Below, one piece after another: positions 1 to 64,000 of a stretch of 64,000 nucleotides of DNA. Each line of letters starts with the position of its first letter. Positions within the stretch are counted from its first letter, which is position 1. The translations under genes were made by a program, and so were the position numbers. Source of the stretch: Acidobacteria bacterium RIFCSPLOWO2_12_FULL_68_19 (lineage in GTDB: Bacteria > Acidobacteriota > Vicinamibacteria > Vicinamibacterales > UBA2999); contig MELF01000010.1 in assembly GCA_001767525.1 (NCBI GenBank), positions 104,235 through 168,234 on the forward strand, given 5' to 3'. The notes below the pieces were generated by a model. It was not told the origin of the DNA. It made no database searches and worked only from the letters and a program-made list of their open reading frames with translations.

Positions 1-74
1 AGGTAGGCGGCGGAGGAGGCCGCCGCGCCCCCCGCGATCACGCCCTTGATGAAGTTGCGTCGTGAGAGCGACAT
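1..74 (-). CDS. Tat-secreted protein, 5' end only
   Basis: Only the first 24 codons are in the window. They begin MSLSRRNFIKGVIAGGA, a clear twin-arginine signal (S-R-R-N-F-I-K) followed by a small-residue hydrophobic stretch, so the folded product is exported by the Tat system. Such signals are typical of periplasmic cofactor enzymes, and a two-gene molybdenum hydroxylase lies 5 kb away, but nothing visible here identifies the enzyme. The gene reads out of the left edge, divergently from the sulfur gene to its right. The space between them is mostly a heptanucleotide array, so neither gene has an obvious conventional promoter. Confidence 0.7.
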   Translation of the reverse strand, partial: MSLSRRNFIKGVIAGGAAASSAAY

Positions 75-135
75 AGGCTGAGCCCGCGTGAAAAAACTCG
101 CGACGAGTTTACACCCAGGCGGGGTAACGTGTATC

Positions 136-210
136 TAGCCGGTAGCCGGTAGCCGATAGCCGGTAGCCGGTAGCCGATAGCCGGTAGCCGATAGCTGGTA
201 GCCGGTAGCC
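136..210 (+). repeat. GGTAGCC heptanucleotide tandem array
   Basis: Ten consecutive 7-bp units (GGTAGCC or GATAGCC, one GATAGCT) follow a partial unit. The array is in strict register from 141 to 210, and GATAGCC units are interspersed among the GGTAGCC ones. It is followed by CAACAGCCCAAAGCCT and then directly by the ATG at 227, so the array and its tail form the whole visible 5' leader of that gene. No Shine-Dalgarno sequence is present. The tail resembles a second heptamer family (GCCCAAA) found elsewhere in the window. Confidence 0.93.
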
Positions 211-226
211 CAACAGCCCAAAGCCT

Positions 227-1624
227 ATGATCCTGAAGCAGTTCTACCTCAACTGCCTGGCCCACGCGTCGTACGTGATTGGCGACGAGCAGACCCGCAC
301 GGCCGCCGTCGTCGACCCGCAGCGTGACGTCGACGGCTACCTGGCCTTTGCCGCCGAGCACGGCCTGCGAGTCGCGCACGTGTTCCTGACGCACCTGCAC
401 GCCGACTTCCTCGCCGGCCACCTGGAGCTGCGCGACCGAGTGGGCGCCACGATCTACCTGGGGAAGGCCGCGAGGGCGGAATACGCCTTCCAGCCGCTCG
501 GCGATGGCGACGCCGTGCAGTTCGGCCAGGTGCGGGTGGACGCGATCGAGACGCCGGGCCATTCACCGGAATCGATTTGCCTGGCGGTCTACGACCTGAC
601 CGAAAGCGGCACCGCCCCGAAGGCGGTGCTCACCGGCGACACGCTGTTTGTCGGCGACGTCGGCCGCCCCGACCTGCACGGCGTGCTGGGCTGGACGGCG
701 GCGGAACTGGGGGCGCTGCTGTACTCCTCGCTCCACGACAAGCTGCTCAAACTCCCCGACTCGTGCCTCGTGTATCCCGCCCACGGCGCCGGGTCGCTCT
801 GTGGCAAGGCGCTCAGCCAGGAGACGATGTCGACCGTGGGCGACGAGCGGCGCTCGAACTACGCGCTGCGGCCGATGAGCAAGGAGCAGTTCATCGCGCT
901 CGTCACGATAGACCAGCCGGACGCCCCGTCGTACTTCGTGTACGACGCGGTGCTCAACAGCCGAGAGCGGCAGACGCTCGAGCAGGCATTGGCGCGCGAA
1001 CTCAACCCGCTGACGATCGACGAGCTCCTGGCGGCGCAGCAGCAGGGCGCGCAACTGCTCGACACGCGCGATCCGGCGGAGTTCGCCGCGGCGCATCTCG
1101 ACGGGAGCATCAACATCGGCCTGATCGGCCAGTACGCCACGTGGGCGGGCACCGTGCTCGCACGCGAGCGGCCGATCGCGATCGTCGCGGACCCGGGCGC
1201 AGAGACCGAATCGGCGCTGCGCCTCGGGCGGATCGGGTTCGACCACGTCATCGGCTACCTCGCCGGCGGACTGCGCAGCGCCGACGGATCGGAGGCGCGC
1301 ATCGTCTCGACCGAACGGCTGAGCGCCGAGGTCGCCGCCAGGCGCCTCGCGGAAGGCGGTGCGCCGGTACTCGTCGACGTGCGTGCGCCGGGCGAACGCG
1401 CACAGAAGCACATCGGCGGCAGCCTGCACATTCCGCTGACGCGCCTGACGGAACGGATGGCCGACATCCCTGCGGATCGACCCGTGCTCGTGTTCTGCGC
1501 CGGCGGATACCGCTCGTCGATTGCCGCGAGCCTGCTGCAGCGCGCGGGACGGGCGAAGGTGAGCGAGCTGGCTGGAGGAATAACCGCGTGGGAGGCGGCG
1601 GGACTGCCGTTACTGTCCGGGTGA
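227..1624 (+). CDS. MBL-fold persulfide dioxygenase-like / rhodanese fusion
   Basis: A 465-residue protein: an N-terminal metallo-beta-lactamase domain (about 1-240) of the ETHE1/persulfide dioxygenase type followed by two rhodanese domains. The metal motif THLHAD (His56, His58, Asp60) and a later GDTLFVGDVGRPD segment are visible. The first rhodanese module (about 265-345) has no cysteine at the active-site position (IVADPG) and is probably inactive. The second keeps the loop CAGGYRS with Cys424. Family knowledge: such fusions oxidise glutathione or protein persulfides and move sulfane sulfur, in sulfide detoxification. The start MILKQFYL fits the family. There is no ribosome-binding site; a heptamer array occupies the leader. 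Confidence 0.9.
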   Translation: MILKQFYLNCLAHASYVIGDEQTRTAAVVDPQRDVDGYLAFAAEHGLRVAHVFLTHLHADFLAGHLELRDRVGATIYLGKAARAEYAFQPLGDGDAVQFGQVRVDAIETPGHSPESICLAVYDLTESGTAPKAVLTGDTLFVGDVGRPDLHGVLGWTAAELGALLYSSLHDKLLKLPDSCLVYPAHGAGSLCGKALSQETMSTVGDERRSNYALRPMSKEQFIALVTIDQPDAPSYFVYDAVLNSRERQTLEQALARELNPLTIDELLAAQQQGAQLLDTRDPAEFAAAHLDGSINIGLIGQYATWAGTVLARERPIAIVADPGAETESALRLGRIGFDHVIGYLAGGLRSADGSEARIVSTERLSAEVAARRLAEGGAPVLVDVRAPGERAQKHIGGSLHIPLTRLTERMADIPADRPVLVFCAGGYRSSIAASLLQRAGRAKVSELAGGITAWEAAGLPLLSG

Positions 1625-1646
1625 GGCGCCGCGGCCGTGGTTCGTT

Positions 1647-1794
1647 GGACCGCTATGCGGGCCGGAACGGGAATTTCGTACTCGTTGCGTCCGCCCGCAT
1701 AGCGGTCCTAGCCGCGCGAAGCGCGGCAGAAGATACTGGCAACCAGCCAAGGGGTTCCGCGGGGATATCAAGGGGCGGAGCCCCTTGGCTGGTT
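1647..1794. terminator. Triple hairpin between convergent genes (REP-like / bidirectional terminator)
   Basis: Three inverted repeats stand in a row. 1647-1662 and 1693-1708 are perfect 16-bp complements around a 30-nt loop. 1711-1717 and 1721-1727 form GCCGCGC-GAA-GCGCGGC. 1741-1760 and 1775-1794 are 20-bp arms with one mismatch. The last arm touches the stop codon of the histidine kinase, which is read from the other strand. The position between two gene 3' ends suits bidirectional termination. There is no T-tract, and the self-contained palindromes also look like REP-type repeats. Confidence 0.7.
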
Positions 1795-3218
1795 CAGACC
1801 ACCGCCCGCCGCGGCGCCGGACGGGCGCGCGGCAGCGCAAGCTGGAACGTGCTGCCCCCGGGTCCGGACGCGGCGAGCGTCAGGCGTCCGCCGCTCGCCT
1901 CCGCGGCGCCCTTGGCGATCGACAGACCCAGCCCCGCACCCGGCGTCTCCGCGTTGGCGGCCCGGTAGAAGCGGTCGAAGATGCGCGCCCGCGCGTCCTG
2001 GTCGATCCCGCCGCCGCTGTCAATCACTTCGACCATCGCCTCTGCTCGCGTCTCCTCCACCCGAATCCGGACCTGCCCGCCGGGCGGACTGAACTTGATC
2101 GCGTTGTCGACGAGATTGATGAGCGCCTGCCGGATGACGAACCGGTCCGCGAAGGCATGGGGACGGTCGCGGTGTGCGTCGGGGGGCGGGCCGGCGTGCT
2201 CGCACACGATCGTCTGACGCTTCTCCTCGGCGAGCACCTCGAGATGCGCGGCCACCTCCTGCGCCAGGTCGTAGAGGTCGAACGCCGCGACCGACACGCG
2301 CGCCTCCCCCGTCTCGGCGCGCGACAGCATCAGGAGCCGATCGACCAGGCTGGCGAGCCGGTCGGCCTCTTCGAGCATGCTGCCGATGATGCTGCGGTAG
2401 TCCACCTCGTCGCGGCGCTCGCGGAGCCCCACCTCGCCCACGCTCCGGATGGCCGTCAGCGGCGTGCGCAGCTGGTGCGAGACGTCGGCGGTGAAGCGGC
2501 GCATCTGTTCGAACGACTCTTCGAGCCGCGCCAGGGTCTGGTTGAACACCGTCGCCAGCCGCCCCATCTCGTCGTCGGGGTTGTGGACCGGCAGGCGGTC
2601 GTGCAGGCGGTCGGCGGTGATCGTCCGGGCGCGGCCGGTCATCCGCTCGATCGGCAGCAGCGCGCGCCGCGCCAGCGTGTAGCCGCCGAGGCCCGCAATC
2701 GCGACGGCGAGCGGGAGCCCGAGCGTCAGGATGAGCGTCAGTTGGCCGATCTCGTCGCGCATCGCCCGCTCGGAGCGCGCCACCTGAATGACGACCGGCG
2801 TGTCGCCGATCCGGCCGCGGCGCGTCAGCACGCGGACCGGCGCCACGGGATGCTCGACGGCGACGATGCCGTCGTCGGTCTGCAGGGCGAGCTCGCGGCT
2901 GCGCGGCAGCGGGCTGTTGCGCGCCTCGACGTTCTGAAACAACAGGGCGCCCTCGGGGCTCCACACCTGGAACCAGAAGCTCTCTTCCTCCGTGATGTCG
3001 TCGTACGACCAGGCGATGCCCCCCTCGGGCGTCTGGTCGACCATCGCCGCCGCCCACTGGAAGTCGCTGCGAATCCGGCTGTCGAGCGTCTCCGACGCGT
3101 TCCCTCTGACGAACCAGAACACCACGGCGGCGTAGACGGCGAGCACGACGAGCATCGCCGTGACGTACCACAGCGTGAGGCGCACGCGGACGTTGTGCGA
3201 GCGCCACCAGCGCGTCAC
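1794..3218 (-). CDS. Two-component sensor histidine kinase (HAMP-HisKA-HATPase)
   Basis: A 474-residue inner-membrane sensor. Transmembrane segment 1 spans about 14-38, an extracytoplasmic sensor domain about 39-158, and segment 2 about 160-184. Then come HAMP (about 185-240), HisKA with phospho-acceptor His248 in DVSHQLRTPLTAIRS, and an ATPase domain with N-box LVDNAIKF and G-box GAGLGLSIAKG. It autophosphorylates and passes phosphate to the response regulator encoded just upstream. The two genes overlap by 4 bp (ATGA), so they are translationally coupled. The ligand cannot be inferred; no transporter or efflux gene adjoins that would suggest metals or antibiotics. Confidence 0.93.
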   Translation of the reverse strand: MTRWWRSHNVRVRLTLWYVTAMLVVLAVYAAVVFWFVRGNASETLDSRIRSDFQWAAAMVDQTPEGGIAWSYDDITEEESFWFQVWSPEGALLFQNVEARNSPLPRSRELALQTDDGIVAVEHPVAPVRVLTRRGRIGDTPVVIQVARSERAMRDEIGQLTLILTLGLPLAVAIAGLGGYTLARRALLPIERMTGRARTITADRLHDRLPVHNPDDEMGRLATVFNQTLARLEESFEQMRRFTADVSHQLRTPLTAIRSVGEVGLRERRDEVDYRSIIGSMLEEADRLASLVDRLLMLSRAETGEARVSVAAFDLYDLAQEVAAHLEVLAEEKRQTIVCEHAGPPPDAHRDRPHAFADRFVIRQALINLVDNAIKFSPPGGQVRIRVEETRAEAMVEVIDSGGGIDQDARARIFDRFYRAANAETPGAGLGLSIAKGAAEASGGRLTLAASGPGGSTFQLALPRARPAPRRAVV

Positions 3219-3898
3219 GGCTCTCCCTCGTGCAGCATGAACCCGACGCCGCGCACGGTGTGAATGAGCTTCATCGGCTGGTCCAGGTCGACCTTCCGCC
3301 GGAGGCGCGCGATATGCACGTCGATCACGTTGTCGAGCGGCGTCGTCCGCGCCGTCTCCTTCCAGACGTCGCGCGCGAGCGTCTCCCGCGGGACGACCTG
3401 CCCCTGGTGCCGCAGCAGGTACTCGAGCAGCTCGAACTCCCGCACCGTGAGATCGATCGGGCGCCCCCCACGCGTCACCTTCCGCGTGATCAGGTTCACC
3501 TCGAGATCGGCCGCCGTCAGCCGCGGCGACTCGGCGGCGCGGCCGCGGCGGACGAGCGCGCGGATGCGCGCCAGCAGCTCCGCGAAGGCGAACGGCTTGA
3601 TGAGGTAGTCGTCGGCGCCGGTGTCGAGGCCGCGCACGCGGTCCTGCAGCGTATCGCGCGCCGTCAGCACGAGCACGGGCGCCTTGATCCCCCGTTCCCG
3701 CATCGCCTTCAGGATCTCGAGGCCGTCGCGCCCGGGCAGCGTCAGGTCGAGCAGGATGGCGTCGAACTGCTCGGTGGTGACGCGGAAGAACGCCCCCTCG
3801 CCGGTGCGCTCCACGACGACGTCGTAGCGTTCGCCCTGGAGCCCTTCCCGCAGCGCGTCGGCGACCTTCAGCTCGTCCTCGACAACGAGGATGCGCAT
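3215..3898 (-). CDS. OmpR/PhoB-family response regulator
   Basis: A 227-residue regulator with a receiver domain (about 1-115) and a C-terminal winged-helix DNA-binding domain (about 125-220). The acidic pocket (VVEDE), phospho-acceptor Asp51 in ILLDLTLPG and conserved Lys101 in YLIKPF are present. The output domain carries the LTVREFELLEYLL and HIARLRRKVD signatures of the Trans_Reg_C family. It is the first gene of a two-gene operon with its kinase. The start codon lies about 16 nt from the end of a palindromic heptamer array, and no clear ribosome-binding site precedes it. Confidence 0.95.
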   Translation of the reverse strand: MRILVVEDELKVADALREGLQGERYDVVVERTGEGAFFRVTTEQFDAILLDLTLPGRDGLEILKAMRERGIKAPVLVLTARDTLQDRVRGLDTGADDYLIKPFAFAELLARIRALVRRGRAAESPRLTAADLEVNLITRKVTRGGRPIDLTVREFELLEYLLRHQGQVVPRETLARDVWKETARTTPLDNVIDVHIARLRRKVDLDQPMKLIHTVRGVGFMLHEGEP

Positions 3899-3915
3899 GG
3901 GGTCAAGGATAGCAA

Positions 3916-4020
3916 GGTGGTAGGTGGTAGGTGGTAGCCGGTAGGCGGTAGCCGGTAGCCGGTAGCAGAACCCGGAATCGCCACGCCTACCGGCTACCGC
4001 CTACCGCCTACCACCTACCG
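3916..4020. repeat. Head-to-head GGTAGCC heptamer arrays forming a large palindrome
   Basis: The left arm (3921-3969) is seven 7-bp units of the TAGGTGG/TAGCCGG/TAGGCGG type. The right arm (3986-4020) is five units of CCTACCG/GCTACCG/CCTACCA, the reverse complement of the left family. Only about 16 nt separate them, so the transcript could fold into a long hairpin. The right arm contains the fdhD stop codon (TAG read on the minus strand at 4015-4017), so the array starts exactly where that gene ends. Confidence 0.92.
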
Positions 4021-4860
4021 GCCAGCGACCCGTTCTTCACCCGTGTAGATGTTGAAGGTGTCGTCCCGTACGAAGCCGAGCAGCGTGACGCCCGCCGCCC
4101 GGGCCAGCTCGATCGCCAGGCTCGACGGCGCCGAGACCGCCCCCACGATCGGAATGCCGGCCACCACCGCCTTCTGCACGATCTCGAAGGACGTGCGGCC
4201 GCTCACAAAGAGCGCCAGGTCCGGCAGCGGCCACCGCTCCCCGAGCAACTGCGCGCCGACGACCTTGTCGACCGCGTTGTGGCGGCCGACGTCTTCGGCC
4301 ACCGCCACCGGCGTTCCATGCCGGTCGAACAGCCCGGCCGCGTGGAGGCCGCCGGTCTCGTCGAACAGCGTCTGGCCGCCGCGCAGCCGCCCGGGGAGCG
4401 CCGCCACGACGGCCGCCGCCATCGCCCAGCGCCCGGTGACCGGCGGCACATCCTGCATCAACTCGTCGATCGAGCGCCTCCCGCAGACGCCGCACGCCGA
4501 GGTCGTCGTCACGAGCCGCCGACCGCCGAGCGCCGCCTCGGCCCGAACCGCCGCCGCCCCGACGAGCATCACGTCGAGCAGGTTCTCCGCGCCCTCGTCG
4601 GTCGCCCCGCCGCAGTGCCGGATCGTGCCGATGTCCTCGGGGCCGGCGATCACGCGCTCGGACACGAGCAACCCGACCGCCAGCTCCCGATCGGCGCCGG
4701 GCGTCCGCATGGTGACCACGAACGTCGAGCCCTGCAGCCGGATCTCGAGCGGCTCCTCCGCGGCCGCGACGTCCTGGCGGCGCTCGCGTGCGTCGTGGAG
4801 CGGGCCGACGCGGACGACGTCGACAGGCTTCATGGAGCGGCGGACGGTGCGGGGCGCCAT
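4015..4860 (-). CDS. fdhD: FdhD family sulfurtransferase (formate dehydrogenase accessory protein)
   Basis: A 281-residue protein. FdhD moves sulfur from IscS to bis-MGD molybdenum cofactor to activate formate dehydrogenase-type enzymes. The catalytic CGVCG motif is visible in TTTSACGVCGRRS, and the terminal GFVRDDTFNIYTG matches the family. I start it at MAPRTVRRS; an in-frame ATG at 4833 (MKPVDVVRV) is also possible. A longer start at 4986 would translate a heptamer array into protein and is rejected. No formate dehydrogenase is in the window. The neighbours on the right are xanthine-oxidase-type molybdenum enzymes, which FdhD is not known to serve. Confidence 0.92.
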   Translation of the reverse strand: MAPRTVRRSMKPVDVVRVGPLHDARERRQDVAAAEEPLEIRLQGSTFVVTMRTPGADRELAVGLLVSERVIAGPEDIGTIRHCGGATDEGAENLLDVMLVGAAAVRAEAALGGRRLVTTTSACGVCGRRSIDELMQDVPPVTGRWAMAAAVVAALPGRLRGGQTLFDETGGLHAAGLFDRHGTPVAVAEDVGRHNAVDKVVGAQLLGERWPLPDLALFVSGRTSFEIVQKAVVAGIPIVGAVSAPSSLAIELARAAGVTLLGFVRDDTFNIYTGEERVAGR

Positions 4861-4867
4861 GTCAGAC

Positions 4868-4909
4868 GCCCTAAGCCTAAAGCCTAACGCCTCGAGCCCA
4901 AAGCCCCCG
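4868..4909. repeat. GCCYAAA heptamer array upstream of fdhD
   Basis: Six 7-bp units in register: GCCCTAA, GCCTAAA, GCCTAAC, GCCTCGA, GCCCAAA, GCCCCCG. The array ends 8 nt upstream of the chosen fdhD start on the minus strand. The same unit family recurs at 38462-38510 and, degenerated, at 31490-31531. Confidence 0.88.
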
Positions 4910-5090
4910 ACCCCGGCCTCGTCGAACGTACCTCCCATGTCGGTGGAGGCAGAGGTGCGATTCGGCCGACTGGCGGCGATCTCCATGAACCGGAGCCCCG
5001 ACGTAGTGGCGGGCCGGTGGCCGGTCCAGGTTCAGCGGAACGCCGCCTTCTGGTAGCATTCGCCAGAGCCAGTTCGCGAAAGGATCCCGC

Positions 5091-5612
5091 ATGAGCGTCA
5101 TCCGCCTGACCGTCAACGGCCGCGCGCACACGGTGGACGTCGACCCGACCACGCCCCTGCTGTACGTGCTCAGTGACGATCTCGAGCTGCGCGGCCCCAA
5201 GTTCGGCTGCGGCCTGGGCCAGTGTGGCGCCTGCACCGTCATTTTGAAAGGCGAGGCCGTCCGTTCCTGCTCGATACCGGTCCAGTCGGTGGCCGGCACG
5301 GAGATCACCACGCTGGAGGGCCTCGGGTCGCCGGAGAACCCGCATCCAATTCAACAGTCGTTCATCGACGGCCAGGCGATGCAGTGCGGCTTCTGCATCA
5401 GCGGGGTCATCATGACGGCCAAGGCGCTGCTCGACCGGACGCCGAACGCGACGGAGGCGCAGATCCGGCAGGCGCTCGCCAACGTGCTGTGCCGGTGCGG
5501 CGCCAACCTGCGCATGATCGCGGCGATCAAGCGCTACCAGCAGCAGCGGCAGGCCGGGGTCCCCAGCGCGCGGACCGAGCGCGCCGGGGCGGGGGAAAGG
5601 AGGACGGCATGA
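5091..5612 (+). CDS. (2Fe-2S)-binding subunit of a molybdenum hydroxylase (IorA/CoxS-like)
   Basis: A 173-residue small subunit with two 2Fe-2S clusters. Plant-ferredoxin-type ligands are Cys40, Cys45, Cys48 and Cys60; the C-terminal helical domain carries Cys99, Cys102, Cys134 and Cys136 (CGFC and CRCG). In the isoquinoline 1-oxidoreductase / aldehyde oxidoreductase family it carries electrons away from the molybdopterin subunit. It has no signal peptide, so it is probably co-exported with the Tat-bearing large subunit. The ribosome-binding site GAAAGGA is well placed. The stop overlaps the next start (ATGA). The C-terminal 20 or so residues are Arg/Ala-rich and look unstructured. Confidence 0.93.
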   Translation: MSVIRLTVNGRAHTVDVDPTTPLLYVLSDDLELRGPKFGCGLGQCGACTVILKGEAVRSCSIPVQSVAGTEITTLEGLGSPENPHPIQQSFIDGQAMQCGFCISGVIMTAKALLDRTPNATEAQIRQALANVLCRCGANLRMIAAIKRYQQQRQAGVPSARTERAGAGERRTA

Positions 5613-7954
5613 GTTCGCTCCTGACGCCCGATGCCCGCGCCGCCCTCTCCCGCCGCGAGTTCGTGAAGCGCTCGGGCGCGCTCGTCGTCGCCTTCAGCGC
5701 GGCGCGGTTCGCCACCGACCTCGGCCTCGCGCCAGGCAGCGTGTCGGCGCAGGGGATCAACGGCGTGGGCAGCCCGAACCTCGACTCGTGGATTGCCGTG
5801 GGCGCCGACGGGCGCGTCACCGCGTACACCGGCAAGTGCGAGCTCGGCACCGGGCTGTACACGGCGCAACTGCAACTGGTCGCCGAAGAGCTCTCGGTGC
5901 CGATCGACCGGGTGACGCTCATCCAGTGCGACACGTCGATGACCCCGGACCAGGGGACGACGTCTGGCGCGCAGTCGCACCCGAGCAATTTCAACCACGC
6001 CAATCTGGCGCTGGCGTGCGCAACCGCTCGGGAAGCGTTCGTGCAGATGGCTTCCAAGCGGCTCGGTGTCCCGATCGAGCAACTGGCCGCCGCCGACGGC
6101 GCCGTCGCCGTACGGGGCGACCCGTCCCGGCGCGTGCCGTACGGCGACCTGCTCGGAGGCAACACGTTCAACCTGCAGCTCAATCCGAAGGCGCGGCGCA
6201 AGCCGGCCAGCGAGTGGACCGTGCTCGGCACATCGGTGCCACGGGTCGATTTCCCCGCCATTGCGACCGGCCGCTTCGAGTACGTGCACAACGTGCGCGT
6301 GCCGGGCATGCTGCACGGGCGCGTCGTCCGGCCGCCCGCCATCGGGGCGACCCTCGTCCAGGTCGACGAGGGATCGGTCCAGGGCATGCCAGGACTCGTC
6401 AAGGTCGTCGTCCGCAAGAACTTCGTCGGGGTCGTCGCCGACAAGCCGTGGCAGGCCGAACAGGCGGCGCGGCGGCTGAAGGTCGAGTGGACGGCCGGGA
6501 CGCCGCTGCCGGACCAGCGCACGTTCCACCAACACCTGCGCAGCCAGACGGCGACGCGGGATGCGCTCAGCGTCGACTCGGGCGACGTCGATACGATGCT
6601 GGCCGGCGCGGCCACCGTCCTCCGCTCGACGTACATGCACCCGTATCAGATGCACGCCTCGGTCGGCACCGCGTGCGCGGTGGCGGACGTGCAGGGGACC
6701 CGGGCCACCATCTGGTCGGCGACGCAGGCCGTCTGGCCGTTGCGCAACACGGCGGCGACGCTGCTCGGTCTGAAGCCGCAGGAGGTGCGGATCATCTTTC
6801 GGATGGGATCTGGCTGCTACGGCGTCAACGGCGCCGACACGGTGTCCTACGACGCGGCGCTGCTGTCGCAGGCGGTCGGCCGTCCCGTGCGCGTCTCTCT
6901 GTCGCGCCGGGACGAGATGTCGTGGGAGAACTACGGGCCGGCCTACATCATCGAGCAGCGCGTCGGTCTCGACCCAGGCGGCACGATCGTGGCGTGGGAC
7001 TACGAGGGGTGGTCGCTCAGCCTGGGTGGCCGACCCGGCTACAACGCGCCGGGCAACGTGGTGAGCGGACGGCTCGCCGGCTTCCAGCCGCAGGGCGTCC
7101 AGCCGCGCTCGCCGGCGCCGGCCCCCACGGGCGCGCTCGACAACGGCAGCAACACCGTGCCGTCGTACTGCACGGGCGCGATCGGTGGATCCAGCCGCGG
7201 CACGGGCACGGTGCGCAGCGAGCGCGTGCTGTCGCACGTGGTGCTGTCGCCGTTCTTCACGGGACCGCTGCGTTCGCCCGCGCGCCTCCAGAACACGTTC
7301 GCTCACGAGTCCTTCATGGACGAAATCGCCGCGGCCGTGAAGGCCGACCCGGTGGAGTACCGGCTGCGCCACCTCCGCGATCCGCGGCTGCGGGAAGTCG
7401 TGACCGCCGCCGCCGCCAAGGCCGGCTGGGATCGCCGTCCCTCGCCGCGCAACGGCAACGGCAGCCGCCGGAGCGGCGTGGCGGCCGGCCGCGGGATGGC
7501 GTGCGTCCTCTACGAAGGGGACAACGGCTACTGCGCGCTCGTCGCCGAGGTCGAGGTCAACCTGAGCACCGGTCTCGTCACCGTCAGGCGCTCGGTCGCC
7601 GCCATGGACTGCGGACCCGTCTCCAACCCCGACGGCGCACGCAACCAGATGGAGGGCGGGATCATCCACGGCATCAGCCGCGCGCTGCGCGAAGAGGTGA
7701 CGTGGAGCGGCGACCGGGTGACCTCCGTGGACTGGCGGACGTACCGTCCCTGGTTCCTCGGGGATCCGGTGCCGGTGATTGAGACCGTCCTCGTCAACCG
7801 CCCCGACGCCGAGGCGATGGGCGCGGGCGAAACGACCGTCACGGTGACCGCCGCCGCCATCGGCAACGCCATCTTCGATGCGACCGGAGCGCGGGTGCGC
7901 CAGTCGCCGTTCACGCCGGAACGCGTGAAGGCGGCACTGGAGGCGCGCACCTAA
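5609..7954 (+). CDS. Molybdopterin-binding large subunit, xanthine dehydrogenase family (Tat-exported)
   Basis: About 781 residues from the ATG that overlaps the previous stop, with GGAAAGGAGG upstream. The N-terminus has a Tat signal (LSRREFVKRSGALVVAFS). An Ald_Xan_dh_C2-type body follows, and near the C-terminus the GAGETT segment supplies the glutamate expected in the molybdenum site. Known relatives (isoquinoline 1-oxidoreductase beta subunit, periplasmic aldehyde oxidoreductases) hydroxylate N-heterocycles or oxidise aldehydes. No FAD subunit gene is present, as in IorAB-type two-subunit enzymes whose electrons go to a membrane cytochrome. The substrate cannot be deduced. Confidence 0.92.
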   Translation: MSSLLTPDARAALSRREFVKRSGALVVAFSAARFATDLGLAPGSVSAQGINGVGSPNLDSWIAVGADGRVTAYTGKCELGTGLYTAQLQLVAEELSVPIDRVTLIQCDTSMTPDQGTTSGAQSHPSNFNHANLALACATAREAFVQMASKRLGVPIEQLAAADGAVAVRGDPSRRVPYGDLLGGNTFNLQLNPKARRKPASEWTVLGTSVPRVDFPAIATGRFEYVHNVRVPGMLHGRVVRPPAIGATLVQVDEGSVQGMPGLVKVVVRKNFVGVVADKPWQAEQAARRLKVEWTAGTPLPDQRTFHQHLRSQTATRDALSVDSGDVDTMLAGAATVLRSTYMHPYQMHASVGTACAVADVQGTRATIWSATQAVWPLRNTAATLLGLKPQEVRIIFRMGSGCYGVNGADTVSYDAALLSQAVGRPVRVSLSRRDEMSWENYGPAYIIEQRVGLDPGGTIVAWDYEGWSLSLGGRPGYNAPGNVVSGRLAGFQPQGVQPRSPAPAPTGALDNGSNTVPSYCTGAIGGSSRGTGTVRSERVLSHVVLSPFFTGPLRSPARLQNTFAHESFMDEIAAAVKADPVEYRLRHLRDPRLREVVTAAAAKAGWDRRPSPRNGNGSRRSGVAAGRGMACVLYEGDNGYCALVAEVEVNLSTGLVTVRRSVAAMDCGPVSNPDGARNQMEGGIIHGISRALREEVTWSGDRVTSVDWRTYRPWFLGDPVPVIETVLVNRPDAEAMGAGETTVTVTAAAIGNAIFDATGARVRQSPFTPERVKAALEART

Positions 7955-7955
7955 C

Positions 7956-7987
7956 GCGTTCGGTTCGTTCGGGCGTTCGGATCGTTC
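7956..7987. repeat. Short CGTTCGG-rich tandem repeat
   Basis: About four degenerate 8-bp units (CGTTCGGT, TCGTTCGG, GCGTTCGG, ATCGTTCA) fill the space right after the stop of the molybdenum subunit and end some 25 nt before the next start. It resembles the TTCG-rich repeat at 8701-8735. It has a tandem character but is not in the 7-bp register of the other arrays. Confidence 0.55.
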
Positions 7988-8012
7988 ATGCTAGATTTGT
8001 GGGCACCCGCGC

Positions 8013-8666
8013 ATGGGTGCTCACGCCATTCTTGCCACCGTCGAGGACCGTCCCGGCATGCTGTACGGCATGGCCAAGGTGCTCGCGGATCATCACGCCA
8101 ACATCACCTACGTCGACATCCCCGGCGGCGAGCCGCACACGACGACGTATTTCGAGTTCACTCTCGAGGCGCCCGCGCTCGACGCCGTGCTCGGGGACCT
8201 GCGGAAGGTACCCGGCGTCTCGTCGGTGGTCGAAACGCCGTCGTTCGCCAAGATCTACGGCAAGCGGATCATCGTGATGGGCGGCGGCGCGCAGGTCGGT
8301 CTGGTGGCGCTCGGCGCCATCTCGGAAGCGGATCGCCACAACATCCGGGGCGAGCGGATCTCGGTCGACACCATTCCGCTCGTGGGCGAGCAGGAGCTAG
8401 CCGCCGCCGTCCGCTCCGTCGTCCGCCTGCCGCGGGTGAAGCTGCTCGTCCTGGCCGGCGCGCTCATGGGCGGCGACATCACCGACGCGGTCCACGAGGT
8501 CCGCACGCAGGGGCTCTACGTCATCTCGCTGAACATGGCCGGCAGCGTCCCCGACGCGGCGGATCTGGTCGTGAGCGATCCGGTGCAGGCGGGCGTGATG
8601 GCCGTCATGGCGATCGCCGATACCGCCAAGTTCGACCTGATGCGGCAGCTCAAGAAGCGCTACTGA
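8013..8666 (+). CDS. ACT domain protein of DUF5612 type
   Basis: A 217-residue soluble protein. The first 70 or so residues form an ACT fold (ILATVEDRPGMLYGMAKVLADHHANITYVDI), a small-molecule-binding regulatory module. The remainder (from KRIIVMGGGAQVGLVALGAISEADRHN) has a glycine-rich nucleotide-binding-like start and ends in a conserved-looking segment, LVVSDPVQAGVMAVMAIADTA. The arrangement matches what I recall of DUF5612 proteins, best known from methanogens. Molecular function is unknown. It stands alone between the molybdenum enzyme and the receptor gene, with repeats on both sides. Confidence 0.75.
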   Translation: MGAHAILATVEDRPGMLYGMAKVLADHHANITYVDIPGGEPHTTTYFEFTLEAPALDAVLGDLRKVPGVSSVVETPSFAKIYGKRIIVMGGGAQVGLVALGAISEADRHNIRGERISVDTIPLVGEQELAAAVRSVVRLPRVKLLVLAGALMGGDITDAVHEVRTQGLYVISLNMAGSVPDAADLVVSDPVQAGVMAVMAIADTAKFDLMRQLKKRY

Positions 8667-8676
8667 AACCGTCGTT

Positions 8677-8743
8677 CACGCTTCTTGGTTCTCGCTTCTC
8701 GGTTCGTGTTCGGGGTTCGTGTTCGGGGTTCGGTGCCAAGAAG
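8677..8743 (+). terminator. Hairpin with a repeat-filled loop after the ACT-domain gene
   Basis: CACGCTTCTTGG (8677-8688) pairs with CCAAGAAGTGTG (8736-8747) with one wobble position; the core of 8 bp is perfect. The loop holds two exact 13-bp copies of TTCGTGTTCGGGG (8703-8728) plus a partial one. It lies 10 nt after the stop codon, so termination is plausible, but no U-tract follows. Confidence 0.5.
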
Positions 8744-8747
8744 TGTG

Positions 8748-9146
8748 AACCTCTCCTGCTTGTGATCTCTACGCTGTATTCGTTAACTCATTGATATAAG
8801 CCATCTTAGGGCTTACAGCCGCATCTGGGACTGATGACGGCTTCGAGTTCCGCCGAGAAACTCCGTCGGTGGCGAGACGACCGTCCGGCGGGAGAGCGTG
8901 TTCCCTAATCCATGATTTTGGGCCGGAACGTCGGTCTCCATGGATTATTTGCTCGTCCCGTCAGGGGTCTATTTCTGTAAGTAATTGATATTACAGTCCT
9001 TACGTGCCAGGAGGCACTTGGTACGCATCTTCCGTAAGGCCCGGGGAACAGCGAAAGCGGTCAACGTCCGCTTCTTGTCAAGGAGACGCATCCTCCCTAT
9101 GGCCGCCAAGGCTTCGATTTCCCTCTTCTCCAAGGAGAACAGTCCC
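8748..9146 (+). promoter_or_regulatory. Structured, AT-richer leader of the Oar-like receptor gene
   Basis: This 400-nt gene-free stretch holds several perfect inverted repeats. TAAGCC/GGCTTA is at 8797-8802 and 8810-8815. TAATCCATG/CATGGATTA is at 8906-8914 and 8939-8947. GTAAT-TGAT-ATTAC is at 8981-8994. CCTTACG/CGTAAGG (8998-9004 and 9033-9039) encloses GTGCC-AGGA-GGCAC (9004-9017). A GG-N10-GC spacing (9013-9026) weakly resembles a sigma-54 site. The region is likely a promoter with an operator or structured 5' UTR. The element AAGGAG at 9132-9137 serves the downstream start. Confidence 0.5.
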
Positions 9147-12100
9147 ATGTACGCACGCATCAGTGCGTTTCTCGTGGCATTCGCGATCGCCGTGGCCGGC
9201 ATCGCGACCGCCCAGGAACGTTTTGGAACGCTCCGCGGGACGGTGACCGACCAACAGGGTCAGCCCGTTCCCGGCGTCAGCGTCACGATTACCAATACGG
9301 TGACCGGAGAGCCCCGCACCTATGTCACCGACACGGACGGCCAGTACGTGGCGCCCGACCTGAATCCGGGGCGCTACACCGTGGCGTTCGAATTGACTGG
9401 CTTCGCCCGGGTCGAGCGACCCGACGTCAGCGTGCTGCTCGGCCGCGCGTTCGAGGTCGACGCGCAGATGCGCATCGGACAGGTGACCGAAACCGTGCAG
9501 GTCACCGCGCAGGCCACGCCGCTCGTCGACGTGCGCAGCACGCTCGTCGGGCACAACGTGACGGCGGAAGAGTTCGATCGCCTGCCGAAGAGCCGTTCGT
9601 TCCAGTCGATCGCCCTGACGGCGCCGTCGGTGAATGCCGGCGAGGTCGAAGGCGGATTCCAGGTCAACGGCGCGAGCGGCGCCGAGAACGCGTTCACGGT
9701 CGACGGCATCGTCACCAACAGCCTCATCAACGGACAGTCGCGCCAGAACACGGTGTTCGAGTACCTGCAGGAAGTGCAGGTCAAGACCACCGGCATCTCG
9801 GCGGAATACGGCGGCGCGCTCGGGGGCGTCATGAGCGCGGTGACCAAGAGCGGTGGCAACGTCTTCCGCGGCGAGGGCCACTACTACTATTCGGGAAGCC
9901 CCTTGTTCGCGAGGCCCGTGAAGCGTCTCGTCCTCGACCCGATCGGGGATCGCACGGCCTTCTACGTGCAGGACGAAGAGTGTCAATGCGCCGTGAACGA
10001 ATTCGGCGGTTCACTCGGCGGACCGATCGTCCGCGATCGCCTGTTCTTCTTCGGCGCGTATTCACCGAACAACGAGCGGCGGACCCAGCCGTACCGCTTC
10101 ACGGACGGCTCGACCGACATGTCGCGTGACATCTGGAGACAGCAGGCCTTCGGCAAGCTGACCTATGCCATGCGCCGTGGGTCCGCGAGCTGGTCGGCGC
10201 TCTGGACACCGACCAAGGCAGACGGAACGCTGGCGGCGTACAACGGCGCCACCGCCAATGCCTACATCGGCCCCCAAGCGTCACTGGCCATCAACAACGC
10301 CCGCGGATACGACATCAACCAGGTCAACACGAGCGGAACGCTCGACCTGTCGCTCACCAACAGCTCGTTCTTCAGTTTCCGGGGTGGCTACTTCCACGAC
10401 CGGTTCAGCGATACGGGCATCCCGCGCACCACGTCGTTCACGTATCAGACGCCGACGACGCCGCTCAATGCGATCCTTCCGGCGTCGGTCCGCGGCGGCA
10501 TCGGCACATCGAACACTCCGCGCGCGCAGATCACCGAGTTCGACACCACGAAGCGGTCCACCGTCAACGTGGACTACAACCATGCGTTCAACGGCGGCGG
10601 TCTGCACACGTTGAAGGGCGGCTGGGGCTTCCAGCACACCGTGAACGACATCAACTCGTTCTATCCGGGCGGCTACGTGTTCGTCTTCTGGGACCGCGCA
10701 TTCACCTTCGGCGGCCAGAACCGGGGCCGCGGCACGTACGGGTACTACGAGGTCAACGACCGCCGGATCACCAACAGAGCGGGGAGCAACATCAACTCCC
10801 TGTACGTCCAGGATCAGTGGACGGTCAACGACCGCCTGACGTTGAACCTCGGCCTCCGCACGGAGGACGAGCGAGTCCCGACCTTCCGTCCGGAGATCCT
10901 GAAGGACGCCATCGTGTTCAACTTCAAGGACAAGATGGCGCCGCGCCTCGGCGCCGCCTACGACGTGTGGGGCGACGGCCGGATGAAGCTGTACGGGAGC
11001 TGGGGCCTCTATTACGACTGGACGAAGTACGAGCTGCCGCGCGGCTCGTTCGGCGCCGAGACGTGGTGCATCTACTACCGCGGCCTCGACACGCTGGACC
11101 TCGGGAGCCTCAGCCTGAGCAACCGCCCGGGCGCGGATTTGTGGGTGTCTCAGGGGAACTGCCGCGACCGGCGCGTGCCGTCGTTCCAGGACGAGATCGA
11201 CCCGGAGCTGGAACCGATGCGGCAGGCCAGCACGAGCGTGGGCGCCGAGTACCAGTTCTTCGGCAACAGCGTCCTGACGGTGCACTACGTGCACAACGAC
11301 CTGCTCGAAACCATCGAAGACGTCGGCTTCCTGAACGCGCAGGGCGACGAGGGGTATCTCATCAGCAACCCCGGCAAGCGCCAGGCGGCGCGGCAGTTCC
11401 CGACGGGCGCCACGCCGCTCGGCCAGGCGATTCCACGGCCCGAGCGGACCTATGACGCGCTGGAGGTCGGCTGGAACCGCCGATTCTCGAACAACTGGTT
11501 CCTCAGCGCCAACTACACGCTGAGCCGGCTGTACGGGAACTACGCGGGCCTCGCCTCGTCGGACGAGGTGACGGCGCCGACCTCAGGTGTCAGCTCGGCG
11601 ACGGCGCAGCAGCAGTCGGGGAGCATCGCGCGTCCCGGCGGCAACGTCAACCGGGCGTGGGACCTCGACGAGCTCCTCTACGACTCGCACGGCACGCTGG
11701 ACGTCCGCGGCCGGCTCGCGACCGACCGTCCGCATGTCGTGAAGGTGTACGGGGCCTATGACTTCCCGTTCGGCACCCAGGTGGGTGCGTTCTTCTACGG
11801 CGGCAGCGGGACCCCGATATCGACGTACATGACCAGCGTCCATGGGGCCGACGTCTTCGTCGAGGGGCGCGGCAACTTCTACGATCGTCAGTCGGGTCGT
11901 ATCCTCCGCGACTATCGAACACCGGTGCTGACCAAGACCGACCTGCTGGTGGCCCATACGATGAATCTGCAGGGCGCCCGCCGGCTTCGGTTCGAGTTGA
12001 ACGTGCTGAACGTCTTCAATCAGAAGACGGCCCGGTACATCATCCAGCACCTGAATCGCGGCGTCGGGGTCGACCGCGGATCGTCGCTCGCCGATCTGAC

Positions 12101-12248
12101 CAATACCAACCTGCTCAACGGGTACGACTACAACAGGCTGATCCTCGCCTCGCCGGACGGCACCGCCGCGTACGAGCCGCGGTACGGAATGGAAGACATC
12201 TTCCAGGACGGCACCCGCGGGCAGATCCTCATCAAGTTCGAGTTCTAG
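9147..12248 (+). CDS. Oar-like TonB-dependent receptor with carboxypeptidase-regulatory N-domain
   Basis: About 1033 residues. The chosen start gives a signal peptide (MYARISAFLVAFAIAVAGIATAQ) and has AAGGAG 9 nt upstream; an in-frame start farther upstream would hide the signal. Residues about 27-110 are a carboxypeptidase-regulatory-like fold (GTLRGTVTDQQGQPVPGVSV). A plug domain follows (NVTAEEFDRLPKSRSFQSIA, EYGGALGGVMSAVTKSGG), then a long beta-barrel rich in aromatic strands ending in KFEF, as expected for outer-membrane insertion. Such receptors are expanded in Acidobacteriota and take up large organic ligands; the ligand here is unknown. No TonB/ExbBD is adjacent. Confidence 0.92.
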   Translation: MYARISAFLVAFAIAVAGIATAQERFGTLRGTVTDQQGQPVPGVSVTITNTVTGEPRTYVTDTDGQYVAPDLNPGRYTVAFELTGFARVERPDVSVLLGRAFEVDAQMRIGQVTETVQVTAQATPLVDVRSTLVGHNVTAEEFDRLPKSRSFQSIALTAPSVNAGEVEGGFQVNGASGAENAFTVDGIVTNSLINGQSRQNTVFEYLQEVQVKTTGISAEYGGALGGVMSAVTKSGGNVFRGEGHYYYSGSPLFARPVKRLVLDPIGDRTAFYVQDEECQCAVNEFGGSLGGPIVRDRLFFFGAYSPNNERRTQPYRFTDGSTDMSRDIWRQQAFGKLTYAMRRGSASWSALWTPTKADGTLAAYNGATANAYIGPQASLAINNARGYDINQVNTSGTLDLSLTNSSFFSFRGGYFHDRFSDTGIPRTTSFTYQTPTTPLNAILPASVRGGIGTSNTPRAQITEFDTTKRSTVNVDYNHAFNGGGLHTLKGGWGFQHTVNDINSFYPGGYVFVFWDRAFTFGGQNRGRGTYGYYEVNDRRITNRAGSNINSLYVQDQWTVNDRLTLNLGLRTEDERVPTFRPEILKDAIVFNFKDKMAPRLGAAYDVWGDGRMKLYGSWGLYYDWTKYELPRGSFGAETWCIYYRGLDTLDLGSLSLSNRPGADLWVSQGNCRDRRVPSFQDEIDPELEPMRQASTSVGAEYQFFGNSVLTVHYVHNDLLETIEDVGFLNAQGDEGYLISNPGKRQAARQFPTGATPLGQAIPRPERTYDALEVGWNRRFSNNWFLSANYTLSRLYGNYAGLASSDEVTAPTSGVSSATAQQQSGSIARPGGNVNRAWDLDELLYDSHGTLDVRGRLATDRPHVVKVYGAYDFPFGTQVGAFFYGGSGTPISTYMTSVHGADVFVEGRGNFYDRQSGRILRDYRTPVLTKTDLLVAHTMNLQGARRLRFELNVLNVFNQKTARYIIQHLNRGVGVDRGSSLADLTNTNLLNGYDYNRLILASPDGTAAYEPRYGMEDIFQDGTRGQILIKFEF

Positions 12249-12274
12249 TCCCGGCTCGGACGCGGCACCACTGG

Positions 12275-12296
12275 AGGGGAGCTTCGGCTCCCCTCT
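12275..12296 (+). terminator. UUCG-tetraloop terminator after the receptor gene
   Basis: A perfect 9-bp stem GAGGGGAGC/GCTCCCCTC closed by a TTCG tetraloop lies 27 nt after the receptor stop and is followed by the pyrimidine-rich TTCTCCTCG. It is a strong rho-independent terminator candidate and could also serve the convergent aldehyde dehydrogenase gene. Confidence 0.8.
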
Positions 12297-12376
12297 TCTC
12301 CTCGCTCCCGCCTGCTCTTCCCGCACGTCGCGACGACCCCTGGAGGAGAAGCCACGCACGCCCGCGCGTCTGCCTG

Positions 12377-13861
12377 TTAGAGGTTGTCCGTGTCGATCTG
12401 CGCCCGCTGCAGGCGGCCGCTGAAATCGACGTAGATCGACTTCCACTCGGAGAAGACGTCGAGCGCGGCCGTGCCCGCCTCGCGGTGGCCGTTGCCGGTC
12501 GCCTTCGTCCCGCCGAACGGCAGGTGCACCTCGGCGCCGATCGTCGGCGCGTTCACGTAGAAGATGCCGGTGTACATGTCGCGCATCGCCGTGAACGCCC
12601 GGTTGACGTCGCGCGTGTAGATCGACGCCGACAGCCCGTAGGTCACGCCGTTGCCGATGGCGACCGCCTCGTCGAGCGATCGGCATCGCATGAGCGACAC
12701 GACGGGGCCGAAGATCTCCTCCTGGGCGATGCGCATCGCCGGCTGCACGTCGCCGAAGATCGTCGGTTCGTGGAAGAAGCCGCCCGCCGACGCGCCGTCG
12801 TACAGCCGGCGGCCGCCGGTCAGCAGCCGCGCGCCCTCCTGCCGTCCGATCTCGACGTACCGGCTGACGGTCGCCACCTGGGCGTCGCTCACAGAAGGGC
12901 CCATCTGCACGTCCGGGTCGAGCCCGTTGCCGACCCGCAGCCCGCGGGCGCGCGCCACGAACGCCTCGACGAAGTCGTCGTACACCTGCTCGTGAACGAC
13001 GACGCGGCTGGCGGCGGTGCAGCGCTGCCCGGTCGTGCCGAATCCACCCCAGAGGCAGCCGTCGACCGCGAGATCGAGCTGGGCATCGTCCATGATCAGG
13101 ATGACGTTCTTGCCGCCCATCTCGAGGTGGACCTTCTTGAAGGCGGACGCGGCCTTCTGGCCGACGAGCCGGCCCACCGCGGTGGATCCGGTGAAGGAGA
13201 CGACCGACACGTCCGGGTGCGTGGTGAACGAGGTGCCGACGTCGGCGCCGCCGGTGACGAGATTGACCACGCCGGGCGGAACGCCGGCTTCCTCGAGCAC
13301 CCTGACGAAGTTCACCGCCGACAAAGGCGTGAGCGTCGCCGGCTTGAAGACGACCGTGTTGCCGCACACCAGTGCGGGAACGATCTTCCACGACGGGATC
13401 GCCATTGGAAAGTTCCACGGCGTGATCACCGCGCAGACGCCGACGGGCTGCCGGATGGACATGGCGAACTTGTTCCGCAGCTCCGACGGCACCGTCTGGC
13501 CGTACAGCCGCCGCCCCTCGCCCGCCATGAAGTACGTCATGTCGATGGCTTCCTGGACGTCGCCCCGGGCTTCTTCGAGGACCTTCCCCATCTCGCGCGT
13601 CATGTCGCGGGCGAACTGCTCCTTGCTCGCCGCGATGAGCGCGGCGGCGCGAAACAGGATCTCGGCCCGCTTGGGCGCGGGCACGAGCCGCCAGGACGGG
13701 TACGCCCGCGCCGCGGCCGTAACGGCGTCGGCCGCGTCCTCCGGCGTCGACTCCTGGAAGACCCCGATGAGATCCGCCTGGTCGGCGGGATTGCGATTCT
13801 CGAACACCGCGCCGCCGCGCGAAGGCACCCAACGGCCGTCTATGTAGTTGCTGAATGTCAT
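12377..13861 (-). CDS. Aldehyde dehydrogenase family protein
   Basis: A 494-residue NAD(P)-dependent dehydrogenase. Catalytic Cys281 lies in [13 protein letters not shown] and general-base Glu247 in VHLEMGGKN. The cofactor motif [12 protein letters not shown] and the conserved [15 protein letters not shown] are intact. The length suits a standalone class-3-fold ALDH. The sequence looks closest to semialdehyde dehydrogenases of the alpha-ketoglutarate-semialdehyde type, but the substrate is uncertain. I start it at [11 protein letters not shown]; a longer frame to 14071 adds an atypical Arg/Pro-rich tail and overlaps the divergent promoter region. It is transcribed convergently with the receptor gene and divergently from the receiver-like gene. 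Confidence 0.92.
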
Positions 13862-14064
13862 GGGTGATATTCTCCACCGCGCCCATCGACGAACGTGGCG
13901 GCACGCCGCCGGTATCTGGCGAAATGACAAGGGGTTATCGGTCGGTTGGCCCCACCAGAACCTGTGAGCGGTACTCAACCGAACCACGACGACAGCCCAT
14001 ACAAACCGGCACGTCGAGTGTGGCACGGATCCTGAATCCACTCCGGTCGGAAAGGCGGGATCAG

Positions 14065-14451
14065 GTGGCACACACAGCCCACGTGGCAGCGCCGGTGCAA
14101 AAGGTGGTTGTCGTCAACGGCAACGCCGAGGTGCTCGGCATGCTCGAAGCGGTGCTCGACGCCGGTCGCTATGACATGGTCTTCGTGGAGTCGAGCGATC
14201 ACGCCTATGCACAGATTCGCAAGGTGCGTCCGCACCTCGTGATTGTCTGCGCCAACATCGCAGAGCCGGGGGCGTTCCTGCTGTTGACGATGCTCAAGCT
14301 CGATCCCGAGACGCGCGACATCCCGGTACTCACTCACACCCGCACCTTCGAGCGCAACGGACACCAGGGCGCCGGCGTGGTGGCGCAGCCCGCGGAGGAC
14401 GAGGAGGACCTGCTCCCAGGTCGCCCCGCCCCCGCGCTCCGCATGAACTAG
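14065..14451 (+). CDS. Degenerate response-regulator receiver-like protein
   Basis: A 128-residue single-domain protein from a GTG ([17 protein letters not shown]) with GGAAAGGCGGG upstream. The alternating beta-alpha pattern follows a receiver ([41 protein letters not shown]). However, the acidic pocket is replaced by NGN and the phospho-acceptor aspartate by VIVCANI, so it should not be phosphorylated in the normal way. It may act as a protein-interaction module. The C-terminal tail is acidic and proline-rich. The next gene encodes a PilZ protein, so the pair may act in c-di-GMP-linked signalling. Longer in-frame starts exist but add low-complexity sequence. Confidence 0.72.
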
Positions 14452-14550
14452 CAGGCAGCAGGCGATGGGCGGGCGACGGTGGATCGCATACACTGCGTAC
14501 GATCTTCGGCCGTGCCGCCGATGGCCGGCTGGTCACTGCCCCTGCCTACT

Positions 14551-14892
14551 ATGAGCGACAAGCGGCAGGCCGAGCGCGTGCCGATGCTCGGCGAGTTGTA
14601 CGGCGAAGTCATGGTGTTCCAGCCGATGCTGGTACGCGACATCAGCCGTGGCGGCGTCACGGTCGAAACCCGGTTTCCCCTTCAAATCGACTCGCTGCAC
14701 GACGTGCGGCTGACGCTCGGCGACAGGTCGGTGATTCTCAAGGGACGCGTGGTCCACTCGCACATCAGCGACGTCGACCAGGATATCGTCGTCTATCGGA
14801 CCGGCCTCGAGTTCGTCGAGCCGTCCTCCGCCGTGATCGGCGCCGTCGTCGAGTTCATCGAGAGCGTGAAAGCACACCGGAGCGGCATGTAG
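14551..14892 (+). CDS. PilZ domain protein
   Basis: A 113-residue protein starting MSDKRQAERVPM. It shows a PilZ layout: an N-terminal basic motif (RQAERVP), the segment DISRGGVTVET matching the DxSxxG-type c-di-GMP contact, and a late hydrophobic strand ending GLEFVE. The canonical RxxxR is approximate, so ligand binding is likely but not certain. An upstream in-frame ATG at 14479 is possible but adds an atypical stretch. It follows the degenerate receiver gene after about 100 nt on the same strand. Confidence 0.82.
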   Translation: MSDKRQAERVPMLGELYGEVMVFQPMLVRDISRGGVTVETRFPLQIDSLHDVRLTLGDRSVILKGRVVHSHISDVDQDIVVYRTGLEFVEPSSAVIGAVVEFIESVKAHRSGM

Positions 14893-14898
14893 CCTGCC

Positions 14899-14918
14899 CG
14901 GAGGTCTGACGGCCTCCG
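14899..14918. terminator. Short hairpin between convergent PilZ and GGCT genes
   Basis: CGGAGG (14899-14904) and CCTCCG (14913-14918) form a perfect 6-bp stem with an 8-nt loop, followed by CTTCCTTACC. It lies between two convergent 3' ends and could terminate both. Confidence 0.5.
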
Positions 14919-14923
14919 CTTCC

Positions 14924-15325
14924 TTACCTGGACTGCAGGTACTGCAGATAGTCGCCGGACAGGATCCGCGCAGCTCGCCCGAGCGGCGCGTTGTAGAAAT
15001 ACGCCCACGCGTCAACGACCGGACCGCCCTCGAGCGTTACCGGCGTGAGCTCGCGCGTATAGAGGCTGCTCTCCGGCTCGCCGCTCCGGCACCCTTCGAA
15101 CTCGTCGAGCGCCGGCAGCACGATGGCGGGATGGGCCATCCGGTAGATCTCGCCCCGTACACGGGCGTCGGAGGCGGGCACCGCCGCCGGATAGATGCCG
15201 AGGTCGAAGAGTGCGGCCGCGATAGTGCCGCGCCCGAGATAATCCAGGTGCTGATCCACCCGGAGCTGTCCCGTCCGGTGGAACGGAGTCATCAACGTCC
15301 CGTAGAAGAATACGAGGTCGACCAT
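14924..15325 (-). CDS. Gamma-glutamylcyclotransferase-like (AIG2/GGCT) protein
   Basis: A 133-residue protein with the family's N-terminal motif FFYGTLM and the later acidic LPALDEFEGC. In the GGCT fold the YGTL loop binds the substrate and a conserved glutamate, here probably in LDEFEG, catalyses cyclisation of gamma-glutamyl amines to 5-oxoproline. Many bacterial members are uncharacterised and some belong to the AIG2-like branch. It is transcribed leftward and may be the last gene of the operon that starts at deoA. An 84-nt gap separates it from the HD gene, so independent expression is possible. Confidence 0.85.
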   Translation of the reverse strand: MVDLVFFYGTLMTPFHRTGQLRVDQHLDYLGRGTIAAALFDLGIYPAAVPASDARVRGEIYRMAHPAIVLPALDEFEGCRSGEPESSLYTRELTPVTLEGGPVVDAWAYFYNAPLGRAARILSGDYLQYLQSR

Positions 15326-15409
15326 GCCTCGGAGAGGGGTGGTTTGTAGGCACTTACGCCCCCACCCGGGCTGGCGTTTACGCGCGGGCGCAGGATGGCC
15401 TGGGGCGCC

Positions 15410-15985
15410 TCACAGCGTGCCGCGGAGACCCAGGGCGTCGGCGCGGTCACGCATGAAGGCGATGACGTGTCCGACGTGCTCGTCGAGCGTCAGACCGAGT
15501 TCCTCGGCGCCGCGACGCAGGTCGTCTCGCGAGACGGCCCGCGCAAAGGCTTTGTCCTTCATGCGCTTGAGGACCGAGGAGGCCTCGAGATCGAGGATGC
15601 TCCTGGTCGGCCGGACCAGCGCGGCCGCTGTCACGAACCCGGCCATTTCGTCGCAGGCATACAGCGTTCGTTCGAGCTCGGTCTCCCGCGGCACGCCGCT
15701 GTAGTCGGCGTGTGACAGGATGGCGCGCGTCACCCACTCGGGATATCCGCGACGCCGCAGCTCCTCGCAGCCACGGAACGGATGATCCGCCGACGTCTGA
15801 TAGCGCTCGTAGTCGAAGTCGTGGAGCAGCGCGACCACCCCCCACGCCTCCTCGTCTTCGCCGAACACGCGGGCGTAGCCGCGGACGGCGGCTTCGACCG
15901 CGAGGGCGTGCTTGCGGAGACTCTCGCTCCTGGTCCACTCCGTCAGGAGCTGCCAGGCGGCGTCTCGAGAGACGATGTCGTTCAC
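15410..15985 (-). CDS. HD-domain metal-dependent phosphohydrolase
   Basis: A 191-residue protein with HD-superfamily metal ligands: an upstream His in LRKHALAVEAAVRGYA, the HD pair in ALLHDFDYERY, and His in ILSHADYSG followed by ACDEMAGFVTAAALVRP. The type is common next to nucleotide and HAD-family genes. The substrate is unknown; nucleotides or nucleosides fit the operon context. Its start overlaps the Nudix stop by 4 bp, so the two are translated together. Confidence 0.87.
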   Translation of the reverse strand: MNDIVSRDAAWQLLTEWTRSESLRKHALAVEAAVRGYARVFGEDEEAWGVVALLHDFDYERYQTSADHPFRGCEELRRRGYPEWVTRAILSHADYSGVPRETELERTLYACDEMAGFVTAAALVRPTRSILDLEASSVLKRMKDKAFARAVSRDDLRRGAEELGLTLDEHVGHVIAFMRDRADALGLRGTL

Positions 15986-16449
15986 CGGACCACCCGCGGC
16001 GCCTCGCGCGCCAGTTCGAGCGCGCGGTCGATGACCGCGCGAGCCTTCGTCGTCAGGTCGTACGGGTCCAGTTCGGTGGGGCGCACGAAGACGGCGGCGT
16101 CGACATCCGACCCTGGACCGAGCTCGCCGCCGACGGGCCAGCAGAGATAATCCACGAGCACGAAGTGATAGCGCACGCGCCGCGTCTCGTCCAGGAGAAT
16201 GCGATCGAACACCTCGATCACGGGACCGACTTCCACCTCGAGCCCGGTTTCCTCGAGCATCTCGCGCCGAACGCCCGACTCGAGCGTCTCTCCGAGCTCG
16301 AGCGCTCCGCCGGGCAGGCTCCAGCGTCCGGCCAGCGGTTCGTACCGGCGCCGGACGACGAGCACGCCGCCGCCGCTGACGATGACGGCGCCGACGCCGA
16401 CGATCGGCCGTTCAGGATACTCCCGCCTGTCGGGTCGCACCTCGTCCAC
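15982..16449 (-). CDS. Nudix hydrolase
   Basis: A 155-residue protein with a full Nudix box (GALELGETLESGVRREMLEE, then TGLEVEVG) that binds Mg and cleaves nucleoside-diphosphate-linked substrates. I start it at a GTG (MDEVRPDRREYPERP) that overlaps the yjbQ stop as TAGTG, with GGGGAG just upstream. A longer frame to 16701 would run inside yjbQ and is rejected. Within this salvage operon it may clean up nucleotide derivatives, but the sequence does not give the substrate. Confidence 0.88.
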   Translation of the reverse strand: MDEVRPDRREYPERPIVGVGAVIVSGGGVLVVRRRYEPLAGRWSLPGGALELGETLESGVRREMLEETGLEVEVGPVIEVFDRILLDETRRVRYHFVLVDYLCWPVGGELGPGSDVDAAVFVRPTELDPYDLTTKARAVIDRALELAREAPRVVR

Positions 16450-16862
16450 TACTCCCCAATGACCTTCACGACGACCCGCTTGCGGCGCTGACCGTCGAAC
16501 TCGGCGTAGAAGACCTGCTCCCACGGCCCGAGGTCGAGCCTCCCGTTCGTGATCGGCAGGATCACCTGATGCCCCATCAGCGTGCGTTTGAGGTGGGCGT
16601 CGGCATTGTCCTCGCCGGTCTGGTGGTGGCGGTAGTCGCGTCCCGCGGGGGCGAGTGTCTCCAGCCACGTCTCGAAATCGTGGATCAGTCCGTCCTCCCA
16701 ATCGTTCACGTATACGGCGGCCGTGATGTGCATCGGCGACACGAGGACCAGGCCTTCGGCCACGCCGCTTCGGCGGACGGCGTCGGCCACTTCATCGGTG
16801 ATGCGGATGAACTCCCGCCGCTCCTTCGTCTCGAACCAGAGGTACTCGGTGAGCGCCTTCAT
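16449..16862 (-). CDS. yjbQ: YjbQ/UPF0047 family protein
   Basis: A 137-residue small protein. Family hallmarks are [21 protein letters not shown], a histidine-rich [23 protein letters not shown] and a terminal [14 protein letters not shown]. The E. coli homologue has weak thiamine-phosphate synthase activity; the true role is unsettled. The start overlaps the tsaD stop by 4 bp, and the stop overlaps the Nudix GTG by one base, so it is tightly embedded in the operon. Confidence 0.92.
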
Positions 16863-17929
16863 GCAGCGTGGAGCGGCAGCGAGGGGTCGGCGTTCAGGTC
16901 GAGACCCCCGGCGACGCCCGCCCGGTAGCGGCGCAGTCCCGCGGCCGCAATCATGGCGGCATTATCGGTCGACAGCGCCAGGCTCGGAACGAACACCGGG
17001 AGGCCGCGCGAGGCGCCGCGCGAGGCCGCTTCCTCCCGCAGCCGGCTGTTGGCGGAGACGCCGCCGGCGATCCCGACGCTCCGCGCGTCGTACCACCGCG
17101 CCGCCTCGAACAGCCGGTCGAGCAGCGTCTCGACCACGACCCGCTGGAAGCTGGCGGCGATGTCGGCCACCTCCGCGAAGGGAAGCGGGTGCGCGCCATC
17201 GACCCCCAGCTCCGCGCGGCGGGCGGCCACGTGGCGCACGACCGACGTCTTCAACCCGCTGAAGCTGAAGTCGCGCCGGCCGGCCAGGTGCGGCGCGTTG
17301 CGATCGGCATGCGTGAGCCGGGTCTTCGGAAACGGGACGGCCCGGTCGTTGCCGTGGCGGGCGATCAGATCGATGGCGGGCCCGCCGGGGTACCCGAGTC
17401 CGAGCAGCTTCGCCACCTTGTCGAACGCCTCTCCCGCCGCGTCATCACGCGTGCGCCCCAGCAGCTCGTAGCGGCCGGGCCGCTCGATTCGGTACAGGTT
17501 CGTATGCCCGCCCGAGACGACCAGCACGACGGAGGCGAGCGGCATCTCCCCGTGCTCGAGCACGAGCGATTCGATGTGGCCCCCCAGATGATGGACCGGA
17601 ACGAGCGGCACCGATCGGGCCCAGGCCAGCCCCTTGGCGAAGGCAAGCCCCACAAGCAGCGATCCCACCAGGCCGGGCCCCTGGGTGACCGCGATCGCGT
17701 CGAACCCGCCCCCGCTCGCGTCGAGCGCCTGCCGGACGACGCCGCAGATGTCACGCACGTGCTGTCGGGCGGAGAGCTCCGGCACGATGCCGCCCCACTC
17801 GCGGTGCACGGCGACCTGCGATGCGACCACGCTGGCCCGGACGCGCCACGGCCGATCGAGGTCGCCGGTCTCCTCGACCACCGCGGCGGCCGTCTCGTCA
17901 CACGAGGTTTCGATGCCGAGCACCCGCAT
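16859..17929 (-). CDS. tsaD: tRNA N6-adenosine threonylcarbamoyltransferase
   Basis: A 356-residue protein with the Kae1/TsaD signature [19 protein letters not shown], metal-binding His114 and His118 in HHLGGH, and GGHTNLYR. With TsaB, TsaC and TsaE it puts threonylcarbamoyl on A37 of ANN-decoding tRNAs, an essential modification. The length is normal. It lies 3 nt downstream of mtnA, so this housekeeping gene appears to share a transcript with nucleoside salvage. None of tsaB, tsaC or tsaE is in the window. Confidence 0.96.
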
Positions 17930-17932
17930 GGC

Positions 17933-19012
17933 TCAGGGCAGCGACGACTCAGGCGTCGCCGCGCCGTGCCGGCCGCCCGCCAACCGTGCCAGCGACACGT
18001 CGTAGGGCGGCCGCGCGATGCCCCGCTCGGTGACGATCGCCGTGACGTACCGCGCGGGCGTGACGTCGAAGGCGGGATTGCGGACGCGCGCGCCGACGGG
18101 CGTCACTCGCGTCGGGCCGACGTGCGTCACCTCGCGTGCGTGTCGTTCCTCGATCGGGATCCGGCTGCCGTCCCTCGTCCCGAGATCGAAGGTCGAGATC
18201 GGCGCCGCCACGTAGAACGGGATGCCGTGTTCCTTCGCCAGCACGGCCAGTCCGTAGGTGCCGATCTTGTTGGCGACGTCGCCGTTGGCGGCGATGCGAT
18301 CGGCGCCGACGACGACCAGGTCGACCTCTCCCTGCCGCATCAGCGCCGCCGCCATGTTGTCGGTGATGACCGTCGTGTCGATCCCGTCCCTGACCAGCTC
18401 CCACGCCGTCAGCCGGGCGCCTTGCAGGAACGGCCGCGTCTCGTCGGCGAGCACCGCCACCTTCTTCCCGCCCTCGACGGCGGCGCGAATGACGCCGAGC
18501 GCCGTGCCGTAGCCGGCCGTCGCCAGCGCGCCGGCGTTGCAGTGCGTCAGGATCGTGGCCGACTCGGGCACCAGCGTCGCGCCGTGCGCGCCCATCGACC
18601 GGCAGCTGGCGACGTCCTCGTCGTGGATCCGCAGCGCCTCGGCTTCCAGACGCTGCGCGATCTCCGCCACCGAGCAGCCGGCCTGGGCGGCGGCAGCGAA
18701 CATGCGCTTCATGCGGTCGATCGCCCAGAACAGGTTCACCGCCGTCGGCCGCGTGGCGGCCATCAGATCGCACGTCTTCTGGAACTCGGCGGCGAACCGC
18801 TTCGTGCCGGTCGCCCTGCTGCGCCGCACGCCGAGCGCAATGCCCATCGCCGCGGCGACGCCGATTGCCGGCGCGCCGCGGATGACCATCGACCTGATCG
18901 CCCTCGCCACCTCGGGCGCGGTCCTGCACGTGACGTAGACTTCGGCGGACGGCAGCTTCCGCTGGTCGATCATCACGGCGGCGTCGCCGTTCCATTCGAT
19001 GGTGGGGAGCAT
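17933..19012 (-). CDS. mtnA: S-methyl-5-thioribose-1-phosphate isomerase
   Basis: A 359-residue enzyme of the eIF2B-like family. Catalytic Cys158 lies in [16 protein letters not shown] and Asp238 in [17 protein letters not shown], corresponding to Cys160 and Asp240 of the Bacillus enzyme. It converts methylthioribose-1-phosphate to methylthioribulose-1-phosphate in methionine salvage; some relatives act on 5-deoxyribose-1-phosphate. Its location with phosphorylases that release pentose-1-phosphates suits either role. No other mtn gene is present. The start codon is separated from a GTTGTCA heptamer array by only 4 nt, and no Shine-Dalgarno sequence is visible. Confidence 0.93.
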
Positions 19013-19016
19013 TTCT

Positions 19017-19044
19017 GGTTGTCGGTTGTCAGTTGTCAGTTGTC
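19017..19044. repeat. GTTGTC heptamer array, left flank of the four-helix-bundle gene
   Basis: Four 7-bp units in register on the plus strand: GGTTGTC, GGTTGTC, AGTTGTC, AGTTGTC. The array starts 4 nt upstream of the mtnA start, and its far end overlaps the stop codon of the four-helix-bundle gene (19043-19045). It is in inverse orientation to the array at 19482-19509. Confidence 0.92.
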
Positions 19045-19417
19045 ATCCGGCGGCCACGCTCCGCCTTACAGAACTTGCGAGGCCGTTTACGAGCCGTCCG
19101 ACTTCGGCGCATTGTTCTAGGATACCCTTGACAGACCCGTCGTTGAGCAAATGGAGACGCCCCGCAAGGATGACGTCAGTTTCGAGTTCTCCAATAGACC
19201 CGTACGCCACAGACAGACTATTCAGGAACTCTCCCGACGTTCTGCGACATTGCCCTTCGGCGATGTTGGCAGATATTGACACCACGGCTCGTCGCATCTG
19301 TGCAGTCAATCCGTACCGTTCTTCCGCGGGCATCGAGCGGGAGACCTCGTACACGGCGACGGCCAAGTCCACGGCGCGCTGCCACGCACGCAGTTCTGTG
19401 TAGTCGTACTTGCGCAT
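19043..19417 (-). CDS. Four-helix-bundle protein (S23 / 23S rRNA intervening-sequence protein family)
   Basis: A 124-residue alpha-helical protein starting MRKYDYTELRAWQRAVDLA. The W-(Q/K)-(R/K)-A-(V/M)-L motif, MRRAVVSISANIAEGQCRR and the following GEFLNSLSVAYGSIGELETDV are hallmarks of the family (TIGR02436). Relatives are encoded inside 23S rRNA intervening sequences, and the Avd protein of diversity-generating retroelements shares this fold. Function is unknown; a pentameric nucleic-acid-binding bundle is known for Avd. Here it is free-standing inside a metabolic operon, with inverted heptamer arrays on both sides. No reverse transcriptase or rRNA is nearby. Confidence 0.93.
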   Translation of the reverse strand: MRKYDYTELRAWQRAVDLAVAVYEVSRSMPAEERYGLTAQMRRAVVSISANIAEGQCRRTSGEFLNSLSVAYGSIGELETDVILAGRLHLLNDGSVKGILEQCAEVGRLVNGLASSVRRSVAAG

Positions 19418-19431
19418 AGCACGCGAGACGA

Positions 19432-19447
19432 TGCGAGAACCGTGCCG
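19432..19447 (-). promoter_or_regulatory. Possible sigma-54-like promoter of the four-helix-bundle gene
   Basis: Read on the minus strand, CGGCACG-GTTC-TCGCA matches the -24/-12 consensus TGGCACG-N4-TTGCA at 10 of 12 positions with the correct GG-N10-GC spacing. Transcription would begin a few bases from the ATG at 19417, giving an almost leaderless mRNA. A chance match cannot be excluded in GC-rich DNA. Confidence 0.35.
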
Positions 19448-19481
19448 ACGTTGCGTTCAGAGAAGTGCGGGCCCAAATCCT

Positions 19482-19509
19482 GACAGCCGACAACCGACAA
19501 CTGACTACT
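19482..19509. repeat. GACAAC heptamer array, right flank of the four-helix-bundle gene
   Basis: Four 7-bp units in register on the plus strand: GACAGCC, GACAACC, GACAACT, GACTACT. It is the reverse complement of the family at 19017-19044. The cdd stop codon (19505-19507) lies inside the last unit, as fdhD's stop lies in the array at 4014-4020. Confidence 0.9.
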
Positions 19510-19906
19510 TCAGTTGCTTCAGCAGTCGTGCATCGAACGGCAACGGCAGGAGGTCGCTGAGGCGATGGCGTCCCGTCGGCCGCCGGAGGTTCCCCAGGAT
19601 CACCTCGAGGTCGCCGCCGAACTCCCACAACACCTGCAGACAGGCGCCACACGGCGGCGTCGGTCGCGCCGCGTCGGCGACAACGGCGATGCGACGGAAC
19701 CGGCGATGTCCGTCCGAGAGCGCCTTGAAGATCGCGACGCGCTCGGCGCAGATCGTGAGCCCGTACGACACGTTCTCGATGTTGCACCCGGTCACGATGG
19801 TGCCGTCCGCCGTCTCGAGCGCGGCACCCACCTTGAACCCGGAGAACGGCGCGTGCGCCCGGCGCCGTGCCTGCCGCGCGGCCCGAACGAGATCAGAGTC
19901 GCTCAA
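19505..19906 (-). CDS. cdd: Cytidine deaminase
   Basis: A 133-residue enzyme with the zinc-site motifs: Cys-Ala-Glu in LTICAERVAIFKAL and PCGAC in TPPCGACLQVL. It deaminates cytidine and deoxycytidine to uridine forms for salvage. I start it at a TTG (MSDSDLVRAARQARRRAHAPFSG) that overlaps the punA end by 14 bp; this gives the usual length and N-terminus. No ATG or GTG fits in frame without a long unnatural extension. The stop codon is embedded in a heptamer array, which may have replaced the original end. Confidence 0.92.
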   Translation of the reverse strand: MSDSDLVRAARQARRRAHAPFSGFKVGAALETADGTIVTGCNIENVSYGLTICAERVAIFKALSDGHRRFRRIAVVADAARPTPPCGACLQVLWEFGGDLEVILGNLRRPTGRHRLSDLLPLPFDARLLKQLK

Positions 19907-20711
19907 TGATGCCCTCGAGCAGCGCCGTGAAGGCGCCGCGGACGCGCCGAGCCGTCTCGAGCACCTCTTCGTGCCGGAGCGGCTGCGGCAGCACTCCGGC
20001 AGCCATGTTCGTAATGCACGAGATGCCCAGCACCTCGATGCCCATGTGCCGCGCGGCAATGGCCTCCGGCACCGTCGACATCCCGACCGCATCGGCGCCT
20101 GAGGTGCGGAGAGACCGGATCTCCGCCGGCGTCTCGTAGCTCGGACCCAGACAGGCGGCATAGACGCCGTGGGCGACCGGAACGCCGCGCGAGGCCGCCG
20201 CCAGATCGGCCACGGCCCGCAGGCGGCGCGAGTACACCTCGGTCATGTCGGGAAACCGGGGTCCGAAGCGCTCGTCGTTCTCGCCGGCGAGCGGATTGGC
20301 GCCGAGCAGGTTGATGTGGTCGTCGATGACCATCAGTGTGCCCGCGCGGAAGGCGGTGTTCACGCCTCCGGCCGCATTGGTGAGGATGAGGACGCCGACG
20401 CCGAGGCGTCCCATCACACGGGTGGCGAATACCACGTCGGCCGGGTCGTGACCTTCGTACAGGTGCACGCGTCCCGCCAGCGCCGCCACCGAGCGGCCGG
20501 CAAACCTGCCGATCACGAGTCGCCCCGGGTGTCCGACGACGCCGGCCACCGGCCAGTGCGGCAGCTCCGCGTACGGAATGCTGGTCGCCTCGGCGAACGC
20601 GTCGGCCAGGTCCCCGAGCCCCGACCCGAGCACGACGGCCACCTCGGGCGCCGTCCCGTGTCGCCGCCGGATCGCCTCGGCCGCCGCCTCGACGCGCGCG
20701 AATACGCTCAC
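19893..20711 (-). CDS. punA: Purine-nucleoside phosphorylase (trimeric type)
   Basis: A 272-residue enzyme. The trimeric PNP signature is clear: VVLGSGLGDLAD (phosphate loop), GHPGRLVIGRFAGR, GRVHLYEGHDP, ILTNAAGGVN and ACLGPSYETPAEIR, with MSTVPE before the purine-site region. It splits purine (deoxy)nucleosides with phosphate into base and pentose-1-phosphate. I start it at a GTG that overlaps the transporter stop by 4 bp (GTGA), so translation is coupled. The longer open frame upstream runs inside the transporter gene and is not real. Confidence 0.94.
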   Translation of the reverse strand: MSVFARVEAAAEAIRRRHGTAPEVAVVLGSGLGDLADAFAEATSIPYAELPHWPVAGVVGHPGRLVIGRFAGRSVAALAGRVHLYEGHDPADVVFATRVMGRLGVGVLILTNAAGGVNTAFRAGTLMVIDDHINLLGANPLAGENDERFGPRFPDMTEVYSRRLRAVADLAAASRGVPVAHGVYAACLGPSYETPAEIRSLRTSGADAVGMSTVPEAIAARHMGIEVLGISCITNMAAGVLPQPLRHEEVLETARRVRGAFTALLEGIIERL

Positions 20712-22063
20712 AGGAGCATCGACGCCACGCACGCATTGACGAGCGTCGCGATGAAGCCGGCGAGCAGCGCCCGCCCGCCGAGCCGCGCCAGATCGCCGCG
20801 GCGGTTCGGCGCCATGCCGCCGATGCCGCCCAGTTGGATGCCGATCGACGCGATGTTCGCAAAGCCGGTCAGCGCGAAGGTCGCGAGCACGTAGGACCGT
20901 TCGCTGATCACGTTCCGGTACTCGCCGGTGAGCTTCACGAACGCCACGAACTCGTTGGCCACGAGCTTGGTCCCGAGCAGGTCCGCCAGCGGGCCGACGT
21001 CGGAGGCGGGCACCCCCATGAGAAACGCCGCCGGCGCGAACACCACCGCGAAGACCCGGGCGAGCGTCAGGCCGGGGCGGACGGCGCCGAGCAGGAAGTC
21101 GACGAGCGCAATGAAGGCGAGGAACGCGATGAGCATCGCCGCCACGTTCACCGCCAGGACGAGCCCGTCGGAGGCGCCGCTCGCCGCCGCATCCACCGCG
21201 TTGACGTGCCGCTTCTCGACGTGCACCGTCGCGGAGCCGAGCGTTTCGGGCTGCTCCAACTCGGGCAGCAGCAGCTTCGACAGGTAGAGGCCGCACGGCG
21301 CGGCCATCACGCTCGTCGTCAGGATGGCGACCGGGTCGGCGCCGAGCGCGATGTACACGGCCATGACGCCGCCGGAAATCGTCGCCATCCCGCCGACCAT
21401 CATCGCGAGCAGCTCCGACTGCGTCATCCGCGGCACGAACGGCTTGACGATGATCGGCGCCTCGGTCTGCCCCATGAAGACGTTGGCGGCCGCCGAGAGC
21501 GTCTCGGCTCCGCTCGTCCGCATCAGGCGCATCATGGCGCGCGCCATCATCCGGACGACGAACTGCAGGATGCCGAAGTAGTACAGGACGGTGAAGAACG
21601 AGGAGACGAAGATGATGGTCGGCAGCGCGACGAAGGCGAAGACGAACCCGTTCTCGGGTCCGACCGCCTTGCCCAGCGTCTCAGGGTTCGCCAGTGGGCC
21701 GAAGACGAACCGCGACCCGGCGTCGGTGAACTGCAGGAAGCGGCTGACGCCGGCGCCCACGGCGCTGAAGAACTCGTACCCCGGCCGGCGGCCGGCCACC
21801 TCCAGCTTCAGGATCGCCAGGGCGAGCCCCAACTGCAGCCCCATCCCCCAGAGCACCGTGCGCCAGTTGACGAGCCGGAGGTTCGGCGAACAACTGGCGA
21901 CGATGGCGATGAAGCAGAGCGCCCCGGCCGCCGCCCGCGCGCGGTAGCCCGCCACCGACCCGAGCAGCCAGGCCGCAGCGGCGAGCACCGCCACGAGCAC
22001 CACCGCCGCCACGCGCAGGCGGTGTCCGGAGTCGGTCAACGGGGCGTCTTGGGTGCCGGTCAT
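20708..22063 (-). CDS. nupC: Concentrative nucleoside transporter (CNT/NupC family)
   Basis: A 451-residue inner-membrane protein with about ten hydrophobic segments. CNT motifs are visible: VFMGQTEAPIIVKPF (nucleoside-binding hairpin), KLVANEFVAFVKL and FALTGFANIASIGIQLGGIGGMAP. It imports nucleosides with a cation gradient. It lies 4 nt after deoA and overlaps punA, which places uptake, phosphorolysis and deamination on one transcript. An N-terminal extension of about 40 residues with two extra hydrophobic stretches precedes the core. Confidence 0.93.
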   Translation of the reverse strand: MTGTQDAPLTDSGHRLRVAAVVLVAVLAAAAWLLGSVAGYRARAAAGALCFIAIVASCSPNLRLVNWRTVLWGMGLQLGLALAILKLEVAGRRPGYEFFSAVGAGVSRFLQFTDAGSRFVFGPLANPETLGKAVGPENGFVFAFVALPTIIFVSSFFTVLYYFGILQFVVRMMARAMMRLMRTSGAETLSAAANVFMGQTEAPIIVKPFVPRMTQSELLAMMVGGMATISGGVMAVYIALGADPVAILTTSVMAAPCGLYLSKLLLPELEQPETLGSATVHVEKRHVNAVDAAASGASDGLVLAVNVAAMLIAFLAFIALVDFLLGAVRPGLTLARVFAVVFAPAAFLMGVPASDVGPLADLLGTKLVANEFVAFVKLTGEYRNVISERSYVLATFALTGFANIASIGIQLGGIGGMAPNRRGDLARLGGRALLAGFIATLVNACVASMLL

Positions 22064-22067
22064 GCCG

Positions 22068-23369
22068 TCACGCGACCCTGCCCAGGACGAGCGCCGGCGG
22101 CGCCGGCGGCGCCTCGGCGACCTCGATGGCTTCGCGGGCGAGCGCCGACGCCTGCGACAGACCCCGGTCGTCGTTGTAGAGCAACTCGAGCACCGTCTCG
22201 CCGGCCGCCACGGGTTCCCCCGGCTTCTTCAGCACGAGGACGCCCGCACCGCGGTCGATCGGGGCGTCGATGCGCTGGCGTCCGGCGCCGAGCGCCATCG
22301 ACGCGCGGCCCACCAGGTCCGCGTGAATCGCCGCCACGTAGCCCGCAGCGGGCGAGGGAACGGTCGAGCGGCATCTCGCGTGCGGGAGTCGGGCGTAGTC
22401 GTCCACCACGCGGCTGTCGCCGCGGTGCGCCTCGATGAGCGCCCGCATCGTGTCGAGCGCCGCACCCGAGGCGAGCGCCCGGCGCACGACGCCCTCCGCC
22501 TCCGCCTCGCCCGCCCGCCCGGCGAGCACGAGCATGCGCGCGGCCAGCGTCACCGCGAGCGTCACCAGGTCGGCGGGTCCGCGTCCCTTCAGCGTCTCGA
22601 GGCATTCGACGATCTCGAGCGCGTTGCCGACGGCGCGTCCGAGCGGCGCGTCCATCGCCGTGATGAACGCCTCGGTGCGCAAGCCCGCATGCGCGCCGAT
22701 CGCGACGAGCCGCCGCGCCAGCTCGCGCGCGTCGGAGGGCGACTTCATGAAGGCGCCCCGGCCGCACTTGACGTCGAGCACGAGCGCGTCGCCACCTTCG
22801 GCGAGCTTCTTGCTCATCACCGATGCGGCAATCAGCGGCACGCTCGAGACCGTGGCCGTGACGTCGCGCAGCGCGTAGAGCCGCTTGTCGGCGGGCGCGA
22901 GCGCCGCCGTCGGTCCGATGATGCTGGTTCCGACGCGCCGCAACACGTCCTTGAACTCATCGATCGTCAGGTCCGTGCGATAGCCGGGAATCGATTCCAG
23001 CTTGTCGAGCGTCCCACCGGTGTGCCCGAGGCCGCGCCCCGACATCTTCGGCACCACGACGCCGCACGCGGCGGCCAGCGGGGCCAGCACGAGGGACACC
23101 TTGTCCCCGACGCCGCCGGTGCTGTGCTTGCCGACCTTCACCCCGGGGATACCCGACAGGTCGACCCGGTCGCCGGACCGGACCATCGCCTCGGTCAACC
23201 AGGCGGTCTCCTCGTCGGACATCCCGCGGATGGCGATCGCCATCAGCAGGGCCGCCGCCTGATAATCGGGAATCTCTGCCGCCGTGACGCCGGTGACGAA
23301 TCCTTCGATGTCCGCCCGCGAAAGCGCGCGTCCATCGCGCTTGTTCGCGATCACGTCGACAAAGCCCAT
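22068..23369 (-). CDS. deoA: Pyrimidine-nucleoside / thymidine phosphorylase
   Basis: A 433-residue enzyme. The family signature MSGRGLGHTGGTLDKLES is exact, with GKHSTGGVGDKVS for phosphate binding and the C-terminal PYNP_C domain. It converts thymidine or uridine and phosphate to base and pentose-1-phosphate. The start MGFVDVIANKRDG is the standard N-terminus. It is the first gene of the leftward salvage operon and diverges from the HEAT-repeat gene, with only 33 nt between the two start codons. Confidence 0.94.
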   Translation of the reverse strand: MGFVDVIANKRDGRALSRADIEGFVTGVTAAEIPDYQAAALLMAIAIRGMSDEETAWLTEAMVRSGDRVDLSGIPGVKVGKHSTGGVGDKVSLVLAPLAAACGVVVPKMSGRGLGHTGGTLDKLESIPGYRTDLTIDEFKDVLRRVGTSIIGPTAALAPADKRLYALRDVTATVSSVPLIAASVMSKKLAEGGDALVLDVKCGRGAFMKSPSDARELARRLVAIGAHAGLRTEAFITAMDAPLGRAVGNALEIVECLETLKGRGPADLVTLAVTLAARMLVLAGRAGEAEAEGVVRRALASGAALDTMRALIEAHRGDSRVVDDYARLPHARCRSTVPSPAAGYVAAIHADLVGRASMALGAGRQRIDAPIDRGAGVLVLKKPGEPVAAGETVLELLYNDDRGLSQASALAREAIEVAEAPPAPPALVLGRVA

Positions 23370-23383
23370 GGAAGAGCGCCCAG

Positions 23384-23389
23384 TATAAT
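23384..23389 (+). promoter_or_regulatory. -10 hexamer TATAAT ahead of the HEAT/HD-GYP pair
   Basis: A perfect TATAAT ends 13 nt before the ATG at 23403, implying a leader of about six nucleotides. No convincing -35 box sits at 16-18 nt upstream. A similar layout is seen before the FKBP gene at 42322. Confidence 0.5.
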
Positions 23390-23402
23390 CTGACAATCCG
23401 TC

Positions 23403-25646
23403 ATGCCAGCCGCTCCCCCCGCCGATCCGATGTCCGCCGAGCAGGGCGCGGCGCTCGCGGAATTCGCCCGCGCCGGCCGCGCGGCCGCGCGGTCGGTCTC
23501 GCTCTATCCGGCGACGCACCCGGCGATCCAGGCCTCGCTCGCCCGGGTCATGGCGGCTGCCAGGCGCCTCATTCCTGCCGGCGACCTGCTGCTGACCGTG
23601 CTCCCCGACACGCTGACGATCGACGGCCGCGCGCCGGCGCGCCCCGACCCGGCCGTTGTCGAACTCGCCGAGCTGATGCACGCCCGCCTGCTCGGCGCCG
23701 TGCGCATCGATGCCGCCGCCGACGCGCACGACTGGCACGCCCTGCTCCTGCTCCTCGCGCGGCCGCTCGAAGAGCTCATGGCCGAGGGGGGCATCGCCGT
23801 GGCGTGGGCCGCCGCGGGCCGCGCCCATTTCGAGCTCCGCGAGATCGACTACGCGGAGGTGCTGCGGGAGCGCGCGGGCCGCGACGGCAGCGAGTGGGAC
23901 GCGATCGTCAACTACTGCCTGCAGGGGAGCGCCGGCCCGCTGGACGAGCACGGCCTCGCGGCCCTGCTCGACACGCTCGGCAACTCGGGTCGCTTCGCGG
24001 ACCTCCTCGACCGGCTGCAGCGCGCGGCGGCGCCCGGCGACGTGGCGATGGGCTCCCGCGCCGCAGCGCTGCTGCGCCTGGTCGAGCAGCTGCTCGACGC
24101 CACCGCACAGTGGCCCAAGGCGCACGGAGAAGACGCGGTGCTGCAGACGGCCGCCGACGCCATGTCGCGCGTGACGCCCGACATGCTCCTCGCCCTCATC
24201 CGGCACACGCTTTCGCCCGAGCCGGCCCAGGCGCAGCTCGCCACGGCCGTCGTCAACCGCATCAAGGACGAGACGATCGCCTCCTTCGTCGCCGGATCGG
24301 TCGTCAACGAGCAGGGCGCCTCGGAACGGCTGGCCCAGGCCTTCGAGGCGCTGGTGCCCGAGATCGACCGCAAGGAGCGGCTGCTCGACCTCGCCAAGGA
24401 GGAGGCGGCCGAGAGCTCGCTCGGGCGCGACTCCGGCTTCGAGGAGCTGTGGCAGTCGGCGCATCAGATGCTCACGTCCTACTCCGACGAGCGGTTCGTC
24501 TCGACCGAGTACGCCCGTGAACTGTCGAACGCACGCAAGCAGGCGATCGACGTCGAACGCGTATCGGACGATCCGCCGGAGCGCATCCAGGGCTGGATCG
24601 ACACGGTGGCGGAGCCGGCGGTGAAGGAGCTCGACTACCGGCTGGTGCTCGACCTCCTCGCCGTGGAACAGGAGCCGGCGCCGTGGGGCGAAGTCGCGCG
24701 GATCGCGGCCGGCGAGATCGATCGGCAGGTCCGGGTCGGCGGGTTGGAGGAAGCGCAGCAGCTCACCTACGCGCTCGTCCGCGAAACCGGGCCGGAAGGA
24801 CGCGAGCGGCTCCGTCAGACCGCCGACGCGGTCCTGGAGGCGCTCGTCGGCGGACCCTTCGTGCGGCACCTGGTCGCGCGCCTGCGCGCCGTCGAGGAGG
24901 CGGAGGTCGAGCCCGTCACGCGGCTGTGCCGGACGATCGGATCCCGCATCATCAAGCCGCTCGCACAGACGCTGGTGACCGAGGACAATGCCCGGGCCAT
25001 TCGGCGGCTCCGGGAGCTGCTCTTCGGGTTCGGCGCCGCGGGCCGCGAATCGGTCGAGCAGTTGAAGCTCTCGGCGAATCCCGCCGTCCGGCGGACGGCC
25101 ATCGAGCTGCTCCGCATGTTCGGCGGCGCGGACGCGCTCGCCGAGCTGTCGACGATGCTCGAGGACCACGACCCGCAGGTGCAGCGCGAGGCGATTCGCG
25201 CTATCGTCCAGATGGGGTCGTCGGACGCGTTCGCGCTGCTGCAGCGCGCGCTGGTCGCGGGAGCCACGCGGATGACGGTGCTGCAGGAGGTCATCGGACT
25301 GCGGGACGAGCGCGTGGCGCCGCTGCTCTGCGCCGTCCTGGGCCGCTCGATCCCGCGCGGTGCGCTCGTCCAGCTGCACGCGCAGGTGATGGAGGCGCTC
25401 GGCGGGCTCGGCAGCCACCCGGAATCGACCAGGGTGCTCCGGGCAGCGCTCTATCGCGGCGAATGGTGGGCGCCGTTCCGCACCGCCGCCTTGCGCGCGG
25501 CCGCGGCCGCGGCGCTGCGACGGATTGGCTCGCCCGAGACGCTGGCGATCTTGGAGGAGGCCGCTCGAAACGGGAGCCGGGGCGTCCGAAAGGCGGTGCG
25601 GTCGCAGCCGCGGTCGCCGTCACCCCGGGAGCGACAGCACGCATGA
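23403..25646 (+). CDS. HEAT-repeat protein with a conserved N-terminal domain
   Basis: A 747-residue cytoplasmic protein. Residues about 20-160 form a domain (SVSLYPATHPAIQASLARVM onward) that looks homologous to the N-terminus of the next gene's product. The middle is helical, and the C-terminal third holds HEAT-like repeats (NPAVRRTAIELLRMFGG, HDPQVQREAIRAIVQMGSS), which usually mediate protein contacts. No catalytic motif is visible. Translation is coupled to the HD-GYP gene (ATGA overlap), so it may scaffold or tune that enzyme. Alternative start: ATG at 23430 (MSAEQG). Confidence 0.82.
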   Translation: MPAAPPADPMSAEQGAALAEFARAGRAAARSVSLYPATHPAIQASLARVMAAARRLIPAGDLLLTVLPDTLTIDGRAPARPDPAVVELAELMHARLLGAVRIDAAADAHDWHALLLLLARPLEELMAEGGIAVAWAAAGRAHFELREIDYAEVLRERAGRDGSEWDAIVNYCLQGSAGPLDEHGLAALLDTLGNSGRFADLLDRLQRAAAPGDVAMGSRAAALLRLVEQLLDATAQWPKAHGEDAVLQTAADAMSRVTPDMLLALIRHTLSPEPAQAQLATAVVNRIKDETIASFVAGSVVNEQGASERLAQAFEALVPEIDRKERLLDLAKEEAAESSLGRDSGFEELWQSAHQMLTSYSDERFVSTEYARELSNARKQAIDVERVSDDPPERIQGWIDTVAEPAVKELDYRLVLDLLAVEQEPAPWGEVARIAAGEIDRQVRVGGLEEAQQLTYALVRETGPEGRERLRQTADAVLEALVGGPFVRHLVARLRAVEEAEVEPVTRLCRTIGSRIIKPLAQTLVTEDNARAIRRLRELLFGFGAAGRESVEQLKLSANPAVRRTAIELLRMFGGADALAELSTMLEDHDPQVQREAIRAIVQMGSSDAFALLQRALVAGATRMTVLQEVIGLRDERVAPLLCAVLGRSIPRGALVQLHAQVMEALGGLGSHPESTRVLRAALYRGEWWAPFRTAALRAAAAAALRRIGSPETLAILEEAARNGSRGVRKAVRSQPRSPSPRERQHA

Positions 25647-26992
25647 GCAGTATGCAGAAGGCGAAGTTCGCGGAAGAACTGCTGCGACGATTCGCCGCGG
25701 CACTCCGGGCCGTGCAGTTGTACGCGCCGACGCATCCACTGGTCGGCCGCAGCATCAAGGCGCTCGCCGATGCGCTGGAACTGGCGCACGCCACGACGCC
25801 GACGGTGGCCATCGGCCTCGTCGGCGAAGAGATCGTGGTCAGCGACACTCCGGTCGCCCGCGCCGGCGAGAGCATGGGCAAGCTGATTGGCCAGTTGCAG
25901 GAGGCCGGCATCGAGCGGGTCGTCATCGAGAAAGGCGTCACCCCGGACGAACTGGCGCAGCTCGTCCGGACGCTGGGCGGCCGGGACGCCAGCCAGACGA
26001 CCAGAGCGCTCGCGCTGCGGCACATCCGCGTCGGCCGGCTGCAGCTCGACAGGGGCGAGGCGCCGGCGGTCGACATCCAGGACTACCGACGGCTCTACAA
26101 CGAGGCGGTCTCGGTGGCGGGACGGCTGTGGGACAGCGCCCAGACCGAAGGGATGCCCGACGCCGACGCCGGCCGCAACATCGTCGATGCGCTCGCCCAC
26201 GAGGTGTCGCACAACCGGACGGCGCTGCTGGCGCTCACCGCGTTGAAGAGCTACGACAGCTACACGTTCACGCACATGGTGAACGTGTCGATCCTCACCA
26301 TGGGACAGGCACGCGGCCTCGGCATCGAGGGAGCGCTGCTGCGCGAGATCGGCCTGGCGGCGCTGATGCACGATATCGGCAAAGTCAGGACGCCGTCGGA
26401 GATCCTGAACAAGTCCGACAAGCTCACCGATCGGGAGTTCGACCTCCTGCGGCACCACACCGTGGACGGCGCGGAGATCCTCCGCCGCACGCCCGAGATC
26501 CCCGCACTCGCGCCGATCGTCGCCTTCGAGCACCACCTGCGGCTGGACGGCACGGGATATCCCAACGGCGTGTCGCGCCCGTCACTGAACCTTGGGACGA
26601 TGATCTGCGGGATTGCCGACGTCTACGACGCGATGCGCTCGCAGCGCGTCTACCAGGAGGCGTTTCCCACCGATCGCATTCTCGCCGTGCTGCAGCGGAA
26701 CGACGGCAAGCAGTTCGATCAGAACCTGGTCCGGCGCTTCGTGCAGCTGGTCGGCATCTATCCGGTCGGCAATCTCGTACGGCTGACGACCGGCGAGATC
26801 GCGGTGGTGTTGAAAGCGTATGCCCCGGACCCGTACCGGCCGCGCGTGCGCATGCTGTTCGACAACGCCGGCGCTCGAGTGGAGCGTCCCGTCGAGGTGA
26901 ACCTCTGGGAGGCGCGCGAGGGCGAGCCCCAGTCGATCCAGGCGCCTGTCGACCCGGCTCAGTTCGACGTGGATCCCCTCAGTTACCTCTAG
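25643..26992 (+). CDS. HD-GYP domain phosphodiesterase-type protein
   Basis: A 449-residue protein. The first 150 residues resemble the N-terminus of the upstream HEAT protein (LYAPTHPLVGRSIKALADAL). An HD-GYP domain follows with AALMHDIGKVRTP (HD at about 241-242), RHHTVDGAEIL and EHHLRLDGTGYP. HD-GYP enzymes hydrolyse c-di-GMP; the metal ligands look intact. The usual HHERxDGxGYP is here HHLRLDGTGYP, a small deviation. About 60 residues at the C-terminus form an extra strand-rich region (VGIYPVGNLVRLTTGEIAVV) typical of this subgroup. No membrane segment, so signalling is cytoplasmic. Confidence 0.9.
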   Translation: MSSMQKAKFAEELLRRFAAALRAVQLYAPTHPLVGRSIKALADALELAHATTPTVAIGLVGEEIVVSDTPVARAGESMGKLIGQLQEAGIERVVIEKGVTPDELAQLVRTLGGRDASQTTRALALRHIRVGRLQLDRGEAPAVDIQDYRRLYNEAVSVAGRLWDSAQTEGMPDADAGRNIVDALAHEVSHNRTALLALTALKSYDSYTFTHMVNVSILTMGQARGLGIEGALLREIGLAALMHDIGKVRTPSEILNKSDKLTDREFDLLRHHTVDGAEILRRTPEIPALAPIVAFEHHLRLDGTGYPNGVSRPSLNLGTMICGIADVYDAMRSQRVYQEAFPTDRILAVLQRNDGKQFDQNLVRRFVQLVGIYPVGNLVRLTTGEIAVVLKAYAPDPYRPRVRMLFDNAGARVERPVEVNLWEAREGEPQSIQAPVDPAQFDVDPLSYL

Positions 26993-27013
26993 GCCGAAGA
27001 CCCAGCGACCGGC

Positions 27014-28546
27014 ATGGCACGCTCCCGGACGATCGCGGTACTCCCGCTGGCGGGCGTCGCCGCGGCGCTCTGGCTGGCCTCGACAGCCGCGCAGCAGGCT
27101 CCGGCCCCCTCCCTCCAGGGCCTGCTGTCGGAAACGGCCCCGCCAGGCATCGATCGCGGCCTGCGGGAGCTCGACGCGCCGCGGGCGCCGCGCGCCGATT
27201 CCGCTGATGCCGAGCCGTTCCTCCGCGGCAGCGTCATCGTCAAGTTCCGCCCGGGCTCGTCGGCGGGAGCACGGCGGGAACTGCTCGCGCAGGTGGATGG
27301 AGCGGCGGAGCAGCCGCCAAGCTACGCCGACTTCGACATCGTGTCGATCGACGCTCGGGCCGACCCCGTCGCCGTCGCCGAGCGGCTCGATAGAGAGCCG
27401 GACGTCGAGTACGCCCAGGCGCGCTACCGCGTGTACCCGCGGCTCGTGCCGAACGATCCGCTGTATTCGCGCCAGTGGAACTACCCCGCCATCGACATGG
27501 AACGAGCCTGGGACATCAATGCGGGCGCCACTCCGGCCATCACCGTCGCGGTCATCGACAGCGGCGTGGCCTTTCGCGCCGCAATCATGCGCTACGAGGC
27601 GGGCGCGTTCCGGCTGGGACGCGGCGGGGCGATCTTTCCGGCGCTCGGCGCGATTCAGGTGCCGTTTGCGGCCGCGCCCGATCTCGTCGGGCCCGATCGG
27701 TTCGTCTCGCCCCGGGACTTCATCTGGGAGAACACCCTGCCGTTCGACCTGGACGGGCACGGCACGCACGTGGCCGGGACGATCGGCCAACTGACCAACA
27801 ACGGCGTCGGCGCCGCCGGCATGGCGTTCAACGTGCGCATCATGCCGGTCAAGGTCATTGCGAGCACCTGGGACCAGATCTTCCGCAGCCCGCAGCAGGG
27901 GACCGACGACGTCGTCGCGCGCGGGATCCGGTACGCCGTCGACAACGGGGCGAAGGTGCTGAACCTGAGCATCGGCCGGCTCGGACCGCCCGCGCCCGTC
28001 CTCCAGGACGCGATTGCCTACGCCGTCTCCCACGGCGCATTCGTCGCCGTCGCGGCCGGCAACGACTTTGAGAGCGGCAACCGGATCGAGCGGCTCGCGG
28101 AGTTCGCGCCGCAGATCGACGGCATGGTCGCCGTCGGCGCGATCGGGCGCGACCGAGGGCGCGCGTTCTACTCCAATACCGGCGCGTACGTCGAGCTGGC
28201 CGCGCCGGGAGGCAACTCGCGCGTCGGCGGCACGACGGGCGGCGTCCTGCAGCAGACGCTCGACGGCGACCTGGTCGACACCTATCTCCGAGGCCCGGCC
28301 CGGTTCCAGGCGCCGCGGTTCGACGCGTTCACGTACGACTTCCTGCAGGGGACCTCGATGGCCGCCCCGCACGTGGCAGGGTTCGCGGCGCTGCTGATGC
28401 AGCAGGGGATTACGAGCCCCGCCGCCATCGAAGCCGCCATGAAACGGTTCGCCACCGACCTCGGACCGCCCGGTCGGGACGACGAATATGGCCACGGACT
28501 GATCAATCCGCGCGCCTCGCTCCGGGGGCTGGGGCTGGCCAGATGA
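27014..28546 (+). CDS. Secreted S8-family (subtilase) serine peptidase
   Basis: A 510-residue protein with a signal peptide (AVLPLAGVAAALWLASTAAQQA) and a propeptide-like segment (about 70-130, RGSVIVKFRPGSSAGARRELL). The catalytic triad motifs are Asp in VAVIDSGV (about 181), His in DGHGTHVAGT (about 249) and Ser in GTSMAAPHVAGFAALL (about 447). The oxyanion region AAGNDFESGN is also present. It is probably an extracytoplasmic degradative protease. It overlaps the frame of the next gene by an ATGA, and no inhibitor or dedicated exporter is adjacent. Confidence 0.94.
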   Translation: MARSRTIAVLPLAGVAAALWLASTAAQQAPAPSLQGLLSETAPPGIDRGLRELDAPRAPRADSADAEPFLRGSVIVKFRPGSSAGARRELLAQVDGAAEQPPSYADFDIVSIDARADPVAVAERLDREPDVEYAQARYRVYPRLVPNDPLYSRQWNYPAIDMERAWDINAGATPAITVAVIDSGVAFRAAIMRYEAGAFRLGRGGAIFPALGAIQVPFAAAPDLVGPDRFVSPRDFIWENTLPFDLDGHGTHVAGTIGQLTNNGVGAAGMAFNVRIMPVKVIASTWDQIFRSPQQGTDDVVARGIRYAVDNGAKVLNLSIGRLGPPAPVLQDAIAYAVSHGAFVAVAAGNDFESGNRIERLAEFAPQIDGMVAVGAIGRDRGRAFYSNTGAYVELAAPGGNSRVGGTTGGVLQQTLDGDLVDTYLRGPARFQAPRFDAFTYDFLQGTSMAAPHVAGFAALLMQQGITSPAAIEAAMKRFATDLGPPGRDDEYGHGLINPRASLRGLGLAR

Positions 28547-28576
28547 CCACGATTCGCGCGTGCTCCACGAATCACG

Positions 28577-28717
28577 AGCCACAGAGCCACAGAGCCACAG
28601 AGACCAGGCCATTTCCTTGGACGCTTCTCGGCCGGCGTCCCGTTGCTGCCACGAGAAGCGCAAGGAACGCGAGGACCGGGAAGAACAATGTTCTCCGTGC
28701 CTCTGTGTCTCTGTGGC
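28577..28717. repeat. Imperfect 140-bp palindromic element with CCACAGAG repeats
   Basis: The left arm begins with three 8-bp units GAGCCACA and continues through TTCCTTGGACGCTTCTCG. The right arm reads CGAGAAGCGCAAGGAA and ends with CTCTGTGTCTCTGTGGC, the inverse of the left. The whole could fold into one long interrupted hairpin. It separates the protease stop from the barrel gene and supplies the first codons of the latter. CTCTGTGTCTCTGTGG-type arms are familiar to me from intergenic repeats of environmental genomes. Confidence 0.75.
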
Positions 28718-29346
28718 CCGTGGGAGTGACTGTCGCCGCGATGTGCCTCATGGGTCCGTCGGTCGTAGGAGCGCAGACCGGCGAGTTCATGCTCCGGGGC
28801 TTCGCCGACATCGGACGGACGACCTTCTCAGCGGAGCGGAGTTTCCAGGCAGTCCTCGGCAGCGAGCGCGGCGCCGTCTTCGGGGGCGGCGTCGAGGCCG
28901 TGCTCCCGCAGCGGATCTTCGTCCACCTCCGGGCCTCGCGCTTCCGCGCGACCGGCGAGCGCGTCTTCCTGTTCGACGGCGAGCGGTTCCGCCTCGGCAT
29001 CCCGACGACGGTGACCGTGACGCCGCTGGAGCTCGCCGGCGGATACCGCTTCGATTACCGATGGCGCATCGTGCCGTACGCCGCCGCGGGCGTCGGGTGG
29101 CACCGCTACACGGAGACGTCGCGTTTCGCCGAGACCGTCGAGAACGTCAGCGAGCGGTTCCAGGGGTACGAGATCCTGGCCGGAGGCGAGGTCCGGGTCA
29201 CACGCTGGGTGAGCGCCGCCGTCGAAGCGCAATGGACGACGGTGCCCGACGCGCTCGGCACGGCGCCGGACAGCGTGTCCCGCGAGTTCCAGGAGTCGGA
29301 CCTGGGCGGCGCGACCGTCCGCGTGAAGGTCGTCATCGGTCGATGA
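28705..29346 (+). CDS. Small outer-membrane beta-barrel protein
   Basis: About 213 residues from a GTG, giving a signal peptide (VSLWPVGVTVAAMCLMGPSVVGA). The body alternates polar and hydrophobic residues in short strands (IFVHLRASRFRATG, GYRFDYRWRIVPYAAAGVGWH) and ends TVRVKVVIGR, consistent with an eight-stranded OmpA/OmpW-like barrel. No enzyme motif is seen. The start is uncertain: the frame is open back to an ATGA junction with the protease stop at 28543, across a palindromic element, and ATG 28741 is also possible. The stop overlaps the next start. Confidence 0.7.
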   Translation: MSLWPVGVTVAAMCLMGPSVVGAQTGEFMLRGFADIGRTTFSAERSFQAVLGSERGAVFGGGVEAVLPQRIFVHLRASRFRATGERVFLFDGERFRLGIPTTVTVTPLELAGGYRFDYRWRIVPYAAAGVGWHRYTETSRFAETVENVSERFQGYEILAGGEVRVTRWVSAAVEAQWTTVPDALGTAPDSVSREFQESDLGGATVRVKVVIGR

Positions 29347-29669
29347 AGGTCGCTTCGTTCCGCGCCCGGGTGCTCGCCGTCGTCAGACGAATTCCGGCGG
29401 GCCGTGTGGCGACCTACGGCGACGTGGCCGAGCTGGCGGGCCATCCCCGGGCATGGCGCGCCGTCGGCAGCATCATGCGCGACTGCCGAGACCCGGCGAC
29501 GCCGTGCCACCGCGTCGTCGGCGCCGCCGGAACGCTCGGCGGCTGGAGCGCGGGCAACCTCCAGCTGAAGGGCGAGCTGCTGCGCGAGGAAGGCGTCGTC
29601 GTGACGACCAGACGCATCAGAGGATTCCGCGACATTCGCTGGAGACGCCTCTCGCGGCGCCACAGGTAG
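29343..29669 (+). CDS. MGMT-family methyltransferase domain protein
   Basis: A 108-residue protein comprising only the DNA-binding/active-site domain of O6-alkylguanine-DNA alkyltransferases. The motif TPCHRVV keeps the acceptor cysteine, unlike alkyltransferase-like proteins where it is Trp or Ala. VRRIPAGRVATYGDVAELAG and HPRAWRAVGSIM are the recognition helix and arginine-finger region. It may reverse O6-alkylguanine damage or only sense it. It lacks the N-terminal domain of Ogt. The start overlaps the barrel gene stop (ATGA), an odd partner. The C-terminus is basic (RRLSRRHR). Confidence 0.87.
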   Translation: MKVASFRARVLAVVRRIPAGRVATYGDVAELAGHPRAWRAVGSIMRDCRDPATPCHRVVGAAGTLGGWSAGNLQLKGELLREEGVVVTTRRIRGFRDIRWRRLSRRHR

Positions 29670-29724
29670 GAGTCAAGGAGGGTCGTCCGGGCCCGGGACT
29701 GCCGCGGAGCCCGAGGCCCAGTGC

Positions 29725-31326
29725 CTATCCGACGGCCATCAGATCGAACTGTTCGTGATGGAGCTGCGCATCGGGACGCAGCGCGATCTCGCGTCCGAGC
29801 GACTGCTTCAGGTCCCTGAACACGGCGCGTTCCTCGTCCCGGAGTGCCCGCGCGATGTCGGGATTGACCCGGAGCACGAGCGACTGCCCGTCGAGATCGG
29901 CGCTGATCTTCTTGACCTCCGCCAGAATCTCGTAGCAGATCGTCGAACTCGACTTGATGACCGCGCTGCCCGCGCAGTAGGGGCACGGCTCGGTCAGCAC
30001 GCGCTCGAGGCTCTGCTTCACGCGCTTGCGGGTGATGATCACGAGCCCGAAATCGGACACCTGCAGCACCTTCGAGGGGGCGCGATCCTTGCGCAGCTCC
30101 TGCTCCACCGTCTGGAACACCTTCTGACGGTTCTTCTTCTCCTCCATGTCGATGAAGTCGAGCACGATGATGCCCCCGAGATCCCGCAGCCGGATCTGGC
30201 GGACGATCTCCTTGACGGCTTCGAGGTTCGTCTTGAGAATCGTGTCCTCGAGGCGGCCGGCGGTCTTTTTGCCCACGTACCGGCCGGTGTTCACGTCGAT
30301 GGCGACCAGCGCTTCGGTCTGGTTGACCACGATCGAGCCGCCCGACTTCAGCCACACCTTGCTCCGGAGCGCCCGATCGATCTCCGCCTGCACGCCGTAC
30401 TCCTCGAAGATCGGGTACTCCTTTTCGTAGAGTTTCACGCGGGGGGCCAGCGCCGGCATCATCCGCTCGACGAGTTCGAGCACGCGGCGATATTCCAGCT
30501 CGTTGTCGATACGGATGGCGGAGAACTCCTCCGTCAGCAGGTCGCGCAGGAGCTTGGCGACGAGGCTCTGCTCCTGGTACACGACGGCCGGGGCGCGGGA
30601 CGACTCGGCCTTCTGGCGCATGTCGGTCCAGACGCGGTGGAAGTAGCTCAGATCGGCGACGATGTCCTCTTTGGACCGTCCGGAGGCGGCGGTGCGGATG
30701 ATCACGCCGCCGGTGAAGCCATGTTGCTGGCGGAACTCCCGGACGATGCCGCGCAGCCGGCTGCGCTCCTCGCGCGAGTCGATCTTCCGCGACACGCCGA
30801 TGTGGTCCACCGTTGGCATGAAGACGAGGAAGCGTCCCGGCATGGTGGCATGGCACGTGAGCCGGGCCCCCTTGGTCCCGAGCGGCTCCTTCGCCACCTG
30901 GACGATGACTTCCTGCCCCTCTTTCAGGAGCTCCTCGATCTTCGGTTCGGGGCCCTTGTCGCGATCGCGCCGGCTCCTGTCAGGTGGCCCTGACGGTCCT
31001 CCTCTCCGCCCGACCGGGGCCGACGGGCGCGCGCCGTTGTCCCCTGGCTGCGGCGGCCCCTCGTCGTCCTCCGTCTCGAAGCGGTCCAGCTCCTCGGTGG
31101 ACGCGATGACGTCGGACACGTAGAGGAAGCCGTCGCGCACGAGGCCGAGGTCGACGAACGCCGACTGCATGCCGGGCAGCACCTTGGACACCCGGCCCTT
31201 GTAGAGATTGCCCACGACGCCGCGATGCCGCTCGCGTTCGATGAAGATCTCGGCGACCTGATCGTCCTCGAGGATCGCGACCCGTGTCTCGTGGGCGCTC
31301 GAGGAGATGATCATCTCCTTGGTCAT
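29725..31326 (-). CDS. rng: Ribonuclease G/E family endoribonuclease
   Basis: A 533-residue RNase G-type enzyme. An S1-like RNA-binding region is near the N-terminus (GVVGNLYKGRVSKVLPGMQSA), followed by the RNase H-like/DNase I-like catalytic core (LVAIDVNTGRYVG, IIVLDFIDMEEKKNR) and the zinc link CPYC that dimerises subunits. It lacks the long C-terminal scaffold of RNase E. An insert of about 40 residues rich in Gly, Pro and Arg interrupts the S1 region. I start it at MTKEMIISS. It is the last gene of the elongation cluster, a classic mre-rng linkage, but a 250-nt repeat-containing gap separates it from rodA. Confidence 0.93.
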   Translation of the reverse strand: MTKEMIISSSAHETRVAILEDDQVAEIFIERERHRGVVGNLYKGRVSKVLPGMQSAFVDLGLVRDGFLYVSDVIASTEELDRFETEDDEGPPQPGDNGARPSAPVGRRGGPSGPPDRSRRDRDKGPEPKIEELLKEGQEVIVQVAKEPLGTKGARLTCHATMPGRFLVFMPTVDHIGVSRKIDSREERSRLRGIVREFRQQHGFTGGVIIRTAASGRSKEDIVADLSYFHRVWTDMRQKAESSRAPAVVYQEQSLVAKLLRDLLTEEFSAIRIDNELEYRRVLELVERMMPALAPRVKLYEKEYPIFEEYGVQAEIDRALRSKVWLKSGGSIVVNQTEALVAIDVNTGRYVGKKTAGRLEDTILKTNLEAVKEIVRQIRLRDLGGIIVLDFIDMEEKKNRQKVFQTVEQELRKDRAPSKVLQVSDFGLVIITRKRVKQSLERVLTEPCPYCAGSAVIKSSSTICYEILAEVKKISADLDGQSLVLRVNPDIARALRDEERAVFRDLKQSLGREIALRPDAQLHHEQFDLMAVG

Positions 31327-31390
31327 GCCCGCAACTCCCAGCGGGCGACACAGCCGGCGCACGGCGCCATGCGGCCGGCCGCACCCGCAC

Positions 31391-31432
31391 CCCTCGACGC
31401 CGCTCGGGGTGCCCCGAGCGGAGATCGAAGGG
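31391..31432. repeat. REP-like palindrome upstream of rng
   Basis: CCGCTCGGGG (31400-31409) and CCCCGAGCGG (31412-31421) are perfect complements two bases apart. The flanks CCCTCGAC and ATCGAAGGG extend the pairing. Read on the minus strand it has the form CCTTCGATCTCCGCTCGGGG followed by its inverse. I recognise this shape as a widespread intergenic palindrome in environmental bacteria. It lies between rodA and rng. Confidence 0.7.
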
Positions 31433-31489
31433 CAGGTGCGTCAGCACGGTCGCAAGCGGCGCCGTCAACACTGTGTGCCCTCTGTCTCT

Positions 31490-31531
31490 GGGCTTCAGGC
31501 TTCCGGCGTCGGCTGTGGGCTCGGGCGTTCG
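31490..31531. repeat. Degenerate heptamer array between rodA and rng
   Basis: Six 7-bp units: GGGCTTC, AGGCTTC, CGGCGTC, GGCTGTG, GGCTCGG, GCGTTCG. On the minus strand the best units read GCCTGAA and GCCCAGA, linking it to the GCCYAAA family at 4868 and 38462. It is more diverged than the others. Confidence 0.55.
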
Positions 31532-31574
31532 GTCGCCCACCGCCCACCATCCGACGCGGAAAGTCTTTGCCCGG

Positions 31575-32660
31575 TTAATTCGTAAAACGCCGCATCCGCA
31601 CGTTGAGCATCAGGCCGAACCCCGCCAGCGTGGCAACCATGGAGGAGCCCCCGTAGCTCATGAGCGGCAGCGTCAGTCCCTTGACCGGCGCCAGGCCGGC
31701 CGACATCGTCACGTTGTAGATCACCTGGAAGGCGAAACTGGCCAGCACGCCCACCACCAGGTACGCGCCGAGCCGGTCCTTGGCGAGCCGGGCCGACTCG
31801 ACCGATCGCAAGATGACGAACAGGTACAGGCCGAGCGCGACGATCACGCCGGCAAAACCCTGCTCCTCAGCCAGCACCGAGAAGATGAAATCGTTGTGCG
31901 CAACCGGGAGGAAGCGCAGCTGGCCCTGCGTCCCCTCCCTGAATCCTTTCCCCCAGAGCCCGCCGGATCCGACGGTGATACGGGCCTGAATCTGCTGGTA
32001 CCCGGCGCCGCGGGCGTCCTGCGCCGGATCCATGAACGTCGCAATCCGCTCCCGCTGGTAGTCCTGGAGCGCGAACTGCCAGACGATCGGCACCGCCAGC
32101 AGGCCGAGGAGCGTCAGCGCGCCCAGCAACCGCACCGGCATGCCGGCGACGTACACGACGGCGAACGCCACCGGAAGCAGCGTCGCGGCGGTGCCGAGAT
32201 CGGGCTGCTGCGCGATCACGACGAGCGGAACGGCGGTCAGGGCCGCGGCCACCGCCAGATCCACCCGCGTGACGCTGCCCCGCCGGCTCTCACCGAAGAA
32301 CTTGGCGAGCACGAGCGCCAGCGCCACCTTGGCGAACTCCGACGGCTGGATGTTGAAGATGCCGAGGTCGATCCAGCGCCGGGCGCCGCCGCGCACGGCG
32401 CCGAAGAAGAGCACGTAGACGAGCAGCCCGCCGACGCCGATGTAGATGAAGTGCGACTTGTCCGCCACCGACCGGTAGTCCACGCTCAGGCAGACCACCA
32501 GCGCCACCAACCCGAGCAGGATCCCGTAGAGCTGCGTCTGGAGGGTGGTCGTCCAGCCTCCCGTGGCGCTGTAGATCTGTGCGAGACCCATCGCGCACAG
32601 CAACAGCACCGCGATGAGCAGGCCCCAGTCGACGTGATGGTACAACCGTCGCTCGAACAT
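31575..32660 (-). CDS. rodA: Rod shape-determining protein RodA (SEDS glycosyltransferase)
   Basis: A 361-residue polytopic protein with about ten membrane segments. SEDS motifs include WIDLGIFNIQPSEFAKVALAL, QPDLGTAATLLPVAF and the C-terminal KGLTLPLMSYGGSSMV. RodA polymerises lipid II into glycan strands for cell elongation together with the bPBP encoded just upstream. The start overlaps the mrdA stop by one base (TGATG). Length is normal. Confidence 0.96.
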   Translation of the reverse strand: MFERRLYHHVDWGLLIAVLLLCAMGLAQIYSATGGWTTTLQTQLYGILLGLVALVVCLSVDYRSVADKSHFIYIGVGGLLVYVLFFGAVRGGARRWIDLGIFNIQPSEFAKVALALVLAKFFGESRRGSVTRVDLAVAAALTAVPLVVIAQQPDLGTAATLLPVAFAVVYVAGMPVRLLGALTLLGLLAVPIVWQFALQDYQRERIATFMDPAQDARGAGYQQIQARITVGSGGLWGKGFREGTQGQLRFLPVAHNDFIFSVLAEEQGFAGVIVALGLYLFVILRSVESARLAKDRLGAYLVVGVLASFAFQVIYNVTMSAGLAPVKGLTLPLMSYGGSSMVATLAGFGLMLNVRMRRFTN

Positions 32661-34591
32661 CAGTTCGTACCCGGCCCCGCGGCGGCCCGGGGCGCTGCGG
32701 CAATGGCGGGGCCAATCTCGACCGGCGCGGTGTCCGGATCGGCCTCGGGCGGCGCGGGCGCCGGCGTCGGCACGAGCACCGGCAGCGGCGACCCTTCCTT
32801 CTTGGCGAAGTACGTTTCGATCACGTGCCTGGCGATCGGCGCCCCCAGGTAGCCGTGCTCACTGTGTTCGCCGAAAATCACCCCCGCGATCTCCGGATCG
32901 TCCTTTGGCGCAAAGAAGACGAACCATCCGTGGTCGCGCAGGTCGAGACCGCTGCCGCGCGCCGCCTGCCGTCCCTGGATCGAAATCACCTGCGCCGTCC
33001 CGGTCTTCCCCGCGACGTCTCGTCCCGGAATCCGGGCGCGACCGCCGGTGCCGGCCGCATTGACGACCATCCAGAGGCCGTCGTGCAGCGCCGACAGGGT
33101 CTGGGGCCGGAACGCGGCGTGCTCGGCCACGGCCGGCGGCGTCGCCATCTTCCAGCCGCCCCCCTCGTCGACCGCACGAACGATGTGGGGGATCACCCGC
33201 GTGCCGCCGTTGGCGATCGTGGCCATCATGACGCCGAGCGAGACCGGCGTCACGCTCACCTGCCCCTGCCCGATCGCGACCGAGATGGTCTCCCCGGCGT
33301 ACCACTTCTCGCCGAAGCGGCGCATCTTCCATTCGGTCGAGGGCACGAGGCTTTCCTGCTCGTTCGGCAGGTCGATGCCGGTCTTGCCGACCAGCCCCAG
33401 CGTCTCGGCCCACTTGTGGAGGCGGTCGACGCCGAGCATGTTGCCGAGCGTGTAGAAATAGACGTTGCACGACTTCTCGATGGCGTGCCGCATGTCGATC
33501 ACGCCGTGCCCGCCCTTCAAGTGGCAGAGGAAATTGCGTCCGAAGAACGTGGCGCTGCCGCCGCAGTACACCTTGTAGTCGGGGGTCACGAGGCCCTCTT
33601 CCAGCGCCGCGGTGGCCACCACGAGCTTGAAGGTCGAGCCGGGCGAGTAGCGCCCCTGGATGGCGCGGTTCTGCAGCGGCTTCAGCTGGTCGTTGTTCAG
33701 GGACGCCCACGTGGCAGAATCGATCCCGGCGGCGAAGTCGTTCGGGTCGTACGCCGGCAGGCTGACGAGCGAGAGCACCTCGCCGTTCCGGGGGTCCAGG
33801 ATGACGGCGGAGCCGTTGAAACCCGCGTGCCGGAAGCCGTCTTCGGCCGCCTTCTGCAGGTCGTAGTCGATCGTCAGCTGGACGCGCCGGCCCTCCTTGG
33901 GCGGCACCTCCGCCTCGGTGCGGATCTCGCGCCCCACGCTGTTGACCACCACCCGCCGCGCGCCGTCCTCCCCCATGAGCAGATCGTTGTAGACGCGCTC
34001 GACGCCCGACTGGCCGATGATCGAGCCGCTGCGGATCCCGTTGCCGATTTGCGTCTCGCTGGCCTCGCCGACGTAGCCGAAGACGTGCGCCGCCAGAGCG
34101 TCGATCGGGTACTGCCGCGTCGGCACCTGCTCCACGACGACGTCCGGCAGTTCGAAGTCGAGCCGCCGCGCCATGATGGCGGCCACCTGCGAGAGCGATG
34201 CGTCCTCGATGACGACGATCGGGCGATACGTCGGCTCGTGGCGGTGGCGAGCGACGATTTGCCGCACCACGTCGGCGTCCAGCCCCCCCACGCCGGCGAG
34301 GAGCCGGATCGTCCGGTCGAGATCCTTGGTGTGCTCGCGGACAATCGAGACGTTGAAGGAGTGGCGATTCTCGACGAGCACCCTGCCGTTGCGATCGAAC
34401 AGCACGCCGCGCGGCGCCCGCAGGGCGAGCGTCCGCTGATGGTTGTTCTCCGCCATCTCCTCGTACTGCGTGTGCTGGACGATCTGCAGGAACCAGAAGC
34501 TGACCGCAAGCGCGGCAAACGCCACGACGACGCTCGCCTGCAGCACCATCAGGCGCATCGCCATTCGCCGCCGATCTTCGGTCAGAGCCAT
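32660..34591 (-). CDS. mrdA: Penicillin-binding protein 2 (peptidoglycan transpeptidase)
   Basis: A 643-residue bitopic membrane protein: one N-terminal membrane anchor (about 12-32), a PBP dimerisation domain (about 50-225) and a transpeptidase domain. The active-site motifs are STFK in SPGSTFKLVVA (about residue 316), SCN in KSCNVYFY and KTG in VAGKTGTAQV. It cross-links peptidoglycan during elongation as RodA's partner. A Pro/Ala-rich tail follows the domain. It starts 4 nt after mreD. Confidence 0.96.
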   Translation of the reverse strand: MALTEDRRRMAMRLMVLQASVVVAFAALAVSFWFLQIVQHTQYEEMAENNHQRTLALRAPRGVLFDRNGRVLVENRHSFNVSIVREHTKDLDRTIRLLAGVGGLDADVVRQIVARHRHEPTYRPIVVIEDASLSQVAAIMARRLDFELPDVVVEQVPTRQYPIDALAAHVFGYVGEASETQIGNGIRSGSIIGQSGVERVYNDLLMGEDGARRVVVNSVGREIRTEAEVPPKEGRRVQLTIDYDLQKAAEDGFRHAGFNGSAVILDPRNGEVLSLVSLPAYDPNDFAAGIDSATWASLNNDQLKPLQNRAIQGRYSPGSTFKLVVATAALEEGLVTPDYKVYCGGSATFFGRNFLCHLKGGHGVIDMRHAIEKSCNVYFYTLGNMLGVDRLHKWAETLGLVGKTGIDLPNEQESLVPSTEWKMRRFGEKWYAGETISVAIGQGQVSVTPVSLGVMMATIANGGTRVIPHIVRAVDEGGGWKMATPPAVAEHAAFRPQTLSALHDGLWMVVNAAGTGGRARIPGRDVAGKTGTAQVISIQGRQAARGSGLDLRDHGWFVFFAPKDDPEIAGVIFGEHSEHGYLGAPIARHVIETYFAKKEGSPLPVLVPTPAPAPPEADPDTAPVEIGPAIAAAPRAAAGPGTN

Positions 34592-34595
34592 GAGC

Positions 34596-35096
34596 CTACA
34601 GCCGTTTCCTCATTCGCCTGCGTTCCACGATCCCGGGCAGCGATTCGATGATGGTGAAGGCCACCATGCCCACGACCGCATTCCCGGCGGCCTGGCTCGC
34701 GACCGCGGCCCAGGGCGAGGGAAACGATCGCAAGCCGAGCAGCACGTACAACCCCATGAACACCGCCGCATGCGCCGCCGTCGCCGCCACGAACATCATG
34801 AACCGCGGCAGAGCCGCCGTGACGATGAACTGCTGGCCGATCGCGCCCGTCAGGAACCCGACAATCGACTTCGCCAGGCCTCCAATGCCGATGACGCCGC
34901 TCGACAGGGCGTCTTGAATCAGGCCTGCCAGGCTTCCCGCGAACATCCCGGTGACCGGCCCGCTCGTCAACGCGACGTAGACGACGACGACGAGCACCAG
35001 GTCGAGCGCCGCCGTGCCGCCGACGAGGAACCGGGCCAGGGTCGTCTGCAACGCCAGCGCCACGGCGATCGCGGCCAGGACCCCGACGGCCTTCAC
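34596..35096 (-). CDS. mreD: Rod shape-determining protein MreD
   Basis: A 166-residue membrane protein with five or six hydrophobic segments (VGVLAAIAVALALQTTLARF, LVLVVVVYVALTSGPVTGMF and so on). MreD links MreC to the elongation complex. It starts with GTG, 21 nt after mreC. Identification rests on hydrophobicity, length and the canonical gene order rather than a strong motif. Confidence 0.9.
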   Translation of the reverse strand: MKAVGVLAAIAVALALQTTLARFLVGGTAALDLVLVVVVYVALTSGPVTGMFAGSLAGLIQDALSSGVIGIGGLAKSIVGFLTGAIGQQFIVTAALPRFMMFVAATAAHAAVFMGLYVLLGLRSFPSPWAAVASQAAGNAVVGMVAFTIIESLPGIVERRRMRKRL

Positions 35097-35117
35097 CGCC
35101 GCCTCCGCACGGACACG

Positions 35118-36050
35118 TTACGGCGCGACAGGCGCGGCTCCCGCGCGTTCGCGCTCCGGCGGCGCACGTCCCGCATCCGGGACTGGTTGCGCCGGTGCGG
35201 CGGGCTCGCCGGCGGCGCCAGCCCCCGCATCGGCGGCCGAAGACGACGCGAGCACCACGAGCACCGCCTCGAGCGACGAGAAATCGACGGCCGGGCGAAC
35301 GGCGATGGCACCGAACACTCCCTGGCCTCGCTCTACAGATTCTATCTGACCTATGACAAAGCCTTTAGGGTAGATGCCATCGATTCCAGACGTGACCACC
35401 GTGTCTCCAGCCTGGACATCCGCGGTGCCGGACACATAGCTCAGGCCCAGTCCGCCGCCGGTGCCGACGGCCACGCCCTGCGCCCGGGAGCGCTCCACGA
35501 GCGCCCCTGCCGCAGCGTTGCGGTCGATGAGCAACTGGACCTTGGCCGCCCGGGCGCTCGGCGTGATCACGCGTCCGACCACCCCTGCGGGGGCAATCAC
35601 GGCCATGTCCGGCCGCAGGCCGTCGGAGGTGCCCCGGTCGATCGTGATGGTGCGGAAATCCGGGCTCGCGCCACCGGCGATGATGGCGGCGGCGACAGTG
35701 GCCAGATCGGCCTCGGAACGCAACGCCAACAGCTCTTCCAGGGTGCGCGAGCGCTGGGCGAGCGCCCGCTCCTGCTGGAGCCGCACGCGGAGCTGCGCCA
35801 CGTCGTTGCGCAGGCGCTCGTTCTCCCGCCGCACCTGCTGCAGTGCGACGTAGTCGCTCCACGACGTTCGCATGCCGCCGAGGGCGCCCGACGCCACGCG
35901 TTGCACCTCGGCAAAGACTCCGAACGTCACCGCCTCGAGAACCGGCACGCCGCGCTCGGTGTTGACCTGGGCCGAGATGAGCACGATGTGGCCGATGGTG
36001 AGTCCGGCGAAGAGATACCCGGTGCGCTGGCGGATATCGAGAAGCGCCAC
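35118..36050 (-). CDS. mreC: Rod shape-determining protein MreC
   Basis: A 310-residue bitopic protein: an N-terminal membrane segment (YLFAGLTIGHIVLISAQV), a coiled coil (about 75-115, LQQVRRENERLRNDVAQLRV) and periplasmic beta domains (VGRVITPSARAAKVQLLID, VVTSGIDGIYPKGFVIGQI). It connects MreB to PBP2-RodA. The start is GTG, 6 nt after mreB. The C-terminal 45 residues are Ala/Pro-rich and likely disordered. Confidence 0.95.
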   Translation of the reverse strand: MALLDIRQRTGYLFAGLTIGHIVLISAQVNTERGVPVLEAVTFGVFAEVQRVASGALGGMRTSWSDYVALQQVRRENERLRNDVAQLRVRLQQERALAQRSRTLEELLALRSEADLATVAAAIIAGGASPDFRTITIDRGTSDGLRPDMAVIAPAGVVGRVITPSARAAKVQLLIDRNAAAGALVERSRAQGVAVGTGGGLGLSYVSGTADVQAGDTVVTSGIDGIYPKGFVIGQIESVERGQGVFGAIAVRPAVDFSSLEAVLVVLASSSAADAGAGAAGEPAAPAQPVPDAGRAPPERERAGAAPVAP

Positions 36051-36056
36051 GGCCTG

Positions 36057-37082
<1,026 letters not shown>

Positions 37083-38177
37083 CTACGTGCCTTTCTCGGC
37101 CACGAATATGCCGTTCTTGCCCGCGTCCTTGACGCGGTACATGGCGCGATCCGCGGCCCGCAACAGTTCTTCGGCCGATCCGGTCACGTCGGGCAGCGTC
37201 GCCACACCAACCGAGGCGGTCAGGCGGACCGTCAAGCCGTCGGATTCAAGGAAGCGGAAGGTCCGGATACGGTCGCAGACGCGTTCGGCCACGAAGACTG
37301 CGCCTTCCCGCCCGGTGTCCGGCAGGATGACGGCGAACTCGTCGCCTCCGAACCGGGCCACGACGTCGGTCTCCCGGGCGCAGATGCGAATCACCCCGGC
37401 GACCTCGACGAGCGCGCGGCTGCCCGCCATGTGCCCGTGGTGCGTGTTGACGTTCTTGAACCCGTCCATGTCGATGAACAGCACCGACAGCGGCCGGCCG
37501 CTTCGGATCGACCGCTTCTCCTCACGACGAAGCACGAGGTTCAGGTACCGCGAGTTCGACAGGCCCGTCAGGTCGTCGGTCACCGAGAGCACTTCGGCGC
37601 GCTGCAGCGCGAGCGCGTTGTCGAGCGCGAGCGCCACCGGCTCGAGCACCGTCCGCAGCGTCGCCGTCAGCGCCGAGCCGAGCGACGGCGCGGTGGCCGA
37701 CGGCAGCGGGTCGATGCCGACCAGCGCGCCGATGGTCCGGTTGCGGCACCGCAGTGGAAAGGCCATCGCCGTTCCCGCCACGACGCCGTCCACGCGCCGA
37801 TCCTTCATCAGGTCCGCCGCCATCAGCTCGACTCCCTGCTCCGCGACCCAGTTCGCCACCATCGAGACCGACGGCCCGAGCGCGGGGACGAGCCCCTTGT
37901 CGGCCAGCACGGAGAGCTGTCCCGTCAGGTCGGGCGCCACCACCGCCCAGCACGGCGCCGGAATCCATTCGTCCGCCTGTCGCACGAGCCAGTCCGCGAC
38001 CTTCTGGGGATCGAGCGTCGCGTTGGCGTCGCGCACCGTGTCGATGACGATGTTGCGGCGATCGAAGTGCGATCTGAGCGTACGAACCTGCGCCTTGACG
38101 TGGCTGGAGAAGTCTAGACGCCGGGCACCGCGAGCCATGGGGTGCGCGACGTCAAGCTGCTTGGAGATCGGTGTCAC
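37083..38177 (-). CDS. GAF-GGDEF diguanylate cyclase preceding mreB
   Basis: A 364-residue cytoplasmic protein. Residues about 40-190 look like a GAF sensor domain, and residues about 195-360 are a GGDEF domain with an intact active site (GGDEF at 277-281). An RxxD inhibitory I-site (RETD) sits five residues before the GGDEF motif. It should make c-di-GMP with product feedback. Start codon uncertain: GTG at 38177 or ATG at 38140. It heads the elongation cluster with no spacer before mreB, which suggests that c-di-GMP and shape control are linked here. Confidence 0.9.
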   Translation of the reverse strand: MTPISKQLDVAHPMARGARRLDFSSHVKAQVRTLRSHFDRRNIVIDTVRDANATLDPQKVADWLVRQADEWIPAPCWAVVAPDLTGQLSVLADKGLVPALGPSVSMVANWVAEQGVELMAADLMKDRRVDGVVAGTAMAFPLRCRNRTIGALVGIDPLPSATAPSLGSALTATLRTVLEPVALALDNALALQRAEVLSVTDDLTGLSNSRYLNLVLRREEKRSIRSGRPLSVLFIDMDGFKNVNTHHGHMAGSRALVEVAGVIRICARETDVVARFGGDEFAVILPDTGREGAVFVAERVCDRIRTFRFLESDGLTVRLTASVGVATLPDVTGSAEELLRAADRAMYRVKDAGKNGIFVAEKGT

Positions 38178-38461
38178 CGCTCGTCAGGGCGGGAACGCAC
38201 TCAGACATCTACTGGACCGTCTCAATCGATGGAATCGCACCTGCGAACACGTCCCCGCCCAAAATCCCGCCGGCCGCGACGCCGACTCCGCCGGCCGTTG
38301 TGTAGCGAGAACGCACCCGGAGTGTCGACCAAAATGTCGCTAAGTCCTTCTAAACCGGACTGATATTACCACGCCTGCAAGGCTTCGGGCCCGGAAGGAC
38401 GGGGCTTTGGACCGACGCCGCAAGCCCTTGTAAGATGAAGCGTTCAGGAGCGGCCGGAACG
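38178..38461. other. Divergent intergenic region between the cyclase and chaperone genes
   Basis: No gene is apparent in this stretch. TTTGGA (38406-38411) and TAAGAT (38431-38436), 19 nt apart, could be a rightward sigma-70-like promoter for the chaperone gene. GTCCTTC (38344-38350) and GAAGGAC (38394-38400) form a long-range inverted repeat. Promoters for the whole elongation cluster should lie here on the minus strand, but I cannot single one out. Confidence 0.4.
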
Positions 38462-38510
38462 GCCCGACGCCCAAGGCCGAACGCCGAAAGCCCAAAGCCC
38501 AAAGCCCAGA
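38462..38510. repeat. GCCCAAA heptamer array in the chaperone gene leader
   Basis: Seven 7-bp units in register: GCCCGAC, GCCCAAG, GCCGAAC, GCCGAAA, GCCCAAA, GCCCAAA, GCCCAGA. The last unit runs into GAGGA, which serves as ribosome-binding site for the ATG at 38521. It is the same family as 4868-4909. Confidence 0.92.
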
Positions 38511-38520
38511 GGATCTTCCG

Positions 38521-40464
38521 ATGACCATGCTCGACCGGATGCGGCGCCACAAGGGGTGGCTCAAATGGAGCCTCGCGCTCGTGGTGCTCGCTTTCATCGT
38601 CTTCTACATCCCCAGCTTCCTGGACGACCCGACGGCGGTCGGCGTCGGCGTCGCCTCGGGCGAGGTCCTCGCCGACGTCGAGGGGCGCACGGTCACGGCC
38701 GGGCAGTTCCAGCAGCGCTACAACGCCCAGATCCAGGCGTACCGCTCGGCCTACGGCGGCAGTCTGAGCGCCCAGTTGCTGCGGCAGCTCGGGGTCGAGC
38801 AGCAGGTGCTCCAGCAGATGATCGACGAGCAGGCGGCGCTCATCGAAGCCGAGCGTCACGGGCTCGCCGTGAGCGACGAGGAGCTGGCGCAGCAGATCTT
38901 CGCCATTCCAGGGCTGCAGGAGAACGGCCGCTTCGTCGGCGAGGCCCGCTACGAGCAGATCCTCCGCAGCCAGGTGCCGCCAATGACGAAGGCGATGTTC
39001 GAGGACACCTTGCGCCGCAGCCTCATGATCGACAAGCTGCGCGCGGCAATCACCGATTGGATGACGGTGTCGGATGCCGAGGTCGAACGCGACTTCAGGC
39101 TCCGCAACGAGAAGGTCCGGCTGCAGGTGGTCGCCCTCACCGCGGACAGGTTCCGCAGCCAGGTGAGCGTCGGCGATGCCGACGTCGCGTCGTACTTCGA
39201 GACGCGCACGGCGGAGTATCGGGTCGGCGAGCAGCGCAAGGTCCGGGTGCTGCTGCTCGACCGCGACCAGGCGCGCAGTCGGGTCGTCATTCCGCTCACC
39301 GAGGCGCAGCGCTCCTACAACAACAACATCGCGCTCTACCAGACGCCGGAGCAGGTTCGCGCCAGTCACATCCTGCTGAACGTCGCGGGCAAGGAGGAGG
39401 CGGGGATCCGCACGCAGGCGGAGGCGCTCCTGCAGCAGGTCAAGGCGGGCGGCGACTTCGCGGAACTGGCGCGCAAGTTCTCCGACGACGAGGGGACGCG
39501 CGCGATGGGCGGCGATCTCGACTACTTCGGCCGCGGCCGCATGGTGCCGGAGTTCGAGCAGGCGGCCTTCGCGCTCGAGCCCGGCCAGGTGAGCGACATC
39601 GTCCGCACGCAGTTCGGGTTCCACATCATCAAGGTGGTCGACAAGAAGCCGGCGGTGACGCGCCCCTTCGAGGAGGCGCGCCCGCAGATCGAAGAGCAGT
39701 TGAAGACCGAGCGCGCCGACGAGCAGCTCGCCGCGCGCGCGGCGCAGCTGGCGGCGCAGATCGAGGATCCCGGGGATCTCGACACCGTGGCGCGCGAGAA
39801 CGGGCTGACCGTCACCGAGAGCGACTTCTTCGGCCGCACCGATCCGGTCCCGGGCCTCGGCGTGGCGCCGCAGGTGGCCGCCGCGGCCTTCGAGCTGCCG
39901 CAGGGTCGGGTGAGCGAGGCGATTCCGTCGCCCCGCGGCCCGGTGTTCATCACGCTCGCCGGCACGCGCGACCCCTATGTGCCGACGCTCGACCAGGTGC
40001 GGGATCGGGTGCGCGACGATCTCATCCGGTCGCGGGCGACCGAGCTGGGCCGGCAGCGAGCCGCCCAGATTGCCGCCGTCCTGCGGAGCGCGCCGGATTT
40101 CGCCGCCGCCGCCAAGGCGCAGGGACTTGAGGCGAAGGACACGCAGCTCGTTCCGCGCGGGTCGCCCCTCCCGGACGTCGGCGTGAGCGCCGCCATCGAC
40201 ACGGTCGCCTTCGACCTCCCCGCCGGCGGCGTCAGCGGACCCGTCACGGAGGGTGACGCGACCGTGATCGTGCGCGTCGCCGAGCGCGACGAGGTGACGG
40301 CCGGGGAACTCGCGCAGGGCAAGGAGGCGTTCCGCGAGCAGCTCCTGACCGAACGCCGCGGCCGCTTCTTCACCGCCTATATGAACCGGGCGAAGGAACG
40401 GATGCAGATCGAGATTCGTCAGGACGTCGTGCAGCGGATGCTCGCGGCCACGGCCACGCTGTAG
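38521..40464 (+). CDS. PpiD/SurA-like peptidyl-prolyl isomerase and periplasmic chaperone
   Basis: A 647-residue protein anchored by one N-terminal membrane segment (SLALVVLAFIVFYIP). A SurA_N-type helical domain follows (about 50-200), then a parvulin domain (about 280-380: VRASHILLNV, FAELARKFSDDEGTRAMGGDLDYFGRG, TQFGFHIIKVVDKK). The C-terminal half is a second, more diverged parvulin-like and helical region, as in PpiD. It assists folding of exported and outer-membrane proteins. The start codon is preceded by GAGGA and a heptamer array. Confidence 0.9.
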   Translation: MTMLDRMRRHKGWLKWSLALVVLAFIVFYIPSFLDDPTAVGVGVASGEVLADVEGRTVTAGQFQQRYNAQIQAYRSAYGGSLSAQLLRQLGVEQQVLQQMIDEQAALIEAERHGLAVSDEELAQQIFAIPGLQENGRFVGEARYEQILRSQVPPMTKAMFEDTLRRSLMIDKLRAAITDWMTVSDAEVERDFRLRNEKVRLQVVALTADRFRSQVSVGDADVASYFETRTAEYRVGEQRKVRVLLLDRDQARSRVVIPLTEAQRSYNNNIALYQTPEQVRASHILLNVAGKEEAGIRTQAEALLQQVKAGGDFAELARKFSDDEGTRAMGGDLDYFGRGRMVPEFEQAAFALEPGQVSDIVRTQFGFHIIKVVDKKPAVTRPFEEARPQIEEQLKTERADEQLAARAAQLAAQIEDPGDLDTVARENGLTVTESDFFGRTDPVPGLGVAPQVAAAAFELPQGRVSEAIPSPRGPVFITLAGTRDPYVPTLDQVRDRVRDDLIRSRATELGRQRAAQIAAVLRSAPDFAAAAKAQGLEAKDTQLVPRGSPLPDVGVSAAIDTVAFDLPAGGVSGPVTEGDATVIVRVAERDEVTAGELAQGKEAFREQLLTERRGRFFTAYMNRAKERMQIEIRQDVVQRMLAATATL

Positions 40465-40477
40465 CCCCTCGGCCCCG

Positions 40478-42244
40478 TCAGCGCAGGAACACCCCCGGCA
40501 TCAACGCCAGCGGCTCGCCGCGCCGGAAGAGCCGCAACGGCGCGGTGAGCGCGGCGATCGCGCGCAGATCGGCGCCCGTGACGAGGCGCTCCCACACCGG
40601 CGCGCTGGACGACTGAAGCTCCTCCGCCAGGGTCTCGAAGAGGGTCCGCCGCGGCGGGTAGCTCACGAGCTCTACGTCCTCGTCCGCCGAAATCCCCGCC
40701 CGCTCCTTGGCGATGGCGACGGCGCGGTCCAGCCCACCGAGCGTGTCGACGAGCCCAACTTCTCGTGCCTGCCGGCCGGTCCAGACACGCCCCTGCGCCA
40801 CCGCGTCGAGTTGGGCGGGACGCATGCGGCGCGACGCGGCCGCCTTCTGCACGAAGCCGTCGTAGAACGACTCCATGTATTCCCCCACCTTGGCACGCTG
40901 CTCCGGCGTAAACGGCGTGAACGGCGAATTGATGTCGGCGTTGCGGCCCGAGGCGACCGTCTCGGTGGCGATGCCCAGCTTGTCCATCGCGGCGCCGAGG
41001 GCGAACTTCCCGGCGTAGATGCCGATCGATCCGGTGAGCGTCGCCGGCTGCGCCACGATGACGTGCGCCGGCATCGACACGTAGTACCCCCCCGAGGCGG
41101 CGAGATCCGACATCGACACCACGAGCGGGCGCGACGGCCGGCTGTCGCGCGTGATCGTCAGCTCGCGCCAGATGACGTCGGAGGCAACGGCCGATCCTCC
41201 GGGGCTGTCGACCCGGACCACGATCGCGCGTACCGAGTCGTCGTCGCGGATACGCTGCAGCTGCTCGACCACCGAGTCGGACCCGGTGGCGGGCCCGTTC
41301 ACGACGTCGTAGGTGCTCCTCCCCGAGACGATGAGTCCCGAAAGGTGCAGCACCGCCATGCGCGCAGCCGGCCGGATTCCGGCGGCGGCGGGACTGACGC
41401 GCTGATAGGCCGACTCCTCGACGAGGCGCCGGCCCGCGTCCGGGCCCTCCAGCGCCGGGACGCGATCGTCGAGCTCGTCGAGGTAGCCGAGCTCGTCCAC
41501 GAGGCCCGCCCGGCGCGCCGCGTCGGCCGAGAACGGCCCCTCGTCGAGGAGCCGGCGCACCTCGTCCACCGTCTTGCGCCGCGCCTCGGCGATCGTACCC
41601 ACGAGCTGATCGTAGAGATCGCGATTGAGCGATTCGGCCATCTCGCGGTGGGCCGGCGTGAACCCGCGTTCGGTGAGCTGATTGGGCGCGGTTTTGTACG
41701 CGCCGATGCGGAGGAAGTCCGGATACGCGCCGACCCGGTCGAGCGTTCCGCGAAGAAAGATCTCGTAGGAGGCGATGCCGGTCAGATCCAACGGACTCGT
41801 GGGGAGCAGGAAGATCCGATCGGCCGCGCTCGCGAGGTAGTACTCGCGATCGCCCCCGTATTCCAGGTAGGCGACGACGGGCTTGCCGGAGCGACGGAAA
41901 TCGACAATCGCATCGCGCAGCTCCTGCAACTTTCCCCAGAACGGCGTCTCGAGCGTCGAGGGGCGCACGAGCAGCGCGGCGATCCGCGGGTCACGTTTGG
42001 CCTTCTGCAGGCTCTCAACGAAACCTCGGAGGCTCGCCGCGTTGCGCCCGGCGAGTTGGCCGACGATGTCGTCCGGCTGCCGGTCGAGCAGCGCGCCGCC
42101 AGGCCTGAGCACGAGGGTGGCGCGCTCGGGCACGGACGGACCGCGCGCCGTCAGCGCGTAGAGGACGAGAATGCCGGCGATCGAAACGATGACCGCCAGC
42201 CCGATCAGGATGAAGACGAGCGCGATACCACGGCGCAGGGCCAC
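40478..42244 (-). CDS. sppA: Signal peptide peptidase SppA, 67K type
   Basis: A 588-residue membrane-bound serine protease with tandem SppA domains. The catalytic dyad is visible: Lys184 in RIGAYKTAPNQ (N-domain) and Ser384 in LAASGGYYVS (C-domain), with VDSPGGSAVASDVIW. One N-terminal membrane segment is present (IALVFILIGLAVIVSIAGILVL). It degrades cleaved signal peptides. I start it at a GTG with AAGGAGG six bases upstream; the in-frame ATG 60 nt farther lies in a heptad-like repeat and is rejected. Convergent with the chaperone gene, with 13 nt between stops. Confidence 0.94.
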   Translation of the reverse strand: MALRRGIALVFILIGLAVIVSIAGILVLYALTARGPSVPERATLVLRPGGALLDRQPDDIVGQLAGRNAASLRGFVESLQKAKRDPRIAALLVRPSTLETPFWGKLQELRDAIVDFRRSGKPVVAYLEYGGDREYYLASAADRIFLLPTSPLDLTGIASYEIFLRGTLDRVGAYPDFLRIGAYKTAPNQLTERGFTPAHREMAESLNRDLYDQLVGTIAEARRKTVDEVRRLLDEGPFSADAARRAGLVDELGYLDELDDRVPALEGPDAGRRLVEESAYQRVSPAAAGIRPAARMAVLHLSGLIVSGRSTYDVVNGPATGSDSVVEQLQRIRDDDSVRAIVVRVDSPGGSAVASDVIWRELTITRDSRPSRPLVVSMSDLAASGGYYVSMPAHVIVAQPATLTGSIGIYAGKFALGAAMDKLGIATETVASGRNADINSPFTPFTPEQRAKVGEYMESFYDGFVQKAAASRRMRPAQLDAVAQGRVWTGRQAREVGLVDTLGGLDRAVAIAKERAGISADEDVELVSYPPRRTLFETLAEELQSSSAPVWERLVTGADLRAIAALTAPLRLFRRGEPLALMPGVFLR

Positions 42245-42274
42245 GATGAACCTCCTTGCAGCTGCCGGTTGCCT

Positions 42275-42305
42275 TGCCGACAACTGGCCGCCGACCACCG
42301 ACAAC
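42275..42305. repeat. Weak CCGAC heptad repeat between sppA and the FKBP gene
   Basis: Units with a 7-bp period: TGCCGAC, AACTGGC, CGCCGAC, CACCGAC, AAC. The match is weaker than in other arrays, but the period and gene-boundary location agree, and CCGACAAC resembles the array at 19482-19509. Confidence 0.5.
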
Positions 42306-42307
42306 CA

Positions 42308-42313
42308 TATAAT
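42308..42313 (+). promoter_or_regulatory. -10 hexamer TATAAT of the FKBP gene (near-leaderless)
   Basis: TATAAT ends only 8 nt before the ATG at 42322, so transcription would start at or next to the start codon. No Shine-Dalgarno sequence is present, consistent with a leaderless message. Confidence 0.55.
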
Positions 42314-42321
42314 GCGCCGGC

Positions 42322-42753
42322 ATGCGGTACCCCCTCACGGTCCTCGGAGCCATCCTCGCGATGGTCCCGGCCATCGGCTGCGGCAACGGCGCAGAAAAGA
42401 GCAGCGTGACCGAGATCATCAGAAACGACGCGCGCGCCGGTACGGGCGCGGAGGCGCAACCCGGCCGCAGCGTCACTGTCCACTACACCGGCTGGCTGTA
42501 TGACACGGCACGGCCGGACCACAAGGGGACGAAATTCGACAGCTCCCGCGACCGCAACGAGCCTTTCACGTTCACTCTCGGCGCCGGCGAAGTCATTCGC
42601 GGGTGGGATGAGGGGGTGGCGGGCATGCGTGTCGGTGGACAGCGGACCCTGACGATTCCACCAGAAATGGGGTATGGCTCCCGGGGCGCGGGAGGCGTGA
42701 TCCCCCCGAATGCCCCCCTGCTCTTCGAGGTCGAACTCCTGAACGTCCGATAA
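42322..42753 (+). CDS. FKBP-type peptidyl-prolyl isomerase, probable lipoprotein
   Basis: A 143-residue protein. The N-terminus is a short signal with lipobox-like AIGC (Cys20), so it may be lipid-anchored. The FKBP domain covers about 45-143: [50 protein letters not shown] and [24 protein letters not shown]. It speeds prolyl isomerisation in the envelope. It lies upstream of the exopolysaccharide locus on the same strand, separated by a structured 246-nt region. Confidence 0.92.
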
Positions 42754-42999
42754 GAGGGACGTACGGCCGCCAAGTGCCCCAAACGGGTGAAAATCCGGGC
42801 AACTGGAGAGCGCCCTGTAGGGTCTCGACTGTATGCCAGAAAATGACAGATTGGCATTACAATCCCGGTGCTGGTACCAGACTCCGGCCTTGGAAATCTG
42901 TCGGACTGGCCGCAAGATGTATGTACCGCCGATGGGCGGTCTTGTGTCCTCCAGGGCAAACTGTGTCTGGAGTGACGACGGTGTAGGAACACCGGCGAG
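42754..42999 (+). promoter_or_regulatory. Structured leader of the exopolysaccharide locus
   Basis: This gene-free stretch contains CCCT-GT-AGGG (42813-42822) within GAGA/TCTC arms, TGCCA/TGGCA (42834-42856), the palindrome CTGGTACCAG (42871-42880), ACCGCC-GATG-GGCGGT (42925-42940), CTCCAG/CTGGAG (42949-42972) and CGGTGT-AGGA-ACACCG (42979-42994). The last hairpin places the AGGA ribosome-binding site in its loop, 11 nt before the ATG. TACAAT at 42858-42863 may be a -10 box. A GG-N10-GC spacing at 42798-42811 is a weak sigma-54-like site. It could be a riboswitch or an operator region; it matches no class I can name. Confidence 0.5.
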
Positions 43000-45528
43000 A
43001 TGAGCGTCCCCTCGCAGTTCGAGCGAAAGAGCCCGGAGAGCAGCGTCCTTGGTCTGGATGCAGCGCCCGACGCTGGACTGGCGCCGCAACCCAGCGCCGC
43101 GACGGGAGGGTCGGGGTACGGCTACGGCTATGGGTACAGCGGTAGCATGCCCTCGGGCGATTCCGAGCTGAGTTTCATCCACTATCTCCAGGTTCTGTAC
43201 CGTCGGCGGTACGTGGCGGCCACCGCGTTCCTCGTGGTCGTGCTGAGCGTAGCGCTCTACACGTTCACCGCCGTGCGCATCTACGAGGGAACCGTCCGCA
43301 TTCTCATCGAGCGCGACGACCCGAACGTCGTGTCGTTCCAGGAAGTGCTCGAGCAGAACGAAGTCACCGACGACTACTACGAAACGCAGTACCGGCTCCT
43401 GCAGGGCCGCGGCCTCGCGCGCCGCACCATCGACGCCCTCAATCTCTGGTCGCACCCGCAGTTCACCCAACCGGCGCGGCCAACGGTGCGCAGCGTGATC
43501 ATGATGCCGGTGAACGCGGTCGCCCGCTGGTTCGAGCCGCCCCGCCCGGTGGAGCCGCCGGATGCGGCAGAAACACGGGTACAGTCGAGGGTCATCAATC
43601 GGTTCCTCGCCGCTCTTGACGTATCCGCGGTGCGCTACAGCCGGCTCGTGGACGTGTCGTTCCGGTCGAACGATCCCGCCCTGGCGGCACGTGTGTCCAA
43701 CGCCCTGGCCGACCAGTACATCAAGCAGAGCGTCGAGCTGCGCTCGAATACGACGAAAGAAGCATCGGAGTTCCTCGTGCAGCAGCTGGCCGAACAGCGC
43801 AACAAGGTCGAAGCGAGCGAGCAGGCGCTGCAGGCCTATCGCGAGCGCACCGGCTCGGTCTCGTTCGAGGAACGCCAGAACGTCGTCGTGCAGCGGCTCG
43901 CGGATCTGAATGCCGCCGTGACGAAAGCTAATACGGTCCGGATTCAGAAGGAAGCCACGTACAACCAGGTCAAAGCCGTGCTCGAGAATCCCGCGGCAAT
44001 CGACACGGTGCCGGCCATTCTCTCGAATGCGTTCGTGCAGCAGCAGAAGACCGAGCTGGCGCAACTGCTCCGCCAGCGCGCCCAGCTGTCGGAGAAGCTC
44101 GGACCGAATCACCCCGACATGATCAAGGTGAACACCGCGATTCAGCTCGCCGAAACGCGACTGCAGGCCGAGGTCGCCCAGGTCCTCCAGGCGATGCGGA
44201 ACGATTACGAGGCGGCGCTGACCGAGGAGCGGACGCTGGCGAACGAGCTGAACCGCCAGAAGATCGAGGCCCAGCAGTTGAACCGCACCAGCATCGACTA
44301 CAGCGCGCTGCAGCGCGATGCCGCGGCGAACCGGCAGATGTTCGAGGCGCTGCTGAAGCGCACGCAGGAGACCGGCGTCTCCGAGGAACTGAAGACGGGC
44401 AATATTCGGGTCGTCGATCTTGCCGAGAACCCCACGGGCCCGATCTCGCCGAATATCTTCAACAGCCTGCTGATGGCGCTGCTCGGCGGCCTCACGCTCG
44501 CCGTCGGTCTGGCATTCGGCCTCGAGTACGCGGACGATCGCATCAAGAACCCCGACGAGATGAAGAAGCACCTGGGCCTGCCGTTCCTCGGCATGGTGCC
44601 GGCGCTGTTCGACAAGGGCGCGCACACGCCGCTCATCGGCCGCGGCGTGTCGGCCCTCTTCACCGAGAGCTTCCGCTCCATCCGTACCAACGTGCTCTTC
44701 TCGTCCACCGAGGAAGGAGGGCGGCTCGTCGTCATCACGAGCTCGGCGCCGGGCGAGGGCAAGACGATGGTGGTCACCAACCTCGCGGTGGCGCTCGCAC
44801 AGGCAGGGCACCGCGTCCTGCTCATGGACGCCGATATGCGCAAGCCGCGCGTCCACGAGGTGTTCGGCGTGCCCAGCTCCCCGGGGCTGTCGAATCTGAT
44901 GGTCGCCAACGCAACGGCGTCGGAGGTGATTCAGGAGTCGTCGACGCCCGGCCTGTGGGTGCTGTCGGCCGGTACTCACCCTCCCAATCCGTCGGAGCTC
45001 CTGGGATCGAAGCGATTCAAGGAGTTCGCGGCGTTCCTGATGCAGTACTTCGATTGGGTACTGCTCGATACGCCGCCGGTTATGGCCGTCACCGATGCGT
45101 CGATTGTCGCGAACCTGTCACACGGCGTGCTGTTCGTGGTTGGCTCCGAGATGACGAGCCGGCGCGTCGCGCAGCGGGCTGTCGAACAACTCGAGCTCGG
45201 ACAGGCCAAGTTCCTCGGCACCGTGCTCAACCGCGTCGATCTCGAGCACAACTCTTACTACTATTCCCGCTATTACCGTCCCGAGTACGGCGGCTACTAC
45301 GGTCCGGGGGCGCCGGGCGGTACCCAGACCGGCACCGGTGCCGGACCACCCGCCGCCAACAGCGGCGGGGTGGGGACCCGCGCGGCTCGCGTCGCCGCCG
45401 CGACGGCCGCGAAGGCCGCGAGCGTGGCGGCCACCGTCGGATCAAGACTCGTGCGGCGCACGGCCGAAAGCGCCTCGGGAACGCTGCAGCCGGGGTTGCG
45501 AACGCGGGGCGACATCCGACACCTGTAG
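43000..45528 (+). CDS. Wzz/GNVR chain-length protein fused to tyrosine autokinase (BY-kinase)
   Basis: An 842-residue inner-membrane protein. A Tyr/Gly-rich tail (GYGYGYGYSGS) precedes membrane segment 1 (about 70-92). A Wzz and coiled-coil periplasmic domain runs to about 485, membrane segment 2 is at about 488-508, and the kinase begins near 550. Walker A is SSAPGEGKT (about 580-588), Walker A' is VLLMDADMRKP and Walker B is WVLLDTPPV. A tyrosine cluster (YYYSRYYRPEYGGYY) near the C-terminus is the autophosphorylation site. It controls polymer length and export. The last 80 residues are Ala/Gly-rich. Confidence 0.95.
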   Translation: MSVPSQFERKSPESSVLGLDAAPDAGLAPQPSAATGGSGYGYGYGYSGSMPSGDSELSFIHYLQVLYRRRYVAATAFLVVVLSVALYTFTAVRIYEGTVRILIERDDPNVVSFQEVLEQNEVTDDYYETQYRLLQGRGLARRTIDALNLWSHPQFTQPARPTVRSVIMMPVNAVARWFEPPRPVEPPDAAETRVQSRVINRFLAALDVSAVRYSRLVDVSFRSNDPALAARVSNALADQYIKQSVELRSNTTKEASEFLVQQLAEQRNKVEASEQALQAYRERTGSVSFEERQNVVVQRLADLNAAVTKANTVRIQKEATYNQVKAVLENPAAIDTVPAILSNAFVQQQKTELAQLLRQRAQLSEKLGPNHPDMIKVNTAIQLAETRLQAEVAQVLQAMRNDYEAALTEERTLANELNRQKIEAQQLNRTSIDYSALQRDAAANRQMFEALLKRTQETGVSEELKTGNIRVVDLAENPTGPISPNIFNSLLMALLGGLTLAVGLAFGLEYADDRIKNPDEMKKHLGLPFLGMVPALFDKGAHTPLIGRGVSALFTESFRSIRTNVLFSSTEEGGRLVVITSSAPGEGKTMVVTNLAVALAQAGHRVLLMDADMRKPRVHEVFGVPSSPGLSNLMVANATASEVIQESSTPGLWVLSAGTHPPNPSELLGSKRFKEFAAFLMQYFDWVLLDTPPVMAVTDASIVANLSHGVLFVVGSEMTSRRVAQRAVEQLELGQAKFLGTVLNRVDLEHNSYYYSRYYRPEYGGYYGPGAPGGTQTGTGAGPPAANSGGVGTRAARVAAATAAKAASVAATVGSRLVRRTAESASGTLQPGLRTRGDIRHL

Positions 45529-45558
45529 GAGAACGTTTTCCGCAATTCTTGACCACCC

Positions 45559-45574
45559 TGGCACGGCCGTTGTA
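45559..45574 (+). promoter_or_regulatory. Sigma-54 promoter candidate of the small 88-residue gene
   Basis: TGGCACG-GCCG-TTGTA has a perfect -24 element and a -12 element with one change from TTGCA. The predicted start of transcription falls at about 45584-45586, essentially on the ATG at 45586. A sigma-70-like pair (TTGACC at 45549, TAGGCT at 45573, 18-nt spacer) overlaps it. Sigma-54 control is known in several bacterial exopolysaccharide loci. Confidence 0.6.
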
Positions 45575-45585
45575 GGCTACCGCCC

Positions 45586-45852
45586 ATGTCATTCATAGAC
45601 AGCGCCATAGAAGCCCTCGACCGTACCGAGGCGTCGCTGCACTCGCTCATCACCGACGCGCTCAAAGCGAAAGCGTACGGTGAAGTAGCCACGATCGCAG
45701 CGTTGGCGCAGTCGCTGGCCGCCATCAGCGCCGGACGGTCGCAAGCCAAACGGTCGGAATCGACCCTCACAACGCCCACTCCGGCCGCGGTGCCTGCTGC
45801 GTCCGAGGTCGCCAAGAGCGAACCCTCCTGGATGCGACCCAAGAATCCTTAG
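45586..45852 (+). CDS. Small conserved-looking hypothetical protein (88 aa)
   Basis: An acidic-helical start (MSFIDSAIEALDRTEASLHS, LITDALKAKAYGEVATIAAL) is followed by a Ser/Thr/Pro/Ala-rich tail ending SWMRPKNP. No signal peptide or membrane segment. I recognise no family. Support for it being real: its own strong promoter candidate, low-gap placement in the exopolysaccharide locus and typical codon choice. It could be a regulator or an assembly factor of the locus; this is a guess. Confidence 0.6.
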   Translation: MSFIDSAIEALDRTEASLHSLITDALKAKAYGEVATIAALAQSLAAISAGRSQAKRSESTLTTPTPAAVPAASEVAKSEPSWMRPKNP

Positions 45853-46078
45853 GCATTCCTCGTCCCCACCGGCTCCATCGTCTCCAATTTGAAGCGACCA
45901 GCAGGTGGGTTCTACCACCGCCGGATGGGCGTCTGTGGTCGTTATTATGACTCTATGAAGCAGAATTGCCTCAGATCCAGCCTGCCAGTACAATGATTTC
46001 GCTTACACATCAAGCCGATAAATCTCATGCTGGCTGCGGGTTCCCTCTGCTCGGTGGGCTGGTTCAGCGGAACCGGGC

Positions 46079-46116
46079 GAAGATTTGTCGTGTAAGTGAA
46101 GACTTGTCGTGTAAGT
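46079..46116. repeat. 19-bp direct repeat in a promoter region
   Basis: Two adjacent 19-bp copies, GAAGATTTGTCGTGTAAGT and GAAGACTTGTCGTGTAAGT, differ at one base. They lie just upstream of the lipoprotein gene. Tandem copies of this size, about two helical turns, can be a paired binding site for a dimeric regulator. The rest of the gene-free stretch 45853-46130 holds -10-like TATTAT (45942-45947) and TACAAT (45988-45993) boxes, with nothing else recognisable. Confidence 0.6.
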
Positions 46117-46130
46117 GACGGGGCGAAGCT

Positions 46131-46757
46131 GTGCCTGGTGTGCTCGCTCATCGACCTGTAGGGCGCTCCACAGGAGTGCTGGTGGCCTGCGCGGTGGCGG
46201 CCGGAGGCTGCCGGATGTCCGACGGCGACGCGAAGCGGATTGAGCCGGTCTACGACCGGAGCACCGGCCGCCTGCAACTGCTGCGGTACGACGCGAACGG
46301 CGACGGACGTGTCGATACATGGAGCTACATGGACGGGGCGCGCGTCGTCCGGATCGAGCTCGATACGAATCACGACCAGACAATCGACCGGTGGGAGTAC
46401 TACGGCGCCGACCAGCGGATCGAGCGCGTCGGGTCGTCACGCCTCGAGGACGGGACTCCGGATTCCTGGGCGTACTACGCCGCTGACGGAACGCTGAGCC
46501 GGGTCGAGCTTTCGATGAAGCGCAACGGAAACATCAATCGTATCGAGTACTACGCAAGTGGCGCCATGGTCCGCGCCGAAGAGGACACCAACGGCGACGC
46601 CCGGGTCGACAAGTGGGAAAGCTATGACGGTCGCCGCCTCGCCTCGGTCGCATTCGATACCACGTTTCGTGGTACGCCCGATCGACGCCTGGTCTACGGC
46701 ACCGATGGCAGCGCGCGGCTGGAACTACTGCCCGGGACGACGCCATCTCGACCGTAG
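46131..46757 (+). CDS. Lipoprotein with calcium-loop-like DxDxDG repeats
   Basis: About 208 residues from a GTG, with a signal ending in lipobox AAGGC, so it is likely an outer-membrane or periplasmic lipoprotein. The mature part repeats a 35-40-residue pattern: YDANGDGRVDTWSY, LDTNHDQTIDRWEYY and EDTNGDARVDKWESY, resembling dockerin/EF-hand calcium loops, interspersed with less conserved copies. It may bind calcium and polysaccharide or act in matrix assembly. I know no named family. The mature region begins RMSDGDAKRIEP. Confidence 0.72.
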   Translation: MPGVLAHRPVGRSTGVLVACAVAAGGCRMSDGDAKRIEPVYDRSTGRLQLLRYDANGDGRVDTWSYMDGARVVRIELDTNHDQTIDRWEYYGADQRIERVGSSRLEDGTPDSWAYYAADGTLSRVELSMKRNGNINRIEYYASGAMVRAEEDTNGDARVDKWESYDGRRLASVAFDTTFRGTPDRRLVYGTDGSARLELLPGTTPSRP

Positions 46758-46773
46758 TGGTCTCTTTATTGCA
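46758..46773 (+). promoter_or_regulatory. Possible sigma-54-like promoter upstream of the CPR-domain gene
   Basis: TGGTCTC-TTTA-TTGCA has a perfect -12 element and the correct GG-N10-GC spacing, but the -24 element matches only at TGG. It lies in an unusually AT-rich patch right after the lipoprotein stop and would give a 5' UTR of about 135 nt. Confidence 0.35.
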
Positions 46774-46921
46774 TAATTCACTATTCGGGAGATTGTCGAC
46801 CGCTGGTGGGCGTGGGGAGTGGAGTCGGGCGGCCATCCAGCCGAAACTGTACAGGTACAAGGAATTGCGCGGGCTGACCGATCGTCGGGACGAGGGAAGG
46901 CATTTACGAGCGAGGAGCATC

Positions 46922-47467
46922 ATGCGTCACATTGCTGTCGTTGTTCTGGCCGCAGCGGCGTGGCTGGCGATATCGGACCGCGCCAGCGCGCAGGCGCCGG
47001 CCGCCGCTGCTCGACCCCAGACCCTCATCGGCGGGACGGTGGTCCCTCCAAACGAGGCCGCCACCATCAATGGTACGGTCGTGAGCCCGACGGGTGAGCC
47101 GCTCACCAACGTCGTTGCGCAGGCGCGGAATCTGCTGACCGCGCAGATCAGCGGATCGACGGAGACCGGCAGCACGGGCGCATACACGATCACGAACCTG
47201 CCGCCCGGCATCTACGTGATGGAAATCGTCGATGTCGATGGGCAGATCATCGGCGTGAGCGCCTACGTCGCCGCGGCGGCTGGCGCCACGGTCGCAGCGT
47301 CCATCACCGCGACGAGCGGCATCTTGAGCGCCGTCGGCACGGTCACCGGTCTCGCGGCCACGCTGACGACTGCGGCGGCCGAGAGCGTGAAGTTCGCGGC
47401 GGCCGCGGCGGGGGTCGCCGGAGTCGTGGCGCCGCCGGCGGTTCCGACTGCGAGTCCATCGCGCTGA
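46922..47467 (+). CDS. Secreted carboxypeptidase-regulatory-like (CNA-B fold) protein
   Basis: A 181-residue protein starting MRHIAVVVLAAAAWLAISDRASAQ, a clear signal peptide, with GAGGAG upstream. Residues about 45-105 form a carboxypeptidase-regulatory-like beta sandwich (INGTVVSPTGEPLTNVVAQA, GAYTITNLPPGIYVMEIVD). The C-terminal third is an Ala/Thr/Val-rich stretch (AAAAGATVAASITATSGILS) with possible amphipathic or hydrophobic character. Function is unknown; its place before the barrel and export genes suggests a periplasmic or outer-membrane accessory role in polymer export. Confidence 0.8.
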   Translation: MRHIAVVVLAAAAWLAISDRASAQAPAAAARPQTLIGGTVVPPNEAATINGTVVSPTGEPLTNVVAQARNLLTAQISGSTETGSTGAYTITNLPPGIYVMEIVDVDGQIIGVSAYVAAAAGATVAASITATSGILSAVGTVTGLAATLTTAAAESVKFAAAAAGVAGVVAPPAVPTASPSR

Positions 47468-48684
47468 GCGAGCGTCCAATTCGGGTCCGGGACGCGATTG
47501 TCCTCGTGCTCCTCGGCACGGCTCCGGCATTCGGTCAAACCACGCCGGATCCCGATGCCGAGGCGAGCATGCGCTTCGGCCCCCTCTCGCTGAGATCGAC
47601 CTTCGCGCTGCGCAATATCGGCGTCGACACGAACGTGTTCAACGAAGCCGACACCGCGACTCCCCAGAGCGATTTCACGATGACGTTCACGCCGACGACC
47701 AACCTGTGGTTCCGGATGGGTCGGACCTGGATCACCGGCCTGGTCAACGTTGACTGGGTGTACTACCGCCGGTTCGTGTCGGAGCGCTCCGCCAATTCGA
47801 CCTACCAGGTCGGCGTGGCGCGGACGTTCAACCGCCTCTCGCTCGGGGGCGCCGTGCGCCGCCTCAGCACCCGCGAGCGTCCAGGGTTCGAGATCGACGC
47901 GCGGTCGCAGCGCCTCGAAGTGGAGTGGAACGGCAACGTCGAAATGCGCACCCTTGGAAAGACCTTCGTGGGTGTCCGAACGTCGCGACGCGGTGTCGAG
48001 TTCGACCGCTTTGCGATGTTCCGCGAGACGAACCTCGCGCAGGAACTGAACCGAACGACCACGGCGCGAGCGGTCTTCGTGCGGTATGCGATGACTCCGC
48101 TGACCACCGTACTCGTCGAAGTGGGCCGCGAGCACGACCGGTTCGTCTTTTCGCCGTTCCGGGACGCCGACTCGACCCGGGTCACCGGTACGGCCAGTTT
48201 TCAGCCGCTGGCGCTCCTCAACGGGAGCGCGACGGTCGGGTACCGCCACTTCACCCCGCTGGTGACCGATGTCCCTCCATTCCGGGGTGCGACAACCGCA
48301 ATGGCGCTGTCGTACAGCCTGCTGGGCACCACCCGTTTTGGCGTCGAGGCGAACCGGGACGTACAGCCGTCCTTCGAGTTCGAGCATCCGTACTACGTGG
48401 ACACCGGGTTGACGCTGTCCGTGCAGCAGCAGGTGTTCGGCCCCTTCGACCTGCTGGGCCGGGTGACCACCCGGCGCCTCGCCTATCGGAACCGGCTGGG
48501 CGTCCGCCTGGAGGTCGCCAATCGGACGGATCGGGTCGGCGGATTCGGCATCGGTGGCGGATACCGACTTGGGACCGACAAGCGCGTTGGTTTCCTCATC
48601 GAACGACAGAATCGGAGATCCAACCTCGACGAGAACCAGTTTGCCGGCGTACGGTTCGGCATGTCGTTGACGTATGAGCGGTAG
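47464..48684 (+). CDS. Outer-membrane beta-barrel protein of the exopolysaccharide locus
   Basis: About 406 residues. The frame contains no ATG, GTG or TTG before 47506, and the GTG there would leave too short a signal. A CTG at 47464 overlaps the upstream stop as CTGA and yields n-region LSERPIRVRD plus h-region AIVLVLLGTAPAFGQ, a good signal peptide. The body is a series of amphipathic strands (LNRTTTARAVFVRYAMTPL, FGVEANRDVQPSFEFEHPYY) ending RFGMSLTYER. Such barrels accompany exopolysaccharide export in other systems. The start remains tentative. Confidence 0.75.
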   Translation: MSERPIRVRDAIVLVLLGTAPAFGQTTPDPDAEASMRFGPLSLRSTFALRNIGVDTNVFNEADTATPQSDFTMTFTPTTNLWFRMGRTWITGLVNVDWVYYRRFVSERSANSTYQVGVARTFNRLSLGGAVRRLSTRERPGFEIDARSQRLEVEWNGNVEMRTLGKTFVGVRTSRRGVEFDRFAMFRETNLAQELNRTTTARAVFVRYAMTPLTTVLVEVGREHDRFVFSPFRDADSTRVTGTASFQPLALLNGSATVGYRHFTPLVTDVPPFRGATTAMALSYSLLGTTRFGVEANRDVQPSFEFEHPYYVDTGLTLSVQQQVFGPFDLLGRVTTRRLAYRNRLGVRLEVANRTDRVGGFGIGGGYRLGTDKRVGFLIERQNRRSNLDENQFAGVRFGMSLTYER

Positions 48685-49576
48685 AGCGGGCGCCTGGGTG
48701 CTGGTCGCGCTGACACTCGGCGCGACCGCACCCGCCTCGGGACAGGGACCGCCGCAGGCTGCGCCGCCGACCCCTGTCGCGCCGCCTGGCGGCCAGCCCG
48801 GCGCCAACTACGTCGTGGGCCCGCAGGACGTTCTCGTCATCACCTTCTACGACCAGCCCGAACTGACCGGCAAGTTCACCGTGGAAACCGACGGTTCGTT
48901 CACCTTCCCGCTGATCGGCCGCGTGAACATCGGCGGGATGACCCTCCGTGGCGTCGAAGCGGAGCTCCGACGGGAGCTCGTCAATCGGGGCTTCTTCAGG
49001 GACCCGCAATTGCTCGTGGCTGTCGAGTCGTACCGGAGCCAGCGGATCTACATCGTTGGTGAGGTCCGGACACCCGGCGCGTACCCGTTGTCCGGCGACA
49101 TGCGCCTGGTCGAGGCGCTCGCGCTTGCCGGGTCGACGCTGCCCACGGCGAGCGGTGAGGCCGTCATCGTGCACCAATCCGATCAGTCGTTGGTGCTCCA
49201 GCCGACATCGGCCGCGGTGGCGGAGTCGCGTGATGGGGGCTCCGACAACGTCGTGCGGGTCGACCTGCGCGAGCTGGAGAACGGCGACCTGACGCAGAAC
49301 GTACAGCTCCGGAGCGGCGACACGATTTTCGTGCTGCGCGCCGAAAGCGTGTACGTCTTCGGCCAGGTCAGGAATCCCGGCGCGTATCCGTTGCGGCAGA
49401 AAAACACGACCGTGCTCCAGGCGCTGTCGCTGGCCGGAGGCGTGAGCGATCGCGGCGCCACCGGCCGAATCCAGATCATCCGCATCGTCGACGGGAAGAA
49501 GCAGGAAATAGACGCCGACCTGACCGATTTCGTGCTGCCGCGCGACACCATCATCGTTCCCGAACGGTTCTTCTAG
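48674..49576 (+). CDS. Wza-type polysaccharide export protein (Poly_export + SLBB)
   Basis: A 300-residue exported protein: a signal peptide (GAWVLVALTLGATAPASGQ), then a Poly_export domain (YVVGPQDVLVITFYDQPELTGKFTVE, FTFPLIGRVNIGG) and two SLBB domains (IYIVGEVRTPGAYPLSGDM, VYVFGQVRNPGAYPLRQKN). It should form the periplasmic/outer-membrane conduit for the polymer. It lacks a lipobox cysteine and an obvious C-terminal transmembrane helix, so the neighbouring barrel may supply the outer-membrane pore. It overlaps the barrel gene by 11 bp. Confidence 0.94.
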   Translation: MSGRAGAWVLVALTLGATAPASGQGPPQAAPPTPVAPPGGQPGANYVVGPQDVLVITFYDQPELTGKFTVETDGSFTFPLIGRVNIGGMTLRGVEAELRRELVNRGFFRDPQLLVAVESYRSQRIYIVGEVRTPGAYPLSGDMRLVEALALAGSTLPTASGEAVIVHQSDQSLVLQPTSAAVAESRDGGSDNVVRVDLRELENGDLTQNVQLRSGDTIFVLRAESVYVFGQVRNPGAYPLRQKNTTVLQALSLAGGVSDRGATGRIQIIRIVDGKKQEIDADLTDFVLPRDTIIVPERFF

Positions 49577-49579
49577 GCT

Positions 49580-51199
49580 CTGAACCCGACCGCTCCCTCC
49601 ACCCACACGATCGATCACCGCGGCGTCAATCCGCCGTCGGCGCAGCGTGCCACTCCGCCCCTCAGCGCCGGCGCGATTCCGGCCGGCGACGACGACCGGA
49701 TCCCGCGACTCTTCCTCGGGGCGACCGACGTCGCGGTGCTCGGGCTGACGTTTCTCGGCGCCTACGCCCTGGCGCCGGCAGTACAGCGCGCGCTGCTGCC
49801 GGGGGGCCGGCTTGCCGGCCTGCTCCCGGCGATCGTCCCGGTTCCACCCGCTCTCGCGCCTGAATTCGTTCCCCTCGAGGAGGTCATCTGGCTGCTCATC
49901 GCCACGGCGCCGGCCACGCTGGTGGTCATGGAGCTGGCGGGCGGTTACAGCCGGCTGCTCCCCCAGTCGGTGCTGCGGCTCGTGGGCACCGCGGCACTGG
50001 CCCAGACGATCGCCATCAGCTTCGGTGCGCTGATCGGCGTCGCGCTGAAACTGTCCAGCTCGAGCCGCGTCGTCATCTTCACGTACGGCGCGCTGTCGGC
50101 GCTCGGTCTCATCGCCTATCGAGGCGCCGTCTGGGGCTATCAGCGACGCCGTGCCGCCGCAGGCGTCTACGCGAAGAACGTGCTGCTCATCGGGCAGCCG
50201 CGCGCCATCGAATGGATGGTCGAGCACTTCCGCCGGCACGTATCGGAACGTGACTTCCGTCTGGCGGGATGGTTGCGTGTGCCGTCACCGCCCGGGCACG
50301 TCCCCGAGCGGCGCCGCGACGACGCGCTCCGCCAGATTCCGATCGAGCGGCTCGGCGAGGTCGAAGAACTGGGCGAACTGTTGATCCACCAGCCCATTCA
50401 CGAGGTGGTGGCCATCCAATCGCTGATCGATCGCAACTGGCTCAGGCCGGTGATGGAGCAATGCGGGTACTTCCGCATCCGGCTTCGCGTCGTGCCCGAC
50501 GCATTGATGTCGAACCTCCGGCACCTGCAGCTCACCTTCCCCACCGATCCGCTGCGGTTGCCCGAAGTGGTGCTGTCGCCCCCCTACGTCGACGCCGATG
50601 TGCTGTTCGTCAAGCGACTGATCGACATCGTCGTGTCGGCGACGCTGCTGGTGCTGCTGTCGCCGCTCCTTCTTCTCATTGCCGTCGCGATCAAGATGAC
50701 GACGCCGCACCTCCCCGCCTTCTATCCCTGGCACGTCGTCGGCCTGAGCGGCCGTCCGTTCACCGGCTACAAGTTCACGACGATGGTCGCCGATGCCGAC
50801 GAGCAGAAGCGGCGCCTGATGGCCCGCAACGAGATGCAGGGCCCCGTCTTCAAGATCCAGGACGACCCCCGGGTGACGCCGCTCGGCCGCTTCCTGCGCA
50901 AGTACAGTCTCAACGAGCTGCCGCAGCTCTGGAGCGTGCTGAAAGGCGACATGAGCCTGGTGGGACCGAGGCCGGCGGGACCGCACGAGCTGGCCCGATA
51001 CGAGCTCTGGCACAAGCGAAAGCTCTCGGTGAAGCCGGGCATCACCTGCCTCTGGCAGGTCAGCGGCCGCAACCGGATCAGCGATTTCGACGATTGGGTG
51101 CGTCTCGACCTCGAGTACATCGAGCGCTGGAGCCTCTGGCTCGACGCGCGCATCCTCGCCCGCACGGTCTGGACCGTGTTGTCGGGCAGCGGCTCGTAG
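49580..51199 (+). CDS. Exopolysaccharide polyprenyl-phosphate sugar transferase (WbaP/PglC type)
   Basis: About 539 residues. The C-terminal 210 residues are the bacterial sugar transferase domain (DVLFVKRLIDIVVSATLLVL, KYSLNELPQLWSVLKGDMSL, VGPRPAGPHE, KPGITCLWQVSGRN), which puts the first sugar phosphate on undecaprenyl phosphate. The N-terminal half holds membrane segments and a nucleotide-binding-like region. The start is unclear: the frame follows directly on the wza stop (TAG GCT CTG), and the first GTG (49736) would cut into the first membrane segment. I use the CTG at 49580 provisionally. Confidence 0.88.
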   Translation: MNPTAPSTHTIDHRGVNPPSAQRATPPLSAGAIPAGDDDRIPRLFLGATDVAVLGLTFLGAYALAPAVQRALLPGGRLAGLLPAIVPVPPALAPEFVPLEEVIWLLIATAPATLVVMELAGGYSRLLPQSVLRLVGTAALAQTIAISFGALIGVALKLSSSSRVVIFTYGALSALGLIAYRGAVWGYQRRRAAAGVYAKNVLLIGQPRAIEWMVEHFRRHVSERDFRLAGWLRVPSPPGHVPERRRDDALRQIPIERLGEVEELGELLIHQPIHEVVAIQSLIDRNWLRPVMEQCGYFRIRLRVVPDALMSNLRHLQLTFPTDPLRLPEVVLSPPYVDADVLFVKRLIDIVVSATLLVLLSPLLLLIAVAIKMTTPHLPAFYPWHVVGLSGRPFTGYKFTTMVADADEQKRRLMARNEMQGPVFKIQDDPRVTPLGRFLRKYSLNELPQLWSVLKGDMSLVGPRPAGPHELARYELWHKRKLSVKPGITCLWQVSGRNRISDFDDWVRLDLEYIERWSLWLDARILARTVWTVLSGSGS

Positions 51200-51235
51200 C
51201 AGCCGCGAACCCGCGGCCCCCTCAGCTCGACATCC

Positions 51236-53299
51236 ATGTGCGGCATAGCCGGATTCACGGGGGATTTCGCAGCCGGCCTCCTTGGAAGGATGGAGCGGGC
51301 GCTCGTCCACCGCGGTCCCGACGATGGCGGCCAGGTCGTGTTCGCTCTGCCGGGAACCGGCGTCGGCCTGGTCAATCGGCGGCTTGCCATCCAGGACCTC
51401 ACGTCAGCCGGCCACCAGCCCATGACCCTGCGCTGCCCTGCGTGCGCGTTGGTCGACGCACGCGACGAGGAGCGGATCTGGCTGACGTTCAATGGCGAGA
51501 TCTACAACTTCCCTGAGCTTCGCGAGCAGCTCGCACGCTCGGGCCACCGTTTCTTCTCGCGCTCCGATTCCGAGGTCGTTCTGCACCTCTACGCGTCATG
51601 CGGACCGGAGATGTTCGCGCGGTTGAACGGCATCTTCGCTCTTGCCATTTACGACGGTCGCACCTCCGGACATCGCGCGGGAATCTGCTCCGGCGATGTG
51701 CTCCTGGCCCGCGACGGCATCGGAGTGAAGCCGCTGTACTACAGCGAATCCGCCCGCGGCGTCCTGTTTGCCTCCGAACTGAAGGCCCTGCTGCACTGCG
51801 GCCCTGGGTACATCGCGCGAAGCCTCGATCCGATTGCCGTCAGCCAGTATCTGGCCTACCAGTCGGTGCCTGCGCCACGCACGGTGCTGGAATCGGTGCG
51901 GAAGGTCCACCCCGGAGAATTCCTGGTCGTGCGGCGAGGGCGTATCGAGGCGCGGAACACCTTCTACCGCCTGCCGGCGCCCGCAACGCGATCGCCCGAG
52001 ACGCTCGACACGCTCGCCGATCGGTTCCGCGAGAAGCTGATCGCCGCCGTATCCCGACAGCTGATCTCCGACGTGCCGATCGGCGCGTTCCTCTCCGGAG
52101 GACTCGACTCGAGCGCGGTGGTAGCGATGGTCCACAAGGCACAGCCGGGCTACCGAGTGCCGTGTTATACGATGGCCTTCGACGATGACTTCGCTGCCGA
52201 AGGCAGTCCGTCCGATCTCCCGTTTGCCGAACGTGTGGCGCGCCACCTGAACGTCCACCTCATACCGGTCCACGCCGGGCCGCGAGTCGTGGATCGGCTG
52301 GAAGAAGTGATGCACGCCCTCGACGAGCCGACGGGGGACCCGGCGCCCATCAACGCGTATCTCATTTCCGAGCGGGCGCATCGCGACGGCTTGAAGGTGC
52401 TCCTCTCGGGCGCCGGGGCCGACGATATCCTGGGCGGCTACCGGCGGCACCTGTGGCTCGGAAGCGAGCGGCTCTGGGAGGCAATGCCGGCATCGCTCCG
52501 CCGGCGTGTCGCGGCGTGGGCGGGGCGGCGGCGCGATGGGCACGCGGCGATGTCCGGCGCCGCGGTTTCCGCGCGCCGGCTCGTGAAACTGCTGAGCCAG
52601 GCGGATCGGCCGCAGGCGCTCCGATTGATCGGGCGTCTCCAGACGATCGATCCGCGCCTGCACGCGTCGTTGCTCAGCCCGTCTCTCCTCGCCGATCTGC
52701 CCGCGGGGAGCGTCGCGCTGCCGCTGCTCGAGACCCTCGACCATCTCCCGCCAGACGCCGATCCGCTCACGATGATGCTGCATCTGGAGCAGCGCCATTT
52801 CCTGGCGGACCACAATCTCAATTACCTCGACAAGACGACGATGGCGTTTGGGGTGGAAGGCCGCGTGCCCCTGCTCGATCTCGAGCTGGTGGAATTCGTC
52901 GCGACGGTCCCTTCGCGCTTCAAGGTGGCCGGTCGCGAGGGGAAATATCTCTTCAAGAAGGCGATGGAGCCCTACCTCCCGCGGGAAGTGATCTACAGGC
53001 AGAAGACCGGGTTCGGTGTTCCGCTGCGCCGGTGGATGGCCGGAGACCTGCGGGAGGCGGTCTCAGATGTGCTGACGCCCCAGGCGATCCGGGATCGGGG
53101 CGTGTTCAACGGCGCGGTCGTGCAGAGCCTGATCGCGCGAACCCAGACAGGCGAGGTCGACGGCGCGTATCCATTGTTCTCGCTCTTCGCATTCGAGACC
53201 TGGTGTCGTCGGTTTCTCGATTCCATGCCGACCACGGATCCGATCGCCGCGGCAACACCGCTCGCGCCCTCCCCGGGCCCGGTCGGACAGGGAGCATGA
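51236..53299 (+). CDS. asnB: Asparagine synthase-like glutamine amidotransferase
   Basis: A 687-residue two-domain enzyme. Cys2 in MCGIAGFTGD is the class II glutaminase nucleophile. The synthetase domain has the PP-loop FLSGGLDSSAV (about 285-295) and GAGADDILGGYRRH, and the C-terminus carries DKTTMAFGVEGRVPLLD. In exopolysaccharide loci such enzymes often amidate uronic acids or attached carboxylates rather than make free asparagine; this is the likely role here. Slightly longer than E. coli AsnB. Confidence 0.93.
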   Translation: MCGIAGFTGDFAAGLLGRMERALVHRGPDDGGQVVFALPGTGVGLVNRRLAIQDLTSAGHQPMTLRCPACALVDARDEERIWLTFNGEIYNFPELREQLARSGHRFFSRSDSEVVLHLYASCGPEMFARLNGIFALAIYDGRTSGHRAGICSGDVLLARDGIGVKPLYYSESARGVLFASELKALLHCGPGYIARSLDPIAVSQYLAYQSVPAPRTVLESVRKVHPGEFLVVRRGRIEARNTFYRLPAPATRSPETLDTLADRFREKLIAAVSRQLISDVPIGAFLSGGLDSSAVVAMVHKAQPGYRVPCYTMAFDDDFAAEGSPSDLPFAERVARHLNVHLIPVHAGPRVVDRLEEVMHALDEPTGDPAPINAYLISERAHRDGLKVLLSGAGADDILGGYRRHLWLGSERLWEAMPASLRRRVAAWAGRRRDGHAAMSGAAVSARRLVKLLSQADRPQALRLIGRLQTIDPRLHASLLSPSLLADLPAGSVALPLLETLDHLPPDADPLTMMLHLEQRHFLADHNLNYLDKTTMAFGVEGRVPLLDLELVEFVATVPSRFKVAGREGKYLFKKAMEPYLPREVIYRQKTGFGVPLRRWMAGDLREAVSDVLTPQAIRDRGVFNGAVVQSLIARTQTGEVDGAYPLFSLFAFETWCRRFLDSMPTTDPIAAATPLAPSPGPVGQGA

Positions 53300-53379
53300 T
53301 GAATCCCGCGGATCGAGAACCCCGTCGCGGCAGCTTCGTCGTCTTCTCGGCTGAGCGTCCGCTTCGGCCCCGATGCTGA
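53296..53379 (+). CDS. Possible 27-residue coupling ORF between asnB and the GT-C-like gene
   Basis: An ATG overlapping the asnB stop (ATGA) opens a 27-codon frame starting MMNPADREPRRGS, whose stop falls 4 nt inside the next gene (ATGCTGA). It bridges the gap exactly and could couple translation of the two genes. It has no recognisable domain and may be fortuitous. Confidence 0.3.
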   Translation: MMNPADREPRRGSFVVFSAERPLRPRC

Positions 53380-55058
53380 CGTCGAGCGCCGTTCGTCACA
53401 GCAGCCCGGACAGCGCCACGCGCCCGCGCAATACGCGGAGGCAGGCTACTCCGCGCGCCTTCTGCGTGGCCGTCGTCCTGGTCGCCGGGCTTGCGCTTTT
53501 CGGCATGGCGTTTTCCATACGCGCGCAGGCGCTCCGAGGCGACGACTTCGCGCTCGTGCAGGCATTCACGGGACAACCATTCCAACGGTCCCTGCGGCGC
53601 GCGTTTGCGAGCTGGGACGACGTCCTGGGCGCATCGCCCTGGGCGGCTGGTGCGGAGCCCTATCAGTTGATTCGACCGACGACGGGGCTGTCGTTCTTCG
53701 TGAATGCCGAGGTATGCGGCGCCGGACCCGCGTGCCTCGCGGCGGGCAACGTGGTTCTTCTGCTGCTGGCCGGGGCCGCGCTGTGCGCGGCCGGTCGGAT
53801 GATTCAGTTGCCGCAGACTGCCGCGCTCGCTGCGCCGGTCCTCTTCTGGGTGAACCCGGGCGCAATCTCTTCGCAGCTGGCAATTGCCGACCGAACCGAG
53901 GCGATCGCCGGCCTGGCGCTGCTGGCTGCGCTGCTCGCGTATCACAAGTGTCGACGCGCCGTCTCGACGGGGTACTGGGCCGTGTGGTTTGCGGCAGCTG
54001 TCGCCGCCAGCGCCGCGGCCATGGGCGCGAAAGAAACAGCCGTGCTCACGCCGGGCATTCTGGTGGGACAGGCGCTCATACTCGGCGACTGGAGACAACG
54101 GCGACGGTTCTTCCCCGGCGAGGTCGTGGTCCTGCTCTGCCTCCTGCTCGGATACCTCGCCGCGCGGGCCGCGGTGCTGGGTACGGTGGGCGGGCAGTAC
54201 GGATCGGTGACTCCCGGTATCGCCGACATCCCGGTAAACCTGGTTCGTGCGGCGGGCGCACTGCTCTTCTTCAATCGGCAGCACCTGCCTGCAAATCCGT
54301 TCGTGACGACGGCGGTTGCAGGGGCGATCGTCTCGCTCGTCCTCATAGCGGCGGCCGAAGCCCGGACATCCTCGCTGCGGCGGTTCGCGTGGATCGCCTT
54401 CGTCGCAGCCGCCGCGAGCGCGCCGGCGCTGGCGACACAGGTGTTCGCGCGGCTGCTTTTCATTCCTGCGGCCATGCTGACGCTGACGATCGCGTTGGCT
54501 GCGGCGGCCCCACAGGCCCGTCTCCGGCAGATCGCGGCGTTCGGAGCAGCGTCGTTGGTGCTCCTCAATTTTCTCCACATCTACGCGACCGAGCTTCGCA
54601 GCATGCAGGTGGCCAGCCGCCGGACAACGGTGGAGCTCGCCGCCCTGACGAGGCTCGTGGAGCAGAGTCCACGACCATCAGTGGTGATCGGGTTCCCTGC
54701 CGGCGCCGGGGGGATGGCCGTCTTCCACCGGTCGTTCGACGTGGCGATCCGAGCGACCGCCACCAGGGCGCAGCAGCCGATCGTGGGGCTGATTGGGTCG
54801 CAAACGCCGCAGCCACGCTGCGATGTCCGCATCGAGTTCGCGTCTTCCACCGTGGCCGCGTCGACGACACCTCCGTGTGAGCTCGTGCTTCCGAACTATC
54901 CGGGCCGGCCGCTGGCAGACGCCGCTGTCGCGACGAGATTCACGGGCCTTGGTCCGGTTACCGTCGAGTCGCCCACGCGGGTGGTCGTCGACGTCGATCG
55001 CAGCCAGTGGGATGTGATCGTTCCGAAGGCGCCGGGGCAGTGGGTGCGGCTCGAATGA
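53373..55058 (+). CDS. Polytopic membrane protein, GT-C glycosyltransferase-like (copy 1)
   Basis: A 561-residue protein with about ten membrane segments. After segment 1 ([18 protein letters not shown]) comes [10 protein letters not shown]; an acidic pair in the first external loop is a hallmark of GT-C enzymes using lipid-linked sugars. The last 150 residues form a soluble domain ([20 protein letters not shown] to [10 protein letters not shown]). No domain name comes to mind. A clear paralogue is at 60372. Its role in assembling or decorating the polymer is inferred from motif and context. Its stop overlaps a small ORF. Confidence 0.8.
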
Positions 55059-55267
55059 AGGTGCAGTTGCAGGTACTCGAGCTGCGAGCGTGCGACAACA
55101 TGCTGGAACGCATCCCCGTGCTCCTGCGGCCCGCATATCGCGTCGTCAGCCGGGTGTTTTCCGGCTGCAAGGATTCCTGGCTGCTGGTGGCGCGAAAGCC
55201 TCCGGGGTGGACGGCTTGCCGGAGTCTGCCCGAGGTCGAGCTGAGGCAAATCATGGAGGCGAGGTAG
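55055..55267 (+). CDS. Small hypothetical protein coupled to the GT-C-like gene
   Basis: A 70-residue protein starting [19 protein letters not shown], sharing ATGA with the previous stop. The chain is basic with a hydrophobic patch ([13 protein letters not shown]). No family is recognised. A decayed version of its first codons follows the second GT-C-like gene at 62016, so the gene order was duplicated together, which supports it being a genuine unit. Confidence 0.5.
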
Positions 55268-55276
55268 GCGCCTGGC

Positions 55277-56233
55277 GTGAGAACCCTCGTGACGGGTGGA
55301 GCCGGCTTCATCGGCAGCCACTTCGTGGATCGGCTGCTCGCGGCGGGGCATGACGTCGTCGCCTACGACAACTTCTCGACCGGCCAGGAGCGTTTTCTCG
55401 ACCAGGCGCTCACGCACCCGCGATTTCAGCTGATTCGGGGGGACCTGCTCGATCGGCCCGCCCTCGCCGCGGGCGCGCAGGGAATCGACCTCGTGTTTCA
55501 CTTCGCGGCCAATGCCGACGTCAGGTTCGGCCTCGAGTGGCCCGAGCGCGATCTGCAGCAGAACGCGGTCGCGACCTTCAACGTGCTGGAGGCGATGCGC
55601 GCGAACGGGGTGACGCGCATCGTGTTCGCCTCGACCGGGTCGGTCTACGGCGAGCCGGACGTGTTCCCGACGCCGGAAGACGCGCCCTTTCCGCGCCAGA
55701 CGTCGCTCTACGGCGCAGCGAAGCTCGCCGGCGAAGCGCTCGTGCAGGCGTACTGCGAGGGATACGGCTTCCAGGGCTACATTTTCAGGTTCGTGTCGAT
55801 TCTCGGTGAGCGCTACTCGCATGGACACGTGTTCGATTTCTACAGGCAGCTGCGCGCGCACCCGGACACGCTCCACGTCCTGGGCGATGGCCACCAGCGC
55901 AAGTCGTACATTTACGTGCACGACTGTCTCGACGCCATCTTCTGCGCCCTCGAGCGCGCGGTCAATCGCGTGAACATCTTCAATCTGGGAACCGACGAGT
56001 ATTGTGAGGTGAACGACTCGGTCCGGTGGTTGACCCGCGAGCTCGGTCTGTCGCCGGTTCTATCGTACACCGGCGGCGCCCGCGGCTGGGTCGGGGACAG
56101 CCCGTTCATCTTTCTCGACTGCCGGAGAATTCGCTCGCTCGGGTGGCGGCCGGCCCTGTCGATTCAGGACGCGATCGTGCGCACGGTCCGGTACCTGCGG
56201 GCGAACGAATGGCTGCTCGACGCGCGCCGATGA
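55277..56233 (+). CDS. NAD-dependent epimerase/dehydratase (extended SDR)
   Basis: A 318-residue nucleotide-sugar enzyme starting at a [23 protein letters not shown], a glycine-rich NAD site. The catalytic YxxxK is in [13 protein letters not shown], with Ser/Thr in [10 protein letters not shown]. It resembles UDP-glucose 4-epimerase and related enzymes. Its product would be a sugar nucleotide for the locus. It overlaps the following SDR gene by 4 bp. A frameshifted remnant of its N-terminus is at 62056. Confidence 0.92.
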
Positions 56234-57099
56234 AGCCCCTCGACGGCCGGACCGTACTGCTGACCGGCGCCACCGGCACGCTGGGGCGATCGATTGCCGA
56301 CGCCTACGCCCGCGCCGGAGCGCGTCTGCTCCTGTCCGCCCGCCACGACGCCCCACTGCAAGGGCTGGCCGGTGAACTGTCCGCGCGATACTCGACGGAG
56401 GTCGCCGTTCACCCGTGCGATCTGTCGGACGCCGCCGATATCCGCCGCCTGCCCGACGAAGCGCGCCGCCTGTTCGACCGCCTCGATGTTCTGGTGAACG
56501 CCGCTGCCGTGCTCGGACCGGTCGGTCCCCTCTGGGAAGTGGACTGGGCGGAGTGGACCCGCGCCATCGACATCAACCTCTGCGCGCCGGCTCGCCTCTG
56601 TCAGCTCTGCGTTCGGTCCATGCCCCGCAGCGCCGGCCGCGGAAAGATCATCAACGTGGCCGGCGGAGGCGCCACCTCGCCGCGGCCTCGATTCTCGGCA
56701 TACGCCGCCGCCAAGGCCGCGCTCGTTCGCTTCTCCGAGACGCTGGCGCACGAAGTGGCCGATCGGTCGGTCGACGTCAACTGCATCGCGCCCGGCGTGC
56801 TCCGCAGCCGGATGAGCCAGGCCGTGCTCGATGCCGGCCCCGAGCGCGCCGGCCCGGAGGAGCACGGGAAGGCTGAACGCGTCCTGAAGGAGGCGGCCGA
56901 CGGGCGGCTCCGCGCGGCGGAGTTGTGCGCGTTCCTGGCCTCCGACGCCAGCGACGGGATCACCGGGAAGTTGATCAGCGCGATCTGGGATCCCTGGGAA
57001 TCGTTCGGCGAGCATCGAGCCGATCTGGGCGCCACCGACGTGTATACGATACGTCGCATCCTTCCCGAGGATCGCGCGCTGTCGTGGCGGGGGCTGTGA
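56230..57099 (+). CDS. Short-chain dehydrogenase/reductase
   Basis: A 289-residue classical SDR: the cofactor motif TGATGTLGRSIADAYA, NAAAVLGP (NNAG equivalent), Ser in NVAGGGA and Tyr-x3-Lys in YAAAKAALVRFSE. The C-terminal 55 residues (AIWDPWESFGEHRADLGATD to SWRGL) extend beyond the usual fold, as in sugar-nucleotide SDRs associated with glycan loci. It likely acts with the neighbouring oxidoreductase on a sugar or its nucleotide. Both ends overlap adjacent genes (ATGA and GTGA), so five genes are translated in a chain. Confidence 0.88.
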   Translation: MKPLDGRTVLLTGATGTLGRSIADAYARAGARLLLSARHDAPLQGLAGELSARYSTEVAVHPCDLSDAADIRRLPDEARRLFDRLDVLVNAAAVLGPVGPLWEVDWAEWTRAIDINLCAPARLCQLCVRSMPRSAGRGKIINVAGGGATSPRPRFSAYAAAKAALVRFSETLAHEVADRSVDVNCIAPGVLRSRMSQAVLDAGPERAGPEEHGKAERVLKEAADGRLRAAELCAFLASDASDGITGKLISAIWDPWESFGEHRADLGATDVYTIRRILPEDRALSWRGL

Positions 57100-58115
57100 G
57101 CGCGGGCGTCGGGATCGTCGGATGCGGGCGGATTGGCCGCCGCCGCGCCGAAGCGCTTGCAACCGCCCGTCTCGTGGCGTGCGCCGATCGCGATCCCGCG
57201 CGGGCCGAGGCGCTGGCGCGCGCCTCCGGCGGCGTCGACGTGGAGCGCGACTGGGAGCGCCTGCTGTCCCGGTCCGACATCGACATCGTCGTGGTGGCCA
57301 CGACCAACGATGCGCTCGCGCCGATTACGCTGGCGGCGGTTGAAGCCGGCAAGCACGTGCTCGTGGAAAAACCGGCGGCGCGGACGTCGACCGAACTGGA
57401 GCCTGTGGCTGCCGCCGCGGCCAGGGCACACGTGCGGGTACGGGTTGGATTCAACCACCGCTATCATCCAGCGCTCAGGAAGGCGCGGGAGCTCGTCGAT
57501 GTGGGGGCGTTGGGACCGCTGCTCTTCGTACGGGGCCGGTACGGCCATGGCGGCCGACTCGGCTACGAGCGCGAATGGCGGGCCGACCCGGCGCTGTCAG
57601 GCGGCGGTGAGCTCATCGATCAGGGCGTGCACCTGATCGATCTGGCGCGCTGGATGCTCGGCGAGTTCACCACCGTCGGCGGCTTTGCGCACACCTACTT
57701 CTGGGAGATGCCCGTCGACGACAACGCGTTCCTGCTGCTCAGGACCCCCTCGGAACGGGCGGCCTTTCTCCACGTGAGCTGCACGGAATGGAAGAACCTG
57801 TTCTCGTTCGAGATCTACGGGCGAACCGGGAAGCTGCAGGTGGAAGGGCTCGGCGGCAGCTATGGCCTGGAGCGCCTGACGTACTTCAGGATGCGGCCTG
57901 AGATGGGGCCTCCCGATACCGAGGTCTGGGAGTATCCAGGCGGCGATCGGTCGTGGGAGATGGAGTTCGAGGAGTTTCTCGACGACATCCGCCTCGGCCG
58001 GCCGCCTGCCGCGGGACTCTCCGACGCCCGCGCCGCGCTGCGCATCGTGGAGGCGGTCTACCGGCAGTCGGGCGCCGTGTTCGCGGGCGCGGCCGGACCG
58101 GTCAGATCCAGATGA
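57096..58115 (+). CDS. Gfo/Idh/MocA family sugar oxidoreductase
   Basis: A 339-residue protein from a GTG overlapping the SDR stop: VGIVGCGRIGRRRAEALA binds NAD(P), HVLVEKPAA holds the family's catalytic Lys, and GGGELIDQGVHLIDLARWML has the conserved His. It oxidises or reduces sugars or cyclitols. A frame opening farther upstream lies inside the SDR gene and is rejected. The stop overlaps the heptose kinase start by 4 bp. Confidence 0.92.
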   Translation: MSAGVGIVGCGRIGRRRAEALATARLVACADRDPARAEALARASGGVDVERDWERLLSRSDIDIVVVATTNDALAPITLAAVEAGKHVLVEKPAARTSTELEPVAAAAARAHVRVRVGFNHRYHPALRKARELVDVGALGPLLFVRGRYGHGGRLGYEREWRADPALSGGGELIDQGVHLIDLARWMLGEFTTVGGFAHTYFWEMPVDDNAFLLLRTPSERAAFLHVSCTEWKNLFSFEIYGRTGKLQVEGLGGSYGLERLTYFRMRPEMGPPDTEVWEYPGGDRSWEMEFEEFLDDIRLGRPPAAGLSDARAALRIVEAVYRQSGAVFAGAAGPVRSR

Positions 58116-59092
58116 TCATCACCCGCAGCCCGCTTCGCATCACGCTCGGCGGAGGGGGCACCGACCTCCCGTCGTACTCGCGCCGCTTCGGCGGGTTCGT
58201 GATCACGGCGGCGATCGACAAGTACGTGTTCGTCACGGTGACGAGACCGTTCACGAAGGGGATCTACCTGAAATACTCGCAGCTCGAGAAGGTGGACACT
58301 GTTTCCGAGGTGCAGCATCCGATCGTCCGCGAGGCGCTCAGGCTCGTGGACGGGGAGCGCCCGCAGATCGAGATCACGACGCTTGCCGATATTCCCGCCG
58401 GCACCGGGCTCGGATCGTCGGGAAGCTTCACGACGGCGCTGCTCAAGGCGCTCCACGCCCACCGCCGGCGGCTGCTCCATCCCACCGAGCTGGCCGAACT
58501 GGCGTGCGAGATCGAAATCAATCGACTGCACGAGCCAATCGGCCGGCAGGACCAGTACGCGGCCGCCATCGGCGGCCTCACCTGCTTCACCTTCAATCAG
58601 GACGACAGCGTGACGGTGGAGCCCCTGCACCTCCGGTACGAACTGCTCCACCAGCTCGAAGACAACCTGCTGCTGTTCTTCACGGGGTTCGCGCGCAGCG
58701 CCGCCAGCATCCTGCAGGAACAGGACACACGAACCTCCGCCTCTGACGACGGCATGCTGGCGCATCTGCACTACGTCAAGGAGCTGGGGCTGCGAAGCCG
58801 GCAGGCGCTCGAAGCCGGGCGCCTGGAGGAATTCGGGGCGCTCATGCACGAGCACTGGGAACACAAGAAGAAGCGCTCGGCGCAGATGAGCAACGGTCAG
58901 GTGGATGAATGGTACGAGCTGGCGCGCACGAGCGGCGCGCTCGGCGGCAAACTGGTCGGCGCCGGCGGCGGCGGGTTCTTGCTCTTCTACACCGAGCGAC
59001 AGCGGCAACTGCGCGAGGCGATGCAGAGCGCCGGCCTGCAGGAGCTTCGATTCCGGTTCGATTTCGAGGGCACGACGGTGCTCTTTTCATGA
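58112..59092 (+). CDS. hddA: GHMP kinase, D-glycero-D-manno-heptose 7-phosphate kinase type
   Basis: A 326-residue kinase: MIITRSPLRITLGGGGTDLP at the N-terminus, ATP loop PAGTGLGSSGSFTTALLKAL, and C-terminal GGKLVGAGGGGFLLFY. The family includes HddA, which phosphorylates heptose-7-phosphate at C1 to feed GDP-heptose synthesis. A heptose nucleotidyltransferase-like gene starts at its stop (ATGA) but is truncated after 21 codons. The last 390 bp recur at 63083 as a damaged duplicate. Confidence 0.9.
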   Translation: MIITRSPLRITLGGGGTDLPSYSRRFGGFVITAAIDKYVFVTVTRPFTKGIYLKYSQLEKVDTVSEVQHPIVREALRLVDGERPQIEITTLADIPAGTGLGSSGSFTTALLKALHAHRRRLLHPTELAELACEIEINRLHEPIGRQDQYAAAIGGLTCFTFNQDDSVTVEPLHLRYELLHQLEDNLLLFFTGFARSAASILQEQDTRTSASDDGMLAHLHYVKELGLRSRQALEAGRLEEFGALMHEHWEHKKKRSAQMSNGQVDEWYELARTSGALGGKLVGAGGGGFLLFYTERQRQLREAMQSAGLQELRFRFDFEGTTVLFS

Positions 59093-59135
59093 CGCTGCCC
59101 GTGGCCGTTCTCACCGGCGGTGTCGCCACCAGCCC
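58699..59135 (+). repeat. Long direct repeat, copy A (kinase 3' end and nucleotidyltransferase 5' end)
   Basis: This segment and 63083-63520 align base for base at an offset of about 4384 nt, with scattered substitutions and one single-base deletion in copy B. Long stretches are identical (for example around 58801-58890). The similarity fades some 45 bp into the nucleotidyltransferase gene. Confidence 0.9.
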
Positions 59136-59154
59136 TTTCGGTACCACCTGTTGA
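59089..59154 (+). pseudogene. Truncated 5' end of the heptose nucleotidyltransferase gene
   Basis: ATG overlapping the kinase stop opens MTLPVAVLTGGVATSPFGTTC and ends at TGA. The first 12 codons match the intact gene at 63472 (MTLPVAILAGGRATRLGD); then similarity stops. The gene was cut here by a rearrangement. The next 235 nt (to 59389) hold no recognisable gene and have lower GC content. Confidence 0.8.
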
Positions 59155-59389
59155 CCAATGCCCTATTTGTGCCGCGGATAGTGCACGTGTAAGGAGCAAC
59201 ACGGTGTTCACATCAGCGGACTTCCGAAAGGCATGAGAGTAGGCTCCGAATTGTATGGTCGCCGGAGATCCGACTCCCCCGGACAGCGGTCCAGTAGGGC
59301 CCACAGGTTGCCGCCCTTGCATCACATCGAAATGAAAGGAGTCAGGGCTTCGCTCACCGATGAATCGATGAGGCCGTGATCGCTTTCGA

Positions 59390-60175
59390 ATGGACAAATC
59401 AACGTTGGTCAGGCTGTTCGGCTTTGCCGCGACGGTGTTGCACGGCGATCCGGGCGTCTTGGATCGATGGCTGTGGGTCCGAACGCGACTGCCGAAGACA
59501 TGCAACGCAGAAAGAATCATCGATGTGGGATGCGGCAGCGGCGCTTTTTCCATCGGTGCAGCGCTCAGGGGTTACGAAGCTCTGGGATTGAGCTGGGACG
59601 AGCGCAACCAGCGCGTAGCCGCTGAACGCGCGGGCATCTGCAATGCGCACACAGCGAAGTTTCAGGTGCTGGATGTCCGTCACCTTGACACTCGACACGA
59701 GCTCCGAGGTGTGTTCGCCGTGGCGCTCTGTCTCGAAGTCATCGAACACGTGCTCGACGATCGGAAGCTGATGCGTGACGTTGCTGCGTGCTTGAAGCCG
59801 GGCGGGCGTCTGATTCTGACGACTCCGTACCTGCTCAACCGCGCTATTACCGGGCCAGACAACGGACCCTGGTCGACCGTTGGAGACGGCGGTCACGTAC
59901 GCAGAGGGTATACCGAAATGATGCTTCGGGAACTGTGCGCTCAGGCCAACCTGCTCCCCGAAGCGATCTCGTTCGGCTCGGGATTCATCAGCCAAGAGGT
60001 CACACTCATTCAGAGGATGTTCGCCCGGATTCACCCGCTCGTCGGGTGGGCTGTCGCATTGCCGTTTCGCGCCCTCCAAGTAGTGGATCGACCCGTCACC
60101 CGCCTGCTCGGGTGGCCCTACTTCTCGATTCGCCTCGAGGCGTACAAGCCGCGATTTCGTGTCGACGCCGGTTAG
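59390..60175 (+). CDS. Class I SAM-dependent methyltransferase
   Basis: A 261-residue protein. SAM-binding motif I is IIDVGCGSGAFSIGAAL, with LCLEVIEHVLDD and GGRLILTTPYL as later motifs. It may methylate a sugar of the polymer. Base composition is visibly less GC-rich than the flanking genes, and it lies inside the segment bracketed by the direct repeat, consistent with later acquisition. The start MDKSTLVRLFG lacks a strong ribosome-binding site. Confidence 0.88.
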   Translation: MDKSTLVRLFGFAATVLHGDPGVLDRWLWVRTRLPKTCNAERIIDVGCGSGAFSIGAALRGYEALGLSWDERNQRVAAERAGICNAHTAKFQVLDVRHLDTRHELRGVFAVALCLEVIEHVLDDRKLMRDVAACLKPGGRLILTTPYLLNRAITGPDNGPWSTVGDGGHVRRGYTEMMLRELCAQANLLPEAISFGSGFISQEVTLIQRMFARIHPLVGWAVALPFRALQVVDRPVTRLLGWPYFSIRLEAYKPRFRVDAG

Positions 60176-60371
60176 CCCGAATGCCTTTTGCCGACGTTGC
60201 TGTCGAGGACGGCCTGACATGGGAGCCGAGTCTCGCCGACCGGTGTCCGTTGCCAAGCCGCGCACGACACGACGGCCGGATGTGGGTGCGGCCACGCGAG
60301 GCGGGCGCCTCATGGTCCTCAGTGGCTGCATAATCAATCGTCCTTCAATGGCCTCTTAACCGAAGTCCGCT

Positions 60372-62018
60372 ATGCGGCCGACCACGCGAGGCACAGCCGC
60401 TGTGCAGAGCGCCGCGGATTGCAGGCATCCGGCGACCCGCATGCTCGCGGCAATCGCGGCCATCGCAGGCACGTGCGGGCTGGCCGGTATGGCGTTCGCG
60501 ATCCGGGCGCACGCGCTTCGCGGGGACGATTTCAGCCTGATCCACACATTCAGTGAGTTGCGTAACGTGTTCTTTACGTGGGACGAGCTGTTCGCTTCAC
60601 CGTGGGTGGCAGGGCACCCCGAACAGTTGTTCAGGCCAACGACCGGAGTATGGCTCTATGCCAACGTGTTGATCTGCGGTCCCACCGCCAGGTGCCTGGC
60701 TGCGGGCAACGTGCTGCTCGTGGCGCTTGCTGGTTGGGCCCTCTACAGCTGCGCGCGCATGATTCAGCTGCCATCCGCTGTAGCTCTTACCGCAGCCGTC
60801 GTCTTCTTGATCAGTCCAGGAGCCATTTCGCCGCAACTGGCGATTGCCGATCACCCCGATGTATTGGCCGGCTTGTCACTCTTGTGGGCGCTCCTGGCGT
60901 ATCACCGATGCCGGTTGGCGGGTTCAGGAACCAGCGCAACGGCATGGTTTGGAGCGGCAGTCGCTGCCTGCATTGCGGCAATGGGCTCCAAGGAAACGGC
61001 TGCCCTTGCCCCGTGGATTCTCACCGGACAGGCGGTAGTTCTCGGTGACTGGCGCCGTCGACGCCGCGCGTTCTTCGTCGAAACGATCCTCCTGACCTGC
61101 GTGCTGGCCGGTTACTTTGTCGTGCGGCTGATTCTGTTCGACAGCGTTGGCGGGCAGTACGGATCGATTTCCCCAAGTGTCGTCAATGTGCCGGCGAACG
61201 TGGCACGTACTGCCGTGGGACTCTTGTTCTTCAATCGGCAGCAATTCGTCGCCAACTTGCCGGTAACCGCCGCGGTCGTGACCGCCGCCGCGGCGCTTCT
61301 CATACTCATCCTCCGGGCGGCGATGGAGAACGTGACGCCTGGTCTTCGATGGATCGTTTTCATTGCGGTCGCTGCAAGTGTGCCGGCCCTCGTGACCCAC
61401 ACCTATGCGCGGCTTCTATTCATCCCCGCAGGTATGCTCGCACTAATAATTGCGATCGTCGTGTCGGCACCCGGCTCGCATGCACGCCGGGTCATCGCCT
61501 CCGGGGCTGCGTCATTACTTCTCGTACAGTTCCTATTCGTCTATGGAACGCAGCTTCGCAACATGCAGTCGGCCAGTCGCCGTACAGTTGCCGAACTCGC
61601 CGCACTGACAGCGCTGCTAGAGGGATCCCCCCGTCCTGCCCTCATCGTCGGTTATCCGGGCGACGCCGCAGGGATGGCCGTGTTCCATCGGTCCTTGGAC
61701 GACGCGCTGCAGGTCACAATGCCGCAGAGGCAGCAGCCGGCTGTCGGGTTGATTGCATCGCAGACTCCGGAGGATCGTTGTCCCATCGTCGTGCACCAGG
61801 CGTCGTCGGTGGTAAGGGCCACGACGCAACCGCCGTGTGAGCTCGCACTCCCCAATTATCGTGGCCAGCCGGCGCCAGGCGCACGCGTCCACACGACGCT
61901 GAACGGCGTCGGTCCTGTTACGTTTCACTCCCCTACGCAAGTGAGCGTGGCAGTGGATCGTGGCGCTTGGGATGTAATCGTTCCCGACTCGGCCGGGGGG
62001 TGGGATCGGCTTCAATGA
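60372..62018 (+). CDS. Polytopic membrane protein, GT-C glycosyltransferase-like (copy 2)
   Basis: A 548-residue paralogue of the protein at 53373, alignable from end to end: LAGMAFAIRAHALRGDDFSL near the N-terminus, LAAGNVLL, MIQLPSAVAL, MGSKETAALAP, SVGGQYGSISPSV, and the closing DVIVPDSAGGWDRLQ. About ten membrane segments and the same acidic pair in loop 1. Codon use is slightly less GC-biased than copy 1. The two copies may act on different sugars or positions. The 196-nt gap before it holds no gene, though it contains a short sequence resembling the start of this gene. Confidence 0.82.
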   Translation: MRPTTRGTAAVQSAADCRHPATRMLAAIAAIAGTCGLAGMAFAIRAHALRGDDFSLIHTFSELRNVFFTWDELFASPWVAGHPEQLFRPTTGVWLYANVLICGPTARCLAAGNVLLVALAGWALYSCARMIQLPSAVALTAAVVFLISPGAISPQLAIADHPDVLAGLSLLWALLAYHRCRLAGSGTSATAWFGAAVAACIAAMGSKETAALAPWILTGQAVVLGDWRRRRRAFFVETILLTCVLAGYFVVRLILFDSVGGQYGSISPSVVNVPANVARTAVGLLFFNRQQFVANLPVTAAVVTAAAALLILILRAAMENVTPGLRWIVFIAVAASVPALVTHTYARLLFIPAGMLALIIAIVVSAPGSHARRVIASGAASLLLVQFLFVYGTQLRNMQSASRRTVAELAALTALLEGSPRPALIVGYPGDAAGMAVFHRSLDDALQVTMPQRQQPAVGLIASQTPEDRCPIVVHQASSVVRATTQPPCELALPNYRGQPAPGARVHTTLNGVGPVTFHSPTQVSVAVDRGAWDVIVPDSAGGWDRLQ

Positions 62019-62137
62019 TGCCGCTTATCAGAGTGCTGGAGAGGCTGCACGTGCGGTGAAGAGCTCTCGTCACCGGCGTAGCCGGCTTCATCGGCGGCCA
62101 CGTTGTTGATCGTCTTCTGGCGCTGGCCATGAACTAG
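62016..62137 (+). pseudogene. Decayed small ORF and epimerase 5' fragment
   Basis: After the GT-C-like stop, a 14-codon frame (ATGATGCCGCTTATC...) corresponds to the start of the small gene at 55055. From 62056, GTGA-AGAGCTCTCGTCACC then AGCCGGCTTCATCGGC follows the epimerase start at 55277 with a one-base insertion, and breaks off at about 62132 before a TAG. Gene order thus matches 55055-55277 but both genes are dead. Confidence 0.8.
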
Positions 62138-62227
62138 TTCCTCATCGTCTATCGTCCCGACGATGCGATCGAGCGCGCGCTGCAGATGTTCGAGGAGATC
62201 AGGCGGGAATCGGGACATGCTCCATGA
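62138..62227 (+). pseudogene. 3' remnant of an unidentified gene, coupled to the GT2 gene
   Basis: An open 29-codon stretch with no start (FLIVYRPDDAIERALQMFEE onward) ends at TGA overlapping the GT2 ATG (ATGA). That junction type marks real adjacent genes here, so this is probably the tail of a lost upstream gene fused to the epimerase fragment. The family is not recognised. Confidence 0.5.
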
Positions 62228-62931
62228 ATCGCCTCTGGGTCGTCATGCCCGTGTACAACGAGCGGGACTGCGTCGCGTCCGTCGTGGGGGAATGGCTCGC
62301 GGAGTTGCGCGGCGCGGCGATCGATTTCACATTGTGCCTGCTGAACGACGGGTCGACCGACGACACGTTGCGGATACTCCACGAACTGGCGTCGAGGGAG
62401 CGTGAGCTTGTCGTCATCGACAAGCCCAACAGCGGACATGGACAAACCTGCGTGGAAGGCTATCGGACGGCCCTTGCGCACGGCGCGAAGTGGATCCTTC
62501 AGGTGGACGGCGACGGGCAATGCGATGCGTCGCTGTTCCCGCTGTTCGTCAAAGCATCATCGCGGCATCCGGTGACGTACGGCTTTCGCCGCATCCGCCG
62601 CGACGGCCACTGGAGGCATCTCATCTCGCGCGTCGTCAGTCTGACTGTGTGTGCCGCCACCGGCTCGTGGGTGCGAGACCCCAACGTGCCCTACCGGCTG
62701 ATGCACGCCCGCACGCTCGAGGACATCGTGGGTCAGGTGCCGTCCGACTTCCACCTGGCCAACGTCCTGGTGGCCGTGCTGCAGCAGCGGTGGCATGGGA
62801 TCCACTGGGTGGACATTCACTTCAGGCCGCGAAGCGCCGGCACCTCCAGCATGAAGGCACTCGGGTTCGTCACGCGTGGGGTTCAACTGTTCACACAACT
62901 GAGGCGATGGAGCGCCGTCAGCTCGCGTTGA
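62224..62931 (+). CDS. GT2-family glycosyltransferase
   Basis: A 235-residue GT-A fold enzyme: LWVVMPVYNERDCVASVV, LLNDGSTDDTLRIL, KPNSGHGQTCVEGYRTAL and metal-binding DGDGQCD. It resembles dolichol-phosphate-mannose-synthase-like transferases, without the C-terminal membrane helices. It probably adds a sugar to a lipid carrier or to the repeat unit; GT-C enzymes such as the neighbouring copies use polyprenyl-linked sugars that this type makes. The next 150 nt (62932-63082) contain no recognisable gene. Confidence 0.9.
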   Translation: MNRLWVVMPVYNERDCVASVVGEWLAELRGAAIDFTLCLLNDGSTDDTLRILHELASRERELVVIDKPNSGHGQTCVEGYRTALAHGAKWILQVDGDGQCDASLFPLFVKASSRHPVTYGFRRIRRDGHWRHLISRVVSLTVCAATGSWVRDPNVPYRLMHARTLEDIVGQVPSDFHLANVLVAVLQQRWHGIHWVDIHFRPRSAGTSSMKALGFVTRGVQLFTQLRRWSAVSSR

Positions 62932-63082
62932 CACTGTGGACGGTCGCGGCGATTACCCTGGGGGAGCGCCTTGTCGCCGAGATCAGCGTTTCGCTCGTTG
63001 AACGTCGTCGCGACAAGCGACCTCACCCGCCGATTGCGAGTCAGCGGCACCATGACGACGTCGAGCCTTGGCCCGCACGTCG

Positions 63083-63475
63083 CGCCACCAGCATCCTGCG
63101 GAAACAGGACATACGAACCTCCACCTCCGGTGACCACTGCTGGCGCATCTGCATTACGTCAAAGAGCTGGGCCTGCGAAGCCGGCGGGTGCTCGAAGCCG
63201 GGCGCCTGGAGGAATTCGGGGCGCTCATGCACGAGCACTGGGAACACAAGAAGAAGCGCTCGGCGCAGATGAGCAAGGGTCAGGTGGATGAATGGTACGA
63301 GCTGGCGCGCACGAGCGGCGCGCTCGGCGGCCAGTTGGTCGGCGCGGGCGGCGGCGGCGTCCTGCTCTTCTATACGGAACGTCATCGGCAACTGCGCGAG
63401 GCGATGCGGAGCGCCGGCCTGCAGGAGCTTCGATTCCGGTTCGATTTCGAGGGCACGAAGGTGGTCTTCTCGTGA
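63083..63475 (+). pseudogene. Truncated, frameshifted copy of the heptose kinase gene
   Basis: It aligns with the last 390 bp of the kinase gene at 58112. A single-base deletion near 63133 breaks the frame, so only a 95-codon piece from a GTG at 63188 (MLEAGRLEEFGALMHEHWE) stays open to the normal stop. It lacks the ATP-binding half and should be inactive. It remains joined to the intact nucleotidyltransferase. Confidence 0.85.
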
Positions 63476-64000
63476 CGCTGCCCGTGGCCATCCTGGCCGG
63501 CGGTCGGGCGACCCGGCTCGGCGATCTGACGAAAGACACGCCCAAGTCGCTCGTCGAGGTCGCGGGCAGGCCGTTCATCGCGCACCAGCTCGACCTGCTC
63601 CGGCGGCACGGGATCACTCACGTGGTCGTGTGCACCGGCCATCTCGGCGTCCGCATCGAGGAGGCGCTCGGCGACGGCTCGCAGCACGGCGTCCGCATAC
63701 GGTATTCACCCGACGGCCCGCGCCCTCTCGGCACGGGCGGCGCCCTGCGTCGGGCGCTTCCGCTCCTCGGCGATGCCTTCTTCGTGCTGTATGGCGATTC
63801 GTATCTCGAGTGCGACTATGCCGCCATCGCGCGGGCGTTTCTCGCGAGCGCCCGGCTGGCCCTGCTGACCGTCCTCCCGAACGACAACCGGTGGGACCGC
63901 AGCAACGTCTCCTGCCGCAACGGGCGCATCGTCGGCTACAGCAAGTCGCAGCCGACGCCGGACATGCGGCACGTCGACTACGGCCTTGCGGCGATCCGCG
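63472..64000 (+). CDS. hddC: Heptose-1-phosphate nucleotidyltransferase-like protein, partial
   Basis: The first 176 codons are present; the gene runs off the right edge. MTLPVAILAGGRATRLGDLT is the nucleotide-binding GGxATRL signature, KDTPKSLVEVAGRPFI the substrate lysine region, and VLYGDSYLECD a metal-binding segment. It matches sugar-1-phosphate nucleotidyltransferases of the HddC type (GDP-D-glycero-D-manno-heptose synthesis), which fits the kinase upstream. It starts with GTG overlapping the pseudo-kinase stop. Confidence 0.88.
   Translation, partial: MTLPVAILAGGRATRLGDLTKDTPKSLVEVAGRPFIAHQLDLLRRHGITHVVVCTGHLGVRIEEALGDGSQHGVRIRYSPDGPRPLGTGGALRRALPLLGDAFFVLYGDSYLECDYAAIARAFLASARLALLTVLPNDNRWDRSNVSCRNGRIVGYSKSQPTPDMRHVDYGLAAIR

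Follow-up and report, generated by a model that had tools for sequence, protein, structure and literature searches.

A reciprocally divided kinase-nucleotidyltransferase pair suggests the merger of two exopolysaccharide cluster versions in an Acidobacteria genome

Introduction

Gene clusters for surface polysaccharides are known mosaics, and the joining of such clusters is a well-known route by which surface sugars diversify. The closest precedent for the locus described here is the cps locus of Neisseria meningitidis, in which two regions, D and D', carry galE1 in an intact and galE2 in a truncated form (PMC5349592). In Salmonella, the O-antigen cluster of group D2 is a D1/E hybrid, and remnants of wzy are found in groups B1 and D1 (PMC3715488). 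The pathway to GDP-heptose, a type of sugar that bears on the genes considered below, is represented in Campylobacter jejuni by HddA, HddC, GmhA and GmhB (PMC10680097).

We analysed a 64,000-nucleotide stretch (the window) of contig MELF01000010.1 from Acidobacteria bacterium RIFCSPLOWO2_12_FULL_68_19, in which a sugar kinase gene and the adjoining nucleotidyltransferase gene are divided around a segment of further polysaccharide genes. Coordinates are positions in the window, and all features from the first GT-C-like gene to the nucleotidyltransferase, repeat copies and remnants included, lie on the forward (+) strand.

Results

The divided pair is bounded by a direct repeat. BLASTN aligns positions 58690-59121 with 63074-63504 at 90.5% identity over 432 columns (E=1e-168), and a repeat search, at offsets 4383/4384, recovers one stretch of 300 nt at 94% and another of 61 nt at 82%; both bear out an earlier, sequence-only reading of the window, which had reported about 440 bp recurring at offset 4384 and had named the genes around the repeat correctly. 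The left copy (58690-59121) holds the 3' part of the kinase gene, KIN, and the first codons of the nucleotidyltransferase gene, NT, while the right copy (63074-63504) holds a kinase remnant, KIN' (63074-63475), followed by the start of NT; the 4.21-Mb genome contains these two copies and no third. As the assembly comprises 52 contigs and may be metagenome-derived, two strain variants might in principle have been stitched into one contig. Misassembly is unlikely, however, because the longest exact run common to both copies is only 87 nt, which is below ordinary read length. The copies are also 9% apart (the nearest relative is 22-26% away), and the decay at both ends of the divided region could not have come from an intact variant; we regard an artefact of this kind as very improbable.

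The two copies of the pair are damaged in complementary ways. On the left, KIN (58112-59092) is a whole GHMP kinase of 326 aa (PF00288/PF08544) resembling the heptose 7-phosphate kinase HddA; its best NCBIfam match is NF049969 (HddA) at 173.7 bits, under the cut-off of 600, and its best PDB matches are the heptose kinases 3k85 and 4usm. Directly 3' of it, the remnant NT' (59092-59154) opens with the codons MTLPVAVLTGGVAT... and matches the right NT for about 14 codons, the similarity ending after ~42-50 nt and giving way to unrelated sequence and a stop codon (59152-59154). On the right, KIN' starts near codon 194 of the 326, the 5' 60% of the gene being gone; it has a 1-nt deletion near 63136, with a 95-codon tail still open, and is altered at invariant residues (GGK to GGQ and GGGGF to GGGGV). 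The NT that follows (63472-64173, running past the window end at 64000) is a whole sugar-1-phosphate nucleotidyltransferase (PF00483), 74% identical to that of the relative G023; among NCBIfam models it scores 121 bits against a MurU-like family (cut-off 250) and 64 bits against an HddC-like one (cut-off 300). These alignments agree with the earlier description of a whole kinase beside a cut nucleotidyltransferase on the left, and of a truncated, frameshifted kinase beside a whole nucleotidyltransferase on the right. They are also the ends predicted by a single crossover, in which a circle carrying a fragment from the KIN 3' end to the NT 5' end, together with the genes now lying between the repeats (MT, GTC2 and GT2), recombined with the resident pair.

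In an order-wide search at a kinase identity of at least 60%, KIN and NT are spaced 0-40 nt apart in 12 of 13 relatives; the thirteenth (L041, G098) keeps only both ends of NT after 2475, with the isomerase next. In the eight relatives read in detail, GFO-KIN-NT are contiguous or a few bases apart, with EPI and SDR mostly upstream and the SIS, HAD and TAL genes downstream. Since KIN and NT abut in 12 of the 13, the split in the studied genome is derived, and the same spacing upholds the earlier proposal that one ancestral kinase-nucleotidyltransferase pair had been divided.

The host segment upstream of KIN begins with GTC1 (53373-55058), a GT-C-like membrane protein of 561 aa with no match in Pfam or NCBIfam. 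It lies directly upstream of EPI (55277-56233), a whole NAD-dependent sugar epimerase/dehydratase (PF01370, E=9e-53) that relatives keep upstream of SDR-GFO-KIN-NT. There follow a short-chain dehydrogenase, SDR (56233-57099; PF00106), and a GFO/IDH/MocA oxidoreductase, GFO (57102-58115; PF01408/PF22725), the order of which is kept in relatives. At 55059-55276, a frame of 70 codons overlaps the stop of GTC1, and a 14-codon frame is seen at the matching place after the second GT-C-like gene.

Between the repeats, a spacer (59141-59389) with a GC content of 0.566, against 0.68 in the window, precedes MT (59390-60175), a SAM-dependent methyltransferase (PF13489/PF08241; GC3 0.71) with no match at E<=1e-20 among 160 other genomes of the order. 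The second GT-C-like membrane protein, GTC2 (60372-62018; 548 aa; GC3 0.70), was recognised by its similarity to GTC1, with which it shares 54% amino acid identity; nothing in Pfam exceeds its cut-off (DUF2079 is reached at E=0.0066), and an AlphaFold model of GTC2 with GTC1 as the alignment is of very low confidence (pLDDT 36). Assignment of both proteins to GT-C is unproven; for GTC1, its basis is only the many helices predicted and an LRGDDF motif that follows the first of them. A scan of genome contigs with the GTC alignment returned a single match, which is weak, covers 47 residues and comes from a Sumerlaeia MAG.

After GTC2, in the place that EPI occupies after GTC1, lies EPI' (62060-62132), the remnant of an epimerase start, which matches 55280-55353 at 78% over 74 nt (E=7e-11) and the epimerases of two relatives at ~80% over 57-60 nt. 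It is followed by a short frame tail (62138-62226), recognised by reading of the sequence and ending ...FLIVYRPDDAIERALQMFEEIRRESGHAP*, which may be what is left of the 3' end of a gene of foreign origin. Because the stop of this foreign-looking frame overlaps the start of GT2 (62224-62931), a DPM1/ArnC-like family 2 glycosyltransferase (PF00535; weak PRK10714), its position suggests that GT2 may derive from yet another operon; homologs of GT2 in the genomes G050 and G021 adjoin membrane-protein genes. Neither the locus itself nor relatives offer a convincing match to the spacers at 59141-59389, 60176-60371 and 62932-63072, and a scan of 59000-63600 yielded no promoter or terminator, where ~1 and ~3, respectively, would be expected by chance.

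The order of the insert, GTC2-EPI'-...-KIN'-NT, is colinear with that of the host, GTC1-EPI-...-KIN. Most of EPI and all of SDR and GFO are absent from it, and a 0.94-kb piece carrying GT2 fills the gap. A single crossover does not predict the colinear EPI' after GTC2, unless the circle came from a homologous cluster, and the insert is free of replication, integrase and transposase genes, with no insertion sequence recognised in it; we consider that route unlikely.

The copies can also be compared by their divergence. Across 333 aligned coding bases, the two kinase copies are separated by 14 synonymous changes in 80 sites and 9 nonsynonymous changes in 253 (Fisher p=1e-4); with branches polarised by G023, 7 synonymous and 6 nonsynonymous changes fall on the right branch (p=0.02), and 4 and 2 on the left. 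Because the differences are mainly synonymous, it would appear that the copies diverged mostly while both were under selection and that the right one broke later, a reading that is suggestive rather than firm because the counts are small and the right-branch bias depends on 13 changes. For GTC1 and GTC2, dN is 0.39 and dS 1.37, against a dS of ~0.19 for the kinase tail. An equal age for all of the duplicated genes is ruled out by this difference, unless gene conversion acted; the disparity is of the kind usually seen between the variable and the backbone genes of surface-sugar loci, as when allelic loci are compared.

Differences between the left and right repeat copies are unevenly spread. 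One occurs in 142 nt (58807-58948) and 12 in the next 55 (58949-59003), where the left copy differs from G023 at 40 and 7 positions, respectively; the limits of these segments were picked post hoc, while the permutation statistics, weighted by site variability, are independent of them and give p=0.008 for the longest gap and p=0.001 for the sum of squares. Such patchy identity suggests conversion between the copies, or else a mosaic ancestry or donor sequence. It also fits a local tandem duplication of the stretch from GTC to NT with reciprocal loss afterwards, the kinase copies being kept alike by gene conversion, as do the identical gene order in the two units and the confinement of both GTC copies to the studied genome among the genomes searched. 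Yet the GTC dS of 1.37 against a KIN dS of 0.19 demands strong conversion, and the changes in the right KIN look like those made under selection, even though this copy would have been redundant from the outset; we find a purely local origin rather unlikely.

A second split, between a flippase and a putative polymerase, lies 4-11 kb downstream and has the same topology as the KIN/NT split (coordinates here continue the window numbering beyond 64000 on the same contig; L003, L004). FLP1 (67198-68562) is whole and its adjoining gene is cut after ~50 codons (68564-68711), while FLP2 (from 71078) has a frameshift close to its start and its adjoining gene (72400-73827) is whole; the FLP1 and FLP2 stretches are 73.5% identical. 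At the left cut there is a 99-nt piece of an RGP-family gene (73829-74821), with 68720-68817 matching 74152-74250 at 98% while the flanking duplicated genes reach only 73%, an observation that we leave unexplained. A GT4 gene at 68782-69828 has an in-frame stop at ~69550 and no clear start, and is probably a pseudogene.

The genes upstream of the divided pair also belong to an exopolysaccharide cluster, among them an EPS glycosylphosphotransferase that scores above the TIGR03025 cut-off. The flippase-like proteins match Polysacc_synt_3 slightly under its cut-off. Downstream of NT are a SIS (GmhA)-type isomerase, a HAD phosphatase, a transaldolase, a GT4 gene, flippases and a putative polymerase; of these, the SIS-type gene, identified by sequence reading, and the HAD gene (PF13242) are conserved downstream of NT in relatives. 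The locus is best explained as a hybrid Wzx/Wzy-type exopolysaccharide or capsule cluster. We infer a GDP-heptose-type sugar as its product, and the exact sugar can only be proposed because KIN and NT score below the HddA and HddC cut-offs of NCBIfam. Elsewhere in the window, at 3926-4019, there is an inverted repeat of ~95 nt, 85% identical, which folds back on itself.

Discussion

We think it probable, though well short of certain, that two related versions of an exopolysaccharide cluster merged and that one copy of each doubled gene was then lost. A segment of a diverged version (MT-GTC2-epimerase-...-kinase-nucleotidyltransferase) would have joined the resident version at the KIN/NT pair, probably by recombination in genes common to both, and would have been imported rather than duplicated locally. 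On the resident side, the nucleotidyltransferase would have been lost while epimerase, SDR, oxidoreductase and kinase survived; the added side would have lost its epimerase, SDR, oxidoreductase and most of its kinase while keeping the nucleotidyltransferase, along with its extra genes for the methyltransferase, the GT-C-like protein and GT2. These losses would have come after the joining, and the added genes may have changed the sugar. The remnants NT', EPI' and KIN' are present at the joins.

We favour a merger because KIN and NT adjoin in 12 of 13 relatives; because the host order GTC-EPI-...-KIN-NT recurs among the remnants of the insert; because KIN divergence is mainly synonymous and would have arisen before the right copy broke; because GTC dS is far above KIN dS; because the distance between the left and right copies is smaller than that from either to the nearest relative; and because the downstream split has the same topology. 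The sequence-only reading had seen a plain insertion, from which we depart because the segment follows the host order and most differences between the kinase copies are synonymous, and it mentioned neither EPI' at 62060-62132 nor the second split downstream. Its suggestion of serotype-like diversification is consistent with the polysaccharide genes in the segment. Several points count against a merger. Conversion may have lowered KIN divergence, in which case both copies might date back to the GTC split, and the 0.94-kb GT2 piece does not fit straightforward colinear copying, so that one further join is required. Also on this side, a search for the donor locus found no close match to GTC, MT or GT2 in the 160-162 genomes of the order searched, nor any close match to GTC among 396 genomes of the phylum, although absence from the sampled genomes does not exclude the existence of a donor.

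The earlier description of the locus as a frozen step is too strong, as the event is undatable beyond the kinase dS of ~0.19. The accompanying idea of the original pair being restored by recombination between the repeats is plausible as a mechanism, and the patchy identity may hint at past or present exchange. A bolder proposal, which we rate as doubtful, is that the repeat is active, conversion and crossing-over homogenising parts of the kinase copies and being able to loop out MT-GTC2-GT2 in some cells as a surface-sugar switch reversible by deletion, and that tandem merger with reciprocal loss is the usual route to new clusters in this lineage, as the two splits of the same shape might indicate. 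Loss of the insert would be a concrete test of whether the tandem state is stable. To our knowledge, a tandem intermediate that retains both parental versions with complementary losses is rarely caught, and the two splits within a single cluster of this little-studied lineage allow the formation of new clusters to be read.

When set beside the described systems, the isomerase, kinase, phosphatase and nucleotidyltransferase types of the C. jejuni pathway are all present here, although, unlike HddA and HddC, the kinase and nucleotidyltransferase of this locus score below the NCBIfam cut-offs. The Salmonella clusters are alike in recombination between related clusters and in the gene remnants left where the clusters join or close by. 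D2 arose by replacement and has an H-repeat remnant at its join (PMC3715488), whereas the present locus retains the two versions of the segment in tandem, with no insertion sequence found. In the meningococcal cps locus, as here, a transferred polysaccharide segment is flanked by a repeat in which one copy of a sugar gene is intact and the other truncated, and the truncated galE marks the integration point (PMC5349592). The D/D' repeat is inverted and larger, and has been shown to allow inversion of the cassette (PMC5349592), whereas the present repeat is direct and ~430 nt long, divides two different genes reciprocally, and is accompanied by no observed rearrangement. The locus belongs with the hybrid (mosaic) surface-polysaccharide loci, as a clear example of an ordinary kind, and is distinctive in its reciprocal loss in direct tandem, twice in one cluster.
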